Positions 1 through 64,000 of a DNA stretch of 64,000 nucleotides are shown piece by piece (positions within the stretch are counted from its first letter, which is position 1; every line of letters starts with the position of its first letter). A program made the translations under genes and the position numbers. The notes beneath the pieces are model-generated. The model saw only the letters and a program-made list of their open reading frames with translations. It ran no database searches and had not been told where the DNA came from. The DNA is from Fidelibacterota bacterium (GTDB lineage Bacteria; Fidelibacterota; Marinisomatia; Marinisomatales; UBA1611): assembly GCA_016784605.1 (NCBI GenBank), contig JADHUI010000003.1, positions 43,426-107,425 on the forward strand, given 5' to 3'.

Positions 1-1631
1 GGCCTATATTCAAATTTAATGTTACCTGTTTGTTCTGCCGTATTGTTCGCGATTGTATTATTAACCATTTCAAGAACCTGTGGGTTTTTAAAATTGAATA
101 CGGGAACAGGTCCCCAGTCTTCACTGACGGAATTCATATTCTTCACAATTAAATTATTTTCTAGCCTGAGATAATCATTATAATCTGCACCCGAGTAAAA
201 ATTTATTAAATATGTCCCCGTAGAAATTCCATTACTATAATTATGAGTAGTATTATTTATTATAGTACTATTTTTAATAGTTGCAACATCGTAACAGCAG
301 AAAGCAAATCCGGAAACCATTTCATTGTTTTGAATATTGATTTCATCAAATATTAAATGATATTGTTTTTCAATATCAAAATTTGCAGGACCATTTATAG
401 TGTTATGAGTAGATCTGAAAAAATTAATGATATTCTTAACAGTAATATTTTTTATAATTAAACCGGTATTCATATCAATATTAATTACGTTATTGAAATT
501 ATCAGGATCAATTTGAACTTGATTTCTTAAATGAAGATTTTCAATAGAATAATATTTTTCACGTTGCCCTGCAACAATTCCGCGTGTGAATTCTTCATCT
601 AAGGACAGGATAGTAGGATCTTCTACTGAGCCAATTATACTTACGTAGCTTTTTGTATTAAGTGGAAAAAATTCGCCAGAGTTATTTTTGCTAAAGAGGC
701 CGGGGGATAAGTAAATCGTATTGGGATTTGTGGGGTTTTCTTTAATGAGGGTAAGTGCCCAATAAATATTTTGTAATGGCTCATCCTCAATCAGGCCGGA
801 GTTTAGATTATCACCCCAAGGTGCTACATACAGATCATGATCTGCCAGTTCAATTTTGTGGTTTAGCACATCAAAAACTGCCATATCACCCGTTACATAA
901 AATGAGTCTGCATAGGCAATGGTAAAGGTGTCTAAATAAACTTCTGTCAAAGGTTCCCAAGGGTCACCTATATGTAAATCGTTAAAAGCCCCAGAGTGAT
1001 TCAAAAAAACACTACATCTGTTTACTGGGTCAAATTCGGTGCTTGCAGCAACTGAAAATATTCCTCCGCCAAACCATTCGCTAAAATTATGGGTTACAAT
1101 TAAATTGGATAAATATGGAGCAGCATATTCGGTGATATAAATTCCACCGCCAGTTGCACGACCTCCAATAATATAATTATCTCTAATAATACAGTTATTC
1201 AGTGTAGGTGATGAATCTTGAATGAATATACCTCCGCCAGATTTTTTCCCAGAGTTCGTAACATATCCCGAGCCATTTGTAATGGTAAAACCATTTAAAA
1301 TAGCATCACGGGTTTCATCATTGTTGAATGTAACAACAGCACCTTCACGGTTCCCATCTAAGATTGTTTCTTGAATAGTAGAATTTGAAGAATCATATAA
1401 ATAAAAAGATGTTAATAAAATATTTTTTCCATCAAAGTCGATGGTACCCAAATAAGTCCCCGGCCAAACTAGGATTGTGTCACCATGGGTAGATTCATTT
1501 ATAGCTGGCTGAATCCCCACAAAACTACCTGGATTATTTGACCCAACCTCTAAAAGATCGGCTTTTATTCCACCAATAAGAAAAAAGAAAGAAAAAAGGA
1601 TTCTAATTTTATAATAATTGATCATTCTCAT
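1..1631 (-). CDS. Secreted right-handed beta-helix repeat protein (partial, C-terminus beyond the left edge)
   Basis: Open frame on minus strand from ATG at 1631 (MRMINYYKIRILFSFFFLIGGIKADLLEVGSNNPGSFVGIQPAINESTHGDTILVWPGTYLGTIDFDGKNILLTS...), signal peptide then pectate-lyase-like 'IQ.AI..A..GDTI.V.PGTY' start; absent from ORF track because it runs off the window. Confidence 0.75.
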   Translation of the reverse strand, partial: MRMINYYKIRILFSFFFLIGGIKADLLEVGSNNPGSFVGIQPAINESTHGDTILVWPGTYLGTIDFDGKNILLTSFYLYDSSNSTIQETILDGNREGAVVTFNNDETRDAILNGFTITNGSGYVTNSGKKSGGGIFIQDSSPTLNNCIIRDNYIIGGRATGGGIYITEYAAPYLSNLIVTHNFSEWFGGGIFSVAASTEFDPVNRCSVFLNHSGAFNDLHIGDPWEPLTEVYLDTFTIAYADSFYVTGDMAVFDVLNHKIELADHDLYVAPWGDNLNSGLIEDEPLQNIYWALTLIKENPTNPNTIYLSPGLFSKNNSGEFFPLNTKSYVSIIGSVEDPTILSLDEEFTRGIVAGQREKYYSIENLHLRNQVQIDPDNFNNVINIDMNTGLIIKNITVKNIINFFRSTHNTINGPANFDIEKQYHLIFDEINIQNNEMVSGFAFCCYDVATIKNSTIINNTTHNYSNGISTGTYLINFYSGADYNDYLRLENNLIVKNMNSVSEDWGPVPVFNFKNPQVLEMVNNTIANNTAEQTGNIKFEYR

Positions 1632-1643
1632 TTTAGAAAAATA

Positions 1644-3893
1644 CTATTTCAAGTAAAGTAACTTCCCTTTTATCGTTTTTGTTGAAGTGGAAAACCGATA
1701 AAAGTAAATTCCGTTTGGAACATTATTTTGATCTATGTTTTTTCCGTTCCAATGAAAAATATGCTCTCCTTTTTTAAGGGTTCCTCTTTTTATATCCGTA
1801 ATATATTGTCCTGTAATAGAAAATATTTCAAGTGTAATCGTTTCATCTTTTTCAAGGAATATATTTATTTCTACATTAGAGTTAAATGGGTTTGGATATG
1901 CTTGAATCGAATAGTTTTCTTTTTTGGTTTTTTCCTTCGGCTCTCTTTTGTATGGATTCAAAGAAATATAATGAACAGAATTATTCATTGTAATGAGTTC
2001 AGGCTTATAGTCATTGGCAACATCAAAATTATCTGCCAAACGACCCATTCCCGATTCTGTGATTGCTTCAAACCGTATATGATTCAGCCCATTATTATAC
2101 AACTTAAAGTTCATGGGTGAACCATCAACAACTTCCGCACCGACACATTCATCTAAATCATTAAAGGCTCCCAACTCAACTATTTCATTATTGATAGATT
2201 CAATAACAAGGGGCATATAAGATCCCTTTTCTTTATAATTAAAATATCTGGGTGTCGGTGATTCATAGGGTCCCGGAGGATCTTCATTTTCAATAAAAAT
2301 CCATGAAAATATTTCAGGTTCACTCATGGTTACAATTACCATTTCTCCGTAATTAAGCTGAAAACACTCATTCTCAGATCCCTGTGCTTCTGGTGGGCAA
2401 TCTTGTTTTACATAAAATTGTCCATTTCTTCGAGTCATAAACCAATCTTGTGCCTGAATGGATATCATATTTTCTAACACATATTGCGGAAATGCATCTG
2501 AGGGATGTTGGGAATGAGATAGGAAATAATTAATCCAATTTTCACCTTCAGTTAGTTCGATGGGAGTATCCGCGGGAATCTTTGTTCCACTAAAAGGTGT
2601 ATTAAACCATGTAAAATCATTATCGGTGATTTGGATTTTATAGCCATCCACGCTTTTTATTAAATATTCTGACATGCCCCCCCATGAAGTATTGCTCCAG
2701 TCTGTCAGCAAGCTTTCATGATTAACTGAAATATCATCCACAAAAGAAAAAGGGTCATTTAAGTCTGTGAGCCTTGAAAAAGCATTGGCAACGCTTGTTT
2801 CATTGTCATCGGGCAAAATGGGAAAGCCTACCCAATTCCAACCGGTTGTTAGCATTTTTTGTTCAATATCGGGTTGAAATGCAAAATATTCAATTATAAA
2901 TGGTTTCCCTTTGCGAGGCAGATAAACTAAAGCGCCATTTTCTAATAACTCCCACCCGTCATCTGTATCATCTTGTTGGGACATAACTGTTTTATATTCG
3001 TATCCATAAGATGGATTATCAACGTATTTCCAATAAATACTATGCCAATTATCAGGATATTGATGATTATCATTTGATGCTGTTTTTCTATAAGACCAAA
3101 TATCACTACCATTTGTTAAAACCATGTTTTGATTTTCATCTCTCCATTTAAAATCTTGATGTGATAAGGCATTATGAATGCCCCTTAAAATATCCCCAGT
3201 TTCTTCTTCCATAATATTTTTTAAAATCCAGAAAAAATAGAGTTCTGAATCAATGACATGGGCGAAACCTTCGTCCGTATGCCAATCTCCTCCACAACCA
3301 ACATCCGGAAATGTTTGGGGTTGGAAATTATTATCCATCCATTCATCTGTAATTAAAGCTCTTAAAACGTCCTTATCAACTGTGCCATTATGTGCAAATG
3401 AAAAAGTTTGGCCGTTTGGGAGTGTTTGAATAAATGGATGTGGGTTTGGTGGATTTGATTCTCCCTGTTCTGAACCACATCCAGTACTTGCTAATCTTAC
3501 ATGACCAATGGCGCAATTTATTCCATCTGTTGGATCATTCGGTGTGAGAAGACCTCCATACCGCATGACCGCTTTGATATAATTAATATCATAATTATCA
3601 TTATTTGGTGATTCTGAAACACGCCATACCGGATAATGGGGGCCCCCATCAGGCCAATTTACGGTTTCTCCAAATGTACTATTTACATAATATGCAAACC
3701 CGAGCCCATCTTCATGAGTATTATATCCTTGACTAACTAAAGTCCCAAATTGAGAGCGGGCTCGGACATAATTGAATCCAGTTGTAAAGTCAGTGCCATC
3801 TGAGGATATTATCGCCCAAAATCGGCTTGCAAAAAGAATGTTAAAAAAGAAAAATATTACACAAATTGCTTTTTTATTAAAAAATAATTTCAT
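1644..3893 (-). CDS. Secreted class II glutamine amidotransferase-like (Ntn hydrolase) protein with T9SS-type C-terminal sorting domain
   Basis: Signal peptide; GHVRLASTG, FSFAHNGTV, VIDSELYFFWI motifs of class II GATases; C-terminal AYPNPFNSNVEI...GIYFYRFSTSTKTIKGKLLYLK. Confidence 0.75.
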   Translation of the reverse strand: MKLFFNKKAICVIFFFFNILFASRFWAIISSDGTDFTTGFNYVRARSQFGTLVSQGYNTHEDGLGFAYYVNSTFGETVNWPDGGPHYPVWRVSESPNNDNYDINYIKAVMRYGGLLTPNDPTDGINCAIGHVRLASTGCGSEQGESNPPNPHPFIQTLPNGQTFSFAHNGTVDKDVLRALITDEWMDNNFQPQTFPDVGCGGDWHTDEGFAHVIDSELYFFWILKNIMEEETGDILRGIHNALSHQDFKWRDENQNMVLTNGSDIWSYRKTASNDNHQYPDNWHSIYWKYVDNPSYGYEYKTVMSQQDDTDDGWELLENGALVYLPRKGKPFIIEYFAFQPDIEQKMLTTGWNWVGFPILPDDNETSVANAFSRLTDLNDPFSFVDDISVNHESLLTDWSNTSWGGMSEYLIKSVDGYKIQITDNDFTWFNTPFSGTKIPADTPIELTEGENWINYFLSHSQHPSDAFPQYVLENMISIQAQDWFMTRRNGQFYVKQDCPPEAQGSENECFQLNYGEMVIVTMSEPEIFSWIFIENEDPPGPYESPTPRYFNYKEKGSYMPLVIESINNEIVELGAFNDLDECVGAEVVDGSPMNFKLYNNGLNHIRFEAITESGMGRLADNFDVANDYKPELITMNNSVHYISLNPYKREPKEKTKKENYSIQAYPNPFNSNVEINIFLEKDETITLEIFSITGQYITDIKRGTLKKGEHIFHWNGKNIDQNNVPNGIYFYRFSTSTKTIKGKLLYLK

Positions 3894-3983
3894 CGAAAAT
3901 CCGCTTCAATAATATGCTTATCGTAAATAATTAGTGAATCAATGTAAGCCCCACTCAATTAATCAATCAATAAAATTTATAGA

Positions 3984-5237
3984 TTATTTCAATTTTTCCA
4001 GAATTTCTGTCTGCAATACAGTTTCCTGATTTCCTTCTTTTAATTTTTTTATGACAACTGTTTTATTCTGAATTTCATTTTCTCCAAGAATAAAAGCATA
4101 GGTTGCTCCTGACCGATTTGCTTCACGCATTTGTGCTTTCATGCTTCTACGAAGTGTCTCCATTTTTACGCTTTTTCCAGCTTGTCGCAATTGGTTTGCT
4201 AAATCAATAGAGACAGAAAGCACACTTTCATCTAAACAAACCATATAAATATCTGTAGAATCGTAAGATTCAAATGGGGTTTCTGCTTCAAGTGCTAATA
4301 ATATGCGTTCCATTCCAGCCGCAAAACCAATAGCCGGCGTTGCTTTTCCCCCAAGAGTTTCAACTAATTTATCATATCGACCGCCACCCAAAAGAGCATC
4401 CTGAGCGCCAAGAGCAGATGAAGTAATTTCAAAAGTAGTTCGAGTGTAATAATCTAATCCACGGACCATAGTTGGGTCACATGTAAATGGAATATTTAAT
4501 TGGTTTAAAAATGATTGTACAGAATTAAAATGTGCCTGATCTTCATGGGTAAGAAAATCTGTAATGTTTGGAGCATTTTTTATAATGTCAATTTCATGAG
4601 GTACTTTTGTATCTAATATTCGAAGCGGATTATTTTCAAATCGTTTTTGACTTGTTTCGGATAATTCATTTAAAAATGGTCGTAAATAATCCTGTAAAGC
4701 ATTTCTGTACTGTGCGCGACATTCAGGCGAACCTATACTATTGAGTTTTAGATTTAAGTTTGTTAATCCTAATTGTGTTAATAATGAATATGCCAGAGAT
4801 ATAACTTCAGCATCTTGCTCGGGGTGTGGGGAGCCGAAGGCTTCTATTCCGTATTGATGAAATTGTCTTTGTCGTCCTTTTTGGGGACGTTCTCGTCGGA
4901 AAAGGGGTCCAATATAAAACAATCTTTGCAATGGCGATAGTCCGCCTAAATTATGTTGAATAAACGATCGAACAACCGGTGCAGTTAATTCAGGCCGAAG
5001 AGTTAGGCTTGTATTATCTCGATCTTCCCAACTATACATTTCTTTAGATACAATATCGGTATCTTCCCCAACACTTCGCGAGAATAAACCTGTTTTTTCA
5101 AAGATGGGTGTTCTTATTTCTTCGTATCCAAACTGATGAGTTATTTTTCTAATGGTTGATTCTAATTGTTGCCACTTTTTTGAATCTTCGGGCAAAATAT
5201 CATGTGTTCCTTTGATGGAACGGATGATATTACTCAT
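3984..5237 (-). CDS. hisS: Histidyl-tRNA synthetase (start at MSNIIRSIKGTHDILPEDS rather than the longer ORF)
   Basis: GTHDILP N-terminus, class II aaRS motifs, LTLRPELTAPVVR, GLDYYTRTTFEI. Confidence 0.95.
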   Translation of the reverse strand: MSNIIRSIKGTHDILPEDSKKWQQLESTIRKITHQFGYEEIRTPIFEKTGLFSRSVGEDTDIVSKEMYSWEDRDNTSLTLRPELTAPVVRSFIQHNLGGLSPLQRLFYIGPLFRRERPQKGRQRQFHQYGIEAFGSPHPEQDAEVISLAYSLLTQLGLTNLNLKLNSIGSPECRAQYRNALQDYLRPFLNELSETSQKRFENNPLRILDTKVPHEIDIIKNAPNITDFLTHEDQAHFNSVQSFLNQLNIPFTCDPTMVRGLDYYTRTTFEITSSALGAQDALLGGGRYDKLVETLGGKATPAIGFAAGMERILLALEAETPFESYDSTDIYMVCLDESVLSVSIDLANQLRQAGKSVKMETLRRSMKAQMREANRSGATYAFILGENEIQNKTVVIKKLKEGNQETVLQTEILEKLK

Positions 5238-5568
5238 TCTTTGAACCTGTAATGCTTTCCACAAGTAACGCCGCTTTTTCTTTTAATTCTTCTGGGACAA
5301 ATATTCGCGTTACACCGGGCATCGATGTACCTTCAATACTGAAAGTTGTGGATAGAACATCTGACTTTATGAAGTATGGTATCTTTTCTTTAGTCAATAT
5401 TTCACCCGCCATTTCAGCAAAAACAATCCCATCGAAGGGAGCAAGGGATTCCCATTTAATATTTTCTAATGGCAAATCTAAAGCCATTGCATCGACTAAT
5501 GTAACTTTGCAGTCGGCGCACTGAGTGATGTGTGTTTTATATTCGGATTTACATTCTGGACAGATCAT
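5230..5568 (-). CDS. Small zinc-ribbon protein with putative signal-transducing (DUF2007-like) domain
   Basis: N-terminal CPEC...CADC; IPYFIKSDVL....GVTRIFVPEE. Confidence 0.5.
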   Translation of the reverse strand: MICPECKSEYKTHITQCADCKVTLVDAMALDLPLENIKWESLAPFDGIVFAEMAGEILTKEKIPYFIKSDVLSTTFSIEGTSMPGVTRIFVPEELKEKAALLVESITGSKNE

Positions 5569-5629
5569 TTTAACCTCATATTTAGACTATGAATTTCTTA
5601 CTTCTTACACTTAGAATGTTAGACAATTT

Positions 5630-6304
5630 TTATGTATGTGTTACTGAGCACGTTTTTCGCCAATTTTTATACCACTTAGCAAACTTAAACCAGTTCCAAT
5701 AGGAATCAATTTCCATGGCGGCAAAAACTTTTCTTTGATAATCCAAAGCTTGATCAGCTGTCATACGGTATGTTCTTTTAGGCTCTCCATGTAAACCATT
5801 AATGACTAACCACTGTCCCTTTACATAAACGAGTGTATGTTTGGACGCATTTTCTTGGTTTGGGCTTAGTAAATACACGTGGATCAAATCTTCCACTCCG
5901 GCTAATTTCCGTCGCCAGTTAACGGCAAGAACAGGTGTCGTAAGTGTAACACGTGTCATGGGGGTGAATAACACATTTACAATTTTCCAAGATTCATTTG
6001 AGCTGATTTCCCCATCTTCAGCATGAGCAATCATATTTTTTATATTTTGTATTTTAACCGGGACGATAAAATCAACATCAGGTTCAATCTCTCGCCGTAA
6101 AACAATTTTGTCACCAATATGATCAACCGTAAAAGATTCTCCCGTCTCTTCTACCTGCACACCAATTTTATTAAATACACCATTAAAATAATGAACTATT
6201 TCTTCAGTCTGAAAAATGTTTCGCCATGCATCCAATGACGACACATTTGATTGCGGAAATAATACATTTACGAGTAATGTGAGAGTAAAGAATAGTTGTT
6301 TCAT
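5630..6304 (-). CDS. Secreted hypothetical protein (likely start MKQLFFTLTLL)
   Basis: Long ORF with signal peptide at internal Met. Confidence 0.5.
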   Translation of the reverse strand: MKQLFFTLTLLVNVLFPQSNVSSLDAWRNIFQTEEIVHYFNGVFNKIGVQVEETGESFTVDHIGDKIVLRREIEPDVDFIVPVKIQNIKNMIAHAEDGEISSNESWKIVNVLFTPMTRVTLTTPVLAVNWRRKLAGVEDLIHVYLLSPNQENASKHTLVYVKGQWLVINGLHGEPKRTYRMTADQALDYQRKVFAAMEIDSYWNWFKFAKWYKNWRKTCSVTHT

Positions 6305-6369
6305 GATAAGTATCCCTTTGTATTTCTCGAATTTGGGGGATTTAGACAAATAAGTCAAACAGGTCTATC

Positions 6370-7650
6370 ATGATAAGTTTATGTAGATGCGAAAAGCGAA
6401 ATAGATGTAAATTTGACGAAATAGCTAGGGTGAGTCAGGTGGCCAAATATTATATCTTTATTATTATATTTATATCTTTTTCGTGTGGTGATTTAATTGA
6501 ACCGGTCGAAACTTTCCAGGAATATATTGATTGGCCATCTTTAGCAGAATCTTCCTGGCCTATTATGCATGGAGATGCCCAACATACAGGCAGAAGTTCA
6601 TTTGTAGGCCCCCGTTTAGAAAGTGTCCACCTTACGGTTCAAACACCCTTTTATTTAGAGTCTTCACCCACAATTGATGAAGAAGGAAATCTCTATTTTA
6701 CCACATCAACTGATTCTTCCTTTTTGTATAAAACAACTCCCACAGGTGAACGCATTTGGAGATATTTCTTAAAAGCAGGATCATCGGGAAATGTATCATC
6801 TCCCACAGTATCATCCTTAGGAACCTGTTATGTTTCCGATGGGACACATATTTATTCCATCACCCTAGCAGGAGAATTGAATTGGCAATATCTATCTGAA
6901 ACGAATACAACGGCTATTTCGCTGGATAAAGAAGGAAATCTCTATTATATACAAGGAGAAAGAAATACGAATAATAACCTTGTTTCACTTACACCCGATG
7001 GAGCTTTAAGATGGTCTTTATCTGTTCCCGGAGATTTTAGAATTAGTACGGATCCTTTTACCTTTTCAACAGAAGGAGATCAATTCTATGTTTCGGGGAA
7101 TGATTCATTATATGCCATTTCTCCTTCTGGAACAATGGTATGGGCTTATGATGCCATTGGATGGATTTATACAATTGTGGATAATGATGATAATGTGTAT
7201 TTCTTTCATCATGCATTTAACCAGTTTATTTCTGTGAATAAAGAAGGTAACCTTAATTGGTCTATTCATTTAGCGGACTATGGAATAACAAGTCCGAATC
7301 ATAGTTTACTTCCTACCATTACTAAAGATGGCATTATACCCATTATTGGTTTTACATCTCCAGGGAATAAAATGCTTCTCGTGACATTAGATGGAGAAAC
7401 CGTCACAGAAGTTATACTCGATGAAGTTGTGAGCACTCATTTAGTGTCTGATAGTGAAAGTCATGTGTATTTTGGAACATCCATTGGACATGTCATAAAA
7501 ATGTCATCATCTGGGAGCATACTCCAAACAATGTCTCTTTCTGATTCACTCATATTAATACCAGATAATTCTCCATCTATATCCTCTGACGGAACAATGT
7601 ATTTATCTATTTATGATAATCCTTTTACTCAAATTGTAGGCGTTCAGTAA
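6370..7650 (+). CDS. PQQ-like beta-propeller repeat lipoprotein (true start may be downstream)
   Basis: Lipobox-like ISFSCGDL; WPIMHGDAQHTGRSS; repeated G.L.W/ G.I.Y propeller blades. Confidence 0.65.
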   Translation: MISLCRCEKRNRCKFDEIARVSQVAKYYIFIIIFISFSCGDLIEPVETFQEYIDWPSLAESSWPIMHGDAQHTGRSSFVGPRLESVHLTVQTPFYLESSPTIDEEGNLYFTTSTDSSFLYKTTPTGERIWRYFLKAGSSGNVSSPTVSSLGTCYVSDGTHIYSITLAGELNWQYLSETNTTAISLDKEGNLYYIQGERNTNNNLVSLTPDGALRWSLSVPGDFRISTDPFTFSTEGDQFYVSGNDSLYAISPSGTMVWAYDAIGWIYTIVDNDDNVYFFHHAFNQFISVNKEGNLNWSIHLADYGITSPNHSLLPTITKDGIIPIIGFTSPGNKMLLVTLDGETVTEVILDEVVSTHLVSDSESHVYFGTSIGHVIKMSSSGSILQTMSLSDSLILIPDNSPSISSDGTMYLSIYDNPFTQIVGVQ

Positions 7651-7673
7651 TACGTAATTATCATTTCTAGGAC

Positions 7674-8909
7674 TTGGTGTCAATCAGGAAACTCGGTATC
7701 TTTAAGACTATGAAATTTCTAAGAATTTTAATACTTCCTATGCTTCTTATTTCTGGCTTATTGAGCCAGACGGGAACGAGAGACTATGAGGATGAACTAA
7801 AATACCAAACGCGGGCAATCAATCAATTAAAAACAGAAATTGATAGACTTCATTCAAAAATTCGTTCGACGGATAAAAAAATGGAAACAGCTGCGTCTAG
7901 ATTAAGCAATTTGGATGAAGAATTAGCTCTAATTAATCAACTAATCAATCAGCTTAAAGATCAAGAAAAGAGAACAAGGGCAAAAATTGATATTACCAAA
8001 AAAGATATTGATGCAAGTGAGGTGGAATTAAAAAATCTTAGAGAAAGATACGCAAAACGGATTCAAAGTACCTATAAGAGAGGGCAACTTTCGAGTTTGG
8101 AAAAAGTGTTTAGTTCGGCTACATGGCGACAAGCAGTCTATCGTTCCGAGTATTTAGATATTATTTCTGATATTGAAACGAAGATGGCAAAACGAATCAA
8201 TACGCTCATTATCAATATCAGTCGACAGAAGTTAGAATTAGAAATTGCTCTTCGAGAAAATTTAAAATTAACGCGAGAAAAAGAATCACAGCATAAACGA
8301 GTACGTGATACAAAAATAAGGCGCAAAAAAGAACTTTATAGTCTTAAAAAAGACAAAAAAGCTTTGGCCAGTTATATTGAAGAAAAAAGGGCTGGACTCA
8401 AACAGATGGAAACGCTCATCAAAACCATCCTAGAGGATAAAGCCCGATTTGAGAGGGAAGAGCGTATTCGTCGTCAGCAGCAAGTGTTAAAAACTAAAGA
8501 ATTCAAAAAACTAAAAACGCGATTACCCTGGCCGGCAGAAGGTCGAATTATTGCAAAATTTGGTCGTCAATGGAATCCAAAATTAAAAACGACAACAGAA
8601 AATCCAGGGATTGATATTAAAGGGAAACCTGGATCACCCATTCGTCCAGTCATGAATGGCGTTGTAACCACCATTACTTATATACGCGGATATGGTACCA
8701 CCATAATTATTGACCATGGAAGTGGTTTTTATTCCGTGTATTCCCATGTTACCAATATCCAAACGCATGTGGATAGTGAGGTACGAACAGGAGATGTGAT
8801 TGCTTATATGGGCGATTCTGGATCCATCAATGGGTCAAAACTGCATTTTGAAATTTGGGGAAAAGGTCAAAAATTAGATCCGGAAAAATGGTTGGCGAAG
8901 AAAAAGTAA
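7674..8909 (+). CDS. EnvC-like murein hydrolase activator, coiled coil plus M23 peptidase domain
   Basis: N-terminal coiled coil, C-terminal PGIDIKGKPGSPIRPVMNGVV...HGSGFYSVYSH...LHFEIW. Confidence 0.85.
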   Translation: MVSIRKLGIFKTMKFLRILILPMLLISGLLSQTGTRDYEDELKYQTRAINQLKTEIDRLHSKIRSTDKKMETAASRLSNLDEELALINQLINQLKDQEKRTRAKIDITKKDIDASEVELKNLRERYAKRIQSTYKRGQLSSLEKVFSSATWRQAVYRSEYLDIISDIETKMAKRINTLIINISRQKLELEIALRENLKLTREKESQHKRVRDTKIRRKKELYSLKKDKKALASYIEEKRAGLKQMETLIKTILEDKARFEREERIRRQQQVLKTKEFKKLKTRLPWPAEGRIIAKFGRQWNPKLKTTTENPGIDIKGKPGSPIRPVMNGVVTTITYIRGYGTTIIIDHGSGFYSVYSHVTNIQTHVDSEVRTGDVIAYMGDSGSINGSKLHFEIWGKGQKLDPEKWLAKKK

Positions 8910-10033
8910 TTCCATCCATTCCCCAATATCAAACTAAAGTTTGGAGTCAATTAACTAAAATTGCCCAATCGGGATTGGTTGGAAATGGATATATTTTTTC
9001 TGGACCAACGGGTTGCGGAAAAGAAGGGCTCGCCCTTTTATTTTCCCAATATTTAAATTGTGAAAACCAATCAAATGATGTGTGCGGATCTTGCCCATCT
9101 TGCTTTCGATTTCAGGGATTGCAAAATGAAAACCTGAAACTGGTAGTTCCTCTTCCTGCGCCTAAAACAAAATCGTCTAATGGGGAAGAAAATGCATCAA
9201 TGAGTAAAGGGGATTTAGATTTATTAACAGAATCTATTCAACTTAAATCAAATGATCCATTTTATAAAATTTGTATTCCAAGAGCTTCGAGAATATTAAT
9301 TCAAACTATCCGAGACCTTAGAAAATCACTGTACTTTAAGGGGAGCAATACCGGACGTAAGGTGGTCGCTATTTTTGATGCACATTTGTTATCTGTCGGG
9401 CAAGGAGAAGCGGCAAATGCCTTACTGAAAATTTTAGAAGAACCGCCTGAAAATACGACACTCATTTTAGTGACAGACCACCAATCTTTATTATTACCAA
9501 CAATTTTATCTCGATGCCAATTGATTCAATTTCCACCCTTATCTGATGACCATGTAAATCAATGGCTGGAGAGTCAAGGCGAATCTAAAAATACCGCTTA
9601 TATTTCAGGATTAAGCCAAGGGAATATTCATAGAGCGCGAAAATTGCAAAATCAATCTTTGACGGATGTTACAGTCCAAATTGAATCATTTATTGACCAA
9701 ATTAGTTCGACAGAACCAAATGTTTGGCGAAAATTCACACAAGATTATGGACGTTTAGCTTTTCAAAAACCTGATGAACTCAAATTTCAATTTCAAATGG
9801 CATCTTTATGGATTCATGGAGCTTATCATTTAAGGAAAAAATTATCCTTATCCATTCATGAAACCGTTTTAAAACAAGGAATGGAAACGTTCAATGAAAA
9901 ATTTCCTAAAAGTGATTTACAAGGCATTGTTTTATTACTGGATAGAGTCATAGAATCCATGGCAATGAATTTTCATATGCCATTAATTTTGATCAACTTA
10001 TTATTGGATATTCAAGAGAAATTAAACGAATGA
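8888..10033 (+). CDS. holB: DNA polymerase III delta' subunit (start at MVGEEKVIPSIPQYQ)
   Basis: P-loop FSGPTGCGKEGLA, zinc-binding C..C..C region, ALLKILEEPPENT. Confidence 0.85.
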   Translation: MVGEEKVIPSIPQYQTKVWSQLTKIAQSGLVGNGYIFSGPTGCGKEGLALLFSQYLNCENQSNDVCGSCPSCFRFQGLQNENLKLVVPLPAPKTKSSNGEENASMSKGDLDLLTESIQLKSNDPFYKICIPRASRILIQTIRDLRKSLYFKGSNTGRKVVAIFDAHLLSVGQGEAANALLKILEEPPENTTLILVTDHQSLLLPTILSRCQLIQFPPLSDDHVNQWLESQGESKNTAYISGLSQGNIHRARKLQNQSLTDVTVQIESFIDQISSTEPNVWRKFTQDYGRLAFQKPDELKFQFQMASLWIHGAYHLRKKLSLSIHETVLKQGMETFNEKFPKSDLQGIVLLLDRVIESMAMNFHMPLILINLLLDIQEKLNE

Positions 10034-11532
10034 ACAAAACATTTTATATTACAACACCTATTTATTATGTGAATGATAAACCCCATATTGGCCATGCATA
10101 TACCACGATACTTGCAGATGTTTTATCTCGATTTCATCGCAGAGCGAACGATGAAACCTTTTTTTTAACAGGATTGGATGAGCATGGGCAAAAAGTAGAA
10201 CTAGCAGCCGAAAATAGAAGGGTTGATCCCCAAAAACATTGCGATGAAATGGCGCCTAGATTTACTGACTTATGGGAACAACTTCATATTTCAAATAACG
10301 ATTTTATTCGGACGACGGAAAAACGACATAAGAAGGTTGTTCAGGATATACTTAAGCAAGTCTGGGATGCAGGCGATATTTATGAAGCTGAATATGAAGG
10401 GCTTTATTCAATATCAGAAGAACGTTTCGTAACGGAAAAAGAAGTGGAATCGGGGGAATATCGCGATATTCAAACATTGAAGGAAAAGAATTATTTTTTC
10501 AAAATGAGTCAATATCAACAAAAGCTCATTGATCATATTGAGTCCAATCAAAACTTTATTCGTCCCGAACATCGTAAAAATGAAATTTTAGGTTTCCTTC
10601 GACAACCGCTTTCTGATTTATGTATTTCTCGCCCAAAATCACGCATGAGTTGGGGGATCGATCTTCCGTTTGATAATGATTATGTGACCTATGTGTGGTT
10701 TGATGCACTCATAAATTATATTACTGCCGCGGGATATGGGAGTGACGAACAGTCATTTGAAAAATGGTGGCCAGCAAATATGCATCTCATCGGGAAAGAT
10801 ATTCTAACAACACATGCAGTTTATTGGCCCACGATGCTTATGTCAGCTGGTATTGATTTGCCGCAAACAATATTTGCTCATGGTTGGTGGCTTATGGGTG
10901 ACTCCAAAATGAGTAAATCATTAGGAAATGTTATTAACCCTATGGATTTGATCGAAGATTATGGTGTGGATCCTGTGCGATATTATCTCATGCGGGAAAT
11001 GGTACTAGGCCAAGATGCTCATTTCACCATAGAGTCATTTATTAAGCGTTATAATGCAGATTTAGCCAATGATTTGGGAAATTTATTAAGTCGAGTCTCA
11101 AATCTCATTGTTAAAAATTTTGATGGCAAAATTCCCGATCATGGTGAATTCACTTCTCAAGAATCTGAGATGATTCAAACGGCGAATCGATTGTCCAATT
11201 TCATCTCCGAAAAAATAGATGAAATGAAAATTCATGATGCCATAGAAGAAACGTTTCAATTTGTCCGAAGTGTTAATCGGTATTTAGAAGAGACAGCTCC
11301 TTGGAAGCTCGTAAAAGAAAATAAAGAAGCTGCTGCTAGAGTCCTATATTCAGCCGCAGAAGCTTTACGGATTGCTGCAGTCATTTTAGAGCCGATTATG
11401 CCTAATAGAATGATTGATTTACTTAATGCTTTAGGAACAAATAATACAAAAATTGCTTGGGGTGAATTAGAAATTGGATCTGAAATAACAAAAGGGGAAC
11501 CCCTTTTCCCGCGCATTCAAATCAAAGATTAA
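10030..11532 (+). CDS. metG: Methionyl-tRNA synthetase (short form)
   Basis: TTPIYYVNDKPHIGHAYTTILADVL; KMSKSLGN. Confidence 0.95.
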   Translation: MNKTFYITTPIYYVNDKPHIGHAYTTILADVLSRFHRRANDETFFLTGLDEHGQKVELAAENRRVDPQKHCDEMAPRFTDLWEQLHISNNDFIRTTEKRHKKVVQDILKQVWDAGDIYEAEYEGLYSISEERFVTEKEVESGEYRDIQTLKEKNYFFKMSQYQQKLIDHIESNQNFIRPEHRKNEILGFLRQPLSDLCISRPKSRMSWGIDLPFDNDYVTYVWFDALINYITAAGYGSDEQSFEKWWPANMHLIGKDILTTHAVYWPTMLMSAGIDLPQTIFAHGWWLMGDSKMSKSLGNVINPMDLIEDYGVDPVRYYLMREMVLGQDAHFTIESFIKRYNADLANDLGNLLSRVSNLIVKNFDGKIPDHGEFTSQESEMIQTANRLSNFISEKIDEMKIHDAIEETFQFVRSVNRYLEETAPWKLVKENKEAAARVLYSAAEALRIAAVILEPIMPNRMIDLLNALGTNNTKIAWGELEIGSEITKGEPLFPRIQIKD

Positions 11533-11562
11533 CAATTATTTTTCATTTATCTAAAAAAAGAT

Positions 11563-11592
11563 TTGGAACCGTCTCTGTCTAGGCTGTATTAT
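11563..11592 (+). promoter_or_regulatory. Possible sigma70-type promoter for the ilv operon (TTGGAA - 18 bp - TATTAT)
   Basis: Match by eye, in the 374-bp intergenic region upstream of ilvD. Confidence 0.3.
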
Positions 11593-11635
11593 TTCCGCCA
11601 TATTATTCAACAAAGAATAATAAACTTAAAGAAAA

Positions 11636-11779
11636 ATGATACTAAATAATAATAAACAATCAATTATTGCAGCTGAATTACCAGTCGTTCAATCGATTGA
11701 TTTATATCTATTTTCTTTAGTGAATATTTCGCTACTGCTTAATATTCTAGTCCTTATTATTATTGGACTCGTCGTCTAA
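11636..11779 (+). CDS. Candidate ilv operon leader peptide (47 aa, Ile/Leu/Val-rich)
   Basis: MILNNNKQSIIAAELPVVQSIDLYLFSLVNISLLLNILVLIIIGLVV*; 14 of the last 17 codons are Ile/Leu/Val; immediately 5' of ilvD. Confidence 0.6.
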   Translation: MILNNNKQSIIAAELPVVQSIDLYLFSLVNISLLLNILVLIIIGLVV

Positions 11780-11860
11780 GTCGCCTTAACGAATATATAA
11801 TTCAAACAGGCAAACAGGACGACGGGACAATCACTCCCTTAAATCTGCCTACACCTGTTT
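11768..11860 (+). promoter_or_regulatory. Candidate attenuator: CTCGTCGTC (11768-11776) pairs with GACGACGGG (11818-11826); AAACAGG (11804-11810 and 11812-11818) pairs with CCTGTTT (11854-11860)
   Basis: Complementary segments located by eye; the 5' arm of the first pair is the last Leu-Val-Val codons of the leader ORF. Confidence 0.4.
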
Positions 11861-11906
11861 TAATCAAATATTTGTAAAGTCATTATTTGGATGGCATTAT
11901 CTAAAT

Positions 11907-13592
11907 ATGAGAAAAATTATGAGATCAGATACGATTAAAAAAGGATTTGAACATGCACCGCATAGGAGCTTATTACGAGCTACAGGCGTTATTCAATCAG
12001 AAGATGATTTTAATAAACCATTTATTGGCATAGCTAATTCATATATTGATTTAATTCCTGGTCATGTGCATTTACAGGAATATGGCCGTATTGCAAAACA
12101 ATCTGTTCGAGAAGCAGGGGGCGTCCCATTCGAGTTTAATACAATTGGTGTGGACGATGGTATTGCAATGGGTCATATTGGCATGCGGTATTCATTAGCC
12201 AGTCGAGAATTAATTGCCGATTGTGTAGAAACTGTAGCAGAAGCTCATCGTCTAGATGGCCTCGTGTGTATTACTAATTGCGATAAAATTGTTCCTGGAA
12301 TGCTGATGGCTGCAGTAAGATTAAATATACCGACCATTTTTGTATCAGGCGGACCGATGAAAGCCGGAAAAAATGCCAAAGGAGAAAAAGTTGATCTTAT
12401 TTCCGTTTTTGAAGGTGTTGGTCAAGTGAAAATGGGTGAGTTAGATGAAGCTGAATTATTGGACCTAGAAAAGTCAGGATGCCCAACATGTGGGTCATGT
12501 TCTGGTATGTTTACAGCCAATTCTATGAATTGTCTTATGGAAGCTCTCGGAATCGCTTTACCTGGCAATGGTACCATATTAGCTGTAGATGAATCACGTC
12601 TAGACCTCGTGAAAAAGGTAAGCCAAAGAATTGTAGCTATGATTGAACAGGATATAAAACCCAGAGACATTATTAATCAAGCATCGATAGAGAATGCGTT
12701 TATTTTGGATATGGCCATGGGAGGGAGCACAAATACTGTTTTACATACTTTAGCCATTGCGCAAGAAGCAGGAGTAGATTTTGATTTAAAATCTTTAAAT
12801 AATCTTGCAAAAAAAACGCCGTATATCTGTAAGGTGAGCCCTGCAACCAAAGATGTACATATGGAAGATGTAGATCGAGCCGGTGGTATTTCTGCAATTT
12901 TAAATGAATTATCAAAAAAGGAAAATCTTCTCCACCTAGATTGCCAAACCGTAACAGGATTAACTTTAGGTGAAAATATTCATTCTACTATAATTCAAGA
13001 TTCAAAAGTTATACGCTCCATCAAAGACCCCTATTCTGAAGAAGGTGGTTTGGCCATTTTATATGGAAATTTGGCACCAAATGGTTCTGTTGTAAAAACG
13101 GGTGCTGTTGCCGAATCGATGATGGTGCATTCTGGTCCTGCACGTATTTATGAATCCCAAGAAGAAGCTTTATCGGGCATATTAGCTCATGAAGTGCAAT
13201 CTGGAGAAGTGGTTGTTATTCGTACCGAAGGACCAAAAGGGGGACCGGGAATGCCGGAAATGTTATCGCCAACCAGCGCCATTATGGGTATGGGGTTAGG
13301 GGATAAAGTTGCTCTCATAACGGATGGGAGATTTTCAGGTGGAACACGCGGTGCTTGTATTGGTCATGTATCGCCGGAAGCGGCTGATGGCGGTCCAATC
13401 GCCATATTAGAGAATGGAGATTTTATTTCAATCAATATTCCCCAAAAAACGATAAATGTAGAATTAAGCAATGAAGAGATTAAAACGCGTTTAACAAACC
13501 TTAAAAAATTTAAACCCAAAATAACTCATGGCTATTTAGGCCGGTATGCTCGGATGGTTACATCTGCAGATACAGGGGCAATTTTAAAATAA
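11907..13592 (+). CDS. ilvD: Dihydroxy-acid dehydratase
   Basis: [40 protein letters not shown]. Confidence 0.97.
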
Positions 13593-13603
13593 AAGGAATT
13601 CAA

Positions 13604-15346
13604 ATGAATCAAACACAGAAAAATATAACAGGGGCAGAAATAATATGGGAATCGCTCGTTCAGGAAGGCGTTGATGTGGTTTTTGGTTATCCCGGTGGAG
13701 CAATATTGCCGGCCTACGATGCATTAAATAAATATAGAGATAAGATTCACCACGTTCTTGTTCGTCATGAGCAAGGAGCTACACATATGGCAGATGGGTA
13801 CGCCCGTTCTAGCGGAAAAGTAGGTGTTGCCATTGGAACATCTGGACCAGGAGCCACGAATATGATTACAGGCATGGCGACGGCTATTTTAGATTCATCT
13901 CCAATGGTTTGTATTACAGGACAAGTTCCATCAAATGTTATAGGATCCGATGCGTTTCAAGAAGTGGATATAACGGGTGCATCAATTCCCGTGACAAAAC
14001 ATAGTTATCTCGTTACGGATATTAAAGATTTAGCCAGCACAATACGGGAAGCATTTTTTGTGGCACGGACAGGTCGCCCAGGACCTGTTCTTGTTGATGT
14101 CCCGAAAGATATACAAAATGAATCCACAGAATTTATTTATCCGACAGAGCCGATAAATCTTCCGGGATATCACCCGCCCACAGAAACAAATGAATCTCAT
14201 TTACAAGAATTTGCCGATATGGTTAATGAAGCTAATAAGCCAGTCATACTTGCAGGCCATGGTGTATTATTATCTAGAGCTTGTAAAGAAGTGATGGATT
14301 TAGCCGAAAAAGCATCCATTCCAATTGCAACAACATTATTAGGGATTGGTGGTGTACCAGATAGTCATCCACTCGTTTTGGGAATGATGGGAATGCACGG
14401 AGAATCTTGGGTGAATCACGCTATTCAAGACGCTGATTTACTCATTGCATGCGGAATGCGATTTGACGATCGAGTCACAGGAACACTGAAAACATATTCT
14501 CCCAATTCAAAAAAGATTCATATTGAAATTGATGCATCAGAAATCAATAAAAATGTATTAGTGGATTTAGCCGTTCATGCAGATTTGGGAACGGTATTAA
14601 GACAGGTCAATCCGCGGATCGAATCATCAAAAAAAGCGGATTGGTTGCAAACGATTGCTCGTTGGCATAATGAATCTCAATCAAGAGATATTATCAATCT
14701 TAAATCCGAACAATTGATGGGCGCCCAGATTATTAGAGAAATTTGGGAAGGGACTGGCGGTAAAGCACTAATTGTTTCGGATGTAGGTCAACACCAAATG
14801 TTAGAAGCACAATACTACCAACATGATGAACCAAGGACGTTACTCACATCAGGTGGATTAGGAACCATGGGCTTTAGTTTGCCTGCGGCTATCGGAGCAA
14901 GTTTCCATGAAAAAGATCGAGAAATTTGGGTCATTGCAGGAGATGGTAGTATTCAAATGATGTTAATGGAATTAGCTACAGCCATGCAAGAAAATGTAAA
15001 TATAAATATTGCCATTATTAATAATGGGTATCTTGGAATGGTCCGTCAATGGCAGCAACTCTTTTATGATGCACGGTATGCAGAAACACCTATTTCTAGT
15101 CCAGATTTTGTCAAATTAGCTGGTGCTTATAATATTCCTGCTTATCGAGTAAAAACTTTGGAAAATATTATTCCAACCATGAAAAAAGCTCAAGCAACAA
15201 AAGGGCCGAGTTTAATTGAATTTATTGTAGAGGAGCATGGTATGGTATATCCAATGGTGCCGGCAGGAGTTGGTTTACACGAAATGATTCAACGTCCAAG
15301 AAGCGAAAACGGGCAATCAAAAAATCAGGAGGAAACAGTAGAATGA
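13604..15346 (+). CDS. ilvB: Acetolactate synthase large subunit
   Basis: VFGYPGGAILPAYDAL, RHEQGATHMADGYAR, ThDP motif GDGSIQMMLMELATA. Confidence 0.97.
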   Translation: MNQTQKNITGAEIIWESLVQEGVDVVFGYPGGAILPAYDALNKYRDKIHHVLVRHEQGATHMADGYARSSGKVGVAIGTSGPGATNMITGMATAILDSSPMVCITGQVPSNVIGSDAFQEVDITGASIPVTKHSYLVTDIKDLASTIREAFFVARTGRPGPVLVDVPKDIQNESTEFIYPTEPINLPGYHPPTETNESHLQEFADMVNEANKPVILAGHGVLLSRACKEVMDLAEKASIPIATTLLGIGGVPDSHPLVLGMMGMHGESWVNHAIQDADLLIACGMRFDDRVTGTLKTYSPNSKKIHIEIDASEINKNVLVDLAVHADLGTVLRQVNPRIESSKKADWLQTIARWHNESQSRDIINLKSEQLMGAQIIREIWEGTGGKALIVSDVGQHQMLEAQYYQHDEPRTLLTSGGLGTMGFSLPAAIGASFHEKDREIWVIAGDGSIQMMLMELATAMQENVNINIAIINNGYLGMVRQWQQLFYDARYAETPISSPDFVKLAGAYNIPAYRVKTLENIIPTMKKAQATKGPSLIEFIVEEHGMVYPMVPAGVGLHEMIQRPRSENGQSKNQEETVE

Positions 15347-15906
15347 AGCAAACACTCATTACTTTAGTTGAAGATAAACCCGGCGTATTAAATCGTGTGG
15401 CCAGTTTATTTAGACGTAGAAATTTTAATATTGAAAGTTTATCGGTCGGAAAAAGTGAAACGCCCGGCGTGAGTCGAATGACAATCGTTGCGAATGAGCC
15501 TGATTCCCATAAGCGTGGAAATCTATATTTTAATTTGCTCAAACTTGTCAATGTGATCGCTGTGAAAGATGTTTCTTCTTTACCCTGTATTTCCCGAGAG
15601 ACAATTTTAGTTAAAATGGCAACAGGCCCAGATCAATTAAATGATTTAAATGAAGTTGTTAAAAAGTTTGGTGCTCGAATTGTAGATATGGGTTCAGAAT
15701 CAACCATCATTGAAGCCATGGATGAAGAATCCGCCATCAATAATATGGTTGACGCATTGCAACCTTTCCAAATTACAGAAATAATGCGTACAGGAAAAAT
15801 CACCATGCGTAAAGGAAAGACACATAATGTTTTTTCAAATAACATTAATTCAGAACCAGATGATTTATCATGGACGCCTGATCATATTACTGCTTATCAA
15901 AATTAA
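15343..15906 (+). CDS. ilvN: Acetolactate synthase small subunit
   Basis: ACT domain LVEDKPGVLNRVASLFRRRNFNIESLSVG. Confidence 0.95.
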   Translation: MKQTLITLVEDKPGVLNRVASLFRRRNFNIESLSVGKSETPGVSRMTIVANEPDSHKRGNLYFNLLKLVNVIAVKDVSSLPCISRETILVKMATGPDQLNDLNEVVKKFGARIVDMGSESTIIEAMDEESAINNMVDALQPFQITEIMRTGKITMRKGKTHNVFSNNINSEPDDLSWTPDHITAYQN

Positions 15907-15927
15907 TCGATTAAAAAAGGAATCAAA

Positions 15928-16974
15928 ATGAGAACTATAGACATTAATGGCATTCATGAAACCATCATTGAAAGGTCAGATTATCCACTTGAAAAGTGTA
16001 AAGAAATTTTAAATAATGAAGTAACAGCTATTTTAGGATATGGTCCCCAGGGCCGTGGACAAGGCCTAAATATGCGTGACCAAGGGTTTAATGTTATTCT
16101 CGGGCTCAGAAAAGGAAGTAGCTGGGAAAAAGCAATAGATGAAGGCTGGGAAGAAGGGAAAAACTTATTCAGTATTGAAGAGGCGACCCAACGAGGGAGC
16201 ATTATTCAATTTTTACTTTCAGATGCGGGCCAAATACAAGCGTGGGAAATGGTAAAAGAAAATTTATCTGAAGGGGATGCATTATATTTTTCGCATGGTT
16301 TTGGGGTAGTTTTTCACAAAAGCACCGGAATCATTCCTCCAGAAAATATAGATGTGATGCTCGTTGCTCCAAAAGGCAGCGGATTAACAGTTCGAAACCA
16401 CTTTCTTGATGGACGTGGCATCAACTCATCTTTTGCAATTCATCAAGATGCATCTGGGAAAGCGAGAGAACGATGCATTGCGACCGCTTTTGCTATTGGG
16501 TCTGGACATTTATTTGAAACAACATTTTCCAATGAAGTCCACAGTGATTTAACAGGGGAACGTTGCGTATTAATGGGCCTATTGCAGGGTGCCTTTTTAG
16601 CACAATACGAAGTATTAAGAGAGAATGGACATTCACCATCAGAAGCCTATAACGAAACCATTGAAGAAGCACTCCAAAGTTTATATCCACTGGTGGCTGA
16701 AAATGGAATGGATTGGATGTATGCCAATTGTTCTACTACAGCACAACGTGGCGCATTGGATTGGGCGCCTAAATTTCACGATGCGATAAAACCTGTCATT
16801 CAGGAATGTTATGAAAAAGTATTAAGCGGGGAAGAAGCAAAAATATCGATTGAGTCAAATTCAAGATCGGATTACAGAGCTCAATTGGATAAAGAACTGG
16901 AGGCCGTTAATAATCAAGAAATGTGGCAAGCAGGGAAACAATTACGCCCACTTCGCCCAGAGAATCTCAGCTAA
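15928..16974 (+). CDS. ilvC: Ketol-acid reductoisomerase
   Basis: ILGYGPQGRGQGLNMRDQG, FSHGFG, KGSG. Confidence 0.93.
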   Translation: MRTIDINGIHETIIERSDYPLEKCKEILNNEVTAILGYGPQGRGQGLNMRDQGFNVILGLRKGSSWEKAIDEGWEEGKNLFSIEEATQRGSIIQFLLSDAGQIQAWEMVKENLSEGDALYFSHGFGVVFHKSTGIIPPENIDVMLVAPKGSGLTVRNHFLDGRGINSSFAIHQDASGKARERCIATAFAIGSGHLFETTFSNEVHSDLTGERCVLMGLLQGAFLAQYEVLRENGHSPSEAYNETIEEALQSLYPLVAENGMDWMYANCSTTAQRGALDWAPKFHDAIKPVIQECYEKVLSGEEAKISIESNSRSDYRAQLDKELEAVNNQEMWQAGKQLRPLRPENLS

Positions 16975-16977
16975 AAA

Positions 16978-18087
16978 ATGAAAACATATCAATTAACTGT
17001 TTTGTCTGGAGATGGCATTGGACCAGAAGTTGTGGATGTTGCTTTGGACGTATTAAGTGTCGCAAGTAAACAAGCCAATATTCAATTTGATGTAACGGAA
17101 AAGTTAATGGGTGGATGTGCTTTTGAAAAAACGGGGCATCCTTTGCCTCAAGATACATTAGATGCGTGTTTAGAATCGGATGCTGTATTGCTGGGAGCTG
17201 TTGGAGGCCCTAAATGGGACGAGTTACCTCATGAAAAAAAACCGGAACAAGCTTTATTGGGTCTCAGAAAAGCTCTGGGTTTATTTTCAAACCTACGTCC
17301 AGCTAAAGTCTATGATGCCTTAGTGGATGCATCCTCACTAAAAAGCGAAATTGTTCGTGGGTCAGATGTGATGGTGGTTAGGGAATTAACGGGTGGTATT
17401 TATTTCAGTGAACCTCGAGGAATGGATGATTCGAAAGGATGGAATACTCTTGCTTACGAAAAGGAAGAAGTTGATCGAATTGCTTGTGTAGCTTTTGAAT
17501 TAGCCCAAAAACGAAATGGCAGGTTGACATCTGTTCATAAAGCAAATGTATTGGAAAGTTCCCAATTTTGGCGCGAATGTGTCAATCGTATTCATGGGGA
17601 TTATCCTGACGTTTCTCTTTCGGAAATGTATGTGGATAATGCAGCCATGCAATTGGTTAGGGACCCGAGGCAATTTGATGTAATAGTAACTCAAAATTTG
17701 TTTGGAGATATTCTGAGTGATATTGCAGCTATGATTACAGGAAGCTTAGGAATGTTGCCTTCCGCAAGTATGGGTAAAAAGTACGCTATGTATGAACCGG
17801 TTCATGGCTCTGCGCCAGAAATAGCTGGCACCAATCAAGCCAATCCGATTGCAACAATTGGGTCAATCGCTATGATGTTGGAATACACCTTTAATGAGCC
17901 GGAAAGCGCTCAGAGAATTAATCGGGCTATTGACCAAGTATTAAAAGATGGATATCGCACAAAAGATATTGCAAGCAAAGATTCCATTATTGTATCTACA
18001 TCTGAAATGCGAAATCATATTATTGAAAATTTAAAACAAGATGAAACATCAATTATTGAAATGGTAAGGACATCATATGAAGAATAA
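16978..18087 (+). CDS. leuB: 3-isopropylmalate dehydrogenase
   Basis: [36 protein letters not shown]. Confidence 0.96.
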
Positions 18088-19648
18088 AATATTTATTTTT
18101 GACACCACACTTCGTGACGGCGAACAAGCTCCGGGCGCATCACTAAATGTGCAGGAAAAAGTGGAAATAGCCAAACAACTCATCCGTCTAAATGTGGATG
18201 CTATTGAAGCGGGTTTTCCTGTTTCATCTAAAGCACAATTTGATGCTGTTCAACGGATTGCGGATTTAAATGAATCAGCTATTATTACAGGATTAGCGCG
18301 GACAGTTGAAGGCGATATAAAAGCAGCTAACGATTCATTGAAAAATGCAAAAAAGTTTAGAATTCATACATTTGCTGGAACGTCAGATATTCATATTTTG
18401 GGAAAATTCGGCAATGATCGATATGGGAAAACATTAATTGATAAACGCAAAACGATATTAGAAATGTCATGTGATGCTGTTGCATATGCAAAAACATTTA
18501 CAAATGATGTCGAATTTTCTGCTGAAGATGCAGGTAGAACAGATATTGGCTATTTAATTGAAATTATTGAAGCTGTTATAGCTGCGGGTGCTACAACGGT
18601 AAATATTCCAGACACGACAGGGTATACGATGCCACATGAGTATGGTGAAAAAATTGCTGCCTTGAAAGATAAGGTTAATAACATTAATGATGCCATTATT
18701 AGTGTTCATTGTCATAATGATTTAGGCTTAGCTGTCGCTAATTCATTAACGGCTATTAATCATGGTGCTCGGCAAATTGAGTGTACGATAAATGGAATTG
18801 GCGAAAGAGCTGGAAACGCATCTTTAGAAGAGATTGTTATGGCCATGAAAGTCAGGGAAGATGTTTGGGATTTTAAAACAGATATTGTGACTTCAGAAAT
18901 TTTTAACACCAGTCGAATGGTTTCTGCTTTTACAGGTATGGTTGTACAACCTAATAAAGCGATTGTTGGTGAAAATGCCTTTTCTCATGAGTCTGGAATT
19001 CATCAAGATGGTGTATTGAAAAATAAAAAAACATACGAAATCATGGATCCAGATTTAGTAGGCGTACACGAATCAAAGATTGTATTGGGTCGCCATTCGG
19101 GACGCCACGGTTTAATTGCTCGCCTCAATGAAATTGGCTACCATCCCGATGAAGAAGAATTAAAGCAGATTTATGAAAAATTTCTAGAGTTAGCTGATAA
19201 GAAAAAAGAAGTATTTGATGATGATCTTCGTGTTTTAATGGGAGATGAAATTTATGTAAAAGATTATCGTCATGAGTTGGATTATCTTCATGTCAATATT
19301 GGAACAACCACGATTCCTACCGCCACAGTAAGAATTAAAACTGAAGAAAGATTAGTGGAAGAATCCGCAACGGGTGACGGGCCAGTTGACGCATGTTTTA
19401 ATGCCATTGATAGAGCTTTAAATGAAAAATTCCACATAGAATCTTATAAAGTTCGTTCTGTAACAATGGGAAGATCCGCACAAGGGGAAGCAACAGTAAG
19501 GCTTCGAGACGGTTCAGAATCTTTCACGGGACGAGGTGTTTCGACGGACATTGTGGAAGCCAGCGCAAAAGCCTATTTACAAGCAATAAATGAACATATT
19601 ATACAAGCAGATGTAACCGAATTGCTCGCATCCGTTCAAACACCGTAG
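18077..19648 (+). CDS. leuA: 2-isopropylmalate synthase
   Basis: [32 protein letters not shown]-terminal LeuA dimer domain. Confidence 0.95.
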
Positions 19649-19650
19649 CG

Positions 19651-21033
19651 ATGGCGGGGAAAACATTATATGATAAATTGTGGGATGCACATTTAGTTCG
19701 ATCGGATGAAAATGGATCAGACCTTCTTTACATAGACAGACAATTGATCCATGAAGTTACGTCTCCACAAGCATTTGCTGGATTAAGAATGAATCATCGT
19801 TTACCAAGAAGAGCTGGGGCAAATTTGGCTGTAGCCGATCACAATATACCTACTAAGGATCGAGAAAAAGGGATCGAAGATCCTGTATCTGCATTACAAA
19901 TTCAAACATTAGGTGATAATTGTGATGAATTCAAAATCCCCTATATTCCCATGGAAGATGCTCGTCAAGGTATTGTACATGTTGTTGGGCCAGAACAAGG
20001 GGCAACATTGCCCGGGATGACCATCGTATGTGGCGATTCTCATACAGCAACACATGGAGCGTTAGGTGCATTAGCTTTTGGCATTGGGACTTCCGAAGTA
20101 GAACATGTTTTAGCCACACAATGTTTAGTTCAAAAGAAGATGAAAAATATGCTTATTCAAGTGGATGGTAAACTTGAGAAATGGGTAACAGCTAAAGATG
20201 TTGTATTAACTATAATTGCCAAAATTGGTACAGCTGGCGGAACAGGTTATACGATTGAATTTGCAGGACAAGTCATTTCAGCTATGTCTATTGAAGAAAG
20301 AATGACCGTTTGTAATATGGCAATAGAAGCGGGGGCTAGAGCAGGTCTTATAGCTGTGGATCAAAAAACGATTGATTATATGAAGGATAAGCCATTTGCA
20401 CCCAAAAATGAAGATTGGAAATTAGCAGAGTCGTATTGGAATACCTTAACAAGTGACACATCTGCATCTTTTGATAAAAAAATTATATTGAACGGGAGTG
20501 ATATTCAACCGCAAGTTACTTGGGGAACGTCGCCTGAATTAAGTTTGAACATTCATGATAAAATTCCTCGGAAAAATCCCGAATATTTAAATGCATTGAC
20601 TTATATGGGTTTAAATGAAAGTACGTCGATATCAGATTATTTATTAGATAAAATATTTATTGGCTCTTGCACCAATTCTAGAATTGAGGATTTACGTGAT
20701 GCGGCGCAAATTGTAAAAGGGAAAAAAGTAGCTTCTACAATTAAACTAGCCATGGTCGTGCCGGGGTCTGGACTTGTTAAAAAACAAGCTGAAGCAGAAG
20801 GGTTAGATCGTGTTTTTAAGGATGCTGGATTTGAGTGGCGTGACCCAGGATGTTCCATGTGTTTAGCGATGAATGCAGATCGATTAGCCCCAGGGGAAAG
20901 GTGCGCTTCAACTTCCAATAGAAATTTTGAAGGCAGACAGGGGCAAGGCGGTAGAACACATTTAGTGAGTCCAGTTATGGCAGCGGCTGCAGCAATCAAT
21001 GGATATTTTGTAGATGTACGGGAGATTGTTTAA
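19651..21033 (+). CDS. leuC: 3-isopropylmalate dehydratase large subunit
   Basis: [42 protein letters not shown]. Confidence 0.96.
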
Positions 21034-21683
21034 TGAAAAAAGTATCCATTATTAATGGCATTGTTGCCCCGTTGGACCGATCGAATGTGGATACGGATGC
21101 CATTATCCCAAAACAATTTTTAAAATCTATTAAACGTTCTGGCTTTGGTCCCAATTTGTTTGATGAATGGCGTTATTTAGATCATGGCGAGCCGGGAATG
21201 GATTGCTCAAATCGCCCACTGAACAAAGATTTTGTGTTAAACCAAAAACAATTCGAGAATACAAAAATATTACTTACTCGGTCGAATTTTGGATGTGGCT
21301 CAAGCAGAGAACATGCACCGTGGGCTATTGTTGATTATGGTTTTAGGGCCATTTTAGCATCAAGTTATGCAGATATATTTTATAATAATTGTTTTAAAAA
21401 TGGATTATTACCGATCATTCTTTCAGAAGAAATAATCGAAGAATTATTTACACTTTCATCAGATCAACTAAGCATTTCTCTAGAAATTGATTTAGAAAAA
21501 CAAATTATTCAAGATTCAAATAACTTTAAAATTTCATTTGAAATTGATAGTTATAGAAAATATTGCCTAGTCAATGGTTTAGATGAAATTGGTCAAACAT
21601 TAAAATATGAATCAGCTATAAGCATTTTTGAATCATCACATAAAGAAAAATATCCTTGGCTATTTAAAGAAATAAAAATTTAA
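21033..21683 (+). CDS. leuD: 3-isopropylmalate dehydratase small subunit
   Basis: [28 protein letters not shown]. Confidence 0.95.
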
Positions 21684-21685
21684 TT

Positions 21686-23290
21686 ATGATAGAAAAAACA
21701 AAAATAGAATTGTTTGATACGACGTTACGAGATGGGACACAGGGGGAAGGTGTCAGTTTATCGGTTGATGACAAAATACATATCGCGAAACACTTGGATG
21801 ATTTTGGAATTGATTATATTGAAGGCGGTTGGCCAGGAAGTAATCCTAAAGATGAAGCCTTTTTCAGAAAGATTAAAAATGAATCGTTAGCAACATCAAC
21901 TATATGCGCTTTTGGATCAACAGCTCGTTTTCCAGACAAAATTGAATCAGACCCTAATCTGATTGCTTTGCTAAAGGCAAAAACCAATACTGTTTGTATC
22001 TTTGGAAAGTCTTGGAATTTACATGCGGATGTAGGCCTTGGACTTTCTCAAGAAGCGAATGAAGATTTGATTTATAAATCTGTCCGGTTCTTAATAGAAA
22101 ATGGACGAAAAGTCATTTTTGATGCGGAACATTTTTTTGATGGGTATAAAGATAATTCGGACTTTGCACTGAAAATGATTTTAGCTGCAGAATCTGCAGG
22201 AGCTCAAACAATTGTTTTATGTGATACGAATGGTGGCACACTTTCATCAGAAGTCGAGTCTATAATAACAAGGGTTAAGAAAAGTGTTCACATCCCATTA
22301 GGAATTCATGCGCATAATGATAGTGAGTTAGCTGTATCCAATACACTCATTGCAGTTCAGTCTGGCGTGTCCCATGTGCAGGGAACTATTAATGGTGTAG
22401 GCGAGAGATGTGGTAATGCAAATTTATGCAGTATTATTCCAAATTTAATTTTGAAAATGGGTAGAAAAACAACAAACTCTTTAGACTTAACACGTGTGAC
22501 ACCCTTATCGCATTATGTGTCGGAAGTAATGAATTTGAGACCTAATCATCGTGCGGCATATGTTGGGAAATCTGCCTTTGCCCATAAAGGCGGTATCCAT
22601 GTAAGTGCTGTTTTAAAAGATAGCAAAATGTATGAACATATTGAGCCTGAAAGAGTCGGGTCTCATCAAAGAGTACTTATTTCAGAATTATCCGGACAGA
22701 GTAATGTGCGATTTAAAGCAAAAGAATTGGGTATTTCCTTAAATGGGGATAAGTCTTTAACTAAAAATGTTGTAACTCGCATTAAAGAATTAGAAAATGA
22801 AGGATATCAATTTGATGGAGCAGAAGCATCATTTGAGCTTATACTGAAAGAGCAGATGGGTGAATTCAAACCATTTTTTGATGTAGTAGATTCTCGTATT
22901 CATATCAGCTATGATGAAGATGGTCATCGAATGGCAGATGCAATGTTGAAAGTTGCAGTAGATGGAGAAATTGAACATACTGCGGCTGATGGAGTTGGGC
23001 CAGTAAACGCTTTAAGCCACGCCCTACGAAAAGCATTAATCCGGTTTTATCCTGAAATAGCTTCTGTTAAATTATTGGACTATAAAGTACGTGTTTTAAA
23101 TGAAAGTGCTGGTACAGAAGCTAAAGTACGCGTATTGATTGAAAGTAGTGATGGTGAAAATTATTGGTCAACAGTAGGTGTTTCCCAGAATATCATTGAA
23201 GCCAGCTGGCAAGCATTAAGCGATAGTTTGAATTACAAATTATATCGTTCGCAATTAAAAAAAGAAAACGTGTTAGAGGAAAAATTATAG
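21686..23290 (+). CDS. cimA: Citramalate synthase
   Basis: [54 protein letters not shown]. Confidence 0.93.
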   Translation: MIEKTKIELFDTTLRDGTQGEGVSLSVDDKIHIAKHLDDFGIDYIEGGWPGSNPKDEAFFRKIKNESLATSTICAFGSTARFPDKIESDPNLIALLKAKTNTVCIFGKSWNLHADVGLGLSQEANEDLIYKSVRFLIENGRKVIFDAEHFFDGYKDNSDFALKMILAAESAGAQTIVLCDTNGGTLSSEVESIITRVKKSVHIPLGIHAHNDSELAVSNTLIAVQSGVSHVQGTINGVGERCGNANLCSIIPNLILKMGRKTTNSLDLTRVTPLSHYVSEVMNLRPNHRAAYVGKSAFAHKGGIHVSAVLKDSKMYEHIEPERVGSHQRVLISELSGQSNVRFKAKELGISLNGDKSLTKNVVTRIKELENEGYQFDGAEASFELILKEQMGEFKPFFDVVDSRIHISYDEDGHRMADAMLKVAVDGEIEHTAADGVGPVNALSHALRKALIRFYPEIASVKLLDYKVRVLNESAGTEAKVRVLIESSDGENYWSTVGVSQNIIEASWQALSDSLNYKLYRSQLKKENVLEEKL

Positions 23291-24214
23291 ATGAGTGGTG
23301 AAACAAAATATTTATGGATGGATGGTGAATTAAAACTTTGGAATGAAGGAACTATCCATGTGATGTCTCATGCTCTTCATTATGGGAGTGCATTTTTTGA
23401 AGGAATTAAATGTTATCATACAGATCGTGGACCGGCTGTATTTCGTTTAAAAGATCACATGAAACGTCTCCATGAATCTACTTCAATATATAAAATGCCT
23501 ATGCCGTTTACAGTCGATGAACTGCAACAAGCTGTTATTTCTCTTATTAAAGCCAATGAGTTGCAAAGTTGTTATATTCGCCCAATAGCATTTTATGGTT
23601 ATGATACACTCGGAGTTCATCCTAAAAAATGTCCCACTCAGGTGGCCATCGCTACATTTGATTGGGGCGCCTATCTTGGAGAAGGTGCATTAGAAAATGG
23701 GGTTAGAATAACGATTTCTCCTTGGCGAAAATTTCATTCGAGTTCATTGCCAACTGTCGCAAAAGCTGCAGGCCAATATTTGAATTCAATTTTGGCAGCA
23801 CAAGATGCTCAGAGTAAAGGATTTGATGAAGGGCTTCTTTTAAATCAAGATGGGAATATTGCAGAAGGAGCTGGTCAAAATTTATTTATTGTAAAAAATG
23901 ATGAAATTTATACTAATGCAGAAGATTCATGTATCTTAATGGGAATTACGAGAGAAACCATTATAAAGTTATTATCAGACCTTGGATTTGCTGTCCATAT
24001 TGGAAAATTATCGATTGGGCAATTATTTAATGCTGATGAAGCATTTTTTACTGGAACAGCTTCAGAAGTCACTCCAATTCGTGAAGTGGATGAACGTAAA
24101 ATTGGAAATGGAATGCGAGGCTCAGTAACAAAATCAATCCAGAAAACATATTTCGAAGTCATTAAAGGTGAAAACGCAAAATATGATTCTTGGTTAACCT
24201 ATATAAATAAATAA
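23291..24214 (+). CDS. ilvE: Branched-chain amino acid aminotransferase
   Basis: HALHYGSAFFEGIKCY, EGAGQNLFIV, FFTGTASEVTPI. Confidence 0.94.
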   Translation: MSGETKYLWMDGELKLWNEGTIHVMSHALHYGSAFFEGIKCYHTDRGPAVFRLKDHMKRLHESTSIYKMPMPFTVDELQQAVISLIKANELQSCYIRPIAFYGYDTLGVHPKKCPTQVAIATFDWGAYLGEGALENGVRITISPWRKFHSSSLPTVAKAAGQYLNSILAAQDAQSKGFDEGLLLNQDGNIAEGAGQNLFIVKNDEIYTNAEDSCILMGITRETIIKLLSDLGFAVHIGKLSIGQLFNADEAFFTGTASEVTPIREVDERKIGNGMRGSVTKSIQKTYFEVIKGENAKYDSWLTYINK

Positions 24215-24295
24215 TTTATCCTTTTAGAATCCTTTTGTGTCCCTAGTTTCATGCCCTAAATTGTATCTTTAATAATACTTGCAAGATACAAATAA

Positions 24296-24703
24296 ATGCC
24301 AAACCCAATTATTACAAAACGATTTCATTTTTGCGCCGCTCATCAATATGGGCATCAAGAATGGTCAAGTGAGAAAAATACAAAAATATTTGGAAAAGAT
24401 GCCAAAAACCATGGGCATAATTATACGCTTGAAGTCAGTGTAACGGGAAATATTAACCCAGATACGGGATGGTTAGTTGATTTGGGACATTTGAAAAACG
24501 TAGTGAATGAACATGTGATTCACATTTTTGACCATAGTCAAATTGAAACTGAAATTCCTTGGTTTAGAGGGAAACAACCTTCATCTGAGAATATGGTTAT
24601 TTTTATTTGGGCACAAATTGAAAAGAATTTAAATGAAGGAACGCTTCATCGGATTCGTCTTATAGAAACAGAAACTATATTTACAGATTATTATGGCGGA
24701 TAA
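24296..24703 (+). CDS. 6-pyruvoyl-tetrahydropterin synthase/QueD family protein lacking the usual catalytic Cys before HGH
   Basis: FHFCAAHQY, DAKNHGHNYTLEVSVTG, LVDLGHLKNVV; Asp at the position of Cys in CxxxHGH. Confidence 0.8.
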   Translation: MPNPIITKRFHFCAAHQYGHQEWSSEKNTKIFGKDAKNHGHNYTLEVSVTGNINPDTGWLVDLGHLKNVVNEHVIHIFDHSQIETEIPWFRGKQPSSENMVIFIWAQIEKNLNEGTLHRIRLIETETIFTDYYGG

Positions 24704-24706
24704 CGA

Positions 24707-25402
24707 ATGAATTTCAAAAATAACTTATATCTCATTTTAGCGGGAATTTTTATTTCATCCCTTATTGCCGCTAATTTGATTTTTCAAAAATTCTTTACTT
24801 GGACACCATTTGGTTTATACACATTTGAATTATCTGTTGGCATATTACCCTATCCAATCACTTTTTTATGTACAGATTTAATTTCCGAATTATATGGAAA
24901 AAAGAAAGCGGATCAGATTGTTATATCGGGCCTTATTGCAAGTATTTTTGTTATGGGTATTGTAATACTTGCTAATGCTATGAGCGCAACGGTTTGGTCT
25001 CCAGTTAATAATGAAACATTTAACCAAGTTTTTGGATTATTTGGTCCAGCTGTATTTGCATCAATGGTCGCCTATTTGGTGGCTCAATTTATTGATATTC
25101 GTATTTTCCACTTTTGGAAACGTCTTACTAAAGGAAAACATTTATGGTTAAGAAATAATGGATCAACCATTGTTTCTCAACTTGTAGATACGTCTGCAGT
25201 GCTTTTGTTATTATGTTATTCCGGTGTGATAGAATGGATTCGCTTTTGGCCATTATTTGTAAACGGGTTTTTGTTTAAAATGATGATTGCTCTTTTTGAC
25301 ACACCATTCTTTTATTTGGGCGTATGGCTTTTAAAAGATAAAATCCATGAAGATCCAGATGAAGAAAATTGGGGAAATCAAGGGATTAAAAGTGTGGTAT
25401 AA
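24707..25402 (+). CDS. VUT/YhhQ family queuosine precursor transporter
   Basis: AANLIFQKF...[22 protein letters not shown]. Confidence 0.85.
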
Positions 25403-25977
25403 TGAACGTAAAAAATAAAAAAACAATTGAATCACTGACTCACGATTTGTTAGTTGAAATTGGTGAAAATCCAAATCGAGAAGGATTATTGAAAACGCCA
25501 GAACGCGTTTCAAAAGCTTGGGAATATTTCTCTCATGGATACAGACAATCTGTTGATGATATTGTAAATAATGCGCTATTTAACGAAGAAGCCAAAGATA
25601 TGGTAATCGTGCGCGATGTGGAATTTTTTTCCTTGTGTGAACATCATTTGCTTCCGTTTTTTGGGAAAGCGCATGTAGGATATATTCCTAATGGAAAAGT
25701 GATTGGTCTTTCGAAAATTCCAAGAATCATTGACATGTTCTCCCGAAGATTGCAAGTGCAAGAACGGTTGACGCATCAAGTGGCAAATGCGATTCAAGAT
25801 GTATTAAAACCCATTGGTGTGGCTGTGGTGATGGAAGGGCGTCACATGTGCATGCAAATGCGAGGCGTGGAAAAACAAAATAGTTTGGCTTCGACCAGTG
25901 CGATGTTAGGACAATTCAGAAAGTCGGCAGAAACACGGACGGAATTTTTAAGTATCATCGGGAAAAGGTCACTATAA
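25402..25977 (+). CDS. folE: GTP cyclohydrolase I
   Basis: [58 protein letters not shown]. Confidence 0.95.
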
Positions 25978-25982
25978 TTATT

Positions 25983-27377
25983 ATGGCTCATAAAAATTAT
26001 GACTGTATTATTTTGGGTGGAGGTCCCGGTGGCTATGTTGCAGCCATACGCGCATCTCAGCTAGGGTTAAAAGTTGCCATCATCGAAAAGGAAGATTTAG
26101 GCGGAATTTGTCTGAATTGGGGATGCATTCCAACTAAGGCGTTATTAAAAAATGCCGAAGTACTCCATACCATTAAAAATAGTAAAAAATATGGCATTAT
26201 TGTTGATGGATATTCTGTCGATTTTCCCGCCAATATAAAAAGAAGCAGACAAGTGGCAGAGCGTTTATCAAAAGGTATTGGTTTCTTGATGAAGAAAAAT
26301 AATATCGATCATTTCCATGGCTTGGGGAAACTTATTGATCGCAATACAGTTTCAATTGAAAAGAAGGATAAAACCGAAAACATTAAAGCAGATAAAATTA
26401 TAATAGCAACAGGTGCTCGGCCAAAAACATTTCCTGGAATGGAGTTGGATGGGAGTAGGGTTATTGGTGCGCGCGAAGCCATGACTTTAGAAAAACCACC
26501 CAAAGAAATGATTGTGATTGGGTCAGGAGCTATCGGATCTGAATTTGCTTATTATTATAATGTATTTGGAACAAAAATTCGTTTAGTAGAAATGTTAGAT
26601 CGTGTGTTACCATTAGAAGATAAAGATGTTTCTAAGGTTGTGGAAAATTCTTTTAAAAAGTCGGGAATGAAAATTTATACTTCCACAAAAGTCAATAAAA
26701 TTGAAGTATTAAAAACAAAAGTTAAAGTACACACTGAGCGTAATGGAAAGGTTGAAGTTTTAGAAGGAGAAAAAGCATTAATCGCTATAGGCGTTACAGG
26801 TAATATTGAAAATATTGGATTGGAAAATGTAGGAATAAAAACAGAAAAAGGGTCCATTGCTATTAACGAATTCAACCAAACAAATATATCTAATATTTAT
26901 TCAATTGGAGATGTTTCAGGTCCGCCTTGGTTGGCTCATGTGGCTTCTGCGCAAGGACATGTAGCTGCTGAACATGCAGCGTCTCATTCAAATAGGCCAG
27001 TGGACTATTCAAATATTCCTGGGTGTACCTATTGTCAGCCACAGGTTGGTTCATTAGGGTTAACAGAAGAACAAGCGGTGGATAAAGGGTTTGACGTAAA
27101 AGTGGGGAAATTTGAATTTCGAGCAAGCGGGAAAGCAATGGCTACTGGCGATACTACGGGGTTTGTAAAACTTATTTTTGATAAAAAATATGGAGAATTA
27201 CTGGGTGCTCATATTGTTGGTTCTGAAGCAACGGAACTCATTGCAGAATTAGGCATGGCTAAAGCATTAGAAACTACATGGGAAGAGTTAGCGTTAACCG
27301 TTCATGCGCATCCCACTTTATCGGAGGCGATAATGGAAGCAGCATTGGATGCTTTCACGGGGTCAATACACCAATGA
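25983..27377 (+). CDS. lpdA: Dihydrolipoyl dehydrogenase
   Basis: GGGPGGYVAAIRASQLG, GGICLNWGCIPTKALL, HAHPTLSEAIMEAALDA. Confidence 0.95.
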   Translation: MAHKNYDCIILGGGPGGYVAAIRASQLGLKVAIIEKEDLGGICLNWGCIPTKALLKNAEVLHTIKNSKKYGIIVDGYSVDFPANIKRSRQVAERLSKGIGFLMKKNNIDHFHGLGKLIDRNTVSIEKKDKTENIKADKIIIATGARPKTFPGMELDGSRVIGAREAMTLEKPPKEMIVIGSGAIGSEFAYYYNVFGTKIRLVEMLDRVLPLEDKDVSKVVENSFKKSGMKIYTSTKVNKIEVLKTKVKVHTERNGKVEVLEGEKALIAIGVTGNIENIGLENVGIKTEKGSIAINEFNQTNISNIYSIGDVSGPPWLAHVASAQGHVAAEHAASHSNRPVDYSNIPGCTYCQPQVGSLGLTEEQAVDKGFDVKVGKFEFRASGKAMATGDTTGFVKLIFDKKYGELLGAHIVGSEATELIAELGMAKALETTWEELALTVHAHPTLSEAIMEAALDAFTGSIHQ

Positions 27378-28027
27378 TAAAAACGGAACTAGGAAAAATC
27401 GATATTATTGATTTAGGAATATCTCCATACAAAAATGTTTGGACTCTGCAAAAGGAGCTGCAACAAAAGAGAATTGATGGAAAAATTGACGATACATTAA
27501 TTTTAGTTGAACACGAGCCGGTTTATACACTTGGGAAAAATGCGAATAAAAATCATTTACTCCAAAATAGAGATAAATCTGTTGAAGTATATAGCATTGA
27601 GCGTGGAGGCGATATTACATTTCATGGGCCTGGACAATTAGTCTGTTATCCCATTTTAGATTTATCTAATTATAAAAAAAGTGTATCTTGGTATATGAGT
27701 ACCTTAGAACAAGTAATTATAGATACTTTGGGTTCATTTAATATTTCAGCCAATAGAAATGATGGGCTAACAGGTGTATGGGTAAATGATGAAAAAATAG
27801 CCGCTCTAGGTGTTCGGATAAGTAGATGGGTAACGATGCATGGGTTTTCACTTAATGTGAATCCAGATTTACGGTTTTATGATGGAATTATTCCGTGTGG
27901 TATTTTTGAACATGGTATTACAAGTATGGAAACTATATTGGATCAACCTATCAATATTTCGCAGGTGAAGGCAACATTAATACAAAACATTAACGATCAA
28001 TTTTTGAAGGAGAGAGCGAATGCCTAG
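27374..28027 (+). CDS. lipB: Lipoyl(octanoyl) transferase (start at MIKTELGKIDIIDLG, overlapping the lpdA stop)
   Basis: VEHEPVYTLGKNA, RGGDITFHGPGQLVCYPILDL. Confidence 0.93.
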   Translation: MIKTELGKIDIIDLGISPYKNVWTLQKELQQKRIDGKIDDTLILVEHEPVYTLGKNANKNHLLQNRDKSVEVYSIERGGDITFHGPGQLVCYPILDLSNYKKSVSWYMSTLEQVIIDTLGSFNISANRNDGLTGVWVNDEKIAALGVRISRWVTMHGFSLNVNPDLRFYDGIIPCGIFEHGITSMETILDQPINISQVKATLIQNINDQFLKERANA

Positions 28028-30026
28028 GCTTCATGGATATACAAAAAAAGCATTAATTGAATTATACACAAAAATGGTGACAGCTCGTCGTTTAGACGAA
28101 AAAATGATGATGATGCTTCGTCAAGGAAAAGCCTTTTTCTTGACATCGTGTTCTGGGCATGAAGTTGCTCAACTTGCGGCTGCACAAAATATGAAGCCAG
28201 GTGAAGATTGGTCCTACGTATATTATAGAGATGCAGCCTACGCACTGGGTTTAGGAACAACTGCTAGGGAACATTTATTATCATTTCTTGCCAAAAAAGA
28301 TGATCCTGATTCTGGAGGTCGTCAGTTCCCATACCATTTTAGTCGAAAAGATTTAAGAATGGTCAGTCCTTCAAGTGCAACAGGGATGCAATATCTTCAT
28401 GCTGTGGGAGCTGGGTTAGCCATCAATTGGGATAAATCGAGAGAAGTTGTTTACGTTTCTTCCGGAGAAGGGACAACAAGCCAAGGCGATTTTCATGAAG
28501 CATTGAATTGGGCGAGTCGTGAAAAACTCCCAGTTATTTTTCATATACAAGATAATGAATATGCGATTAGTGTCCATAAATCTCAACAAACGGCTGGGGG
28601 ATCCATTTATAAAATGGTTGGTGGATATCAAAATTTGGCTCGATTTGACGTTGATGGTACAGATTTCTTTGAGACAGATTTGGCCTTCCAAAATGCGGTT
28701 GATCGCGGGAGAAAAGGAAAAGGTCCATCTGTAATTATTTCTCATGTAGTCCGTTTGTTACCCCATTCTTCGTCAGATGATCATCGAAAGTATAGATCTG
28801 AAGAAGAATTAGAATCTCTCTCAGAGCGGGATCCAATTCTTAAATTTGAATCTACGTGTATAAATGAAAAAATAATTACAGAAAAAGAATTAGATAAAAT
28901 AAAAACAAATGTTTTTAATAAAATAGATGAAGATGCCGATTGGGCAGAAGCTCAATCCTCACCAGAAGCATCTACAGCATTAGATCATTTATATTCTAGT
29001 GATAATGAAATTGAAGAAACTGAATTGAATGTCATTAATGAAAAGGTAGTTTTAATTGATGCTATTAACCATGCGTTATCTGAAGAATTAGAAAAAAACC
29101 CTAAAATGGTTATTTATGGCGAAGATGTTGCCGACCCAAAAGGAGGTGTTTTTACTGGTACAAAAGGCCTTACTACAAAATATGGTCAAGAGCGTGTTTT
29201 TAATTCTCCTTTGGCAGAATCGTCTATTGCCGGGACAGCTGTTGGCCTTGCAGCCGCTGGTTATAAACCAGTAGTAGAAATGCAATTTGGCGATTATATC
29301 TGGACAGCCATGATGCAAATTAAGGATGAAATTACCATGGTACGATATCGATCAAATGGTGAATTTGAATGTCCTGTTGTGATTCGTGTTCCTGTGGGAG
29401 GCTATATTCATGGTGGACCATATCACAGTCAATCCATTGATAGTTATTTTTATCATATGCCAGGGATATATGTTGCTTATCCGTCGAATGCTGCCGATGC
29501 TAAAGGATTGTTAAAAGCTGCATGCCGTATGAAAGACCCTGTCCTCTTTTTTGAACATAAAGGACTTTACCGCCAAGGATATGCCGCAAGCCCAGAACCG
29601 GATGAAAATTATCTTCTCCCATTTGGAAAGGCAAAAATTGTCAAACCAGGAGATACGTTAACTCTTATTACTTGGGGCGCTATGGTTCAAAAATCATTAG
29701 AGGCGGTAAAAGTAGGTGGATATGATGAAGGTAGTATCGAAATTATTGATATAAGGACATTAAATCCTGTCGATTGGAATACCCTGTATTCATCTGTTAA
29801 AAAAACAGGAAAAGTTTTAATTGTACACGAAGACACAATTACAGGAGGTTTGGGCGGCGAAATTTCAGCAAAAATAACAGAAAACTTATTTGAAGAATTG
29901 GATGGCCCTATTAAGCGCATTGGAGCTAAAGATTGTCATATCCCATACCACTCAAATTTAGAAGATGTGATTTTACCACAAACAAGTGATATTGTAGAAG
30001 CTTTAACGGATTTAATGGAGTATTAA
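28020..30026 (+). CDS. 2-oxoacid dehydrogenase E1, fused alpha and beta subunits (branched-chain type likely)
   Basis: Alpha: GEGTTSQGDFHEALNWAS; beta: YGEDVADPKGGVFTGTKGL, PLAESSIAGTAVGLAAAGYKPV. Confidence 0.92.
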   Translation: MPRLHGYTKKALIELYTKMVTARRLDEKMMMMLRQGKAFFLTSCSGHEVAQLAAAQNMKPGEDWSYVYYRDAAYALGLGTTAREHLLSFLAKKDDPDSGGRQFPYHFSRKDLRMVSPSSATGMQYLHAVGAGLAINWDKSREVVYVSSGEGTTSQGDFHEALNWASREKLPVIFHIQDNEYAISVHKSQQTAGGSIYKMVGGYQNLARFDVDGTDFFETDLAFQNAVDRGRKGKGPSVIISHVVRLLPHSSSDDHRKYRSEEELESLSERDPILKFESTCINEKIITEKELDKIKTNVFNKIDEDADWAEAQSSPEASTALDHLYSSDNEIEETELNVINEKVVLIDAINHALSEELEKNPKMVIYGEDVADPKGGVFTGTKGLTTKYGQERVFNSPLAESSIAGTAVGLAAAGYKPVVEMQFGDYIWTAMMQIKDEITMVRYRSNGEFECPVVIRVPVGGYIHGGPYHSQSIDSYFYHMPGIYVAYPSNAADAKGLLKAACRMKDPVLFFEHKGLYRQGYAASPEPDENYLLPFGKAKIVKPGDTLTLITWGAMVQKSLEAVKVGGYDEGSIEIIDIRTLNPVDWNTLYSSVKKTGKVLIVHEDTITGGLGGEISAKITENLFEELDGPIKRIGAKDCHIPYHSNLEDVILPQTSDIVEALTDLMEY

Positions 30027-31297
30027 TGATTGTAGATGTAATTATGCCAAAAATGGGAGAATCCATTACTGATGGAACAATTCTTGAATGGAGAAAAAAG
30101 GTTGGTGAATTTGTAGAAAAAGATGAATTATTCCTTGAAATTGGTACAGATAAAGTTGATTCAGAAATCCCATCAATTGAATCTGGAATTTTAATTGAAA
30201 TTTGTGCTGATATAAATGAAGTTGTAGATGTTGGTAAAGTTATTGCTCGTATTGAAACAGATGTTGACGCGGTTGGAAAAGTCGATATTTCTTCAGAAAA
30301 AAAAGAAAAAGAAGAGACGATTAATCCCGTTGATGAGCCCGAAACCATCTCAAATATTATTGCAACCAAACCTAAGATTGAAAAACCATCTGGGGAAATA
30401 TTTATTACACCTGTTGTAATGAAAATTGCTCAAAAAAATAATATTTCAATGGATATATTAAATAATCTTCCAGGATCAGGTCGAGGTGGACGTGTCACTA
30501 AAAAAGATATATTAAGCTATATCGAAAATAAACCAACTGAAGAAATGCCTGAACCTATATCCCCATTTGGTCAACCGATCATGCCTGAATTAGAACGTAA
30601 AACGGAAGAAATGGGGCATATGCGGAAATTAATCGCTGAACACATGCGTCGAAGTTTGGATACATCAGCTCATGTTTATGTAGCCTCAGAAGTTGATATG
30701 TCACCTATCATGGAATTTATTAAAGTGTCTGGTGATCAATTTCATCAAAAAGAAGGATATAAATTAACTGTTACACCATTTATCATGATGGCTTGTGTTC
30801 ATGCTTTTAAAACTTCGCCCGAAATGAACGCATCATTAGACGGTGATAAAATTATTTACCATAAACATTTAAATATTGGCATGGCTGTGGCTGTTGAAAA
30901 TGGATTAATGGTGCCGACACTTTCTAAATGTGAAGAAATGAACTTTTTAGGTTTATGTCGAAAAGTAAATGATATTGCGCAAAGAACACGTACAAAACAC
31001 ATTTTACCTGATGAGCTTCAAGGTAGCACATTTTCAATAACAAATTTTGGTGTTTTTAATGTTACCATGGGACTACCAATCATTAATCAACCAAATGTTG
31101 GAATCTTAGGCGTAGGCACCATTCGTAAGCGCCCTGTTGTGATTGAATCTGAATTGGGCGATTCCATTGGAATAAAAAGTATCATGATGCTATCTCTGGG
31201 ATTTGATCATCGATTAGTGGATGGAGCTGGTGGTAGTAAATTTATTGATAGGGTTAGAATTGAGCTAGAATCCTTTAATTTGGAGAATTTATTTTAA
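30026..31297 (+). CDS. 2-oxoacid dehydrogenase E2 (dihydrolipoamide acyltransferase)
   Basis: Lipoyl domain EIGTDKVDSEIPS, peripheral subunit-binding domain, FDHRLVDGAGGSKF. Confidence 0.93.
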   Translation: MIVDVIMPKMGESITDGTILEWRKKVGEFVEKDELFLEIGTDKVDSEIPSIESGILIEICADINEVVDVGKVIARIETDVDAVGKVDISSEKKEKEETINPVDEPETISNIIATKPKIEKPSGEIFITPVVMKIAQKNNISMDILNNLPGSGRGGRVTKKDILSYIENKPTEEMPEPISPFGQPIMPELERKTEEMGHMRKLIAEHMRRSLDTSAHVYVASEVDMSPIMEFIKVSGDQFHQKEGYKLTVTPFIMMACVHAFKTSPEMNASLDGDKIIYHKHLNIGMAVAVENGLMVPTLSKCEEMNFLGLCRKVNDIAQRTRTKHILPDELQGSTFSITNFGVFNVTMGLPIINQPNVGILGVGTIRKRPVVIESELGDSIGIKSIMMLSLGFDHRLVDGAGGSKFIDRVRIELESFNLENLF

Positions 31298-31298
31298 T

Positions 31299-32171
31299 AT
31301 GACGATGGTTTTCCCAAGACATCTAAAACCAAAAATACAAATCCATTTTGGTGAAAAATATAGAAGTACCCAATCAGCGGTTATAGAAGGTCACTTGAAT
31401 ACAGTTTGTGAGGAAGCAAGATGCCCAAATGTTTTTGAGTGTTGGAATCTTGGAATAGCGACGTTAATGATTCTAGGAGATACTTGTACTCGTGCATGTG
31501 GCTTTTGCTCCATAAAAACAGGCAAGCCAACTTGGAATGATCCTGATGAACCCAAGCGGACGGCTGAAGCTGTTTTGAAAATGGGATTACAACATGTGGT
31601 CATAACTTCTGTGGATAGGGATGATTTGAAAGATGATTATGGTTCTACCATTTGGGCAAAAACAATTCAATCTATCCGTAAATTAAACCCTGATTGTACG
31701 ATTGAAATTTTAACGCCTGATTTTAAAAATTCCCCCAAAGCTTTAAATCGAGTATTTAATGCAAAACCAGATATTTTTAGTCATAATTTGGAATGTGCCG
31801 AATTCATTAGTAGAGATGTAAGAAGTCAGGCTGACTGGAATACAAGTTTAGATGTTCTTCGACAATCAGTTGAATATGGATTATTAACAAAGACAGGTAT
31901 GATGGTTGGATTGGGAGAGTCATTCGAACATGTTTTAGAAACAATGGAACAGGCTTCTGATATAGGCGTAAAGATTTTTACAATCGGCCAATATTTACAA
32001 CCTACAAAAACACACTTACCGGTTAGTCGATATGTTTCAGACGATGAATTTGATATGTATAAAAAGGAAGGATTAAAGATGGGATTTCGAGTCATAGAAT
32101 CTGGGCCACTGGTTCGCAGTTCTTACCATGCTGACCAACAAGCCAAACTAATACTGAAAGAGGAAAAATGA
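31299..32171 (+). CDS. lipA: Lipoyl synthase
   Basis: CEEARCPNVFECW, radical SAM CTRACGFCSI. Confidence 0.96.
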   Translation: MTMVFPRHLKPKIQIHFGEKYRSTQSAVIEGHLNTVCEEARCPNVFECWNLGIATLMILGDTCTRACGFCSIKTGKPTWNDPDEPKRTAEAVLKMGLQHVVITSVDRDDLKDDYGSTIWAKTIQSIRKLNPDCTIEILTPDFKNSPKALNRVFNAKPDIFSHNLECAEFISRDVRSQADWNTSLDVLRQSVEYGLLTKTGMMVGLGESFEHVLETMEQASDIGVKIFTIGQYLQPTKTHLPVSRYVSDDEFDMYKKEGLKMGFRVIESGPLVRSSYHADQQAKLILKEEK

Positions 32172-32797
32172 AAAAAAATAAAAATTTAGTATATGGACTA
32201 ATAGTCGTTGCAGGCATACTGCTTGCCTATATTACAACACAAGATGAGCAGCCAGAACGTTTTAGGCAAAAGGCAATAGTCGAAAAACCTCAAGTTACTA
32301 ATAGAGGGGAATCCCCTGTTTCTCTTCAACCAGGATATACACAAATTGGAACAATACAAGCTGAAATCCCAAATAATTGGGTTAAAGAAACACCCTCTTC
32401 TAATATGCGCATTGCTCAGTTTCGGCTACCAAAAATAAAGGGTGCTGAAGATGGATCAATAGCTGTTTTTGCTGGTATCGGAGGTGGAATTGAAGGAAAT
32501 ATTAATCGATGGTATGGGCAGTTTAAACGACCAGATGGAAAACCAGTTAGTGAATTTGCTTCTATTTCCAAAGAAACAGTTGGGCATTTCAATGTTACAT
32601 TTGTATCTGCTGAAGGGACGTATTTGGCTTCATCAATGGGAGGCCCAAGCGGTGAAAAACCCGGATATTTACTATTAGCTGCCATTGTTGAAACGCATTC
32701 AGAACCTTATTTTTTTAAGGGAACAGGACCTGTGTTAACAATGAAGGATCATGAAGATCATTTTAAGAAGTTTATTAGATCCATATTGGAATTGTAA
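32168..32797 (+). CDS. Membrane-anchored hypothetical protein
   Basis: N-terminal TM; ORF overlaps the lipA stop by 4 nt. Confidence 0.55.
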   Translation: MKKNKNLVYGLIVVAGILLAYITTQDEQPERFRQKAIVEKPQVTNRGESPVSLQPGYTQIGTIQAEIPNNWVKETPSSNMRIAQFRLPKIKGAEDGSIAVFAGIGGGIEGNINRWYGQFKRPDGKPVSEFASISKETVGHFNVTFVSAEGTYLASSMGGPSGEKPGYLLLAAIVETHSEPYFFKGTGPVLTMKDHEDHFKKFIRSILEL

Positions 32798-32904
32798 AGA
32801 ATACGCCATTATTGCAAACTTTATTCATTTTTACAGACGAAAAAACAACCTTTAGTTAATGGCACAATCCTTGACAATAATTGCATAACGATTGAAAGAA
32901 GACT

Positions 32905-35298
32905 ATGAAAGAAGATTTAACGCCTAAAAATATTGAAAAACCTGATTTTGGAGATTCAGCTGAATTTCCAATTATGCCATTAAGGAATACAGTTCTATTC
33001 CCACAACAAGTCATACCCATTTATATTGGTCGGGAAAAATCATTACATCTCATTGGCGACCTAGACCAAGGGAAAAAAAAATATATTGTAGTTGTTGCAC
33101 AGGAAGATGGTTCCATTGAAGATCCCGGTAAAGAAGATTTGTATGCCTACGGAACACTTGCACATGTTTTAAAAGTGTTTGATATGCCTGATAATAGTAA
33201 GTCTGCCATTGTGCAAGGAATTAGCCGAGTTAAAATATTAGAATACACAAAGGATGAACCTTATTATGAAGCAGCGGTTACTCAATTAGAAGAAACGGAA
33301 TTATCAGAAGATTTAGAATTAGATGCTTTATCAAATAATCTTCGCCAAACGTTTTCTGATTTAATCAAAATTGCTCCAAATCTTACAGATGAGCACACTG
33401 GGATGCTTTCAAATATTCAAAAACCTAATCGGTTAGCGGATCGTGCCATATCATTAATGACTCTCTCAAATTCTGAGAAACAAGAAATATTGGAAGAATT
33501 AAATGTGAAAGTCAGAGTAGAAAAAAGTATTAAAATAATCTCAAGAGAAATTCAACGTATAAAATTGGGTGAAGAAATCCAAACGGAAGTCCATGATGAA
33601 ATTGCCAAGACCCAAAGAGAGTATTATTTGCGAGAGCAAATGAAGGCAATTAAAAAAGAATTAGGAGAAGACGAAGGAACTGTTGAGTTAAAAGAACTCG
33701 AGGATAAGATTAAAGCAGCAAACATGCCAGAGGATGCTGAAGAAGTCGCTTTGAAAGAATTAGATCGATTATCAAGAATTCCAACTCAATCTCCTGAATA
33801 CAATGTATCAAGAACTTATATCGAATGGCTGGCAGATTTACCTTGGAGCAAATCGTCAGAAGATACGATTGACTTAAAGAAAGCTTTAAAAATATTAGAT
33901 GAAGATCATTATGGGCTGGATAAAGTAAAAGAACGCATTATAGAATATTTGGCAGTAAGAAATCTAAAAACAGAAAGATCAAAAGATGGTCGTGTTCGTG
34001 GTCCAATTTTATGTTTTGGCGGACCTCCTGGAGTTGGAAAAACATCATTGGGAAAATCAATTGCGCGATCCATGGGTAGAGAATTCGTAAGACTTTCTTT
34101 GGGTGGAGTGAGAGATGAAGCAGAAATTCGTGGACATCGCAGAACGTATATTGGTGCACTTCCAGGCCGAATTATTCAATCCATAAAAAAAGCGGGTACT
34201 AATAATCCGGTCTTTATGTTGGATGAAATAGATAAACTAGGAAGTGATTTTCGTGGGGATCCTTCATCAGCCATGTTGGAGGTATTAGACCCCGAACAAA
34301 ACCATTCTTTCAGTGATCATTATTTAGAAGTGGACTTTGATTTAAGTAACGTCATGTTTATTGCAACAGCAAACTATCAAGACGCAATTCCACCAGCATT
34401 GAGAGATCGAATGGAAATTTTGGAATTTTCTGGTTACATTGAAGATGAAAAAGTTGAAATTGCCAAGAGGCATATTGTTCCAAAACAAGTAAAAGAAAAT
34501 GGATTAACCAAAGATGAAGTCACGATTGAAAAGGCTGCTATTAAAGAATTGATTCGTTCATTTACACGAGAAGCAGGTGTCAGAAATCTTGAGCGTGAAG
34601 TGGCGAATGTATTGAGAAAAGTTGCTCGAGACTTTGTTGAGAAAAAATCAAAGAAATTTAAAATTACAAAAGCAAAGGTTTTAGAATATTTGGGTGCTTC
34701 CAAATATTATTCTGAATTAGCTGAACGTGTTACAAAGCCTGGCGTAGTCACTGGATTAGCTTGGACAGCCGCAGGTGGAGATATATTATTTATTGAATCT
34801 ACAAAAATGATCGGTAAAGGGAGATTAACCTTAACCGGCCAATTGGGTGATGTTATGAAAGAATCTGCAACGGCAGGACTAACTTATGTTCGTGCCCATG
34901 CAGCAACATTTGGGATTGATCCAGAATTTAATGAAAAGACGGATATTCACGTGCATGTACCGGCAGGTGCAATTCCAAAAGATGGGCCATCAGCAGGTGT
35001 TGGAATGGTTACATCCCTAGTCTCTTTATTGGCAGATACTCCTGTTAAGGAAAAGGTCGCTATGACAGGAGAAATCACATTGCGCGGAAATGTTTTACCT
35101 ATTGGTGGGGTGAAAGAAAAAGTAACAGCTGCACATCGTTCTGGTATAAAAGAAATTATTTTACCGCATCATAATCAAAAAGATTTAGAAGATGTTCCTG
35201 AGCATGTGAAAAAAGATTTGACTTTTCATTTTGCCAAAGAAATTAAAGATGTAATAAAGGTGGCATTACCGGGAATTAAAAAAAAGAACCAAAATTAG
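32905..35298 (+). CDS. lon: ATP-dependent protease La
   Basis: GPPGVGKTSLGKSIARSMGREFVRLSLGGVRDEAEIRGHRRTYIGALPG; PKDGPSAGVGM. Confidence 0.97.
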   Translation: MKEDLTPKNIEKPDFGDSAEFPIMPLRNTVLFPQQVIPIYIGREKSLHLIGDLDQGKKKYIVVVAQEDGSIEDPGKEDLYAYGTLAHVLKVFDMPDNSKSAIVQGISRVKILEYTKDEPYYEAAVTQLEETELSEDLELDALSNNLRQTFSDLIKIAPNLTDEHTGMLSNIQKPNRLADRAISLMTLSNSEKQEILEELNVKVRVEKSIKIISREIQRIKLGEEIQTEVHDEIAKTQREYYLREQMKAIKKELGEDEGTVELKELEDKIKAANMPEDAEEVALKELDRLSRIPTQSPEYNVSRTYIEWLADLPWSKSSEDTIDLKKALKILDEDHYGLDKVKERIIEYLAVRNLKTERSKDGRVRGPILCFGGPPGVGKTSLGKSIARSMGREFVRLSLGGVRDEAEIRGHRRTYIGALPGRIIQSIKKAGTNNPVFMLDEIDKLGSDFRGDPSSAMLEVLDPEQNHSFSDHYLEVDFDLSNVMFIATANYQDAIPPALRDRMEILEFSGYIEDEKVEIAKRHIVPKQVKENGLTKDEVTIEKAAIKELIRSFTREAGVRNLEREVANVLRKVARDFVEKKSKKFKITKAKVLEYLGASKYYSELAERVTKPGVVTGLAWTAAGGDILFIESTKMIGKGRLTLTGQLGDVMKESATAGLTYVRAHAATFGIDPEFNEKTDIHVHVPAGAIPKDGPSAGVGMVTSLVSLLADTPVKEKVAMTGEITLRGNVLPIGGVKEKVTAAHRSGIKEIILPHHNQKDLEDVPEHVKKDLTFHFAKEIKDVIKVALPGIKKKNQN

Positions 35299-35328
35299 TT
35301 ATTTTGGCTTAATTTTCCTGCCGAATTT

Positions 35329-35402
35329 GGGCGATTAACTCAGCTGGTCAGAGTGCTTCCCTTACAAGGAAGAGGTCGGGAGTTCGAATCTCTCATCGCC
35401 CA
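35329..35402 (+). tRNA. tRNA-Val (anticodon TAC)
   Basis: GGGCGAT acceptor pairs with ATCGCCC; anticodon arm CTTCC-CTTACAA-GGAAG; T-arm GGGAGTTCGAATCTCTC; CCA not fully encoded. Confidence 0.95.
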
Positions 35403-35454
35403 CAGAGCCCTAGTAGAAGTGGCTTGTAACAGTAACAAACGCATAAGGAATAAC

Positions 35455-35664
35455 ATGCCAGAAAGAAAAGAAGGAACCGTAAAATGGTTCAATAATTCAA
35501 AGGGCTATGGTTTTATCGAGTGTGAAGGCGAAAAAGATCTTTTTGTTCATATGAGCGAAATTTTGATGGACGGCTTCAAAACACTTGCTGAAAACCAAAA
35601 AGTTGAGTTTGAAATTGGTGAAGGAACAAAAGGACCTGCAGCCAAACAAGTAAAACCCCTCTAA
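35455..35664 (+). CDS. Cold-shock domain protein
   Basis: [31 protein letters not shown]. Confidence 0.95.
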
Positions 35665-35701
35665 GTAAATCTTTGTAAAAAGATTACTTTGGAATTAGTA
35701 A

Positions 35702-35736
35702 AAAAGCCATTCGTTTCGGCGAATGGCTTTTTTTTA
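35702..35736 (+). terminator. Rho-independent terminator (possibly bidirectional)
   Basis: AAGCCATTCG-TTTCGG-CGAATGGCTT perfect 10-bp stem followed by T-tract. Confidence 0.9.
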
Positions 35737-35756
35737 TTTATAATGTAGTGACTAGT

Positions 35757-36035
35757 TTAACAAGCACCAGCAGATTGAATCACTAATCCTTTACCACGGT
35801 AATCGTTCACATAATCAATCGTAAAACCACCAACGTGATTTTGATCTTGTTCACTAATGATAACGTCTATTCCGTTAATCGAATATTTTTTATCTGTATT
35901 ATTGGACTCATCCAGAGCCATGCCTAAGCTAGGGCCACCTCATCCAAAACCAGCCATATAAACTCTTAATGACTTTCCGTCATTTTGAGATAATATAGCG
36001 TCAATCTCTTTTTTTGCAATATCTGTAATAGTCAT
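35757..36035 (-). CDS. HesB/IscA-like protein with in-frame TGA (35940-35942) as candidate selenocysteine
   Basis: Frame is open both sides of one TGA: MTITDIAKKEIDAILSQNDGKSLRVYMAGFG[U]GGPSLGMALDESNNTDKKYSINGIDVIISEQDQNHVGGFTIDYVNDYRGKGLVIQSAGAC*; TGA is at codon 32, aligned with the first conserved Cys of IscA/HesB. Confidence 0.75.
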
Positions 36036-36153
36036 AATTGTCCTAACATATAATTTTATGATTAATGTTTTGATACATTCATTAATATTTGGTTACATCT
36101 TTTTTAATTAATTTTTCAAAAGAAGAGCGATAAGCAATAATTAGGGAATAAAT

Positions 36154-37170
36154 ATGAAACAAAAACGAGTACTCATAACCGGTGGCACTGGATATCTTGG
36201 ATCTTGGATAATTCAAATATTTGCAGAAAATGGATGGGAAATTTGTACAACTGTTCGTAAAAATACTGCTCCAGAAAACTTAACCGTTCTTGAGGAAATA
36301 ACACAATCAACGGGTGTTAATATTGATATTAAATATGCAGACTTACTTACCCCAAATTCTTTTGACGATGCAGTAAAAAATATGGATGTTGTTGTTCACT
36401 CTGCGTCACCATTTGTTGCCTTTGGCACAAAAAACCCTCAAAAAGAATTAATAGATCCTGCTGTAATTGGTACTCAAAATGTTTTACAATCCGTTGCAAA
36501 AGCTGGCGTGAAAAAAGTTGTTCTTACAAGTAGTATTGCTGCGATGTATGGAGATGGGCGTGAGGCAGAAGGGAAAATAATTGATGAATCCTTTTGGAAT
36601 AAAGCAAGCTCTGTGACTTACAGACCTTATGAATATTCTAAAACAATGGCGGAGAATAAAGCGTGGGAATTAGCCAAAGCCCATTCCATAGATCTTGTTA
36701 CCATTAACCCTGGATTTATATTAGGACCGGCATTAACGTCTCGCCAAGATTCATCATCCATTGAGATTATGAATGATTTTGTAAATGGGAAATATAAAAC
36801 AGGGATTCCTGACACATCTATTGGAATTGTGGATGTTCGAGATGTTGCAAAAGCTCATTTTCTTGCAACCGAGAATTCCAATATTGAGGGTCGTATTATT
36901 ATTTGCGCTAAAGCCATTAAGTTTATTGAAATGGCTAATGCAATCCGAAAGAAAGTAGGTGATTCTGAACCAGTTCCTAAATCATTGGTTCCCAAATATT
37001 TATTTTGGTTATTATCGCCACTATTTGGGATTGAGAGAGCTTATGTATTAGGCAATGTTGGTTTTCATTTTGATATATCTAATGAAAAAAGTAAAAAAGA
37101 TCTCCAGATTGAATATCGAGATTGGGAAGAAACGGTAGCTGAACATTATCAACAACTAAAGGCCCAATAA
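36154..37170 (+). CDS. NAD-dependent epimerase/dehydratase (dihydroflavonol-4-reductase-like)
   Basis: ITGGTGYLGSWI, YEYSKTMAE, SDR Rossmann. Confidence 0.85.
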   Translation: MKQKRVLITGGTGYLGSWIIQIFAENGWEICTTVRKNTAPENLTVLEEITQSTGVNIDIKYADLLTPNSFDDAVKNMDVVVHSASPFVAFGTKNPQKELIDPAVIGTQNVLQSVAKAGVKKVVLTSSIAAMYGDGREAEGKIIDESFWNKASSVTYRPYEYSKTMAENKAWELAKAHSIDLVTINPGFILGPALTSRQDSSSIEIMNDFVNGKYKTGIPDTSIGIVDVRDVAKAHFLATENSNIEGRIIICAKAIKFIEMANAIRKKVGDSEPVPKSLVPKYLFWLLSPLFGIERAYVLGNVGFHFDISNEKSKKDLQIEYRDWEETVAEHYQQLKAQ

Positions 37171-38643
37171 ATCTCGCAAAATCTTTGGGGCGTTGCTGTC
37201 TGTAGTTATTAAGGGTGTACCCGGTTTTTTTGTATCTTCATCAATTAATGCAATTATTTGTAATTGTCCTGAATCAATAGCATATTTACAAATATCATCT
37301 CCACTTAATGTCATATTTCCAACACGTTCTATTAAAGGGAATGATATTTCCCCAAGACCATTATAGGATCTATATATGATTTCTGTGCACACCTGAGTTC
37401 CTGCATCATTGAAATCAAAACTAAAATCGTACCCATTTCCAAGATAGGCATGTGCATTTTTTATGGCTCTTTTGATATCATGCTCATGCAATTGAGGTCT
37501 AAGAATGGCCAATCGATTTATTTTAGTGTCAAGAACATGTAAGATACTATTAGAGATTACCCCTTCAGATACAGCTTCAATGATGTCGTCTCCCGTATGA
37601 ATAACTTGTTTATTTATATCAGAAATATCCATGGTATCCCAATCTTTTTGCGTCCAGGTATTTCGATTACCAATATACATTATACCATGTTTAAAAATTC
37701 CTGGTAAAAAAATATTGCTCATATACCCTTCAGAAAATGTTAATATTATATCTCCAGGCTTGAGCAAGTTTTTGATGAAAGTTTTTTCAAGATGAGTAAA
37801 AATGAGCGGTGACTTTACAGGAGATTTAATATCACCTACTTGTGTTACAACAAATGCTTTTATGGCTTCAAATTGTCCCCCAGCTTTGTCTATAAGATAT
37901 TCTGTTCTTTTTTTAATTGAGCTGTGGCGTAGTTGATTTGTGATTTCTGGTGTTAATAAAACAAAATGTGTAAGAATCTTTTCACGGTGATTTATATGGA
38001 ATTCGTTTAATTCTTCCAATTCACTAATAAGTGGAATATAAAGTGAATCTGATTTTAATTTATTTAAATGGGTACCTGGTTCGTAGAGTTCACGAATGTA
38101 TAATTCACGCGCAATATCTAAATCATCCAAATTATCAGGTAATGTTAGGCTCTCAAATATATGATCAAATGTTCCCTCTGGAATTCCACTTTTGTAATAG
38201 GGCTCGTTCAGTTTTTCAATTAATTCATCTTCTAACATATTTATGGTTATAAAATGCCCACTTGCTTTGTATAGCATCAATGCAGAATAATAGCCTATAA
38301 CAAATGCCTTCGTATTATATAGCTCATCTTCGGAGAGTGTATCATAGTTACGATATTGTTCAATAATATTCCATAAGGATTTCCGAACAAGAAGGTATCG
38401 ATATAACAAATTTTCAATACGGTCATTTTCAATATTCGATATATACCCCAATTCATTTCTTTCAGAATATTTATGAATAAACATCATTTCTTGAAACATT
38501 TCAGATAGTACGTTTTTAAAAATAGATAATTGCTGAATATCTCTTTCAAAAGAAGGATTATTTGCGGACAGGTTGGTAGATGTTAATCCAAAAAAGATTA
38601 TGAGTGAAAACGTGGCTGTGTGAAACAATTTCATTCGTGTCAT
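37156..38643 (-). CDS. Secreted YiiX/YebB-like permuted papain-fold hydrolase
   Basis: LKPGDIILTFSEG...FKHGIMYIGN (His) and TQVCTEIIYRSYNG (Cys). Confidence 0.6.
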   Translation of the reverse strand: MTRMKLFHTATFSLIIFFGLTSTNLSANNPSFERDIQQLSIFKNVLSEMFQEMMFIHKYSERNELGYISNIENDRIENLLYRYLLVRKSLWNIIEQYRNYDTLSEDELYNTKAFVIGYYSALMLYKASGHFITINMLEDELIEKLNEPYYKSGIPEGTFDHIFESLTLPDNLDDLDIARELYIRELYEPGTHLNKLKSDSLYIPLISELEELNEFHINHREKILTHFVLLTPEITNQLRHSSIKKRTEYLIDKAGGQFEAIKAFVVTQVGDIKSPVKSPLIFTHLEKTFIKNLLKPGDIILTFSEGYMSNIFLPGIFKHGIMYIGNRNTWTQKDWDTMDISDINKQVIHTGDDIIEAVSEGVISNSILHVLDTKINRLAILRPQLHEHDIKRAIKNAHAYLGNGYDFSFDFNDAGTQVCTEIIYRSYNGLGEISFPLIERVGNMTLSGDDICKYAIDSGQLQIIALIDEDTKKPGTPLITTDSNAPKILRDLLGL

Positions 38644-38726
38644 TGAGTAAATTTATCATAATTAAGATCAAATAGGAATTATTCAATTTTAATCTATTTA
38701 TGTGATAAACTTTCGGCCTTAATCTT

Positions 38727-38879
38727 ATGAATAAAACTAGAATTATATACGCATTATGGCTCGTAGGAGTGGTTATTTGGAATTACGCCTATCCAACGGT
38801 TCCACCAATATTTGACGTGGGAATGGCAGTTATATTATCCTTATTTTCATACGGATTAAATATTTTTTTTAACGCATAA
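38727..38879 (+). CDS. Small membrane protein (50 aa)
   Basis: MNKTRIIYALWLVGVVIWNYAYPTVPPIFDVGMAVILSLFSYGLNIFFNA*. Confidence 0.45.
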   Translation: MNKTRIIYALWLVGVVIWNYAYPTVPPIFDVGMAVILSLFSYGLNIFFNA

Positions 38880-38935
38880 ATATATTATTTCAAATATTGC
38901 ACTCATTCTGTACTGTTTGGTACATTTCAGCCTAA

Positions 38936-39760
38936 ATGAAAAAGCTACTCACAGCTAAAGAATTACGTCAGAAATACCGCCCGGATGAAATTTTAATGGA
39001 TATCCAAAGTTCGTTCAATGATAATAAATCTAAAATTATAGATCTTTTTTCATTGCCGGGTTCACCCTTAGAAAAATATAAAAGAAAAAAACAATTATCT
39101 ATTTTAGTTGAAGAAAAACCAATAGATGATTTTACGATTATTCATGAGCTCGTAGATACATTGAGTGATGCAATATATTTTATGACATTATCGAAATCAA
39201 AAAGAACAAAAGCATCACAAAGGTTGCGCATGTTTGAATCTCAACTGATTGAAAATCAATTATTGCGAATTAATTTACTATTAGAAGATGAAGAGCTCGG
39301 GTCGCCTACACCATGGACAGATGAAAAGGGGCAGATCAAAATGGCTAGTTCACATCATGGTTTAGATATGGCCTTCGAAATTTTATCTTTGGTTAAAGTT
39401 GATTTAGAAGAAGAAAGCTATTATTGGAACAACATTACACGAACGGGGTATTTAACAGGATTACAATTATCTATGGGTTCTTTTTTCCATTATTTAAAAA
39501 ACCTTGGCATGGCTCAGAAAGATCAAATTACATTAGTTCAACAATTGTTTGACGTCCTGAAAGTTGATTGGGATGAAGGTGAAAGAGAAAATATAAAAAT
39601 ATCGCTCCAACAACCTGCGTTAATTCTCTATGATGAGAAACAAAGACTTATTGAATCAAAAAGAAATGTGTCCACTTTTCCAAAACATTTGAATAAAAAT
39701 ATTATTGATGAAATCACTGAATTATCAGCAAACTATAAAAAAAGATTAAGACGATTTTAA
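38936..39760 (+). CDS. Hypothetical protein
   Basis: 274-aa ORF without recognised domain. Confidence 0.6.
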   Translation: MKKLLTAKELRQKYRPDEILMDIQSSFNDNKSKIIDLFSLPGSPLEKYKRKKQLSILVEEKPIDDFTIIHELVDTLSDAIYFMTLSKSKRTKASQRLRMFESQLIENQLLRINLLLEDEELGSPTPWTDEKGQIKMASSHHGLDMAFEILSLVKVDLEEESYYWNNITRTGYLTGLQLSMGSFFHYLKNLGMAQKDQITLVQQLFDVLKVDWDEGERENIKISLQQPALILYDEKQRLIESKRNVSTFPKHLNKNIIDEITELSANYKKRLRRF

Positions 39761-39803
39761 TTAATGACAACTATTTTCATTCTAGAATGTCTAATAAAAT
39801 ATT

Positions 39804-39974
39804 ATGGCTAAATATGGATATAACTATAATGGTGAATGGGTAAAAACAGGTGTTACATTTGGTTCTGTTTTATCAATCGTAATTTCCTTCACATTAAATA
39901 AATCTGTTTTCTGGGCTATCATACATGGTCTACTTTCGTGGGTTTATGTTATATATTATATTGTAGTTAAATAA
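39804..39974 (+). CDS. Small membrane protein (56 aa)
   Basis: MAKYGYNYNGEWVKTGVTFGSVLSIVISFTLNKSVFWAIIHGLLSWVYVIYYIVVK*; ends directly before the PspC gene. Confidence 0.5.
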   Translation: MAKYGYNYNGEWVKTGVTFGSVLSIVISFTLNKSVFWAIIHGLLSWVYVIYYIVVK

Positions 39975-40169
39975 ATGAGTGAAATAAAAAAATTATATCG
40001 AAATAGAAAAGATGGCAAAATAGCCGGGATATGCTCTGGGATTGGAGACTATTTTGAAGTTGACCCGGTAATCATTCGAATTATTTTCCTTTTTAGCTTT
40101 TTCTTAGGCGGAGGTTTTTTTGCATATATGATTGGTTGGTTTATTATTCCTGATCGCCCAATAGATTAA
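39975..40169 (+). CDS. PspC domain protein
   Basis: KKLYRNRKDGKIAGICSGIGDYFEVDPVIIRIIFL. Confidence 0.9.
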   Translation: MSEIKKLYRNRKDGKIAGICSGIGDYFEVDPVIIRIIFLFSFFLGGGFFAYMIGWFIIPDRPID

Positions 40170-40342
40170 ATCAAATTTAAAGTTCTATACCTTTCCCCAC
40201 GTTATTTATATGTAATTTTAGCCGTTGAAATTGCAGATAATTTCTCTGTTTGATTGAGAAAATAATGACCCAAATAAAACATATATTTAAACTTTATTCT
40301 TTAACGCGGTTATTGTAATCTATTTAAAAAAAGGAATAGAAA

Positions 40343-41992
40343 ATGTCCGACAATCCTATGAAAAATAAAAATATTCCCACTGGAATTAATTTATTACATA
40401 ATCCGGTCTGGAATAAAGGAACAGGTTTCTCAGAAGAAGAAAGAGAAGTATTGAAAATCCGAGGGTTGCTTCCTCCGCGCGTTTTTTCGGAAAGTGAACA
40501 AGCATTAAGGATTATGGAAAATTTTAAAAAAAAACCAACTCCTCTCGAAAAATATATTTATCTAATTTCACTTCAAGATAGGAATGAAACGTTATTTTAC
40601 CGAATCCTTATTGACCATATTGATGAAATGATGCCCATTGTTTATACGCCCACCGTTGGGGAAGCTTGTCAAAAATTTGATCAAATATTCCGAAGACCGA
40701 GAGGGCTATATATTTCGACTAAAGACCGCGGTTCGATGAAAAAAATTATTGAAAATTGGCCCGAGGAAAAAGTGGGTATTATTGTTGTTACAGATGGCGA
40801 ACGAATCCTAGGTCTTGGAGATCAAGGGACAAATGGAATGGGCATTCCTATCGGGAAATTAACCTTATATACAGCTTGCGCAGGTGTAAACCCAAATTTA
40901 TGTTTACCGATTATGTTAGATGTCGGAACCAATAATGAAGATTTATTAAAAGATCCATTATATTTGGGTGAATTTCATCACCGCTTGTATGGAGAAGAAT
41001 ATGATGATTATATTGAAGAATTCGTCCAAGCAGTTCAAGAAGTCCATCCTGAAGCTATTATTCAATTTGAAGATTTTAGTAACCGAAATGCATTCCGATT
41101 ATTAGAAAAATATAGAGATAGAGTATGTAGTTTTAATGATGATATTCAAGGAACGGCTAGCGTAGCTTTGTCAGGAATTTATTCGTCCTTACGAATTACA
41201 AAGAGCGAATTGCGCAATCAAAGGGTTCTCTTTTTTGGCGCAGGGGAAGCGGGTTTGGGAATTGGAAGTTTAATCGTTAACTCATTAGTGAAGGACGGAT
41301 TCGATGAAAACGAAGCACGTAAGTTATGTTGGTATGTGGATTCAAGAGGGCTTGTAGTAAAAGATCGAGAAAAAATTACGAGGCATAAAGCACCTTTTGC
41401 TCATGACCATTTATTTATTGATACTTTATTAGACGCAATTCATAATTTAAAACCAACCATTCTAATTGGCGCGTCCGGGCAACCTCAAACATTTACACAA
41501 GATATTATAGAAGCCATGACTGAATACAATAAAAATCCAGTTATATTTGCTTTATCAAATCCAACATCCAAATCAGAATGTACCGCGGAACAGGCATATA
41601 AATGGTCGAAAGGTAAAGCCATTTTTGCGAGTGGAAGTCCATTTGATCCTGTTGAAATTAATGGGAAGACCCATGTACCGGGACAAGGGAATAATGCATA
41701 TGTTTTTCCTGGTATTGGTTTAGGTGCAATTGTAAGTGAGAGTTCTCGAATAACAGATGACATGTTTGTTGCAGCAGCCCAAACTCTATCACAGTGTGTT
41801 ACAGAAGAAGATTTAGAAAAAGGTCGCCTATATCCAGATTTAACTAGAATACGTGAAGTGTCTTCTTATATAGCGAGAGCGGTGGCAATTGTGGCTTATG
41901 AGTCGGATCTGACTGAAAATGAAAGACCAAAAGATTTATTGAAAGTTATTAAATCCCATATTTACGAACCCAATTATTACAGTTACGTATAG
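40343..41992 (+). CDS. NAD-dependent malic enzyme
   Basis: MPIVYTPTVGEACQKF, ILGLGDQGTNGMGIPIGKL, FFGAGEAGLGIGSLI. Confidence 0.94.
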   Translation: MSDNPMKNKNIPTGINLLHNPVWNKGTGFSEEEREVLKIRGLLPPRVFSESEQALRIMENFKKKPTPLEKYIYLISLQDRNETLFYRILIDHIDEMMPIVYTPTVGEACQKFDQIFRRPRGLYISTKDRGSMKKIIENWPEEKVGIIVVTDGERILGLGDQGTNGMGIPIGKLTLYTACAGVNPNLCLPIMLDVGTNNEDLLKDPLYLGEFHHRLYGEEYDDYIEEFVQAVQEVHPEAIIQFEDFSNRNAFRLLEKYRDRVCSFNDDIQGTASVALSGIYSSLRITKSELRNQRVLFFGAGEAGLGIGSLIVNSLVKDGFDENEARKLCWYVDSRGLVVKDREKITRHKAPFAHDHLFIDTLLDAIHNLKPTILIGASGQPQTFTQDIIEAMTEYNKNPVIFALSNPTSKSECTAEQAYKWSKGKAIFASGSPFDPVEINGKTHVPGQGNNAYVFPGIGLGAIVSESSRITDDMFVAAAQTLSQCVTEEDLEKGRLYPDLTRIREVSSYIARAVAIVAYESDLTENERPKDLLKVIKSHIYEPNYYSYV

Positions 41993-42079
41993 AGTTTAAT
42001 TCCACAATTATCATTAGAATCATTTATTCTTTTTTAGGGATGATAGTATTTTCTTTTTAATGTTTAATGTTTAGAATTC

Positions 42080-42802
42080 ATGATGGTTGATCATCATATT
42101 ATTCCACCCTTCACCCCAATTTGGTGGATAGGTATTCTGTTGAGTGCGCTAGGAATCTGGGGCATTATTCAATTTGGCAAAGGCTTATCACCCAAAAAAG
42201 AGAAACAATTTTCTATCTTTCTTGGAGTGCTTCTAATCTTACGAGAATTGGTCAGGGAGATTTATCTCTATTCCATTGATTCTTGGTTTATTTCTGACAG
42301 CCTTCCATTACATTTATGTGGTATAGCAGCAGTTACAGCCGGTATAATTTTAATAAACCGTAATCAATTTTGGTTGGAGTTTATTCTCATTTTAGGTATT
42401 CCTGGTGCAGTGCATAGCTTTTTAACACCAGAATTGACACATGGCAATGACGCTTATTTATTATTTGAATATTATTTTAGTCATTCAGGAATCATTTTAG
42501 CCGGGCTTTATCTTGTCTTTGTACACGGAATGTCTCCTAGGATTGGTTCTTGGAAAAACGCTTTTTGGGTTGCTCAGGGATTATTAGTCTTTATTGGATT
42601 AATGAATTTCATATTAAAATCAAATTATATGTATTTATCAAAAAAACCGCTCGTATCAAATCCATTAATCATAGGTGATTGGCCGTTTTATATTTTGGGT
42701 TTCGAAATTGCAGGTATTATTCATATTTTTCTTTTTTATGGATTTTTTATATGGGTCATAAATAGATCAGCTGTACAAGTCCCTGTCATCGAGAAGGATT
42801 GA
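42080..42802 (+). CDS. YwaF/TIGR02206 family integral membrane protein
   Basis: Multiple TM; LPLHLCGIAAV...HSFLTPELTHG. Confidence 0.7.
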   Translation: MMVDHHIIPPFTPIWWIGILLSALGIWGIIQFGKGLSPKKEKQFSIFLGVLLILRELVREIYLYSIDSWFISDSLPLHLCGIAAVTAGIILINRNQFWLEFILILGIPGAVHSFLTPELTHGNDAYLLFEYYFSHSGIILAGLYLVFVHGMSPRIGSWKNAFWVAQGLLVFIGLMNFILKSNYMYLSKKPLVSNPLIIGDWPFYILGFEIAGIIHIFLFYGFFIWVINRSAVQVPVIEKD

Positions 42803-42809
42803 TTAAAAA

Positions 42810-43421
42810 ATGAGAATATATATTTATCGAATCATCTTTACCATTCTATGTGTTCAAAACTTGTCCGGGCAAATATTAGAACTTGTTTTGAAGTCCGGCG
42901 ATATGATTGCTTCTAGAAATAAATATACCATTGAAAATAGAAGTCTCGTTTTTTGGAAAGATAGTATAGCCGTTTTAGCTATTCCAGTTATGACAATTGA
43001 TGGTGTATACTATTCTACAAAAACATACAAAGCTTTAGGTGTACCATTTCAGGTGATTGGTGGATTTGTTGCAGGTTCAGCCATGGCCGCCTCAGTCGCA
43101 GGTCAAAGTGATTATTTAGCCTATGGATTGCCAACGGGTCTTCTTTTGTATGCCGCGGGACGAAGGCTCAATTATTGGGGGAGAGACAATGGAAGAGATG
43201 AAATATTTTATGATTTTTATCAGTTGGGTTATGCCAACCGTATTGTGATTTTTGAAAGTATTCAATTAGATATTAATCGTAAAAATATTCAGAATGGAAG
43301 AGGCTACTTTAACGAGGGTCCCGAGGGTGAAACGCCTCCAGGTATCTTTAAATGGGATGGGCGAAAAGTATGGGAAAAATGGTTCAAACGGAAGAAGCGT
43401 AAGTGGGTCGAATTCAGTTAA
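42810..43421 (+). CDS. Secreted/membrane hypothetical protein
   Basis: Signal peptide and glycine-rich hydrophobic segment. Confidence 0.55.
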   Translation: MRIYIYRIIFTILCVQNLSGQILELVLKSGDMIASRNKYTIENRSLVFWKDSIAVLAIPVMTIDGVYYSTKTYKALGVPFQVIGGFVAGSAMAASVAGQSDYLAYGLPTGLLLYAAGRRLNYWGRDNGRDEIFYDFYQLGYANRIVIFESIQLDINRKNIQNGRGYFNEGPEGETPPGIFKWDGRKVWEKWFKRKKRKWVEFS

Positions 43422-43993
43422 TTCTAACGGCAATGGGCGTTGAATCAACTCCGATTATTCAACAGTTTTGCTTAACAAAAATAAACGCATCTTTTCCTTT
43501 ATTTGGTCGAGAAACAATTTTTTTGGCTCAGACAGGTGTTGGTCCAAAAAGGGTAAATAAAAGACTACCCGATATTTTATCTTATTTTGAAAAATATGAA
43601 ATTTCCCGAATTTATAATATTGGTGTTGCTGGCGGAAACCCTTTAAAATTAAAAATGAATCAATTGTATCATGTGAATCGCGTTATCCAAGACTCAACTC
43701 AATTGGCATTTACATTAGGCACAAAGCTTGATTTAGGTTTAGAACATATTTCTTTAACCACGGTAGAAAAAGAAGTAAGAGAATGGACGCCCGATTATTT
43801 AGGCCTTGTTGATATGGAAGCATGGGATATTGTTCATGGATTAAAAGATACTATTTCATTAGATAAAATAACCATTATTAAAATTGTTTCTGATTTAATG
43901 GATTTAAATAAGCGAAAGATTACAATGAGCGATTTGCAGAACCATATTCAAAAAAATATGAATATAATAGAAACCATTATCTTGAACGGGTAA
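43403..43993 (+). CDS. Nucleoside phosphorylase superfamily protein (MTA/SAH or futalosine nucleosidase-like)
   Basis: LTAMGVESTPI, VGPKRVNKRLPDIL, YNIGVAGG, LVDMEAWDI. Confidence 0.65.
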   Translation: MGRIQLILTAMGVESTPIIQQFCLTKINASFPLFGRETIFLAQTGVGPKRVNKRLPDILSYFEKYEISRIYNIGVAGGNPLKLKMNQLYHVNRVIQDSTQLAFTLGTKLDLGLEHISLTTVEKEVREWTPDYLGLVDMEAWDIVHGLKDTISLDKITIIKIVSDLMDLNKRKITMSDLQNHIQKNMNIIETIILNG

Positions 43994-44005
43994 ATTCACC
44001 CCACT

Positions 44006-44107
44006 ATGAAAACAATTATTTTTTCACTTATTATTATTTTTGTTATTGGATCGTTGGCGCTTGCTTTTGTCTATAGGCTTCAAGCTCCTGATGATTCCGA
44101 TAACTAA
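44006..44107 (+). CDS. Very small membrane peptide (33 aa)
   Basis: MKTIIFSLIIIFVIGSLALAFVYRLQAPDDSDN*, directly before the next gene. Confidence 0.35.
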   Translation: MKTIIFSLIIIFVIGSLALAFVYRLQAPDDSDN

Positions 44108-44113
44108 CAAACA

Positions 44114-45640
44114 ATGCCTCAAATCGGAATAATTCTATTTCTGTTTGTGGCTTCAGTTGGATTCGGCCAACCGGGATTTAGTCTAGAAGATTTAAACCCA
44201 AATTCATCCACATTTGGCCAGATGGTTGGACCTTCAAATTACGAAGGGGATATAACAATCCTTTTTTTTGGTCATGAAACATGAGGCACTTGTAGAGACC
44301 GGTTCGGTTTCCTAAACCAAATTCATGCGGATTTATATTCTCTAAATGTGACCGATATTCATATTATAGGAATTGGGAAAGATGCATATAATTCGTCCCT
44401 AGAACAAATGGTAGATGGGAACCATTTACCGTGGGTTGAAGATTCGAGTGCATCAGGATATCCCGTTTGGTCATCTTGGAATGCGACTCAACGATCAATA
44501 TATATATTAGGCCGAGACGGAATACAAGATACAACATTTAATATAACGCCATACACGGATGATGATTCACAAGATTATTCTTATCTAATGTATTTAATAT
44601 TATTGTACCGAAATAACGGTGGAAGTCAAACTATTCTAATTCCGGATGATTTTTCTGAAGTTCAAACTGGAATTGATATGGCTCAAAATGGAGATCTTAT
44701 ATTGCTGGAGCCAGGAACCTATTATGAACAAATTAATTTTTTAGGTAAAAATATTACAGTTGGGTCCTTATTTTTTCATAAAATGAATTCGGATTATATA
44801 GGTGAATCTGTCTTGGACGGTCAAGGTATTGGTAGCGTAATTACCATCGAAAATGGGGAAGGATCCAATTCCAAAATTATGGGTCTAACAATTAAAAATG
44901 GAAATAGCAGTAATGGAGCTGGGCTTATTATTGCAAATCAATCAAACCCCGTCATAGAAAAAAATCATATAATAGAAAATATTGGCTTTGGATGCGGAGC
45001 CGTTGGGGGTGGATTGGCTATTATGAATGAATCAAGTCCAAAAATCATTAGTAATATGATTTTAAATAATAGTGTCATGGGACCTTGTGATTGCATTTGT
45101 TATTTTGGGGGAGGCATATTTGTTGATTCTTCTTCTACGCCAATTGTGGGAGGCGCAGAAGGACTTGGAAATATATTTTTTGAAAATTATGGAGATTATG
45201 GACATCAGTTATTTCGTCAATTACCCATAGACACCACGGGATGGCAACCTTTGAATGGCCAATTCAACACATTTGAAAACTGCCCGCCAGATTTTATTGG
45301 CGATGTTTATCCAGCAAACGGGTGGGATGTTTCTCATTGCTATTCTTTTTTAACAGTTACTCCAAATTCTACACCCAGTTCTTTTAATCTCTTTTCCGCT
45401 TATCCAAATCCATTCAATGAAAGTATCACCATCTCCTTTCGTTTATTTGAAGACCAATTTACCCAAATGAATATTTTTGATTTATCAGGCAAATTGGTAG
45501 ACAAAATTTTAAATGATTATAAAAAAATAGGTAATTATACTATTACGTGGAATGCAAATAATTATGCAAGCGGGATATATATTGTTCAATTAAATTTTGG
45601 TGATGCACAAGTATCTCAAAAAGTCCTTCTCCTTAAATAA
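44114..45640 (+). CDS. Secreted candidate selenoprotein: thioredoxin-like domain with UxxC (TGA 44282-44284), right-handed beta-helix, T9SS C-terminal sorting domain
   Basis: MPQIGIILFLFVASVGFGQPGFSLEDLNPNSSTFGQMVGPSNYEGDITILFFGHET[U]GTCRDRFGFLNQIHADLYSLNVTDIHIIGIGKD... in frame with the listed ORF 44348..45640; Sec would be residue 57. Confidence 0.8.
44295..44311 (+). promoter_or_regulatory. Candidate bacterial SECIS hairpin
   Basis: GAGACCG-GTT-CGGTTTC, 7-bp stem with one G-U; apical loop starts with G, 17 nt after the TGA. Confidence 0.5.
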
Positions 45641-46391
45641 GGCCGTTTTATTTATTGTAATAATAAACCTTTGTGGCCCCTTAATAAGTGAAGAATCAAC
45701 TACAATGAAAGTCACATCCAGAAATATTATATGGGCTGGAATTCCTTTTAAAAGGGTTCAGTCAGGCGAATCCAATCATAGGTTTATTTGGTTGCATGGC
45801 GATGAAAAAACGGCAAAAATGACCCTGGAAGATTATGTGAATCATAATCCCAGTATAGCTTTTTTTATTCAGTATTCTGAAAGGGAAATTCCATTTAAAG
45901 GAACAAAAGTCGATCCAAATCGAATATTCTCAACAGCGGGCTCTAATAAAGCACTTAAAAAATTTAAACCAAATTGGGATAAAAACCAGTTCACCGAAGC
46001 GTTGACAATGCTTGAAAATGGTCGAAAGAAATTTTTGGATGAAATCTTCCCAACGAATGGTGGTGTCCTAATATCGCTCCACAATAATTTCCGGGGATAC
46101 AATGTTCATTCCGAGATAAAAAACAGCACATCCATTTCAATAAAAAAAGGACAAAACCCGAGAGATTTTATCATTTGCACTGAAGAAGAAGATTACCTGA
46201 AATTGGCTCAAGGACCATATAACGTTGTACTGCAAGATAAAAAAGTTGGAAAAGATGACGGTTCATTATCTTGGGCATCTTTAGACTATGGAATCCGTTA
46301 TATCAATATTGAAGTACGGTTAGGGTGGTTGTCAAAACAAAAAAAAATGCTAAACTATATTCACGACACATTATTGTATGAAAATAATTAA
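45603..46391 (+). CDS. Secreted hypothetical protein
   Basis: Signal peptide MHKYLKKSFSLNKAVLFIVIINLCGPLISEE; FIWLHGDEKTAKMTL. Confidence 0.6.
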   Translation: MHKYLKKSFSLNKAVLFIVIINLCGPLISEESTTMKVTSRNIIWAGIPFKRVQSGESNHRFIWLHGDEKTAKMTLEDYVNHNPSIAFFIQYSEREIPFKGTKVDPNRIFSTAGSNKALKKFKPNWDKNQFTEALTMLENGRKKFLDEIFPTNGGVLISLHNNFRGYNVHSEIKNSTSISIKKGQNPRDFIICTEEEDYLKLAQGPYNVVLQDKKVGKDDGSLSWASLDYGIRYINIEVRLGWLSKQKKMLNYIHDTLLYENN

Positions 46392-46644
46392 TTCTATTAT
46401 TCAAAAAATGTTTAAAGTGATGCCACTCATCCTGCTGATAATGATGGCAGTCATGGATCGAAATAATCCATTCTTTGTTTCTTTATTTCTTATATTATTG
46501 TTTGGCTATACAGCCATATTGATTGCAAGAATATTGGAAGCTAAAAAGAAATGGTATCAAGAAAATCAAGATTTGGCGGAATTAGGGATTGATAAATCCA
46601 TTGACACAATGGGTGATATCACAAAAAAGATTGACAAAAGATAA
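46378..46644 (+). CDS. Small membrane hypothetical protein
   Basis: 88-aa ORF with two TM segments. Confidence 0.5.
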   Translation: MKIINSIIQKMFKVMPLILLIMMAVMDRNNPFFVSLFLILLFGYTAILIARILEAKKKWYQENQDLAELGIDKSIDTMGDITKKIDKR

Positions 46645-46663
46645 ATCGTTAGATGGAGTAATT

Positions 46664-47044
46664 ATGAAAATAAATAAAATGGATCAAAAAAGTTTTATCA
46701 TTGGTGTATTATCCGCCACATTGTTTTTTGTGGTGGTTGGTGCGGATGAAAAGCCAATCGAAGCAAATGATAATCAAATGGTTGAAGGTAACCTGGGTGA
46801 CATTGTTGTTAATTCCATAACCGTTTTGGATGATGGGCATGGCGGATATATTTCGACATATAATCAAGATGGAAAGCGGACGATCTATATTGGTACTGGA
46901 GAAAATCGGAACGGTTATATAAGCACTTTTAATAAAATGGAGGAGCCCACTACTTATCTCGGCACAAACAAAGAATTAGATGGTGTTGTTGTTCTTAATG
47001 ATCGTTATGGTGATTTGGGATGGAGCCAAAGCGGGAAGCAATGA
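46664..47044 (+). CDS. Hypothetical protein with signal/TM segment and GYIST-N / T-YLGT repeats
   Basis: MKINKMDQKSFIIGVLSATLFFVVVGADEK... GGYISTYNQDGKRTIYIGTGENRNGYISTFNKMEEPTTYLGT. Confidence 0.6.
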   Translation: MKINKMDQKSFIIGVLSATLFFVVVGADEKPIEANDNQMVEGNLGDIVVNSITVLDDGHGGYISTYNQDGKRTIYIGTGENRNGYISTFNKMEEPTTYLGTNKELDGVVVLNDRYGDLGWSQSGKQ

Positions 47045-47130
47045 TGTCTTATATCTGGATAATAATGGTTATCCTTGTATTGTTTGGTTTTATAAAAGCA
47101 AGAGAGCGACTAGAAAATTACGATGAATAA
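47041..47130 (+). CDS. Very small membrane peptide (29 aa)
   Basis: MMSYIWIIMVILVLFGFIKARERLENYDE*, overlaps upstream stop by 4 nt. Confidence 0.35.
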   Translation: MMSYIWIIMVILVLFGFIKARERLENYDE

Positions 47131-47158
47131 AAAAGCTCCGGGAAACCGGAGCTTTTTT
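47131..47158 (+). terminator. Rho-independent terminator, likely bidirectional between convergent genes
   Basis: AAAAGCTCCGG-GAAA-CCGGAGCTTTTTT with GNRA loop. Confidence 0.92.
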
Positions 47159-47165
47159 ATGGTGG

Positions 47166-47651
47166 TTATTCAGCTTTAACAAAATCAGGACCATCGGGAA
47201 ACGTGGCAACATCTTTGGGCGATACATCTGCCAGTGAGGTTCCCGGACTTGTTGGTTCATCCGAATTAGGTTCTTGAACGGGGATGGGTGTTGTTGGAAC
47301 TTCGTCAGCCAAATGTGTTGTATACGATTGTCCATTCCAAATAAACGTATGATTAGGCCCAAGTTGTTCACGAGCTTGAGCAAATGCATCACCAAATGAA
47401 TTGGATTCAATAATGATTGTTTTGGGGATAATTTCGATTGCATTATTTGTTTGACCGGTTTCTTCATTGGCTATCATTGCGTCTGATTCATCTTCTTCAA
47501 TATGAACAATTGTTTCAGAAAATGTTTCAGGTTCATTGACGAATTCAACCGAAATATCTTCTGACCCAGCATGTTGAACAAAAATGCCAATGAGAATAGC
47601 CACTCCCATTAATGTCATTGTTTGAAGGATTCTTTTATCTGTTTTTTCCAT
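47166..47651 (-). CDS. Membrane-anchored hypothetical protein with acidic linker
   Basis: N-terminal TM; FGDAFAQAREQLGPNHTFIWNGQSYTTHLAD. Confidence 0.6.
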   Translation of the reverse strand: MEKTDKRILQTMTLMGVAILIGIFVQHAGSEDISVEFVNEPETFSETIVHIEEDESDAMIANEETGQTNNAIEIIPKTIIIESNSFGDAFAQAREQLGPNHTFIWNGQSYTTHLADEVPTTPIPVQEPNSDEPTSPGTSLADVSPKDVATFPDGPDFVKAE

Positions 47652-47782
47652 ATTTATTTCCTTTCATGGATTTGTTTATCATTGAGTAAAACATGGAAAT
47701 ACCAATATGAGTTCCATTCGTGAAATATATTTTGGGAAATCAATAGCGAAATCAAACAATAATTCATGTAATTTCTTCGTCT

Positions 47783-49981
47783 ATGAAACGATTAATCATT
47801 CACCTTATTCTAATATCATCTTTATTTGGAAATACAATCATTAATGGGACTGTTTTCCATGAACAGACAAAAGAACCAATTGTTGGAGCCAATATTATTG
47901 TTATTGGCAGTGACCAAGGGTCATTTTCGGATAAAAGAGGGTATTTTAAAATTGAATTAGGTCAAACTTTTCCCATTGAAATAAACGTATCTCATATTGG
48001 ATTTGAAACGATAACATTCACGATTGAAAATGATTTTCCTGTTACAATAAATCTTATTCCTGCAGTTATTACATCACAATCAGTAGAAGTGGTTGGGGAA
48101 AGAAAGAAATATGAATCAGATGTTTCATCCTCCATTGATATTGTAGACTTAGAGGATATTGAACTTCAAGGTGCGCGCGATTTGGGGAGTTCATTGCGTC
48201 GTGTAAGCAGTATCAAAATAGATTATTCTACTTCTGGTAAACAAACGATTAGTATTCGAGGAAATAATGCAACGGATGTGGCTGTTTTTCTTGATGGAAT
48301 AAAAATGAATGATTCGAACACAGGTGTAGCGGATTTATCATCCCTTGATTTAAATGTGATAGAACAAATCCAAGTCATTAAAGGTGGGAATTCTACTTTG
48401 TATGGCTCTGGAGCCATCGGCGGTGTTGTAAATATGGAATCTAAACGTGCTGAAAAAAACGGGTTATATGTTAATCAGGGAATTGGGCAAACGTTTAATG
48501 ATGATGTTGACTTTTCTGTCGGAGCCACTGGGCGATGGAAAGCATTTGGGGTTGGCGGGAGATATTCTGGAAAGACCCGCGCTTATGGCGGGAGAACGAT
48601 TACTACATCCATTTTTCAAAATGTTTTTTCAAATTTAGATTTGAATTCAGGAAATGTAAATGTGCGATATTACCAATTTAATAAAGGATTAGAATTTCCA
48701 TCAGGTGGCGTAGCAACACAGGATGATATGACTTTATTTAGCGCACAGTATGATGGGCGATTATTCAAATGGGATGGATGGTCTTTTCAAGCGGGCCAAA
48801 GATATTGGGCTTTATCTCAAGACTTTTTTACGAGCTTAGATGAAAATCTACAAGATGAATCTTTAAATGTACAAGCATTGAAACATGGTCGAATTGGGAA
48901 ATTAGATATATCTCTTCAATATGAATTAGAAGACCAAAAATTCCTTGGAGTGAAAAACTATAAATCTTTATTTGGCGATACGACCGTCATTCAAAGAGGC
49001 GATATGAAGCGAAGAAGCCAGGCAGGTTCGTCTGTATTTCAATGGGAAGTATTAGGCGATCACCCTTATGTGGATATCATAGCTTTTGAGTTGGCGATGA
49101 GATTAAACTATATTCAAACGATTCGCGAACAATCTTTTGATTTTCCAGGAATTCCTGGAAATAATGGGGATATTTCATACGATAAACCGGGGTCGTTTTT
49201 GGCTTCCACACCCTCTTCAAAAAAAATTGGTATACGGATGGAAGGAAAAACGCCACGATTGGATTATAGCTTTTTTGTAAATCAAGGAAATAATACACGG
49301 TTACCATCCTTAAGTGATTTCTTTCGATTCTCTAATGCAAGAGAAGAAGATAAAGTTGATTCAACATTGGTGAATGAAAATGTGTCAACGACAGAAGGGA
49401 ATCTTCTATTTAATTTTAAATTATTTGAGAATTCGAAAATTCTAGATGGGATGGATATTACCTTTGGATATTTTAGAAATCATTATACCAATAAAATAGC
49501 TTACCGCCTTTTAGATGATTCGCCACCTGTTCCATATAATACACTTACATCAGAAATAAGCGGACAAGAATTCACTATTAATTCATCCAATTTGAAGGGG
49601 AAGTTAAATCTTTCGTTTGCAACAACCCTCTTACACATTTCAGATGTAGAAATATTCCCAAACAAACCAGAACGAAGAAGTGTAACAACCATCGAATGGA
49701 ATCAAGATTGGTTTGTAGCCACATATGATATGACTTACGATGGGGAACAATTCTTTTTTATACCTGGCGTTGGAGGTGGTGTTATTAAACCCAAAGAAAA
49801 TGCAAATTTAAGTTTATCCTTAAGAAAAAAATATTTTGGTTTGAATTGGCGAGCTTCTTATACAATAAGGAATATTTATTCTAAAGATGAAATAGATTTA
49901 ACATTAGAAGAAAGTTTAGAACGTGGGTATAATTATTTTGATAAATATAGAGAAATACTCACAATCAAAGTAGAATGGTAA
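47783..49981 (+). CDS. TonB-dependent receptor with carboxypeptidase-like N-terminal domain
   Basis: GTVFHEQTKEPIVGANIIVIG, plug domain VFLDGIKMND...VIKGGNSTLYGSGAIGGVVNM. Confidence 0.92.
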   Translation: MKRLIIHLILISSLFGNTIINGTVFHEQTKEPIVGANIIVIGSDQGSFSDKRGYFKIELGQTFPIEINVSHIGFETITFTIENDFPVTINLIPAVITSQSVEVVGERKKYESDVSSSIDIVDLEDIELQGARDLGSSLRRVSSIKIDYSTSGKQTISIRGNNATDVAVFLDGIKMNDSNTGVADLSSLDLNVIEQIQVIKGGNSTLYGSGAIGGVVNMESKRAEKNGLYVNQGIGQTFNDDVDFSVGATGRWKAFGVGGRYSGKTRAYGGRTITTSIFQNVFSNLDLNSGNVNVRYYQFNKGLEFPSGGVATQDDMTLFSAQYDGRLFKWDGWSFQAGQRYWALSQDFFTSLDENLQDESLNVQALKHGRIGKLDISLQYELEDQKFLGVKNYKSLFGDTTVIQRGDMKRRSQAGSSVFQWEVLGDHPYVDIIAFELAMRLNYIQTIREQSFDFPGIPGNNGDISYDKPGSFLASTPSSKKIGIRMEGKTPRLDYSFFVNQGNNTRLPSLSDFFRFSNAREEDKVDSTLVNENVSTTEGNLLFNFKLFENSKILDGMDITFGYFRNHYTNKIAYRLLDDSPPVPYNTLTSEISGQEFTINSSNLKGKLNLSFATTLLHISDVEIFPNKPERRSVTTIEWNQDWFVATYDMTYDGEQFFFIPGVGGGVIKPKENANLSLSLRKKYFGLNWRASYTIRNIYSKDEIDLTLEESLERGYNYFDKYREILTIKVEW

Positions 49982-49985
49982 ATCT

Positions 49986-51479
49986 ATGAAATACCTTAAA
50001 CCGCCACTTCTGCTAATCGGGTTTTTATTTCTTGTGAGTTGCAAAGTTCCCACATTACCTGAACAAAAAAAAGAAGACCCATTATTTGATGTGGCGATTA
50101 ACTATGATGGCCATCCCATTTTCCACCCAACAGAAGTTGAAGTTTCCTGGACAGAATTTGTCGTAGATGGATTTAAAGAAATAATGATTGAAAGGGCTAA
50201 AATAGTAAATAATGAAAAAAATTGGCAACATTTAGCATCCGTTACGGATTCTTTAGCTATAGCGTTTACTGATACAATTGATGATGATGGTTCGTTTCAA
50301 TATCGTGTTCGGCTTATTGACAAAAAGAATCAATTTATATCGGCAGAATCAAATTTATTTATTGTTCCAAATGTTACAGCTTTAGAAATGCCAAATCATT
50401 ATGGTTCATTAAAACTTGCCTATCAATCCAATTTTTTAGATGAGGGTGATTCAATTAAAATTTCACCAGGCACGTATGCAGGCAATTTTAAATTATTGGA
50501 AAAAGATGTATTAATTGTAAGTGTAGAAGGTCCTGAAACGACTATTTTTACGGGTATTTCGGATACCATGCCTGTTATTGAAATGAGTATCGGTATTTTT
50601 TCTGGATTTACCTTAACGGGTGGACGTTCTTATAATGCGGGTGGTATCCGAGCAAAAGGAAATGTCCTTATCCAAAATTGCATAATCCAAGGAAATGCAA
50701 CCATCGAAAATGAAGATGCAAATATACAAATTTATCCTTTTGCTTATGGAGGCGGTGTATATCTATCGGAAAATGCCATCATGGAAAATTGTTTAATAAA
50801 GGATAATTGGTCTTGGTTCGGCGCAGGGGGTGTATTAATGGATGGCAATACCATAATAAGAGATTGTATTGTGGACCAAAATAGAACTAAAGGATTGGGT
50901 GGTGGTATTTTAGTGTATTCCGGCGAATGTATTTTGGAAAGGGTAGCGATAAAAAGGAACAGATGCTTAGGTCAATCAATGGGCGGACCCGCCGATCCGA
51001 GCTTTGGCGGAGGATTGGGAGTGAAATCTGGAAATGTATTCGTAACAAACTCAATTCTATGGAAAAATAATGCTATGAGCGGTGGCGGTGGTTTCTACAA
51101 TTCCTTAGATGGAACCCTTTCGATGACAAATTGCACAATTGTAGAAAATACTTCTGGGTTATTGAACCATGAAAATGGATCTGGCATTAACAACGGTTCA
51201 TTAGATGCTTTGAATTCGATCATTTGGAATAATACTGGAGATAATCCTCGTCGATTATGGCAAAATGCGTTTTATTGTAATATTGATGAAATCTTTATTG
51301 TTAATTCAAATAGTGGGAATATCAAAGAAAACCCGGAATTCACTCTTGAGACTCAAGATGATTTTAGGTTAAACGAATCGTCGCCTTGTATTGATATTGG
51401 ACATCCTGATACACAATACAATGATCAAGATGGGACTAGAAATGATATGGGTGCTTTTGGAGGCCCAGGTAGTTATTAA
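49986..51479 (+). CDS. Lipoprotein with right-handed beta-helix
   Basis: Lipobox LVSC; beta-helix repeats; C-terminal DQDGTRNDMGAFGGPGSY. Confidence 0.85.
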   Translation: MKYLKPPLLLIGFLFLVSCKVPTLPEQKKEDPLFDVAINYDGHPIFHPTEVEVSWTEFVVDGFKEIMIERAKIVNNEKNWQHLASVTDSLAIAFTDTIDDDGSFQYRVRLIDKKNQFISAESNLFIVPNVTALEMPNHYGSLKLAYQSNFLDEGDSIKISPGTYAGNFKLLEKDVLIVSVEGPETTIFTGISDTMPVIEMSIGIFSGFTLTGGRSYNAGGIRAKGNVLIQNCIIQGNATIENEDANIQIYPFAYGGGVYLSENAIMENCLIKDNWSWFGAGGVLMDGNTIIRDCIVDQNRTKGLGGGILVYSGECILERVAIKRNRCLGQSMGGPADPSFGGGLGVKSGNVFVTNSILWKNNAMSGGGGFYNSLDGTLSMTNCTIVENTSGLLNHENGSGINNGSLDALNSIIWNNTGDNPRRLWQNAFYCNIDEIFIVNSNSGNIKENPEFTLETQDDFRLNESSPCIDIGHPDTQYNDQDGTRNDMGAFGGPGSY

Positions 51480-51895
51480 GGGTTTACAATACCTTTAATG
51501 GATAAGATTTCCCACCCATTATAAGCGAGCGTTGAATCATCTGAAATAAGAACAACTGGGTATAAACTTTCAGGGTTTTGGAAGAATAAAACTAAGTCCC
51601 TAAACAAAGCAATTGAATCGGGTGCCATTTCAATATTATGTGTAAAAAATAACCCTTTTGGGATTTCTTGATTGGGTGTCTCAACGGATACTTCAATTTC
51701 CCATCCATTTAGAATCTCATCAGATTTATTAGTAATAAGCCAGTCCGTTTTAATATATCCATCATATCCCTCGATATCAATATTTTGTATAGATGCTGTT
51801 ATTTCAACATGGAGTGGTTGATTTATTTCATTATCTAAGTTGCACCCTAAAATATTAAGGCAAATTGGTATGAATATTAGACGAATTAAGTGCAT
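51476..51895 (-). CDS. Hypothetical lipoprotein
   Basis: Lipobox LNILGC. Confidence 0.55.
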   Translation of the reverse strand: MHLIRLIFIPICLNILGCNLDNEINQPLHVEITASIQNIDIEGYDGYIKTDWLITNKSDEILNGWEIEVSVETPNQEIPKGLFFTHNIEMAPDSIALFRDLVLFFQNPESLYPVVLISDDSTLAYNGWEILSIKGIVNP

Positions 51896-52000
51896 ATTTT
51901 TTGTTTTTTTGATTGAAAGGGTTTTAATCCTAGGTAATTTTAATGCTGAAAATAAACTGCTTTCTATCTTTTATGGAAGCAAGAAACATAAGAGGATAAA

Positions 52001-53026
52001 ATGAAACCTGTAAATATTGCTCTTTTTGGTTTTGGTCGAATTGGCCGAAACCTATTCCGGCAAGGATATAAAAATCCAAATTTTAATTTTGTAGCTATCA
52101 GTGATTTAGGACCTGCAAAGTCACTCCATTATTTATTATCACGGGACTCTATCCATGGACCGATTGACAATGAAATCTCTTTAGAAGGTAACTACCTAGT
52201 AGCAAATGGAAATAAAACACGAATTCTACCCGGTGGTGACCCAGGGCAAATTCCTTGGGATTCATTGGATGTAGATGTTGTTATTGATGCAACTGGGAAG
52301 TATAAAGATGTTAAAGATTTAAATAAGCACATCGAAGCGGGTGCTAAACGCGTTATTGTTACTGTTCCACCAGAAAATGAAGTAGATCGTATTGTTGTTC
52401 TTGGGATTAATGATAGTGATATTAAATTGACAGACCAAATTATTTCTACCACATCATCGACAACACAAGTTTTAGCATTGATGTTAAAAATGTTGGATGA
52501 AAAATTTGGTGTTAAAAGAGCCATGATGACAACGGTTCATGCATATACATCTGATCAACCTTTGGCAGATTCAGCTCAAAAAGATCTCCGCCGTAGTCGA
52601 TCAGCCGTTGAAAATATTATCCCAAATAAGACGTGGGCTCCTGAACTTGTTGAAAAATTAATGCCAAAATTTAAAGGTAAAATAGGAGGGACAGCTTTTA
52701 ATGTTCCCGTCCCTGATGGTTCAGCTGTTGATTTAACAACAGATTTAGAACGACTTCCATCCATCGAAGAAGCAAATGAAGCTGTTAAAACATTTGCTAA
52801 GAGTACATTAAAAAATATTGTGGGCTATACAGATGACCCCATTGTATCGAGTGATGTGATTGGATGTAGTGAAACAATGATATATGATGCCAAAGCAACA
52901 ATGATTACAGCAAATGCATTATTAAAAACGGTTTGTTGGTATGATAATGGTTGGGGATTTTCATCTCGCATTTTGGAATTAATTGAATCTTATCAAACAT
53001 TAGAAAATGAAGGGGGCGCATCATGA
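52001..53026 (+). CDS. GAPDH-like paralogue with catalytic Cys replaced by Ser
   Basis: FGFGRIGRNLFRQ; STTSSTTQVLALM in place of SNASCTTNCLAPM; TAFNVPVPDGSAVD in place of xxxRVPxP. Confidence 0.9.
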   Translation: MKPVNIALFGFGRIGRNLFRQGYKNPNFNFVAISDLGPAKSLHYLLSRDSIHGPIDNEISLEGNYLVANGNKTRILPGGDPGQIPWDSLDVDVVIDATGKYKDVKDLNKHIEAGAKRVIVTVPPENEVDRIVVLGINDSDIKLTDQIISTTSSTTQVLALMLKMLDEKFGVKRAMMTTVHAYTSDQPLADSAQKDLRRSRSAVENIIPNKTWAPELVEKLMPKFKGKIGGTAFNVPVPDGSAVDLTTDLERLPSIEEANEAVKTFAKSTLKNIVGYTDDPIVSSDVIGCSETMIYDAKATMITANALLKTVCWYDNGWGFSSRILELIESYQTLENEGGAS

Positions 53027-54021
53027 GAGTAGCCATTAATGGATTTGGACGGATTGGACGATCTGTTTTTCGAATCATGAATGAACGAAATGATATTGAC
53101 GTTGTGGCCATTAATGATTTAGCCGATAACGATGCTTTAGCTTATTTATTGAAATATGATACAGTTATGGGACGCTTTAAGGATACGGTAACAACAGAAG
53201 GTGATTTATTAAAAACGTCTTCCAATACGATAAAAATGTTAAATCAGAGAGATCCATCTCAACTTCCTTGGTCAGATATGGATGTAGATATTGTTATTGA
53301 AGCAACGGGTATCTTTCGTACAAGAGCGTTACTAAATCAGCATTTAGATGCAGGAGCAAAACGAATCATTCTTACCGTTCCGGCTAAAGAACCTATTGAT
53401 AATATGGTGGTAATTGGTGTGAATGATGATACATTATTGCCAGAACATAAAATCATATCTAATGCAAGTTGTACAACAAATTGTTTAGCTCCAATGGCTA
53501 AAATTCTTCAAGATAATTTTGGGATTGAGTTTGGTGTTATTAATACCATTCATGCTTATACGAATGATCAACGTCTTGCGGATGTACCTCATTCAGATTG
53601 GAGACGAAGTCGTGCTGCTGCTGAAAATGTGATTCCTACATCAACGGGTGCGGCAAAAGCGGTTGGGAAAGTTCTTCCTGAGCTGGAAGGGAAATTAGAT
53701 GGAATTGCTATGCGTGTTCCTGTCCCAGATGGATCTGTTGTAGATGCTGTATTTACATTAAATCAAGATGTGACCGAATCTCAACTGAATGAAGCTGTTT
53801 ATGAAGCATCTCAATCTGATCGGTTAGCAAATATTGTTGAGTATTCAACATTACCCGTTGTTTCTACGGATATTATTGGCAATCCACATTCTTCCATTTT
53901 TGATGCACCTTTTACAAAAGTTGTCGAAGGAAATATGGTTAAAACATTGAATTGGTATGATAATGAATGGGGATATTCAAACCGAGTTGTAGACTTAATC
54001 GGAATTGTATCTGCATTATAA
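53023..54021 (+). CDS. gap: Glyceraldehyde-3-phosphate dehydrogenase, type I
   Basis: INGFGRIGRSVFR, SNASCTTNCLAPMAKIL, TIHAYTNDQ, MRVPVPDGSVVD. Confidence 0.96.
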   Translation: MRVAINGFGRIGRSVFRIMNERNDIDVVAINDLADNDALAYLLKYDTVMGRFKDTVTTEGDLLKTSSNTIKMLNQRDPSQLPWSDMDVDIVIEATGIFRTRALLNQHLDAGAKRIILTVPAKEPIDNMVVIGVNDDTLLPEHKIISNASCTTNCLAPMAKILQDNFGIEFGVINTIHAYTNDQRLADVPHSDWRRSRAAAENVIPTSTGAAKAVGKVLPELEGKLDGIAMRVPVPDGSVVDAVFTLNQDVTESQLNEAVYEASQSDRLANIVEYSTLPVVSTDIIGNPHSSIFDAPFTKVVEGNMVKTLNWYDNEWGYSNRVVDLIGIVSAL

Positions 54022-54026
54022 ATTAA

Positions 54027-55979
54027 TTAGCAACCGGATAGTTCAGATAAATTTTTAAATAAATCTAAACTATCCGGATTTGCTAAAGCATCTTTATTGG
54101 TGACTTTTACACCGTCAATTATTTTTTTAACAGCGATTTCTACCTTTTTACCATTGATTGTATAAGGAATATCCTCGATGGCCAATATGACGGCCGGTAC
54201 ATGTCGAGGCGAACAATGGTTTTTTATTAATGTTCTTATATTTGAAATATTTTCATCTGTTAATGTTATATCAGTCTTTAATTTAAGAAATAAAATGACT
54301 CGTTGATCACCTTTCCAATCTTGTCCAATAACAAGGCTATCTTCTATATAATTTAGGTTTTCAACAATACGATATATTTCAGCTGTCCCAATTCGAACCC
54401 CTCCTGGATTCAAGGTAGCGTCACTTCTTCCAAAGATTTTCACACTCCCTTTTTCAGATATTCGGATAAAGTCTCCATGGTGCCAAATACCAGTGTACTT
54501 CCCGAAATAGGCATTATGATATTTTTTTCCATCGGGGTCATTCCAAAAATATATTGGCATAGATGGAAAAGCGGATGTGCAAACTAATTCCCCTTTTTCA
54601 TTAATCAAGGAATGCCCCGCATGATCAAAAGCATGAACATCCATACCAAGACCACGACATTGTAATTCACCGCGAATCACTGGAAGCATAGGATTCCCTA
54701 AAGCAAAACAAGATACAATATCTGTTCCTCCAGATATGGATGCCAGTAATACATTTTGTTTTATTGTTGAATACACATAATCAAAGCTTTCTTCAACAAG
54801 GGGTGACCCTGTTGACAGTATGGTTTTTAGAGATGACAAATCCGAATCCCGACTCGGGTTTATATTTGCTTCTTTACATGATTCAATAAATTTGGCGCTC
54901 GTGCCAAAAATAGTGATATTTAATTTATCCACCATATTCCACATAGCATTTCCATCTGGGAAAAATGGAGATCCATCAAATAAGACAACTGTAGCCCCAA
55001 CGGCTAAAGATGAAACAAGCCAATTCCACATCATCCATCCACATGTTGTGAAATAAAAAATAGTATCATTTCTGGAAAGATCGCAATGTAATCTAAGCTC
55101 TTTTAAATGTTGTATCAGGGTTCCTCCTGCAGAATGAACAATCGATTTTGGAAGTCCTGTAGTACCAGAAGAATACATAATATATAATGGGTGATCGAAC
55201 GGAAGCTGCTCAAAGATTAATGGATCAGGATTTGTAGACAGGAATTCCGTATAGTGAATTGAATTTTCAATATGAGTAATATGTGGTTTTTCTTCAGTAT
55301 ATCCTATTATAATAACTTTTTCGATAGAGGGTAGAGACTTTTGAATGTTGGAAAGTTTATCTAAAGAGTCGAAAGTTTTTCCATTATAATAATAACCATT
55401 GGCTGCAAAAATGACTTTAGGCTCAATTTGGGTAAACCGGTCTAAAACACCTTTAATACCAAAGTCAGGAGATGATGAACTCCAAATGGCGCCGATAGAT
55501 GCAGTTGCCAACATAGCAATAATGGCTTGAGGCATATTGGGTATAAACCCTGCAACGCGATCTCCTTTTTTTACACCTAATTTTCGTAATGAGTGGGCAA
55601 GTTGTTCTACTTCGTTATAAAGATCACTATAGGAATATGTTTGTGTGTGTTGTCCTTCACCTTTGAAATGAATGGCTGGGCGGTTATCACGATATTTTAG
55701 AAGATTTTCAGCATAGTTTAATTTTGATCCGGAGAACCATTTTGCACCGGGCATTTTCTTTTCATCATCTACAACTTGATTGTATGGTGTAGAATAAATA
55801 ATGTTTGAATAATTCCAAAATTCACTCCAGAATTCCGACACATGATGAATAGACCAATTATGAAATTCATCATAAGATAAGGAATGAAAAGGAGTATTTG
55901 CAGTTACCCTGCTAATAAATTGAGCCATTTGAGTTTTTTCTGGGTGGCTAGGTTCCCAAAGGATGGTATCTTTTTTCAT
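54027..55979 (-). CDS. Acetoacetyl-CoA synthetase
   Basis: AMP-binding YIMYSSGTTGLPKSIVHSAGG, GGVRIGTAEIYRIVE, 650 aa. Confidence 0.9.
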   Translation of the reverse strand: MKKDTILWEPSHPEKTQMAQFISRVTANTPFHSLSYDEFHNWSIHHVSEFWSEFWNYSNIIYSTPYNQVVDDEKKMPGAKWFSGSKLNYAENLLKYRDNRPAIHFKGEGQHTQTYSYSDLYNEVEQLAHSLRKLGVKKGDRVAGFIPNMPQAIIAMLATASIGAIWSSSSPDFGIKGVLDRFTQIEPKVIFAANGYYYNGKTFDSLDKLSNIQKSLPSIEKVIIIGYTEEKPHITHIENSIHYTEFLSTNPDPLIFEQLPFDHPLYIMYSSGTTGLPKSIVHSAGGTLIQHLKELRLHCDLSRNDTIFYFTTCGWMMWNWLVSSLAVGATVVLFDGSPFFPDGNAMWNMVDKLNITIFGTSAKFIESCKEANINPSRDSDLSSLKTILSTGSPLVEESFDYVYSTIKQNVLLASISGGTDIVSCFALGNPMLPVIRGELQCRGLGMDVHAFDHAGHSLINEKGELVCTSAFPSMPIYFWNDPDGKKYHNAYFGKYTGIWHHGDFIRISEKGSVKIFGRSDATLNPGGVRIGTAEIYRIVENLNYIEDSLVIGQDWKGDQRVILFLKLKTDITLTDENISNIRTLIKNHCSPRHVPAVILAIEDIPYTINGKKVEIAVKKIIDGVKVTNKDALANPDSLDLFKNLSELSGC

Positions 55980-56080
55980 TGTTGATTTAGAATAAATATG
56001 ATTGTCAAACAGGAGAGTTTAACGAAATTCGATATAAGAAAAAAAGAATGAACGATTAAGTTAGTTTTATATACTATATG

Positions 56081-58069
56081 TTAAAAATTTTCTTGATGGA
56101 ATGTAAAATTGTATTTAGATCCAGTTTTTTCTAATTGTTTTCCAACGGCAGGATGCCCGCAAAAGAAAATTTCAACATTCTTATTTTTATGATCATTGGA
56201 TATGGGTTCAAAAATTTCATCCCAATTTGGGCGACCAAAATTTGTTTTGATTTTTAATCCTGTAATTAAATCTACTTTTGTTTTTTTATGTTTCATATCC
56301 ATTGCGATATAGAGCATATTAGATTTCATATCTTTTTGAGATTGCGTACCTGTTAGGAAAATATTTAAATCAAAATATTTCTTTGCATCTTTTTCTTCAA
56401 TGTCAGCCAATAATTCAACAAACCACTCAAAAGAATTTTGTCCCCGATTTTGCCAATAAAAATAGATTTTATCTGGATGATTATCCGAATTTTCATTGTA
56501 AATCTTATGCAATAAACTTTTTAATATAGATGAGTAAGGAGTTACTCCAATTCCTGTTGCAACAAGTATGGCAACATTAGATTCAAAAACTTTGTCACTT
56601 GGTGTACCATACGGTCCATCAATTAATACAGGTAATTTGACTTTTTTATCCAATACATTTTCGCCCTGTAATTGTTTAAAATAGTTAAAGAGATTTCCGG
56701 TCCAACTTCCAACTGCTCTAATATGGCAACTCATAATATTCCCATCTTCTGGTGCACTACTAATTGTGAATGGATGCCACTCAAACTCTGAAATTTCAGG
56801 GCACTTTAGATATAAATAATCACCAGGTTTATATGAAAATGATTCGGGTTTATTCATATATAACCCTAAAACGGTAGAAGGAAGAAGAGATGCATCGTAT
56901 ATAGTCGTTTCATGAACTAATGCATTGCTACGTATCCATCGCTCCAACAGAAATAAAACTCCAGGTATGAATAGCCACTTCCAAAAAATGGGACCATGCA
57001 TTAAAAAGAGCACCAACCATAACCCATACCCTAAATGGGATAAATAGAACAATTTAAAGTGTCCACCTTTTCGCATTGATGGGAGTGCAGTTGTCCACAT
57101 GCCAGTTAAAATTATTGTAAGCGTTAACCCTGTTACCCCAGGTAGTGTATCGAATAAATAAAATTGCAAAGGATGATTTAGTGATGAAAAATTGGAAATG
57201 TAAAAAAATCCGTGAGCCAATGCTGAGAAAAACATAATATGCCCTACAAATCTATGAAAGGAAACAACATCATCTATTGGGATATAATTATACCAAACAG
57301 TATTTCTAAGTTTTGTTATGAAATGCCTGAGCATAGGTAATAAAATAATGGCTCCATTAAAATTTAAAATAGCTCCAAATGCTTCAGCCCAAACAATGGA
57401 TTGGTTAATATTCATTCCTTTAAAGCTGGTAAATGCATTTATAAATAAATACATGTTTATCATTAAATAACAGGAGTAAAATATAAATGTTTTTTGGTCA
57501 ATACTCTTTTTAATGCTATTATAACCTTCAACAATCATATTTGGTTTAGATTCAGATTTATCTGTTGATTCATCTTTCGGTTTAAGCCATGAGACGGGAC
57601 TTACAGTCATACCGGATACTAAATCAGGATATTTTTGGGCTACATCTTGAAATTCATCAAAAGAAATTTCTCCGCTATTATCTAAATCCACTTCAGAAAA
57701 CATTAGATGAGTTAAATCTGTAATTTGGTCTTCTGAAAATGTAAGGTTATTTTCTGTTAATCCACTTTTAATTAGTTCACATAACTCGGACTCTTCAATC
57801 GTTCCACTTCCATCAAAATCATATAAATCAAATGCAAATTTTAATTTTTGTTTATCATCCGCATCCTGTAAATAATGAACAGTAGATAAAAATTCTTCTA
57901 ATTCAAGTGTACCGCTATTATCGTTATCGAAAAGATCAAATAGACGGTTAGATATATTTTCATCATGAATGTGTAATGCTTTTTTAAACTCATTACGATC
58001 AATAATTTTATCTTCACCAGCAATTTCAGTAAAGATTGTTTTTAATGATTGAATTTCAGCTTGGCCCAT
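56081..58069 (-). CDS. EF-hand-containing NADPH oxidase/ferric reductase (NOX5-like)
   Basis: EF-hand loops DNDNSGTLELEE, DFDGSGTIEESE, DLDNSGEISFDE; heme-His pairs; FAD motif HPFTISSAP; DGPYGTPSDKVFESNVAILVATGIGVTPYSSILKSLL; terminal ENF. Confidence 0.92.
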   Translation of the reverse strand: MGQAEIQSLKTIFTEIAGEDKIIDRNEFKKALHIHDENISNRLFDLFDNDNSGTLELEEFLSTVHYLQDADDKQKLKFAFDLYDFDGSGTIEESELCELIKSGLTENNLTFSEDQITDLTHLMFSEVDLDNSGEISFDEFQDVAQKYPDLVSGMTVSPVSWLKPKDESTDKSESKPNMIVEGYNSIKKSIDQKTFIFYSCYLMINMYLFINAFTSFKGMNINQSIVWAEAFGAILNFNGAIILLPMLRHFITKLRNTVWYNYIPIDDVVSFHRFVGHIMFFSALAHGFFYISNFSSLNHPLQFYLFDTLPGVTGLTLTIILTGMWTTALPSMRKGGHFKLFYLSHLGYGLWLVLFLMHGPIFWKWLFIPGVLFLLERWIRSNALVHETTIYDASLLPSTVLGLYMNKPESFSYKPGDYLYLKCPEISEFEWHPFTISSAPEDGNIMSCHIRAVGSWTGNLFNYFKQLQGENVLDKKVKLPVLIDGPYGTPSDKVFESNVAILVATGIGVTPYSSILKSLLHKIYNENSDNHPDKIYFYWQNRGQNSFEWFVELLADIEEKDAKKYFDLNIFLTGTQSQKDMKSNMLYIAMDMKHKKTKVDLITGLKIKTNFGRPNWDEIFEPISNDHKNKNVEIFFCGHPAVGKQLEKTGSKYNFTFHQENF

Positions 58070-59530
58070 TTATTGAATTTCCGTCTGAATAGGATGATAT
58101 GAATGACATACTGTGCAAGTATTCATTTGCTCAGTTTTTGTATGGCATGATTCACATGATTGTAGAGACATTGGTTTAAATCCATTATCTGAATAAATAT
58201 GGCATTCATTACATGTACTATTTTTAGCATGGGAAGTATGAGAAAATTGTTTTGATAATAGACGTTCAGGTTCCATTGAATAAGGTATATCCCAATCGAT
58301 TTTATTATTATTAATTGAATGACACTTTAAACAATTCCCCGGCATCTCCGATAATAACATTGATTGGTTTTGGTTGGTGGTATAAAAATGTGATAAAACA
58401 GGATCTTTATGTCGATTGGACTGATATGTGATATTAAAATCAAAAGCTGATTTATGAAGCTGGTTTATAGATTCATCCATAGTAGAATAATCTTCATATA
58501 CAGCCGTTTCAGGTAAATCACCGGCGCTAACAGATTCCAATTCATCTTGTAAATTTGGGAACCAGTCGATTATGGTGTTTATAATAAACTGAATATCTTC
58601 ATTATTTGTTATCCCAAATTGAGATTCAATAACTTGGGGATTTGTAAGCGTCAATAATACTTTTTTTAAATCCCAAAAATAACTTTCCAATTCATCTTCA
58701 AAATCTGCCCCATCAATTAAATCAATGAAATCAACTTCTTCTTCCATCAACAGTTGGTAGGATCTTCGTCCATCGTGAGAAAATAAGGGCAATAGCGACT
58801 CATTCAATGTTGTTTCTAAATCAATGCCTGCATCCAATGGCCATTCACCAATATTTATATTTTCATCTATCAAGACATCATAATCTAGTCCGGGAATTTG
58901 AATTAATGTTAATGGATTTTGTTTAATTTGATTAATATGTTGATGGCAGGAAGTGCAGGATTGCTCAAAGTCCACATTTTTCATTTGACCGTTTTTGCTC
59001 GAAATATGGCAAGTGTTACAATCAAATGAATGATTACTCTTTGTAAAGTGTAAGGATTGATGACTGGTATGATTGAATTTCCATTTAATGTTATTATGTT
59101 GAATGAATTCAATATTTGAATGGATTTCTGAATAGTTAGTATTTTGGTTTTTATGACATTGCGTGCAATCTGACTCTTGATGGAATATTTGATTATTTTG
59201 TTTACCAATATGTTCAAAATGACAATATGAACAATCTCTATTTTCACCAATTATTTCTGTCGTATGAGGGCTTTGACTTTGTTGCTTCAGATCCTTATGA
59301 CATTGGGTACATTTATCATGAAAACTTTGATCTTGATTTGGTTTAAGTTGGTATAAAATATCATTTATTACAGACTGGGAATTGTTTGAGAATTCATGAC
59401 AGTTTTGACAATGGACCTTTGTGCTTCCATGTTGGTAGCAGATTTTAGTCTGAAAAGGTGGCGGTTGATCATTACCGGCATCTGGATTTAAGGGTGATCC
59501 TATATTTATATACAAATATAGAAATAGCAT
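58070..59530 (-). CDS. Multiheme cytochrome c with ten CxxCH motifs (true start probably upstream at a non-ATG codon)
   Basis: CQNCH, CTQCH, CSYCH, CTQCH, CNTCH, CTSCH, CLKCH, CNECH, CESCH, CTVCH. Confidence 0.92.
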   Translation of the reverse strand: MLFLYLYINIGSPLNPDAGNDQPPPFQTKICYQHGSTKVHCQNCHEFSNNSQSVINDILYQLKPNQDQSFHDKCTQCHKDLKQQSQSPHTTEIIGENRDCSYCHFEHIGKQNNQIFHQESDCTQCHKNQNTNYSEIHSNIEFIQHNNIKWKFNHTSHQSLHFTKSNHSFDCNTCHISSKNGQMKNVDFEQSCTSCHQHINQIKQNPLTLIQIPGLDYDVLIDENINIGEWPLDAGIDLETTLNESLLPLFSHDGRRSYQLLMEEEVDFIDLIDGADFEDELESYFWDLKKVLLTLTNPQVIESQFGITNNEDIQFIINTIIDWFPNLQDELESVSAGDLPETAVYEDYSTMDESINQLHKSAFDFNITYQSNRHKDPVLSHFYTTNQNQSMLLSEMPGNCLKCHSINNNKIDWDIPYSMEPERLLSKQFSHTSHAKNSTCNECHIYSDNGFKPMSLQSCESCHTKTEQMNTCTVCHSYHPIQTEIQ

Positions 59531-59650
59531 TCCTAAAACACTTAGGAACAGGACGCTCCATTTTTTAATTAATCGGACCAGAACGATGTAACCTTATAAA
59601 ATGTAATATTTTACTGTCAACTTATATTAAAATAATTGGGATTGGTTCAA

Positions 59651-60613
59651 TTAGTTCAGGGATAAATTTTGGGCTATTTTTTTAACACCATCCGCAGTTT
59701 CATTAAGGCTATTCACACTTCCTATAGAAATTTTAATTCCTTGGGTTATGGCTATAGCATCAGAAATATAAGTTGAGTGAACTCCTGCGGAATCATAATT
59801 CTTAAGGTTTCCGATAGCAGTTTCAATTCTTGTTTGCATAGCACTAGAATAGGCACCATCGGATGACGCTTTTGCATAGCCTCTTAAACCGTATTCTAAA
59901 TCAACTAGAAGGCCGATAACTTTATTTTTATTTTGTCTTTTAGGAATGTCAAAATCTCTTGGCGCGCCTCTATTTTCAGTTCCATTTGAATAGAGAAAAT
60001 TGTGTTTTATATCATTATTTAACCATTCCGAAAAATTAATTTCTGACCCAGCATTGTGGCCACCAACATTGACAAGTTCTTCATTTGGTACCGTATGACA
60101 CTTATAACAATTTTTTGCAATTTCATATACATTGCTTGTCCGAATCATGCCATTATCATCGGCATTTTTAAGACGATCCACTTTATGAGATGCAATTTCT
60201 GTTTCCATCGTTGCTTTACCACCCGAAGCATCGTTCCCGTACACGCCATGGATTTCAATCCAATTCCCGGATGCACCATGGCAGGATTCACATGATGGGC
60301 CACTTATAGCACGTGGCCTCTTTTTCCCAGCTAAATGCTGAGTAGTAAAGTGGCAATCCACACATACACCCCGTTTTGCACTTTTCATACCCAATTTTTT
60401 AAGGATTTTCTTTGTCTCTGGTCGTCTGTGCATAGCTGGCTCAGATTCTGACCCAGAAAAAACTTTAAAATGCGCTGTACCTTCCCATTGAGCAACAGCT
60501 GCGGGATGGCAATTAGCACAAGCGGTTGCTCCACGAATGAGTGTGGGATCATATTCAACTTGAGAATAAATAATTTGAACACTTATTAGAATGAATAAAC
60601 TGACTTTTTTCAT
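59651..60613 (-). CDS. Secreted tetraheme cytochrome c (c554-like)
   Basis: Signal peptide; CANCH, CVDCH, CESCH, CYKCH. Confidence 0.9.
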   Translation of the reverse strand: MKKVSLFILISVQIIYSQVEYDPTLIRGATACANCHPAAVAQWEGTAHFKVFSGSESEPAMHRRPETKKILKKLGMKSAKRGVCVDCHFTTQHLAGKKRPRAISGPSCESCHGASGNWIEIHGVYGNDASGGKATMETEIASHKVDRLKNADDNGMIRTSNVYEIAKNCYKCHTVPNEELVNVGGHNAGSEINFSEWLNNDIKHNFLYSNGTENRGAPRDFDIPKRQNKNKVIGLLVDLEYGLRGYAKASSDGAYSSAMQTRIETAIGNLKNYDSAGVHSTYISDAIAITQGIKISIGSVNSLNETADGVKKIAQNLSLN

Positions 60614-60658
60614 TAAAAATCCTTTTCTTTTAATTGTATTACTATAGGTGAGAAAAAG

Positions 60659-62023
60659 TTAAAATCGAACCATAAGTTCAATTCGACCGCCTGAAGATGG
60701 TTCACCTTCTTTTGGTATGACAGTGAAGCCATCTATAAATCCAGCATATCTTTGCCCTAATGCTTTCATGAATTTGAATCCTACACCCATTCTTGAATCA
60801 GATCCATCAATGACTGCCTGTCTATAACTACCTTCAAACAAGATAGATTGCTTTCCACCTTGCATAAACCATTGATACCCAGCACTTGCACCCATTTCAT
60901 CTGTACCGAGCGCTGCACCCATCGGAGAACCGTATCCCGTCATTCCAGATCCTGCAAAAAGAATGCCTGTTCTGCCAATTGCACCTCCTCCAGCTGCTGG
61001 AGTGAATGCATCAAGTTTAATAAAGGTATTTACATAAACAATATTTCCATAGGGGTAATGTTTCCGTGAAAATTCACCCATTAAAAATACACCGTCGCCT
61101 ATATCGGATGAATCTCCCATCGCTTTTGAATAACCAACTCTTAAGGATGTATTCCAAAAACCAAATTTTTGTACACTACTACCTCCTAGAACAAGACCAT
61201 TTGTTTTTCCTAAATCATTTTCTTTTACATAGGCTACGTCCAAATTAAGCATATTTTTATGAAAATCGATTTCAGTAAAAGCCCCATAAATATGTTCGTC
61301 TTGACCGTCTCTATCTGGGTGGTTTCTTGCGGCCATTAGAGAAATTTTTAAATTTGATGCTCTAGGAAACGATAACCCATTGATGGCAATACCAAATGTT
61401 TCAAGAATATCATTAATGACAATTCCTTCTTGAAAAAAGATTGGTTGTCGCCCGATTGTAAAACCAATATCTCTCGGCAGTTTATCTTCATAATCTAGAA
61501 ATTGAAATAATTCTGCAATATCTCCTTCGAAGAACCACGTTGCGGGAAAGAACCATTGTTTAAATAATTCACCATCACCTTTTTCTTCAAAATTATGAGT
61601 AAATGAAACAGTGTCTTGAGTGAAATCAACTCCCGTCATTCCTCCTTTATCTAGGGGGCGCCATGCAGCGAAAAATCGTTCTGTTCCAGACAATTTGATA
61701 TTTGTGAATAGATCAAACCGATTCACCCAATTATTCAATGAGGGTGATTCTGTACCTGAAGTTGCAGAATATTGACTCGATGTGCGGTAATTCCCAAACA
61801 ACCAAAGTGATGGTTGCCAATATGTTCCACTCCAAGGATTAATTCCATATGGAACTTCTCCCACTTTGAAAAATTTCTCACCAAGTTCCAAAATCATAGG
61901 AGGTCTTTCTGGGAAAATCTCTACTTGAGGTGGTAATTGGTCATCAGGAAACATATAAGGCTCTTGTGATAAACCAACAGTTGAAAGAAATAATAGGCTA
62001 ATTAATATATGGTTAATTTTCAT
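60659..62023 (-). CDS. Outer-membrane beta-barrel/porin-like protein (start at MKINHILISLLFLS)
   Basis: Signal peptide; amphipathic beta repeats; C-terminal GGRIELMVRF ending in aromatic Phe. Confidence 0.75.
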   Translation of the reverse strand: MKINHILISLLFLSTVGLSQEPYMFPDDQLPPQVEIFPERPPMILELGEKFFKVGEVPYGINPWSGTYWQPSLWLFGNYRTSSQYSATSGTESPSLNNWVNRFDLFTNIKLSGTERFFAAWRPLDKGGMTGVDFTQDTVSFTHNFEEKGDGELFKQWFFPATWFFEGDIAELFQFLDYEDKLPRDIGFTIGRQPIFFQEGIVINDILETFGIAINGLSFPRASNLKISLMAARNHPDRDGQDEHIYGAFTEIDFHKNMLNLDVAYVKENDLGKTNGLVLGGSSVQKFGFWNTSLRVGYSKAMGDSSDIGDGVFLMGEFSRKHYPYGNIVYVNTFIKLDAFTPAAGGGAIGRTGILFAGSGMTGYGSPMGAALGTDEMGASAGYQWFMQGGKQSILFEGSYRQAVIDGSDSRMGVGFKFMKALGQRYAGFIDGFTVIPKEGEPSSGGRIELMVRF

Positions 62024-62033
62024 CGACAGCCTC

Positions 62034-63824
62034 CTACTTAAGATCTTCAAACCGGTAAGGTTTGGCTTCAATTGGGTTAAAAGAAATATCTGTATCTTCA
62101 GTAGAAATATCCACAAATCCTTCATATTCCCATATGGTAGTATTCCCTGACACAACACGGTCCGCCAGCTGCTTAGTTGTCATTCCATATTCAAAACCAA
62201 CACCTTGAACGGCATGGATAAGATTTACAGGAAGCATAGACCCAATTAGTTTAACATTAATTGTATATTGGTTGTCTTCAGCTAAATTTTCTTTTTTCAC
62301 TTTGTACTTTGCCCAACGGTAGTCACCGGGTTTAATACCATGTCTTTTTAGTCTAATTCCTTTTGGTCTTCCCGCGAATGTGAAACTCATAGGAAAAGGC
62401 CGAAGGAAAGGTAGAGGTGTCCCTGAATAATTTACCGGGACGGTTTCCGGTCTTTCACCTCCGCGGATATTCCTAACGGTGAATTTTGGTTGGAGATTAA
62501 AGAAGTCTGTATCTAAATCTAGAATTCCATGTTGAACATATAATGATTGTTCATCTCTAAAATCGCCATTTGGATCTAAATCACCCGACTGATATACAAT
62601 TTCACCATTACTATTTTTAACTTCAACTCTTAAGTATAATGGGCGAAGAGCAAATCCAGTTGGTACACTATGCCCATCAGTTAAATTATCTACTTTAACT
62701 TTGAATGTTAGGCCGGATGAAGATGACTTTGTGACTTTTATTTCACTAATACCATATCCATTTCTTAATAATGATAACCGTTGCCCCATATATTCATTTA
62801 ATAGATCCACATTATCTTGGATGATTTCGGATGCATCTAAACGATCATCATAATTTTCCCATTCTTCAGGAAATGCGTAATCATCATCAATTTCATCTTC
62901 AAAATCATCCGTTCCCCAACCTGCTTTCCAATCGAACTTTGTCCAAGTTTCAACATCTGCTAATGCAATTGCTTGAGGATTAAGCGGAAATAAACCAGGA
63001 TGAATGAGCGAATGATCTGGACCAACCATCATATGATTTGTTAATTTTCTATCCTGAGTCGCTTTCCCATTTACAATAGCAGCAGGTCCCCATTCATAAT
63101 TGGTTTTATCATCTCCAGTATATTTACCGGCAAATTTCCCCATGTGACAATCCTGACAAGTTGTACCCGCTTTAGCAGATGGGGAATGGCGATATTCTGT
63201 AAGAGATTCTTGGTTTCTTAATCCCACATGATTATAAAATTCATGACATGTTCCGCAAAATGATGGTTCGGACATTTCAAAAAATTTGGTTGTGCTTAAA
63301 TGAACAGCCATTCCTTTTTTATTATCTTCTGTAGCTAATTGAAATTCTGGAAGTTCCTGAACGCGGTCTAATTCTTCGCCGCCAACGGGGCCATATACTT
63401 CCTGATATACATCTCCAGGAATAACATGTTGACGCCCTGAAACACGACCATAATTGCGATTGACTCGATGACATCCAATGCAAGTAATTCCTTCACGAGA
63501 AGATTGTTGGCGGTCCGGATTATCCATAAAAATAGGTTCCCCCATCGCCATTCCTGCAGGAGTATGACACCGCATACAAAAATCGCCGTTTGTACCATTG
63601 GTCAATACACCAACCGCTCCCATCATTGCATTAAAAACGGGGCTCATTTGTGTATAGGCATGCGGTGAAACGGACCATTCTCGTGTTTGCTGTGGATGGC
63701 AAGGTGCACACGTTTGTGCTGATGGATATTCCATTGCTTTTTGATGCATTTCGTCAGGATTCCAATCTGTTACCTGAGAAAATACGGTTGATGTGAGAAA
63801 ATAAATCCCTAATACAATTCTCAT
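62034..63824 (-). CDS. Secreted pentaheme cytochrome c
   Basis: Signal peptide; CAPCH, CMRCH, CIGCH, CGTCH, CQDCH. Confidence 0.9.
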   Translation of the reverse strand: MRIVLGIYFLTSTVFSQVTDWNPDEMHQKAMEYPSAQTCAPCHPQQTREWSVSPHAYTQMSPVFNAMMGAVGVLTNGTNGDFCMRCHTPAGMAMGEPIFMDNPDRQQSSREGITCIGCHRVNRNYGRVSGRQHVIPGDVYQEVYGPVGGEELDRVQELPEFQLATEDNKKGMAVHLSTTKFFEMSEPSFCGTCHEFYNHVGLRNQESLTEYRHSPSAKAGTTCQDCHMGKFAGKYTGDDKTNYEWGPAAIVNGKATQDRKLTNHMMVGPDHSLIHPGLFPLNPQAIALADVETWTKFDWKAGWGTDDFEDEIDDDYAFPEEWENYDDRLDASEIIQDNVDLLNEYMGQRLSLLRNGYGISEIKVTKSSSSGLTFKVKVDNLTDGHSVPTGFALRPLYLRVEVKNSNGEIVYQSGDLDPNGDFRDEQSLYVQHGILDLDTDFFNLQPKFTVRNIRGGERPETVPVNYSGTPLPFLRPFPMSFTFAGRPKGIRLKRHGIKPGDYRWAKYKVKKENLAEDNQYTINVKLIGSMLPVNLIHAVQGVGFEYGMTTKQLADRVVSGNTTIWEYEGFVDISTEDTDISFNPIEAKPYRFEDLK

Positions 63825-63959
63825 TTCCCTCTCCCTAAATGTATAATGTTATGATAGATTAAAGTAAGTTATGTCCATAAGTTTCTGTACTTTTAAAAAA
63901 GGGGTCACAGTTTTCTCTTAAATTTGTTTTGAACAGAAGCAAATAAAAGGAGAAGAACC

Positions 63960-64000
63960 ATGACCCAAAGAAAAGATACAAATAAAAAGCTAAATGATTC
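63960..64000 (+). CDS. Start of an ORF truncated by the right edge
   Basis: GGAGAAGAACC-ATG then MTQRKDTNKKLND open to the end. Confidence 0.3.
   Translation, partial: MTQRKDTNKKLND

Follow-up and report, generated by a model that had tools for sequence, protein, structure and literature searches.

The window analysed here is a stretch of 64,000 nucleotides from a 2.17 Mb draft MAG of an uncultured marine bacterium (Ca. Neomarinimicrobiota/Fidelibacterota). On its minus strand, a reading frame that starts at an ATG at 36035 and closes at a TAA at 35759-35757 contains a single in-frame TGA at codon 32 (35942-35940), and reading through this codon yields a HesB-like protein of 92 aa. The coordinates, strand, length and TGA position of this frame had been given exactly in the initial annotation. 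The features of the locus are as follows:

36035..35757, minus strand: HesB/IscA-like selenoprotein gene (predicted) of 92 codons, ATG to TAA, with TGA as Sec at codon 32
36041..36044, minus strand: AGGA, a ribosome-binding-like site 5 nt 5' of the ATG, read from the sequence
35940..35942, minus strand: predicted Sec codon TGA (U32) in the motif GFG-U-GGP, family signature UxGP
35905..35919, minus strand: bacterial SECIS hairpin GGCUC-[UGGAU]-GAGUC, nt 24-38 with the T of TGA as nt 1
35920-35903, minus strand: alternative register of the SECIS with a bulged U37, which extends the hairpin in the window sequence
35910..35914, minus strand: SECIS apical loop UGGAU with GG, with 25 nt between UGA and loop (bSECIS model in PMC13188914)
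35760..35762, minus strand: codon of C92, the C-terminal residue, sole Cys in the protein and all that remains of the usual Cys cluster at the C-terminus
35700..35733, no strand assigned: strong bidirectional intrinsic terminator, common to the HesB-like gene and the convergent csp (cold-shock) gene

The read-through protein was compared with family models, with C scored for U in the NCBIfam searches. It matched Pfam Fe-S_biosyn at 1.8e-07, above the gathering cut-off, and its best two NCBIfam models were both Sec HesB models, namely NF038090 IscA_HesB_Se (E = 2.2e-18, 66.4 bits) and TIGR01911 HesB_rel_seleno (E = 1.9e-13, 50.8 bits). It was noted that both bit scores lie below the curated cut-offs of 85 bits and 66.35 bits, respectively, and the gene was also missed by table-11 ORF calling. 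The other tested Neomarinimicrobiota copies likewise scored under both cut-offs, while a copy from another phylum (L016) passed NF038090 with 100.3 bits and reached merely 51.2 bits for TIGR01911. A family-model cut-off is an annotation threshold and not a biochemical feature. When aligned with structures of the wider family, codon 32 falls on the Cys of the GCSG motif in PDB 2apn and 1nwb. In the tree, all Sec rows and the Cys paralogue of L016 were placed on one side and the SufA-like rows on the other (split support 84/88).

HesB-like selenoproteins were described in early bacterial selenoproteome surveys (PMC1794560, PMC1088965), with Sec-to-Cys exchange and loss among these proteins noted in the 2006 survey, and UxGP is the motif listed for them (PMC13188914). 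The window protein resembles the members of this family (TIGR01911/NF038090) in the predicted Sec at the first conserved Cys, the UxGP motif, its length and its best family scores; it differs in its sub-threshold scores and in a C-terminal Cys cluster that is reduced to a single terminal Cys. We determined that the window gene is a genuine further member of this known family and is of the expected kind, as the initial annotation had proposed in calling the product HesB-like, in placing U at the first conserved Cys and in appealing to the precedent of the family. No paper with this phylum and selenoproteins as its subject was found in the open-access literature, and the range of HesB-like selenoproteins is hereby widened by one phylum.

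An AlphaFold2 model built with 18 family rows reached a pLDDT of 88.3, with low values for the last two residues, and placed U32 directly after the strand formed by residues 22-31. The fold of the model found matches in the PDB among IscA, SufA, HI1723 and DsrR. The likeness to the A-type carriers IscA, SufA and ErpA lies in the fold (IscA 1s98, TM 0.79 by query; SufA 2d2a, 0.70) and in the register of the first Cys, but the window protein has Sec in place of Cys, a P after U-x-G and no C-terminal CGCG. From this examination, the three conserved Cys of A-type carriers (C...CxC) were not found in the protein, which has U32 and C92 only. DsrR (PDB 2k4z) shares the A-type fold with a TM of 0.77 by query, a similarity by fold only, and no sequence evidence was found for a closer kinship of the window protein to DsrR. 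Across the family, the Thermodesulfobacteriota and Myxococcota members carry a C-terminal Cys cluster such as CGGCTSC; most Neomarinimicrobiota members end in one terminal Cys (SAGAC, HSC, YGC, YDC or SEC), with the exceptions of L060 (CC), L062 (CSC) and L064 (DCC).

We assessed the conservation of the TGA and the selection acting on the sequence around it. A TGA was found at the same codon, one per gene, in 11 genomes of the phylum, comprising that of the window and 10 others, and the TGA form was also encountered in MAGs assigned to Bacillota, Thermodesulfobacteriota and Myxococcota and in one unclassified bacterium, a distribution which excludes chance. Between the window gene and L011, there were 7 synonymous and 3 nonsynonymous substitutions 5' of the TGA and 19 and 6 3' of it; the comparison with L012 gave 13 and 4, and 26 and 14, respectively. 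Because the substitutions past the TGA are mainly synonymous, the downstream part is under selection as protein.

The 48 nt starting at the TGA were aligned for 19 Sec genes, and a common hairpin was identified in which nt 24-28 pair with nt 34-38 around the loop UGGAY (UGGCA in L064). The stem, 5-6 bp in length, was kept in 18 of the 19 genes, with just three apical pairs retained in L062. Pair 24-38 occurs as GC, UA, CG or GU and pair 25-37 as GU, GC or AU. Pairing was observed in 95.6% of cells, compared with 88.5% in shuffles and with at most 53% when the partner was slid; the covariation score was 0.283 against 0.140 (0/500 shuffles). Relatedness among the genes is uncorrected in shuffle control (a). 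The stem uses two codons that are uncommon in the window genes, CTG (4.1% of all Leu codons there) and GAG (12.6% for Glu), yet they are invariant in all 18 aligned Sec genes and are present in L064 as well. In L064 the protein motif reads ALAE for ALDE, yet the stem is retained and is longer, GUCGCUC[UGGCA]GAGCGAC. The initial annotation had considered two hairpins, with the loops UAGGCAU and GCU; neither is conserved, and both were ruled out as the SECIS because the conserved and covarying stem lies elsewhere, at nt 24-28/34-38. A clean comparative SECIS is now available for the HesB-like selenoprotein family.

Tandem Cys and Sec HesB-like paralogues were encountered at L016:2514-3240, where the Cys copy falls within the Sec clade. 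Of these adjacent paralogues, the Sec copy has the stem and the Cys copy (GCC CTG GAC GAG GCG) lacks it, which suggests a Sec-to-Cys conversion following duplication. The control search for Cys forms yielded one near-family case, L072 from the Bacillota genome G248 (GCSGPNFGMALDD), and the Cys controls are therefore few. Its codons include GCT CTG GAT, but GAG is replaced by GAT, and the stretch may be a remnant of a SECIS.

Folding of the window sequence by itself was also considered. For the bSECIS MFE criterion (<= -7.5), a 52-nt fold reaches -7.6 and the core alone -6.2. When folding of the window sequence starts at the UGA, competing structures prevail and the apical-pair probability is 0.26; for the SECIS to become dominant (0.93-0.98), the first 12-15 nt have to be left out, on the assumption that the ribosome covers them. 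The single-sequence folding energy of the window SECIS was no better than that of shuffles, and the z-scores were uninformative.

The presence of Sec machinery elsewhere in the genome, which the initial annotation had predicted, was confirmed by the detection of selA, selB, selD and tRNA-Sec. The selA gene lies at C15:50812-52152 (524 bits) and is directly adjoined downstream by selB (344 bits), and selD (404 bits) has its own in-frame TGA within HGSGUACK. The tRNA-Sec, with the anticodon UCA, scored 58 bits against an Rfam cut-off of 47; ARAGORN did not find it around selA/selB, and the gene sits on another contig. It was noted that the TGA-containing selD (L009, contig C21 of the same genome) lies near an ordinary SufA-like gene with CGCG. 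A strong SelB match was present in all 11 phylum genomes with the TGA form. SelB scored over the cut-off in 166 of 245 phylum genomes and is thus widespread in the phylum, so its co-occurrence with the TGA gene is by itself modest evidence.

Sequence evidence shows the gene, the selection on it, its SECIS and the machinery, and from these we infer Sec insertion itself, with SelB and Sec-tRNA(UCA) proposed to decode the UGA at codon 32 with help from the SECIS hairpin inside the coding sequence. That codon 32 would be decoded as Sec appears nearly certain. If the TGA were instead a true nonsense mutation, the HesB gene would be decaying, and a decayed copy was encountered in the same genus: the HesB-like Sec gene of genome G001 (L013/L026; L013:3001-3244) is broken by a 32-nt deletion. 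The deleted bases span the interval between two direct repeats of TGGATGA, the Sec TGA lying in one of them; with these bases the region next to U is gone, and the resulting frameshift closes the frame at once. SelB is still present in G001 and, because the remainder of the copy is ~90% identical, the break looks like a recent, lineage-specific loss; the decay of this copy is no ground for calling that of the window a pseudogene. A sense codon other than Cys or Sec in related genomes, or a gene otherwise decayed, had been named in the initial annotation as the mark of a pseudogene. In the homologues inspected, the only sense codon encountered at position 32 was one for Cys, and a decayed copy was found in one same-genus genome only. 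With the same TGA kept through the phylum and in other phyla, which already refutes decay for the window copy, and with mostly synonymous change 3' of the TGA, a conserved SECIS and complete Sec machinery, a pseudogene is highly improbable. Slimmer still is the chance that a code change or a suppressor tRNA assigns the TGA to an amino acid other than Sec. Read-through is needed for the frame, and the residue inserted is not deducible from sequence alone, but TGA serves as a normal stop after related genes (HSC-TGA in L025, YGC-TGA in L027), the long genes of the window have open frames under table 11, the genome has a SelB/tRNA-Sec system and the gene a SECIS, and Cys occupies this position in the wider family.

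Given decoding as Sec, the residue would stand where IscA, SufA and ErpA have the first of their three conserved Cys ligands, and the usual C-terminal CxC would be reduced to one Cys, the last residue C92. The likeliest function, with about an even chance, is that U32 and C92, contributed by a single subunit or by two, bind Fe or an Fe-S cluster or pass it on. Such a carrier would serve anaerobic or suboxic metabolism alongside the ordinary SufA-like carrier; as a SufA-like CGCG protein is encoded in the same genome, near selD, the Sec protein supplements that carrier and does not replace it. An alternative that concerns the function only and leaves the decoding as it stands is a thiol/selenol redox or metal(loid)-binding role dependent on Sec, with a U32-C92 selenenylsulfide or a soft-metal site. 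The U32 plus one C-terminal Cys of most Neomarinimicrobiota copies, which lack the CxC of cluster-binding carriers, is consistent with this role, but the fold and the family are those of Fe-S A-type carriers and one Cys per subunit is able to ligate a cluster in a dimer, so that we regard it as possible, with the odds somewhat against it. Either use of U32 and C92, as ligands or as a redox pair, is inferred. On balance, a HesB-like selenoprotein with its UGA decoded via the SECIS is the overall best explanation of the locus, with a probability of roughly 0.93, and the Fe or Fe-S carrier function proposed here is the less certain half of this explanation.

The Neomarinimicrobiota proteins might tentatively be regarded as a distinct HesB-like subfamily without CxC and with one Sec and one C-terminal Cys; on their A-type fold they would serve either as minimal carriers of iron or of a Sec-ligated cluster, or in selenenylsulfide redox chemistry. 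This reduced U...C architecture offers a simple test case for why an Fe-S carrier fold uses Sec. When neighbourhoods were compared by eye, no constant neighbour gene was found for the HesB-like Sec copies in other genera, and the gene context therefore gives no lead on function. Nitrogen fixation is reported to be normal in a maripaludis disruption mutant (PMC11097638).

A second TGA-interrupted gene was observed in the window at 44114-45640 on the plus strand. Its product has a redoxin domain with TUGTCR and matches NF053656 redoxin_TUGYCR at 1.3e-43, along with a signal-peptide-like start, a beta-helix region and a T9SS type A sorting tail, and is probably a secreted selenoprotein. This gene is likely the first selenoprotein candidate of the initial annotation, which had cited another TGA-interrupted ORF in addition to the HesB-like one, and it likewise belongs to a known selenoprotein-type family.
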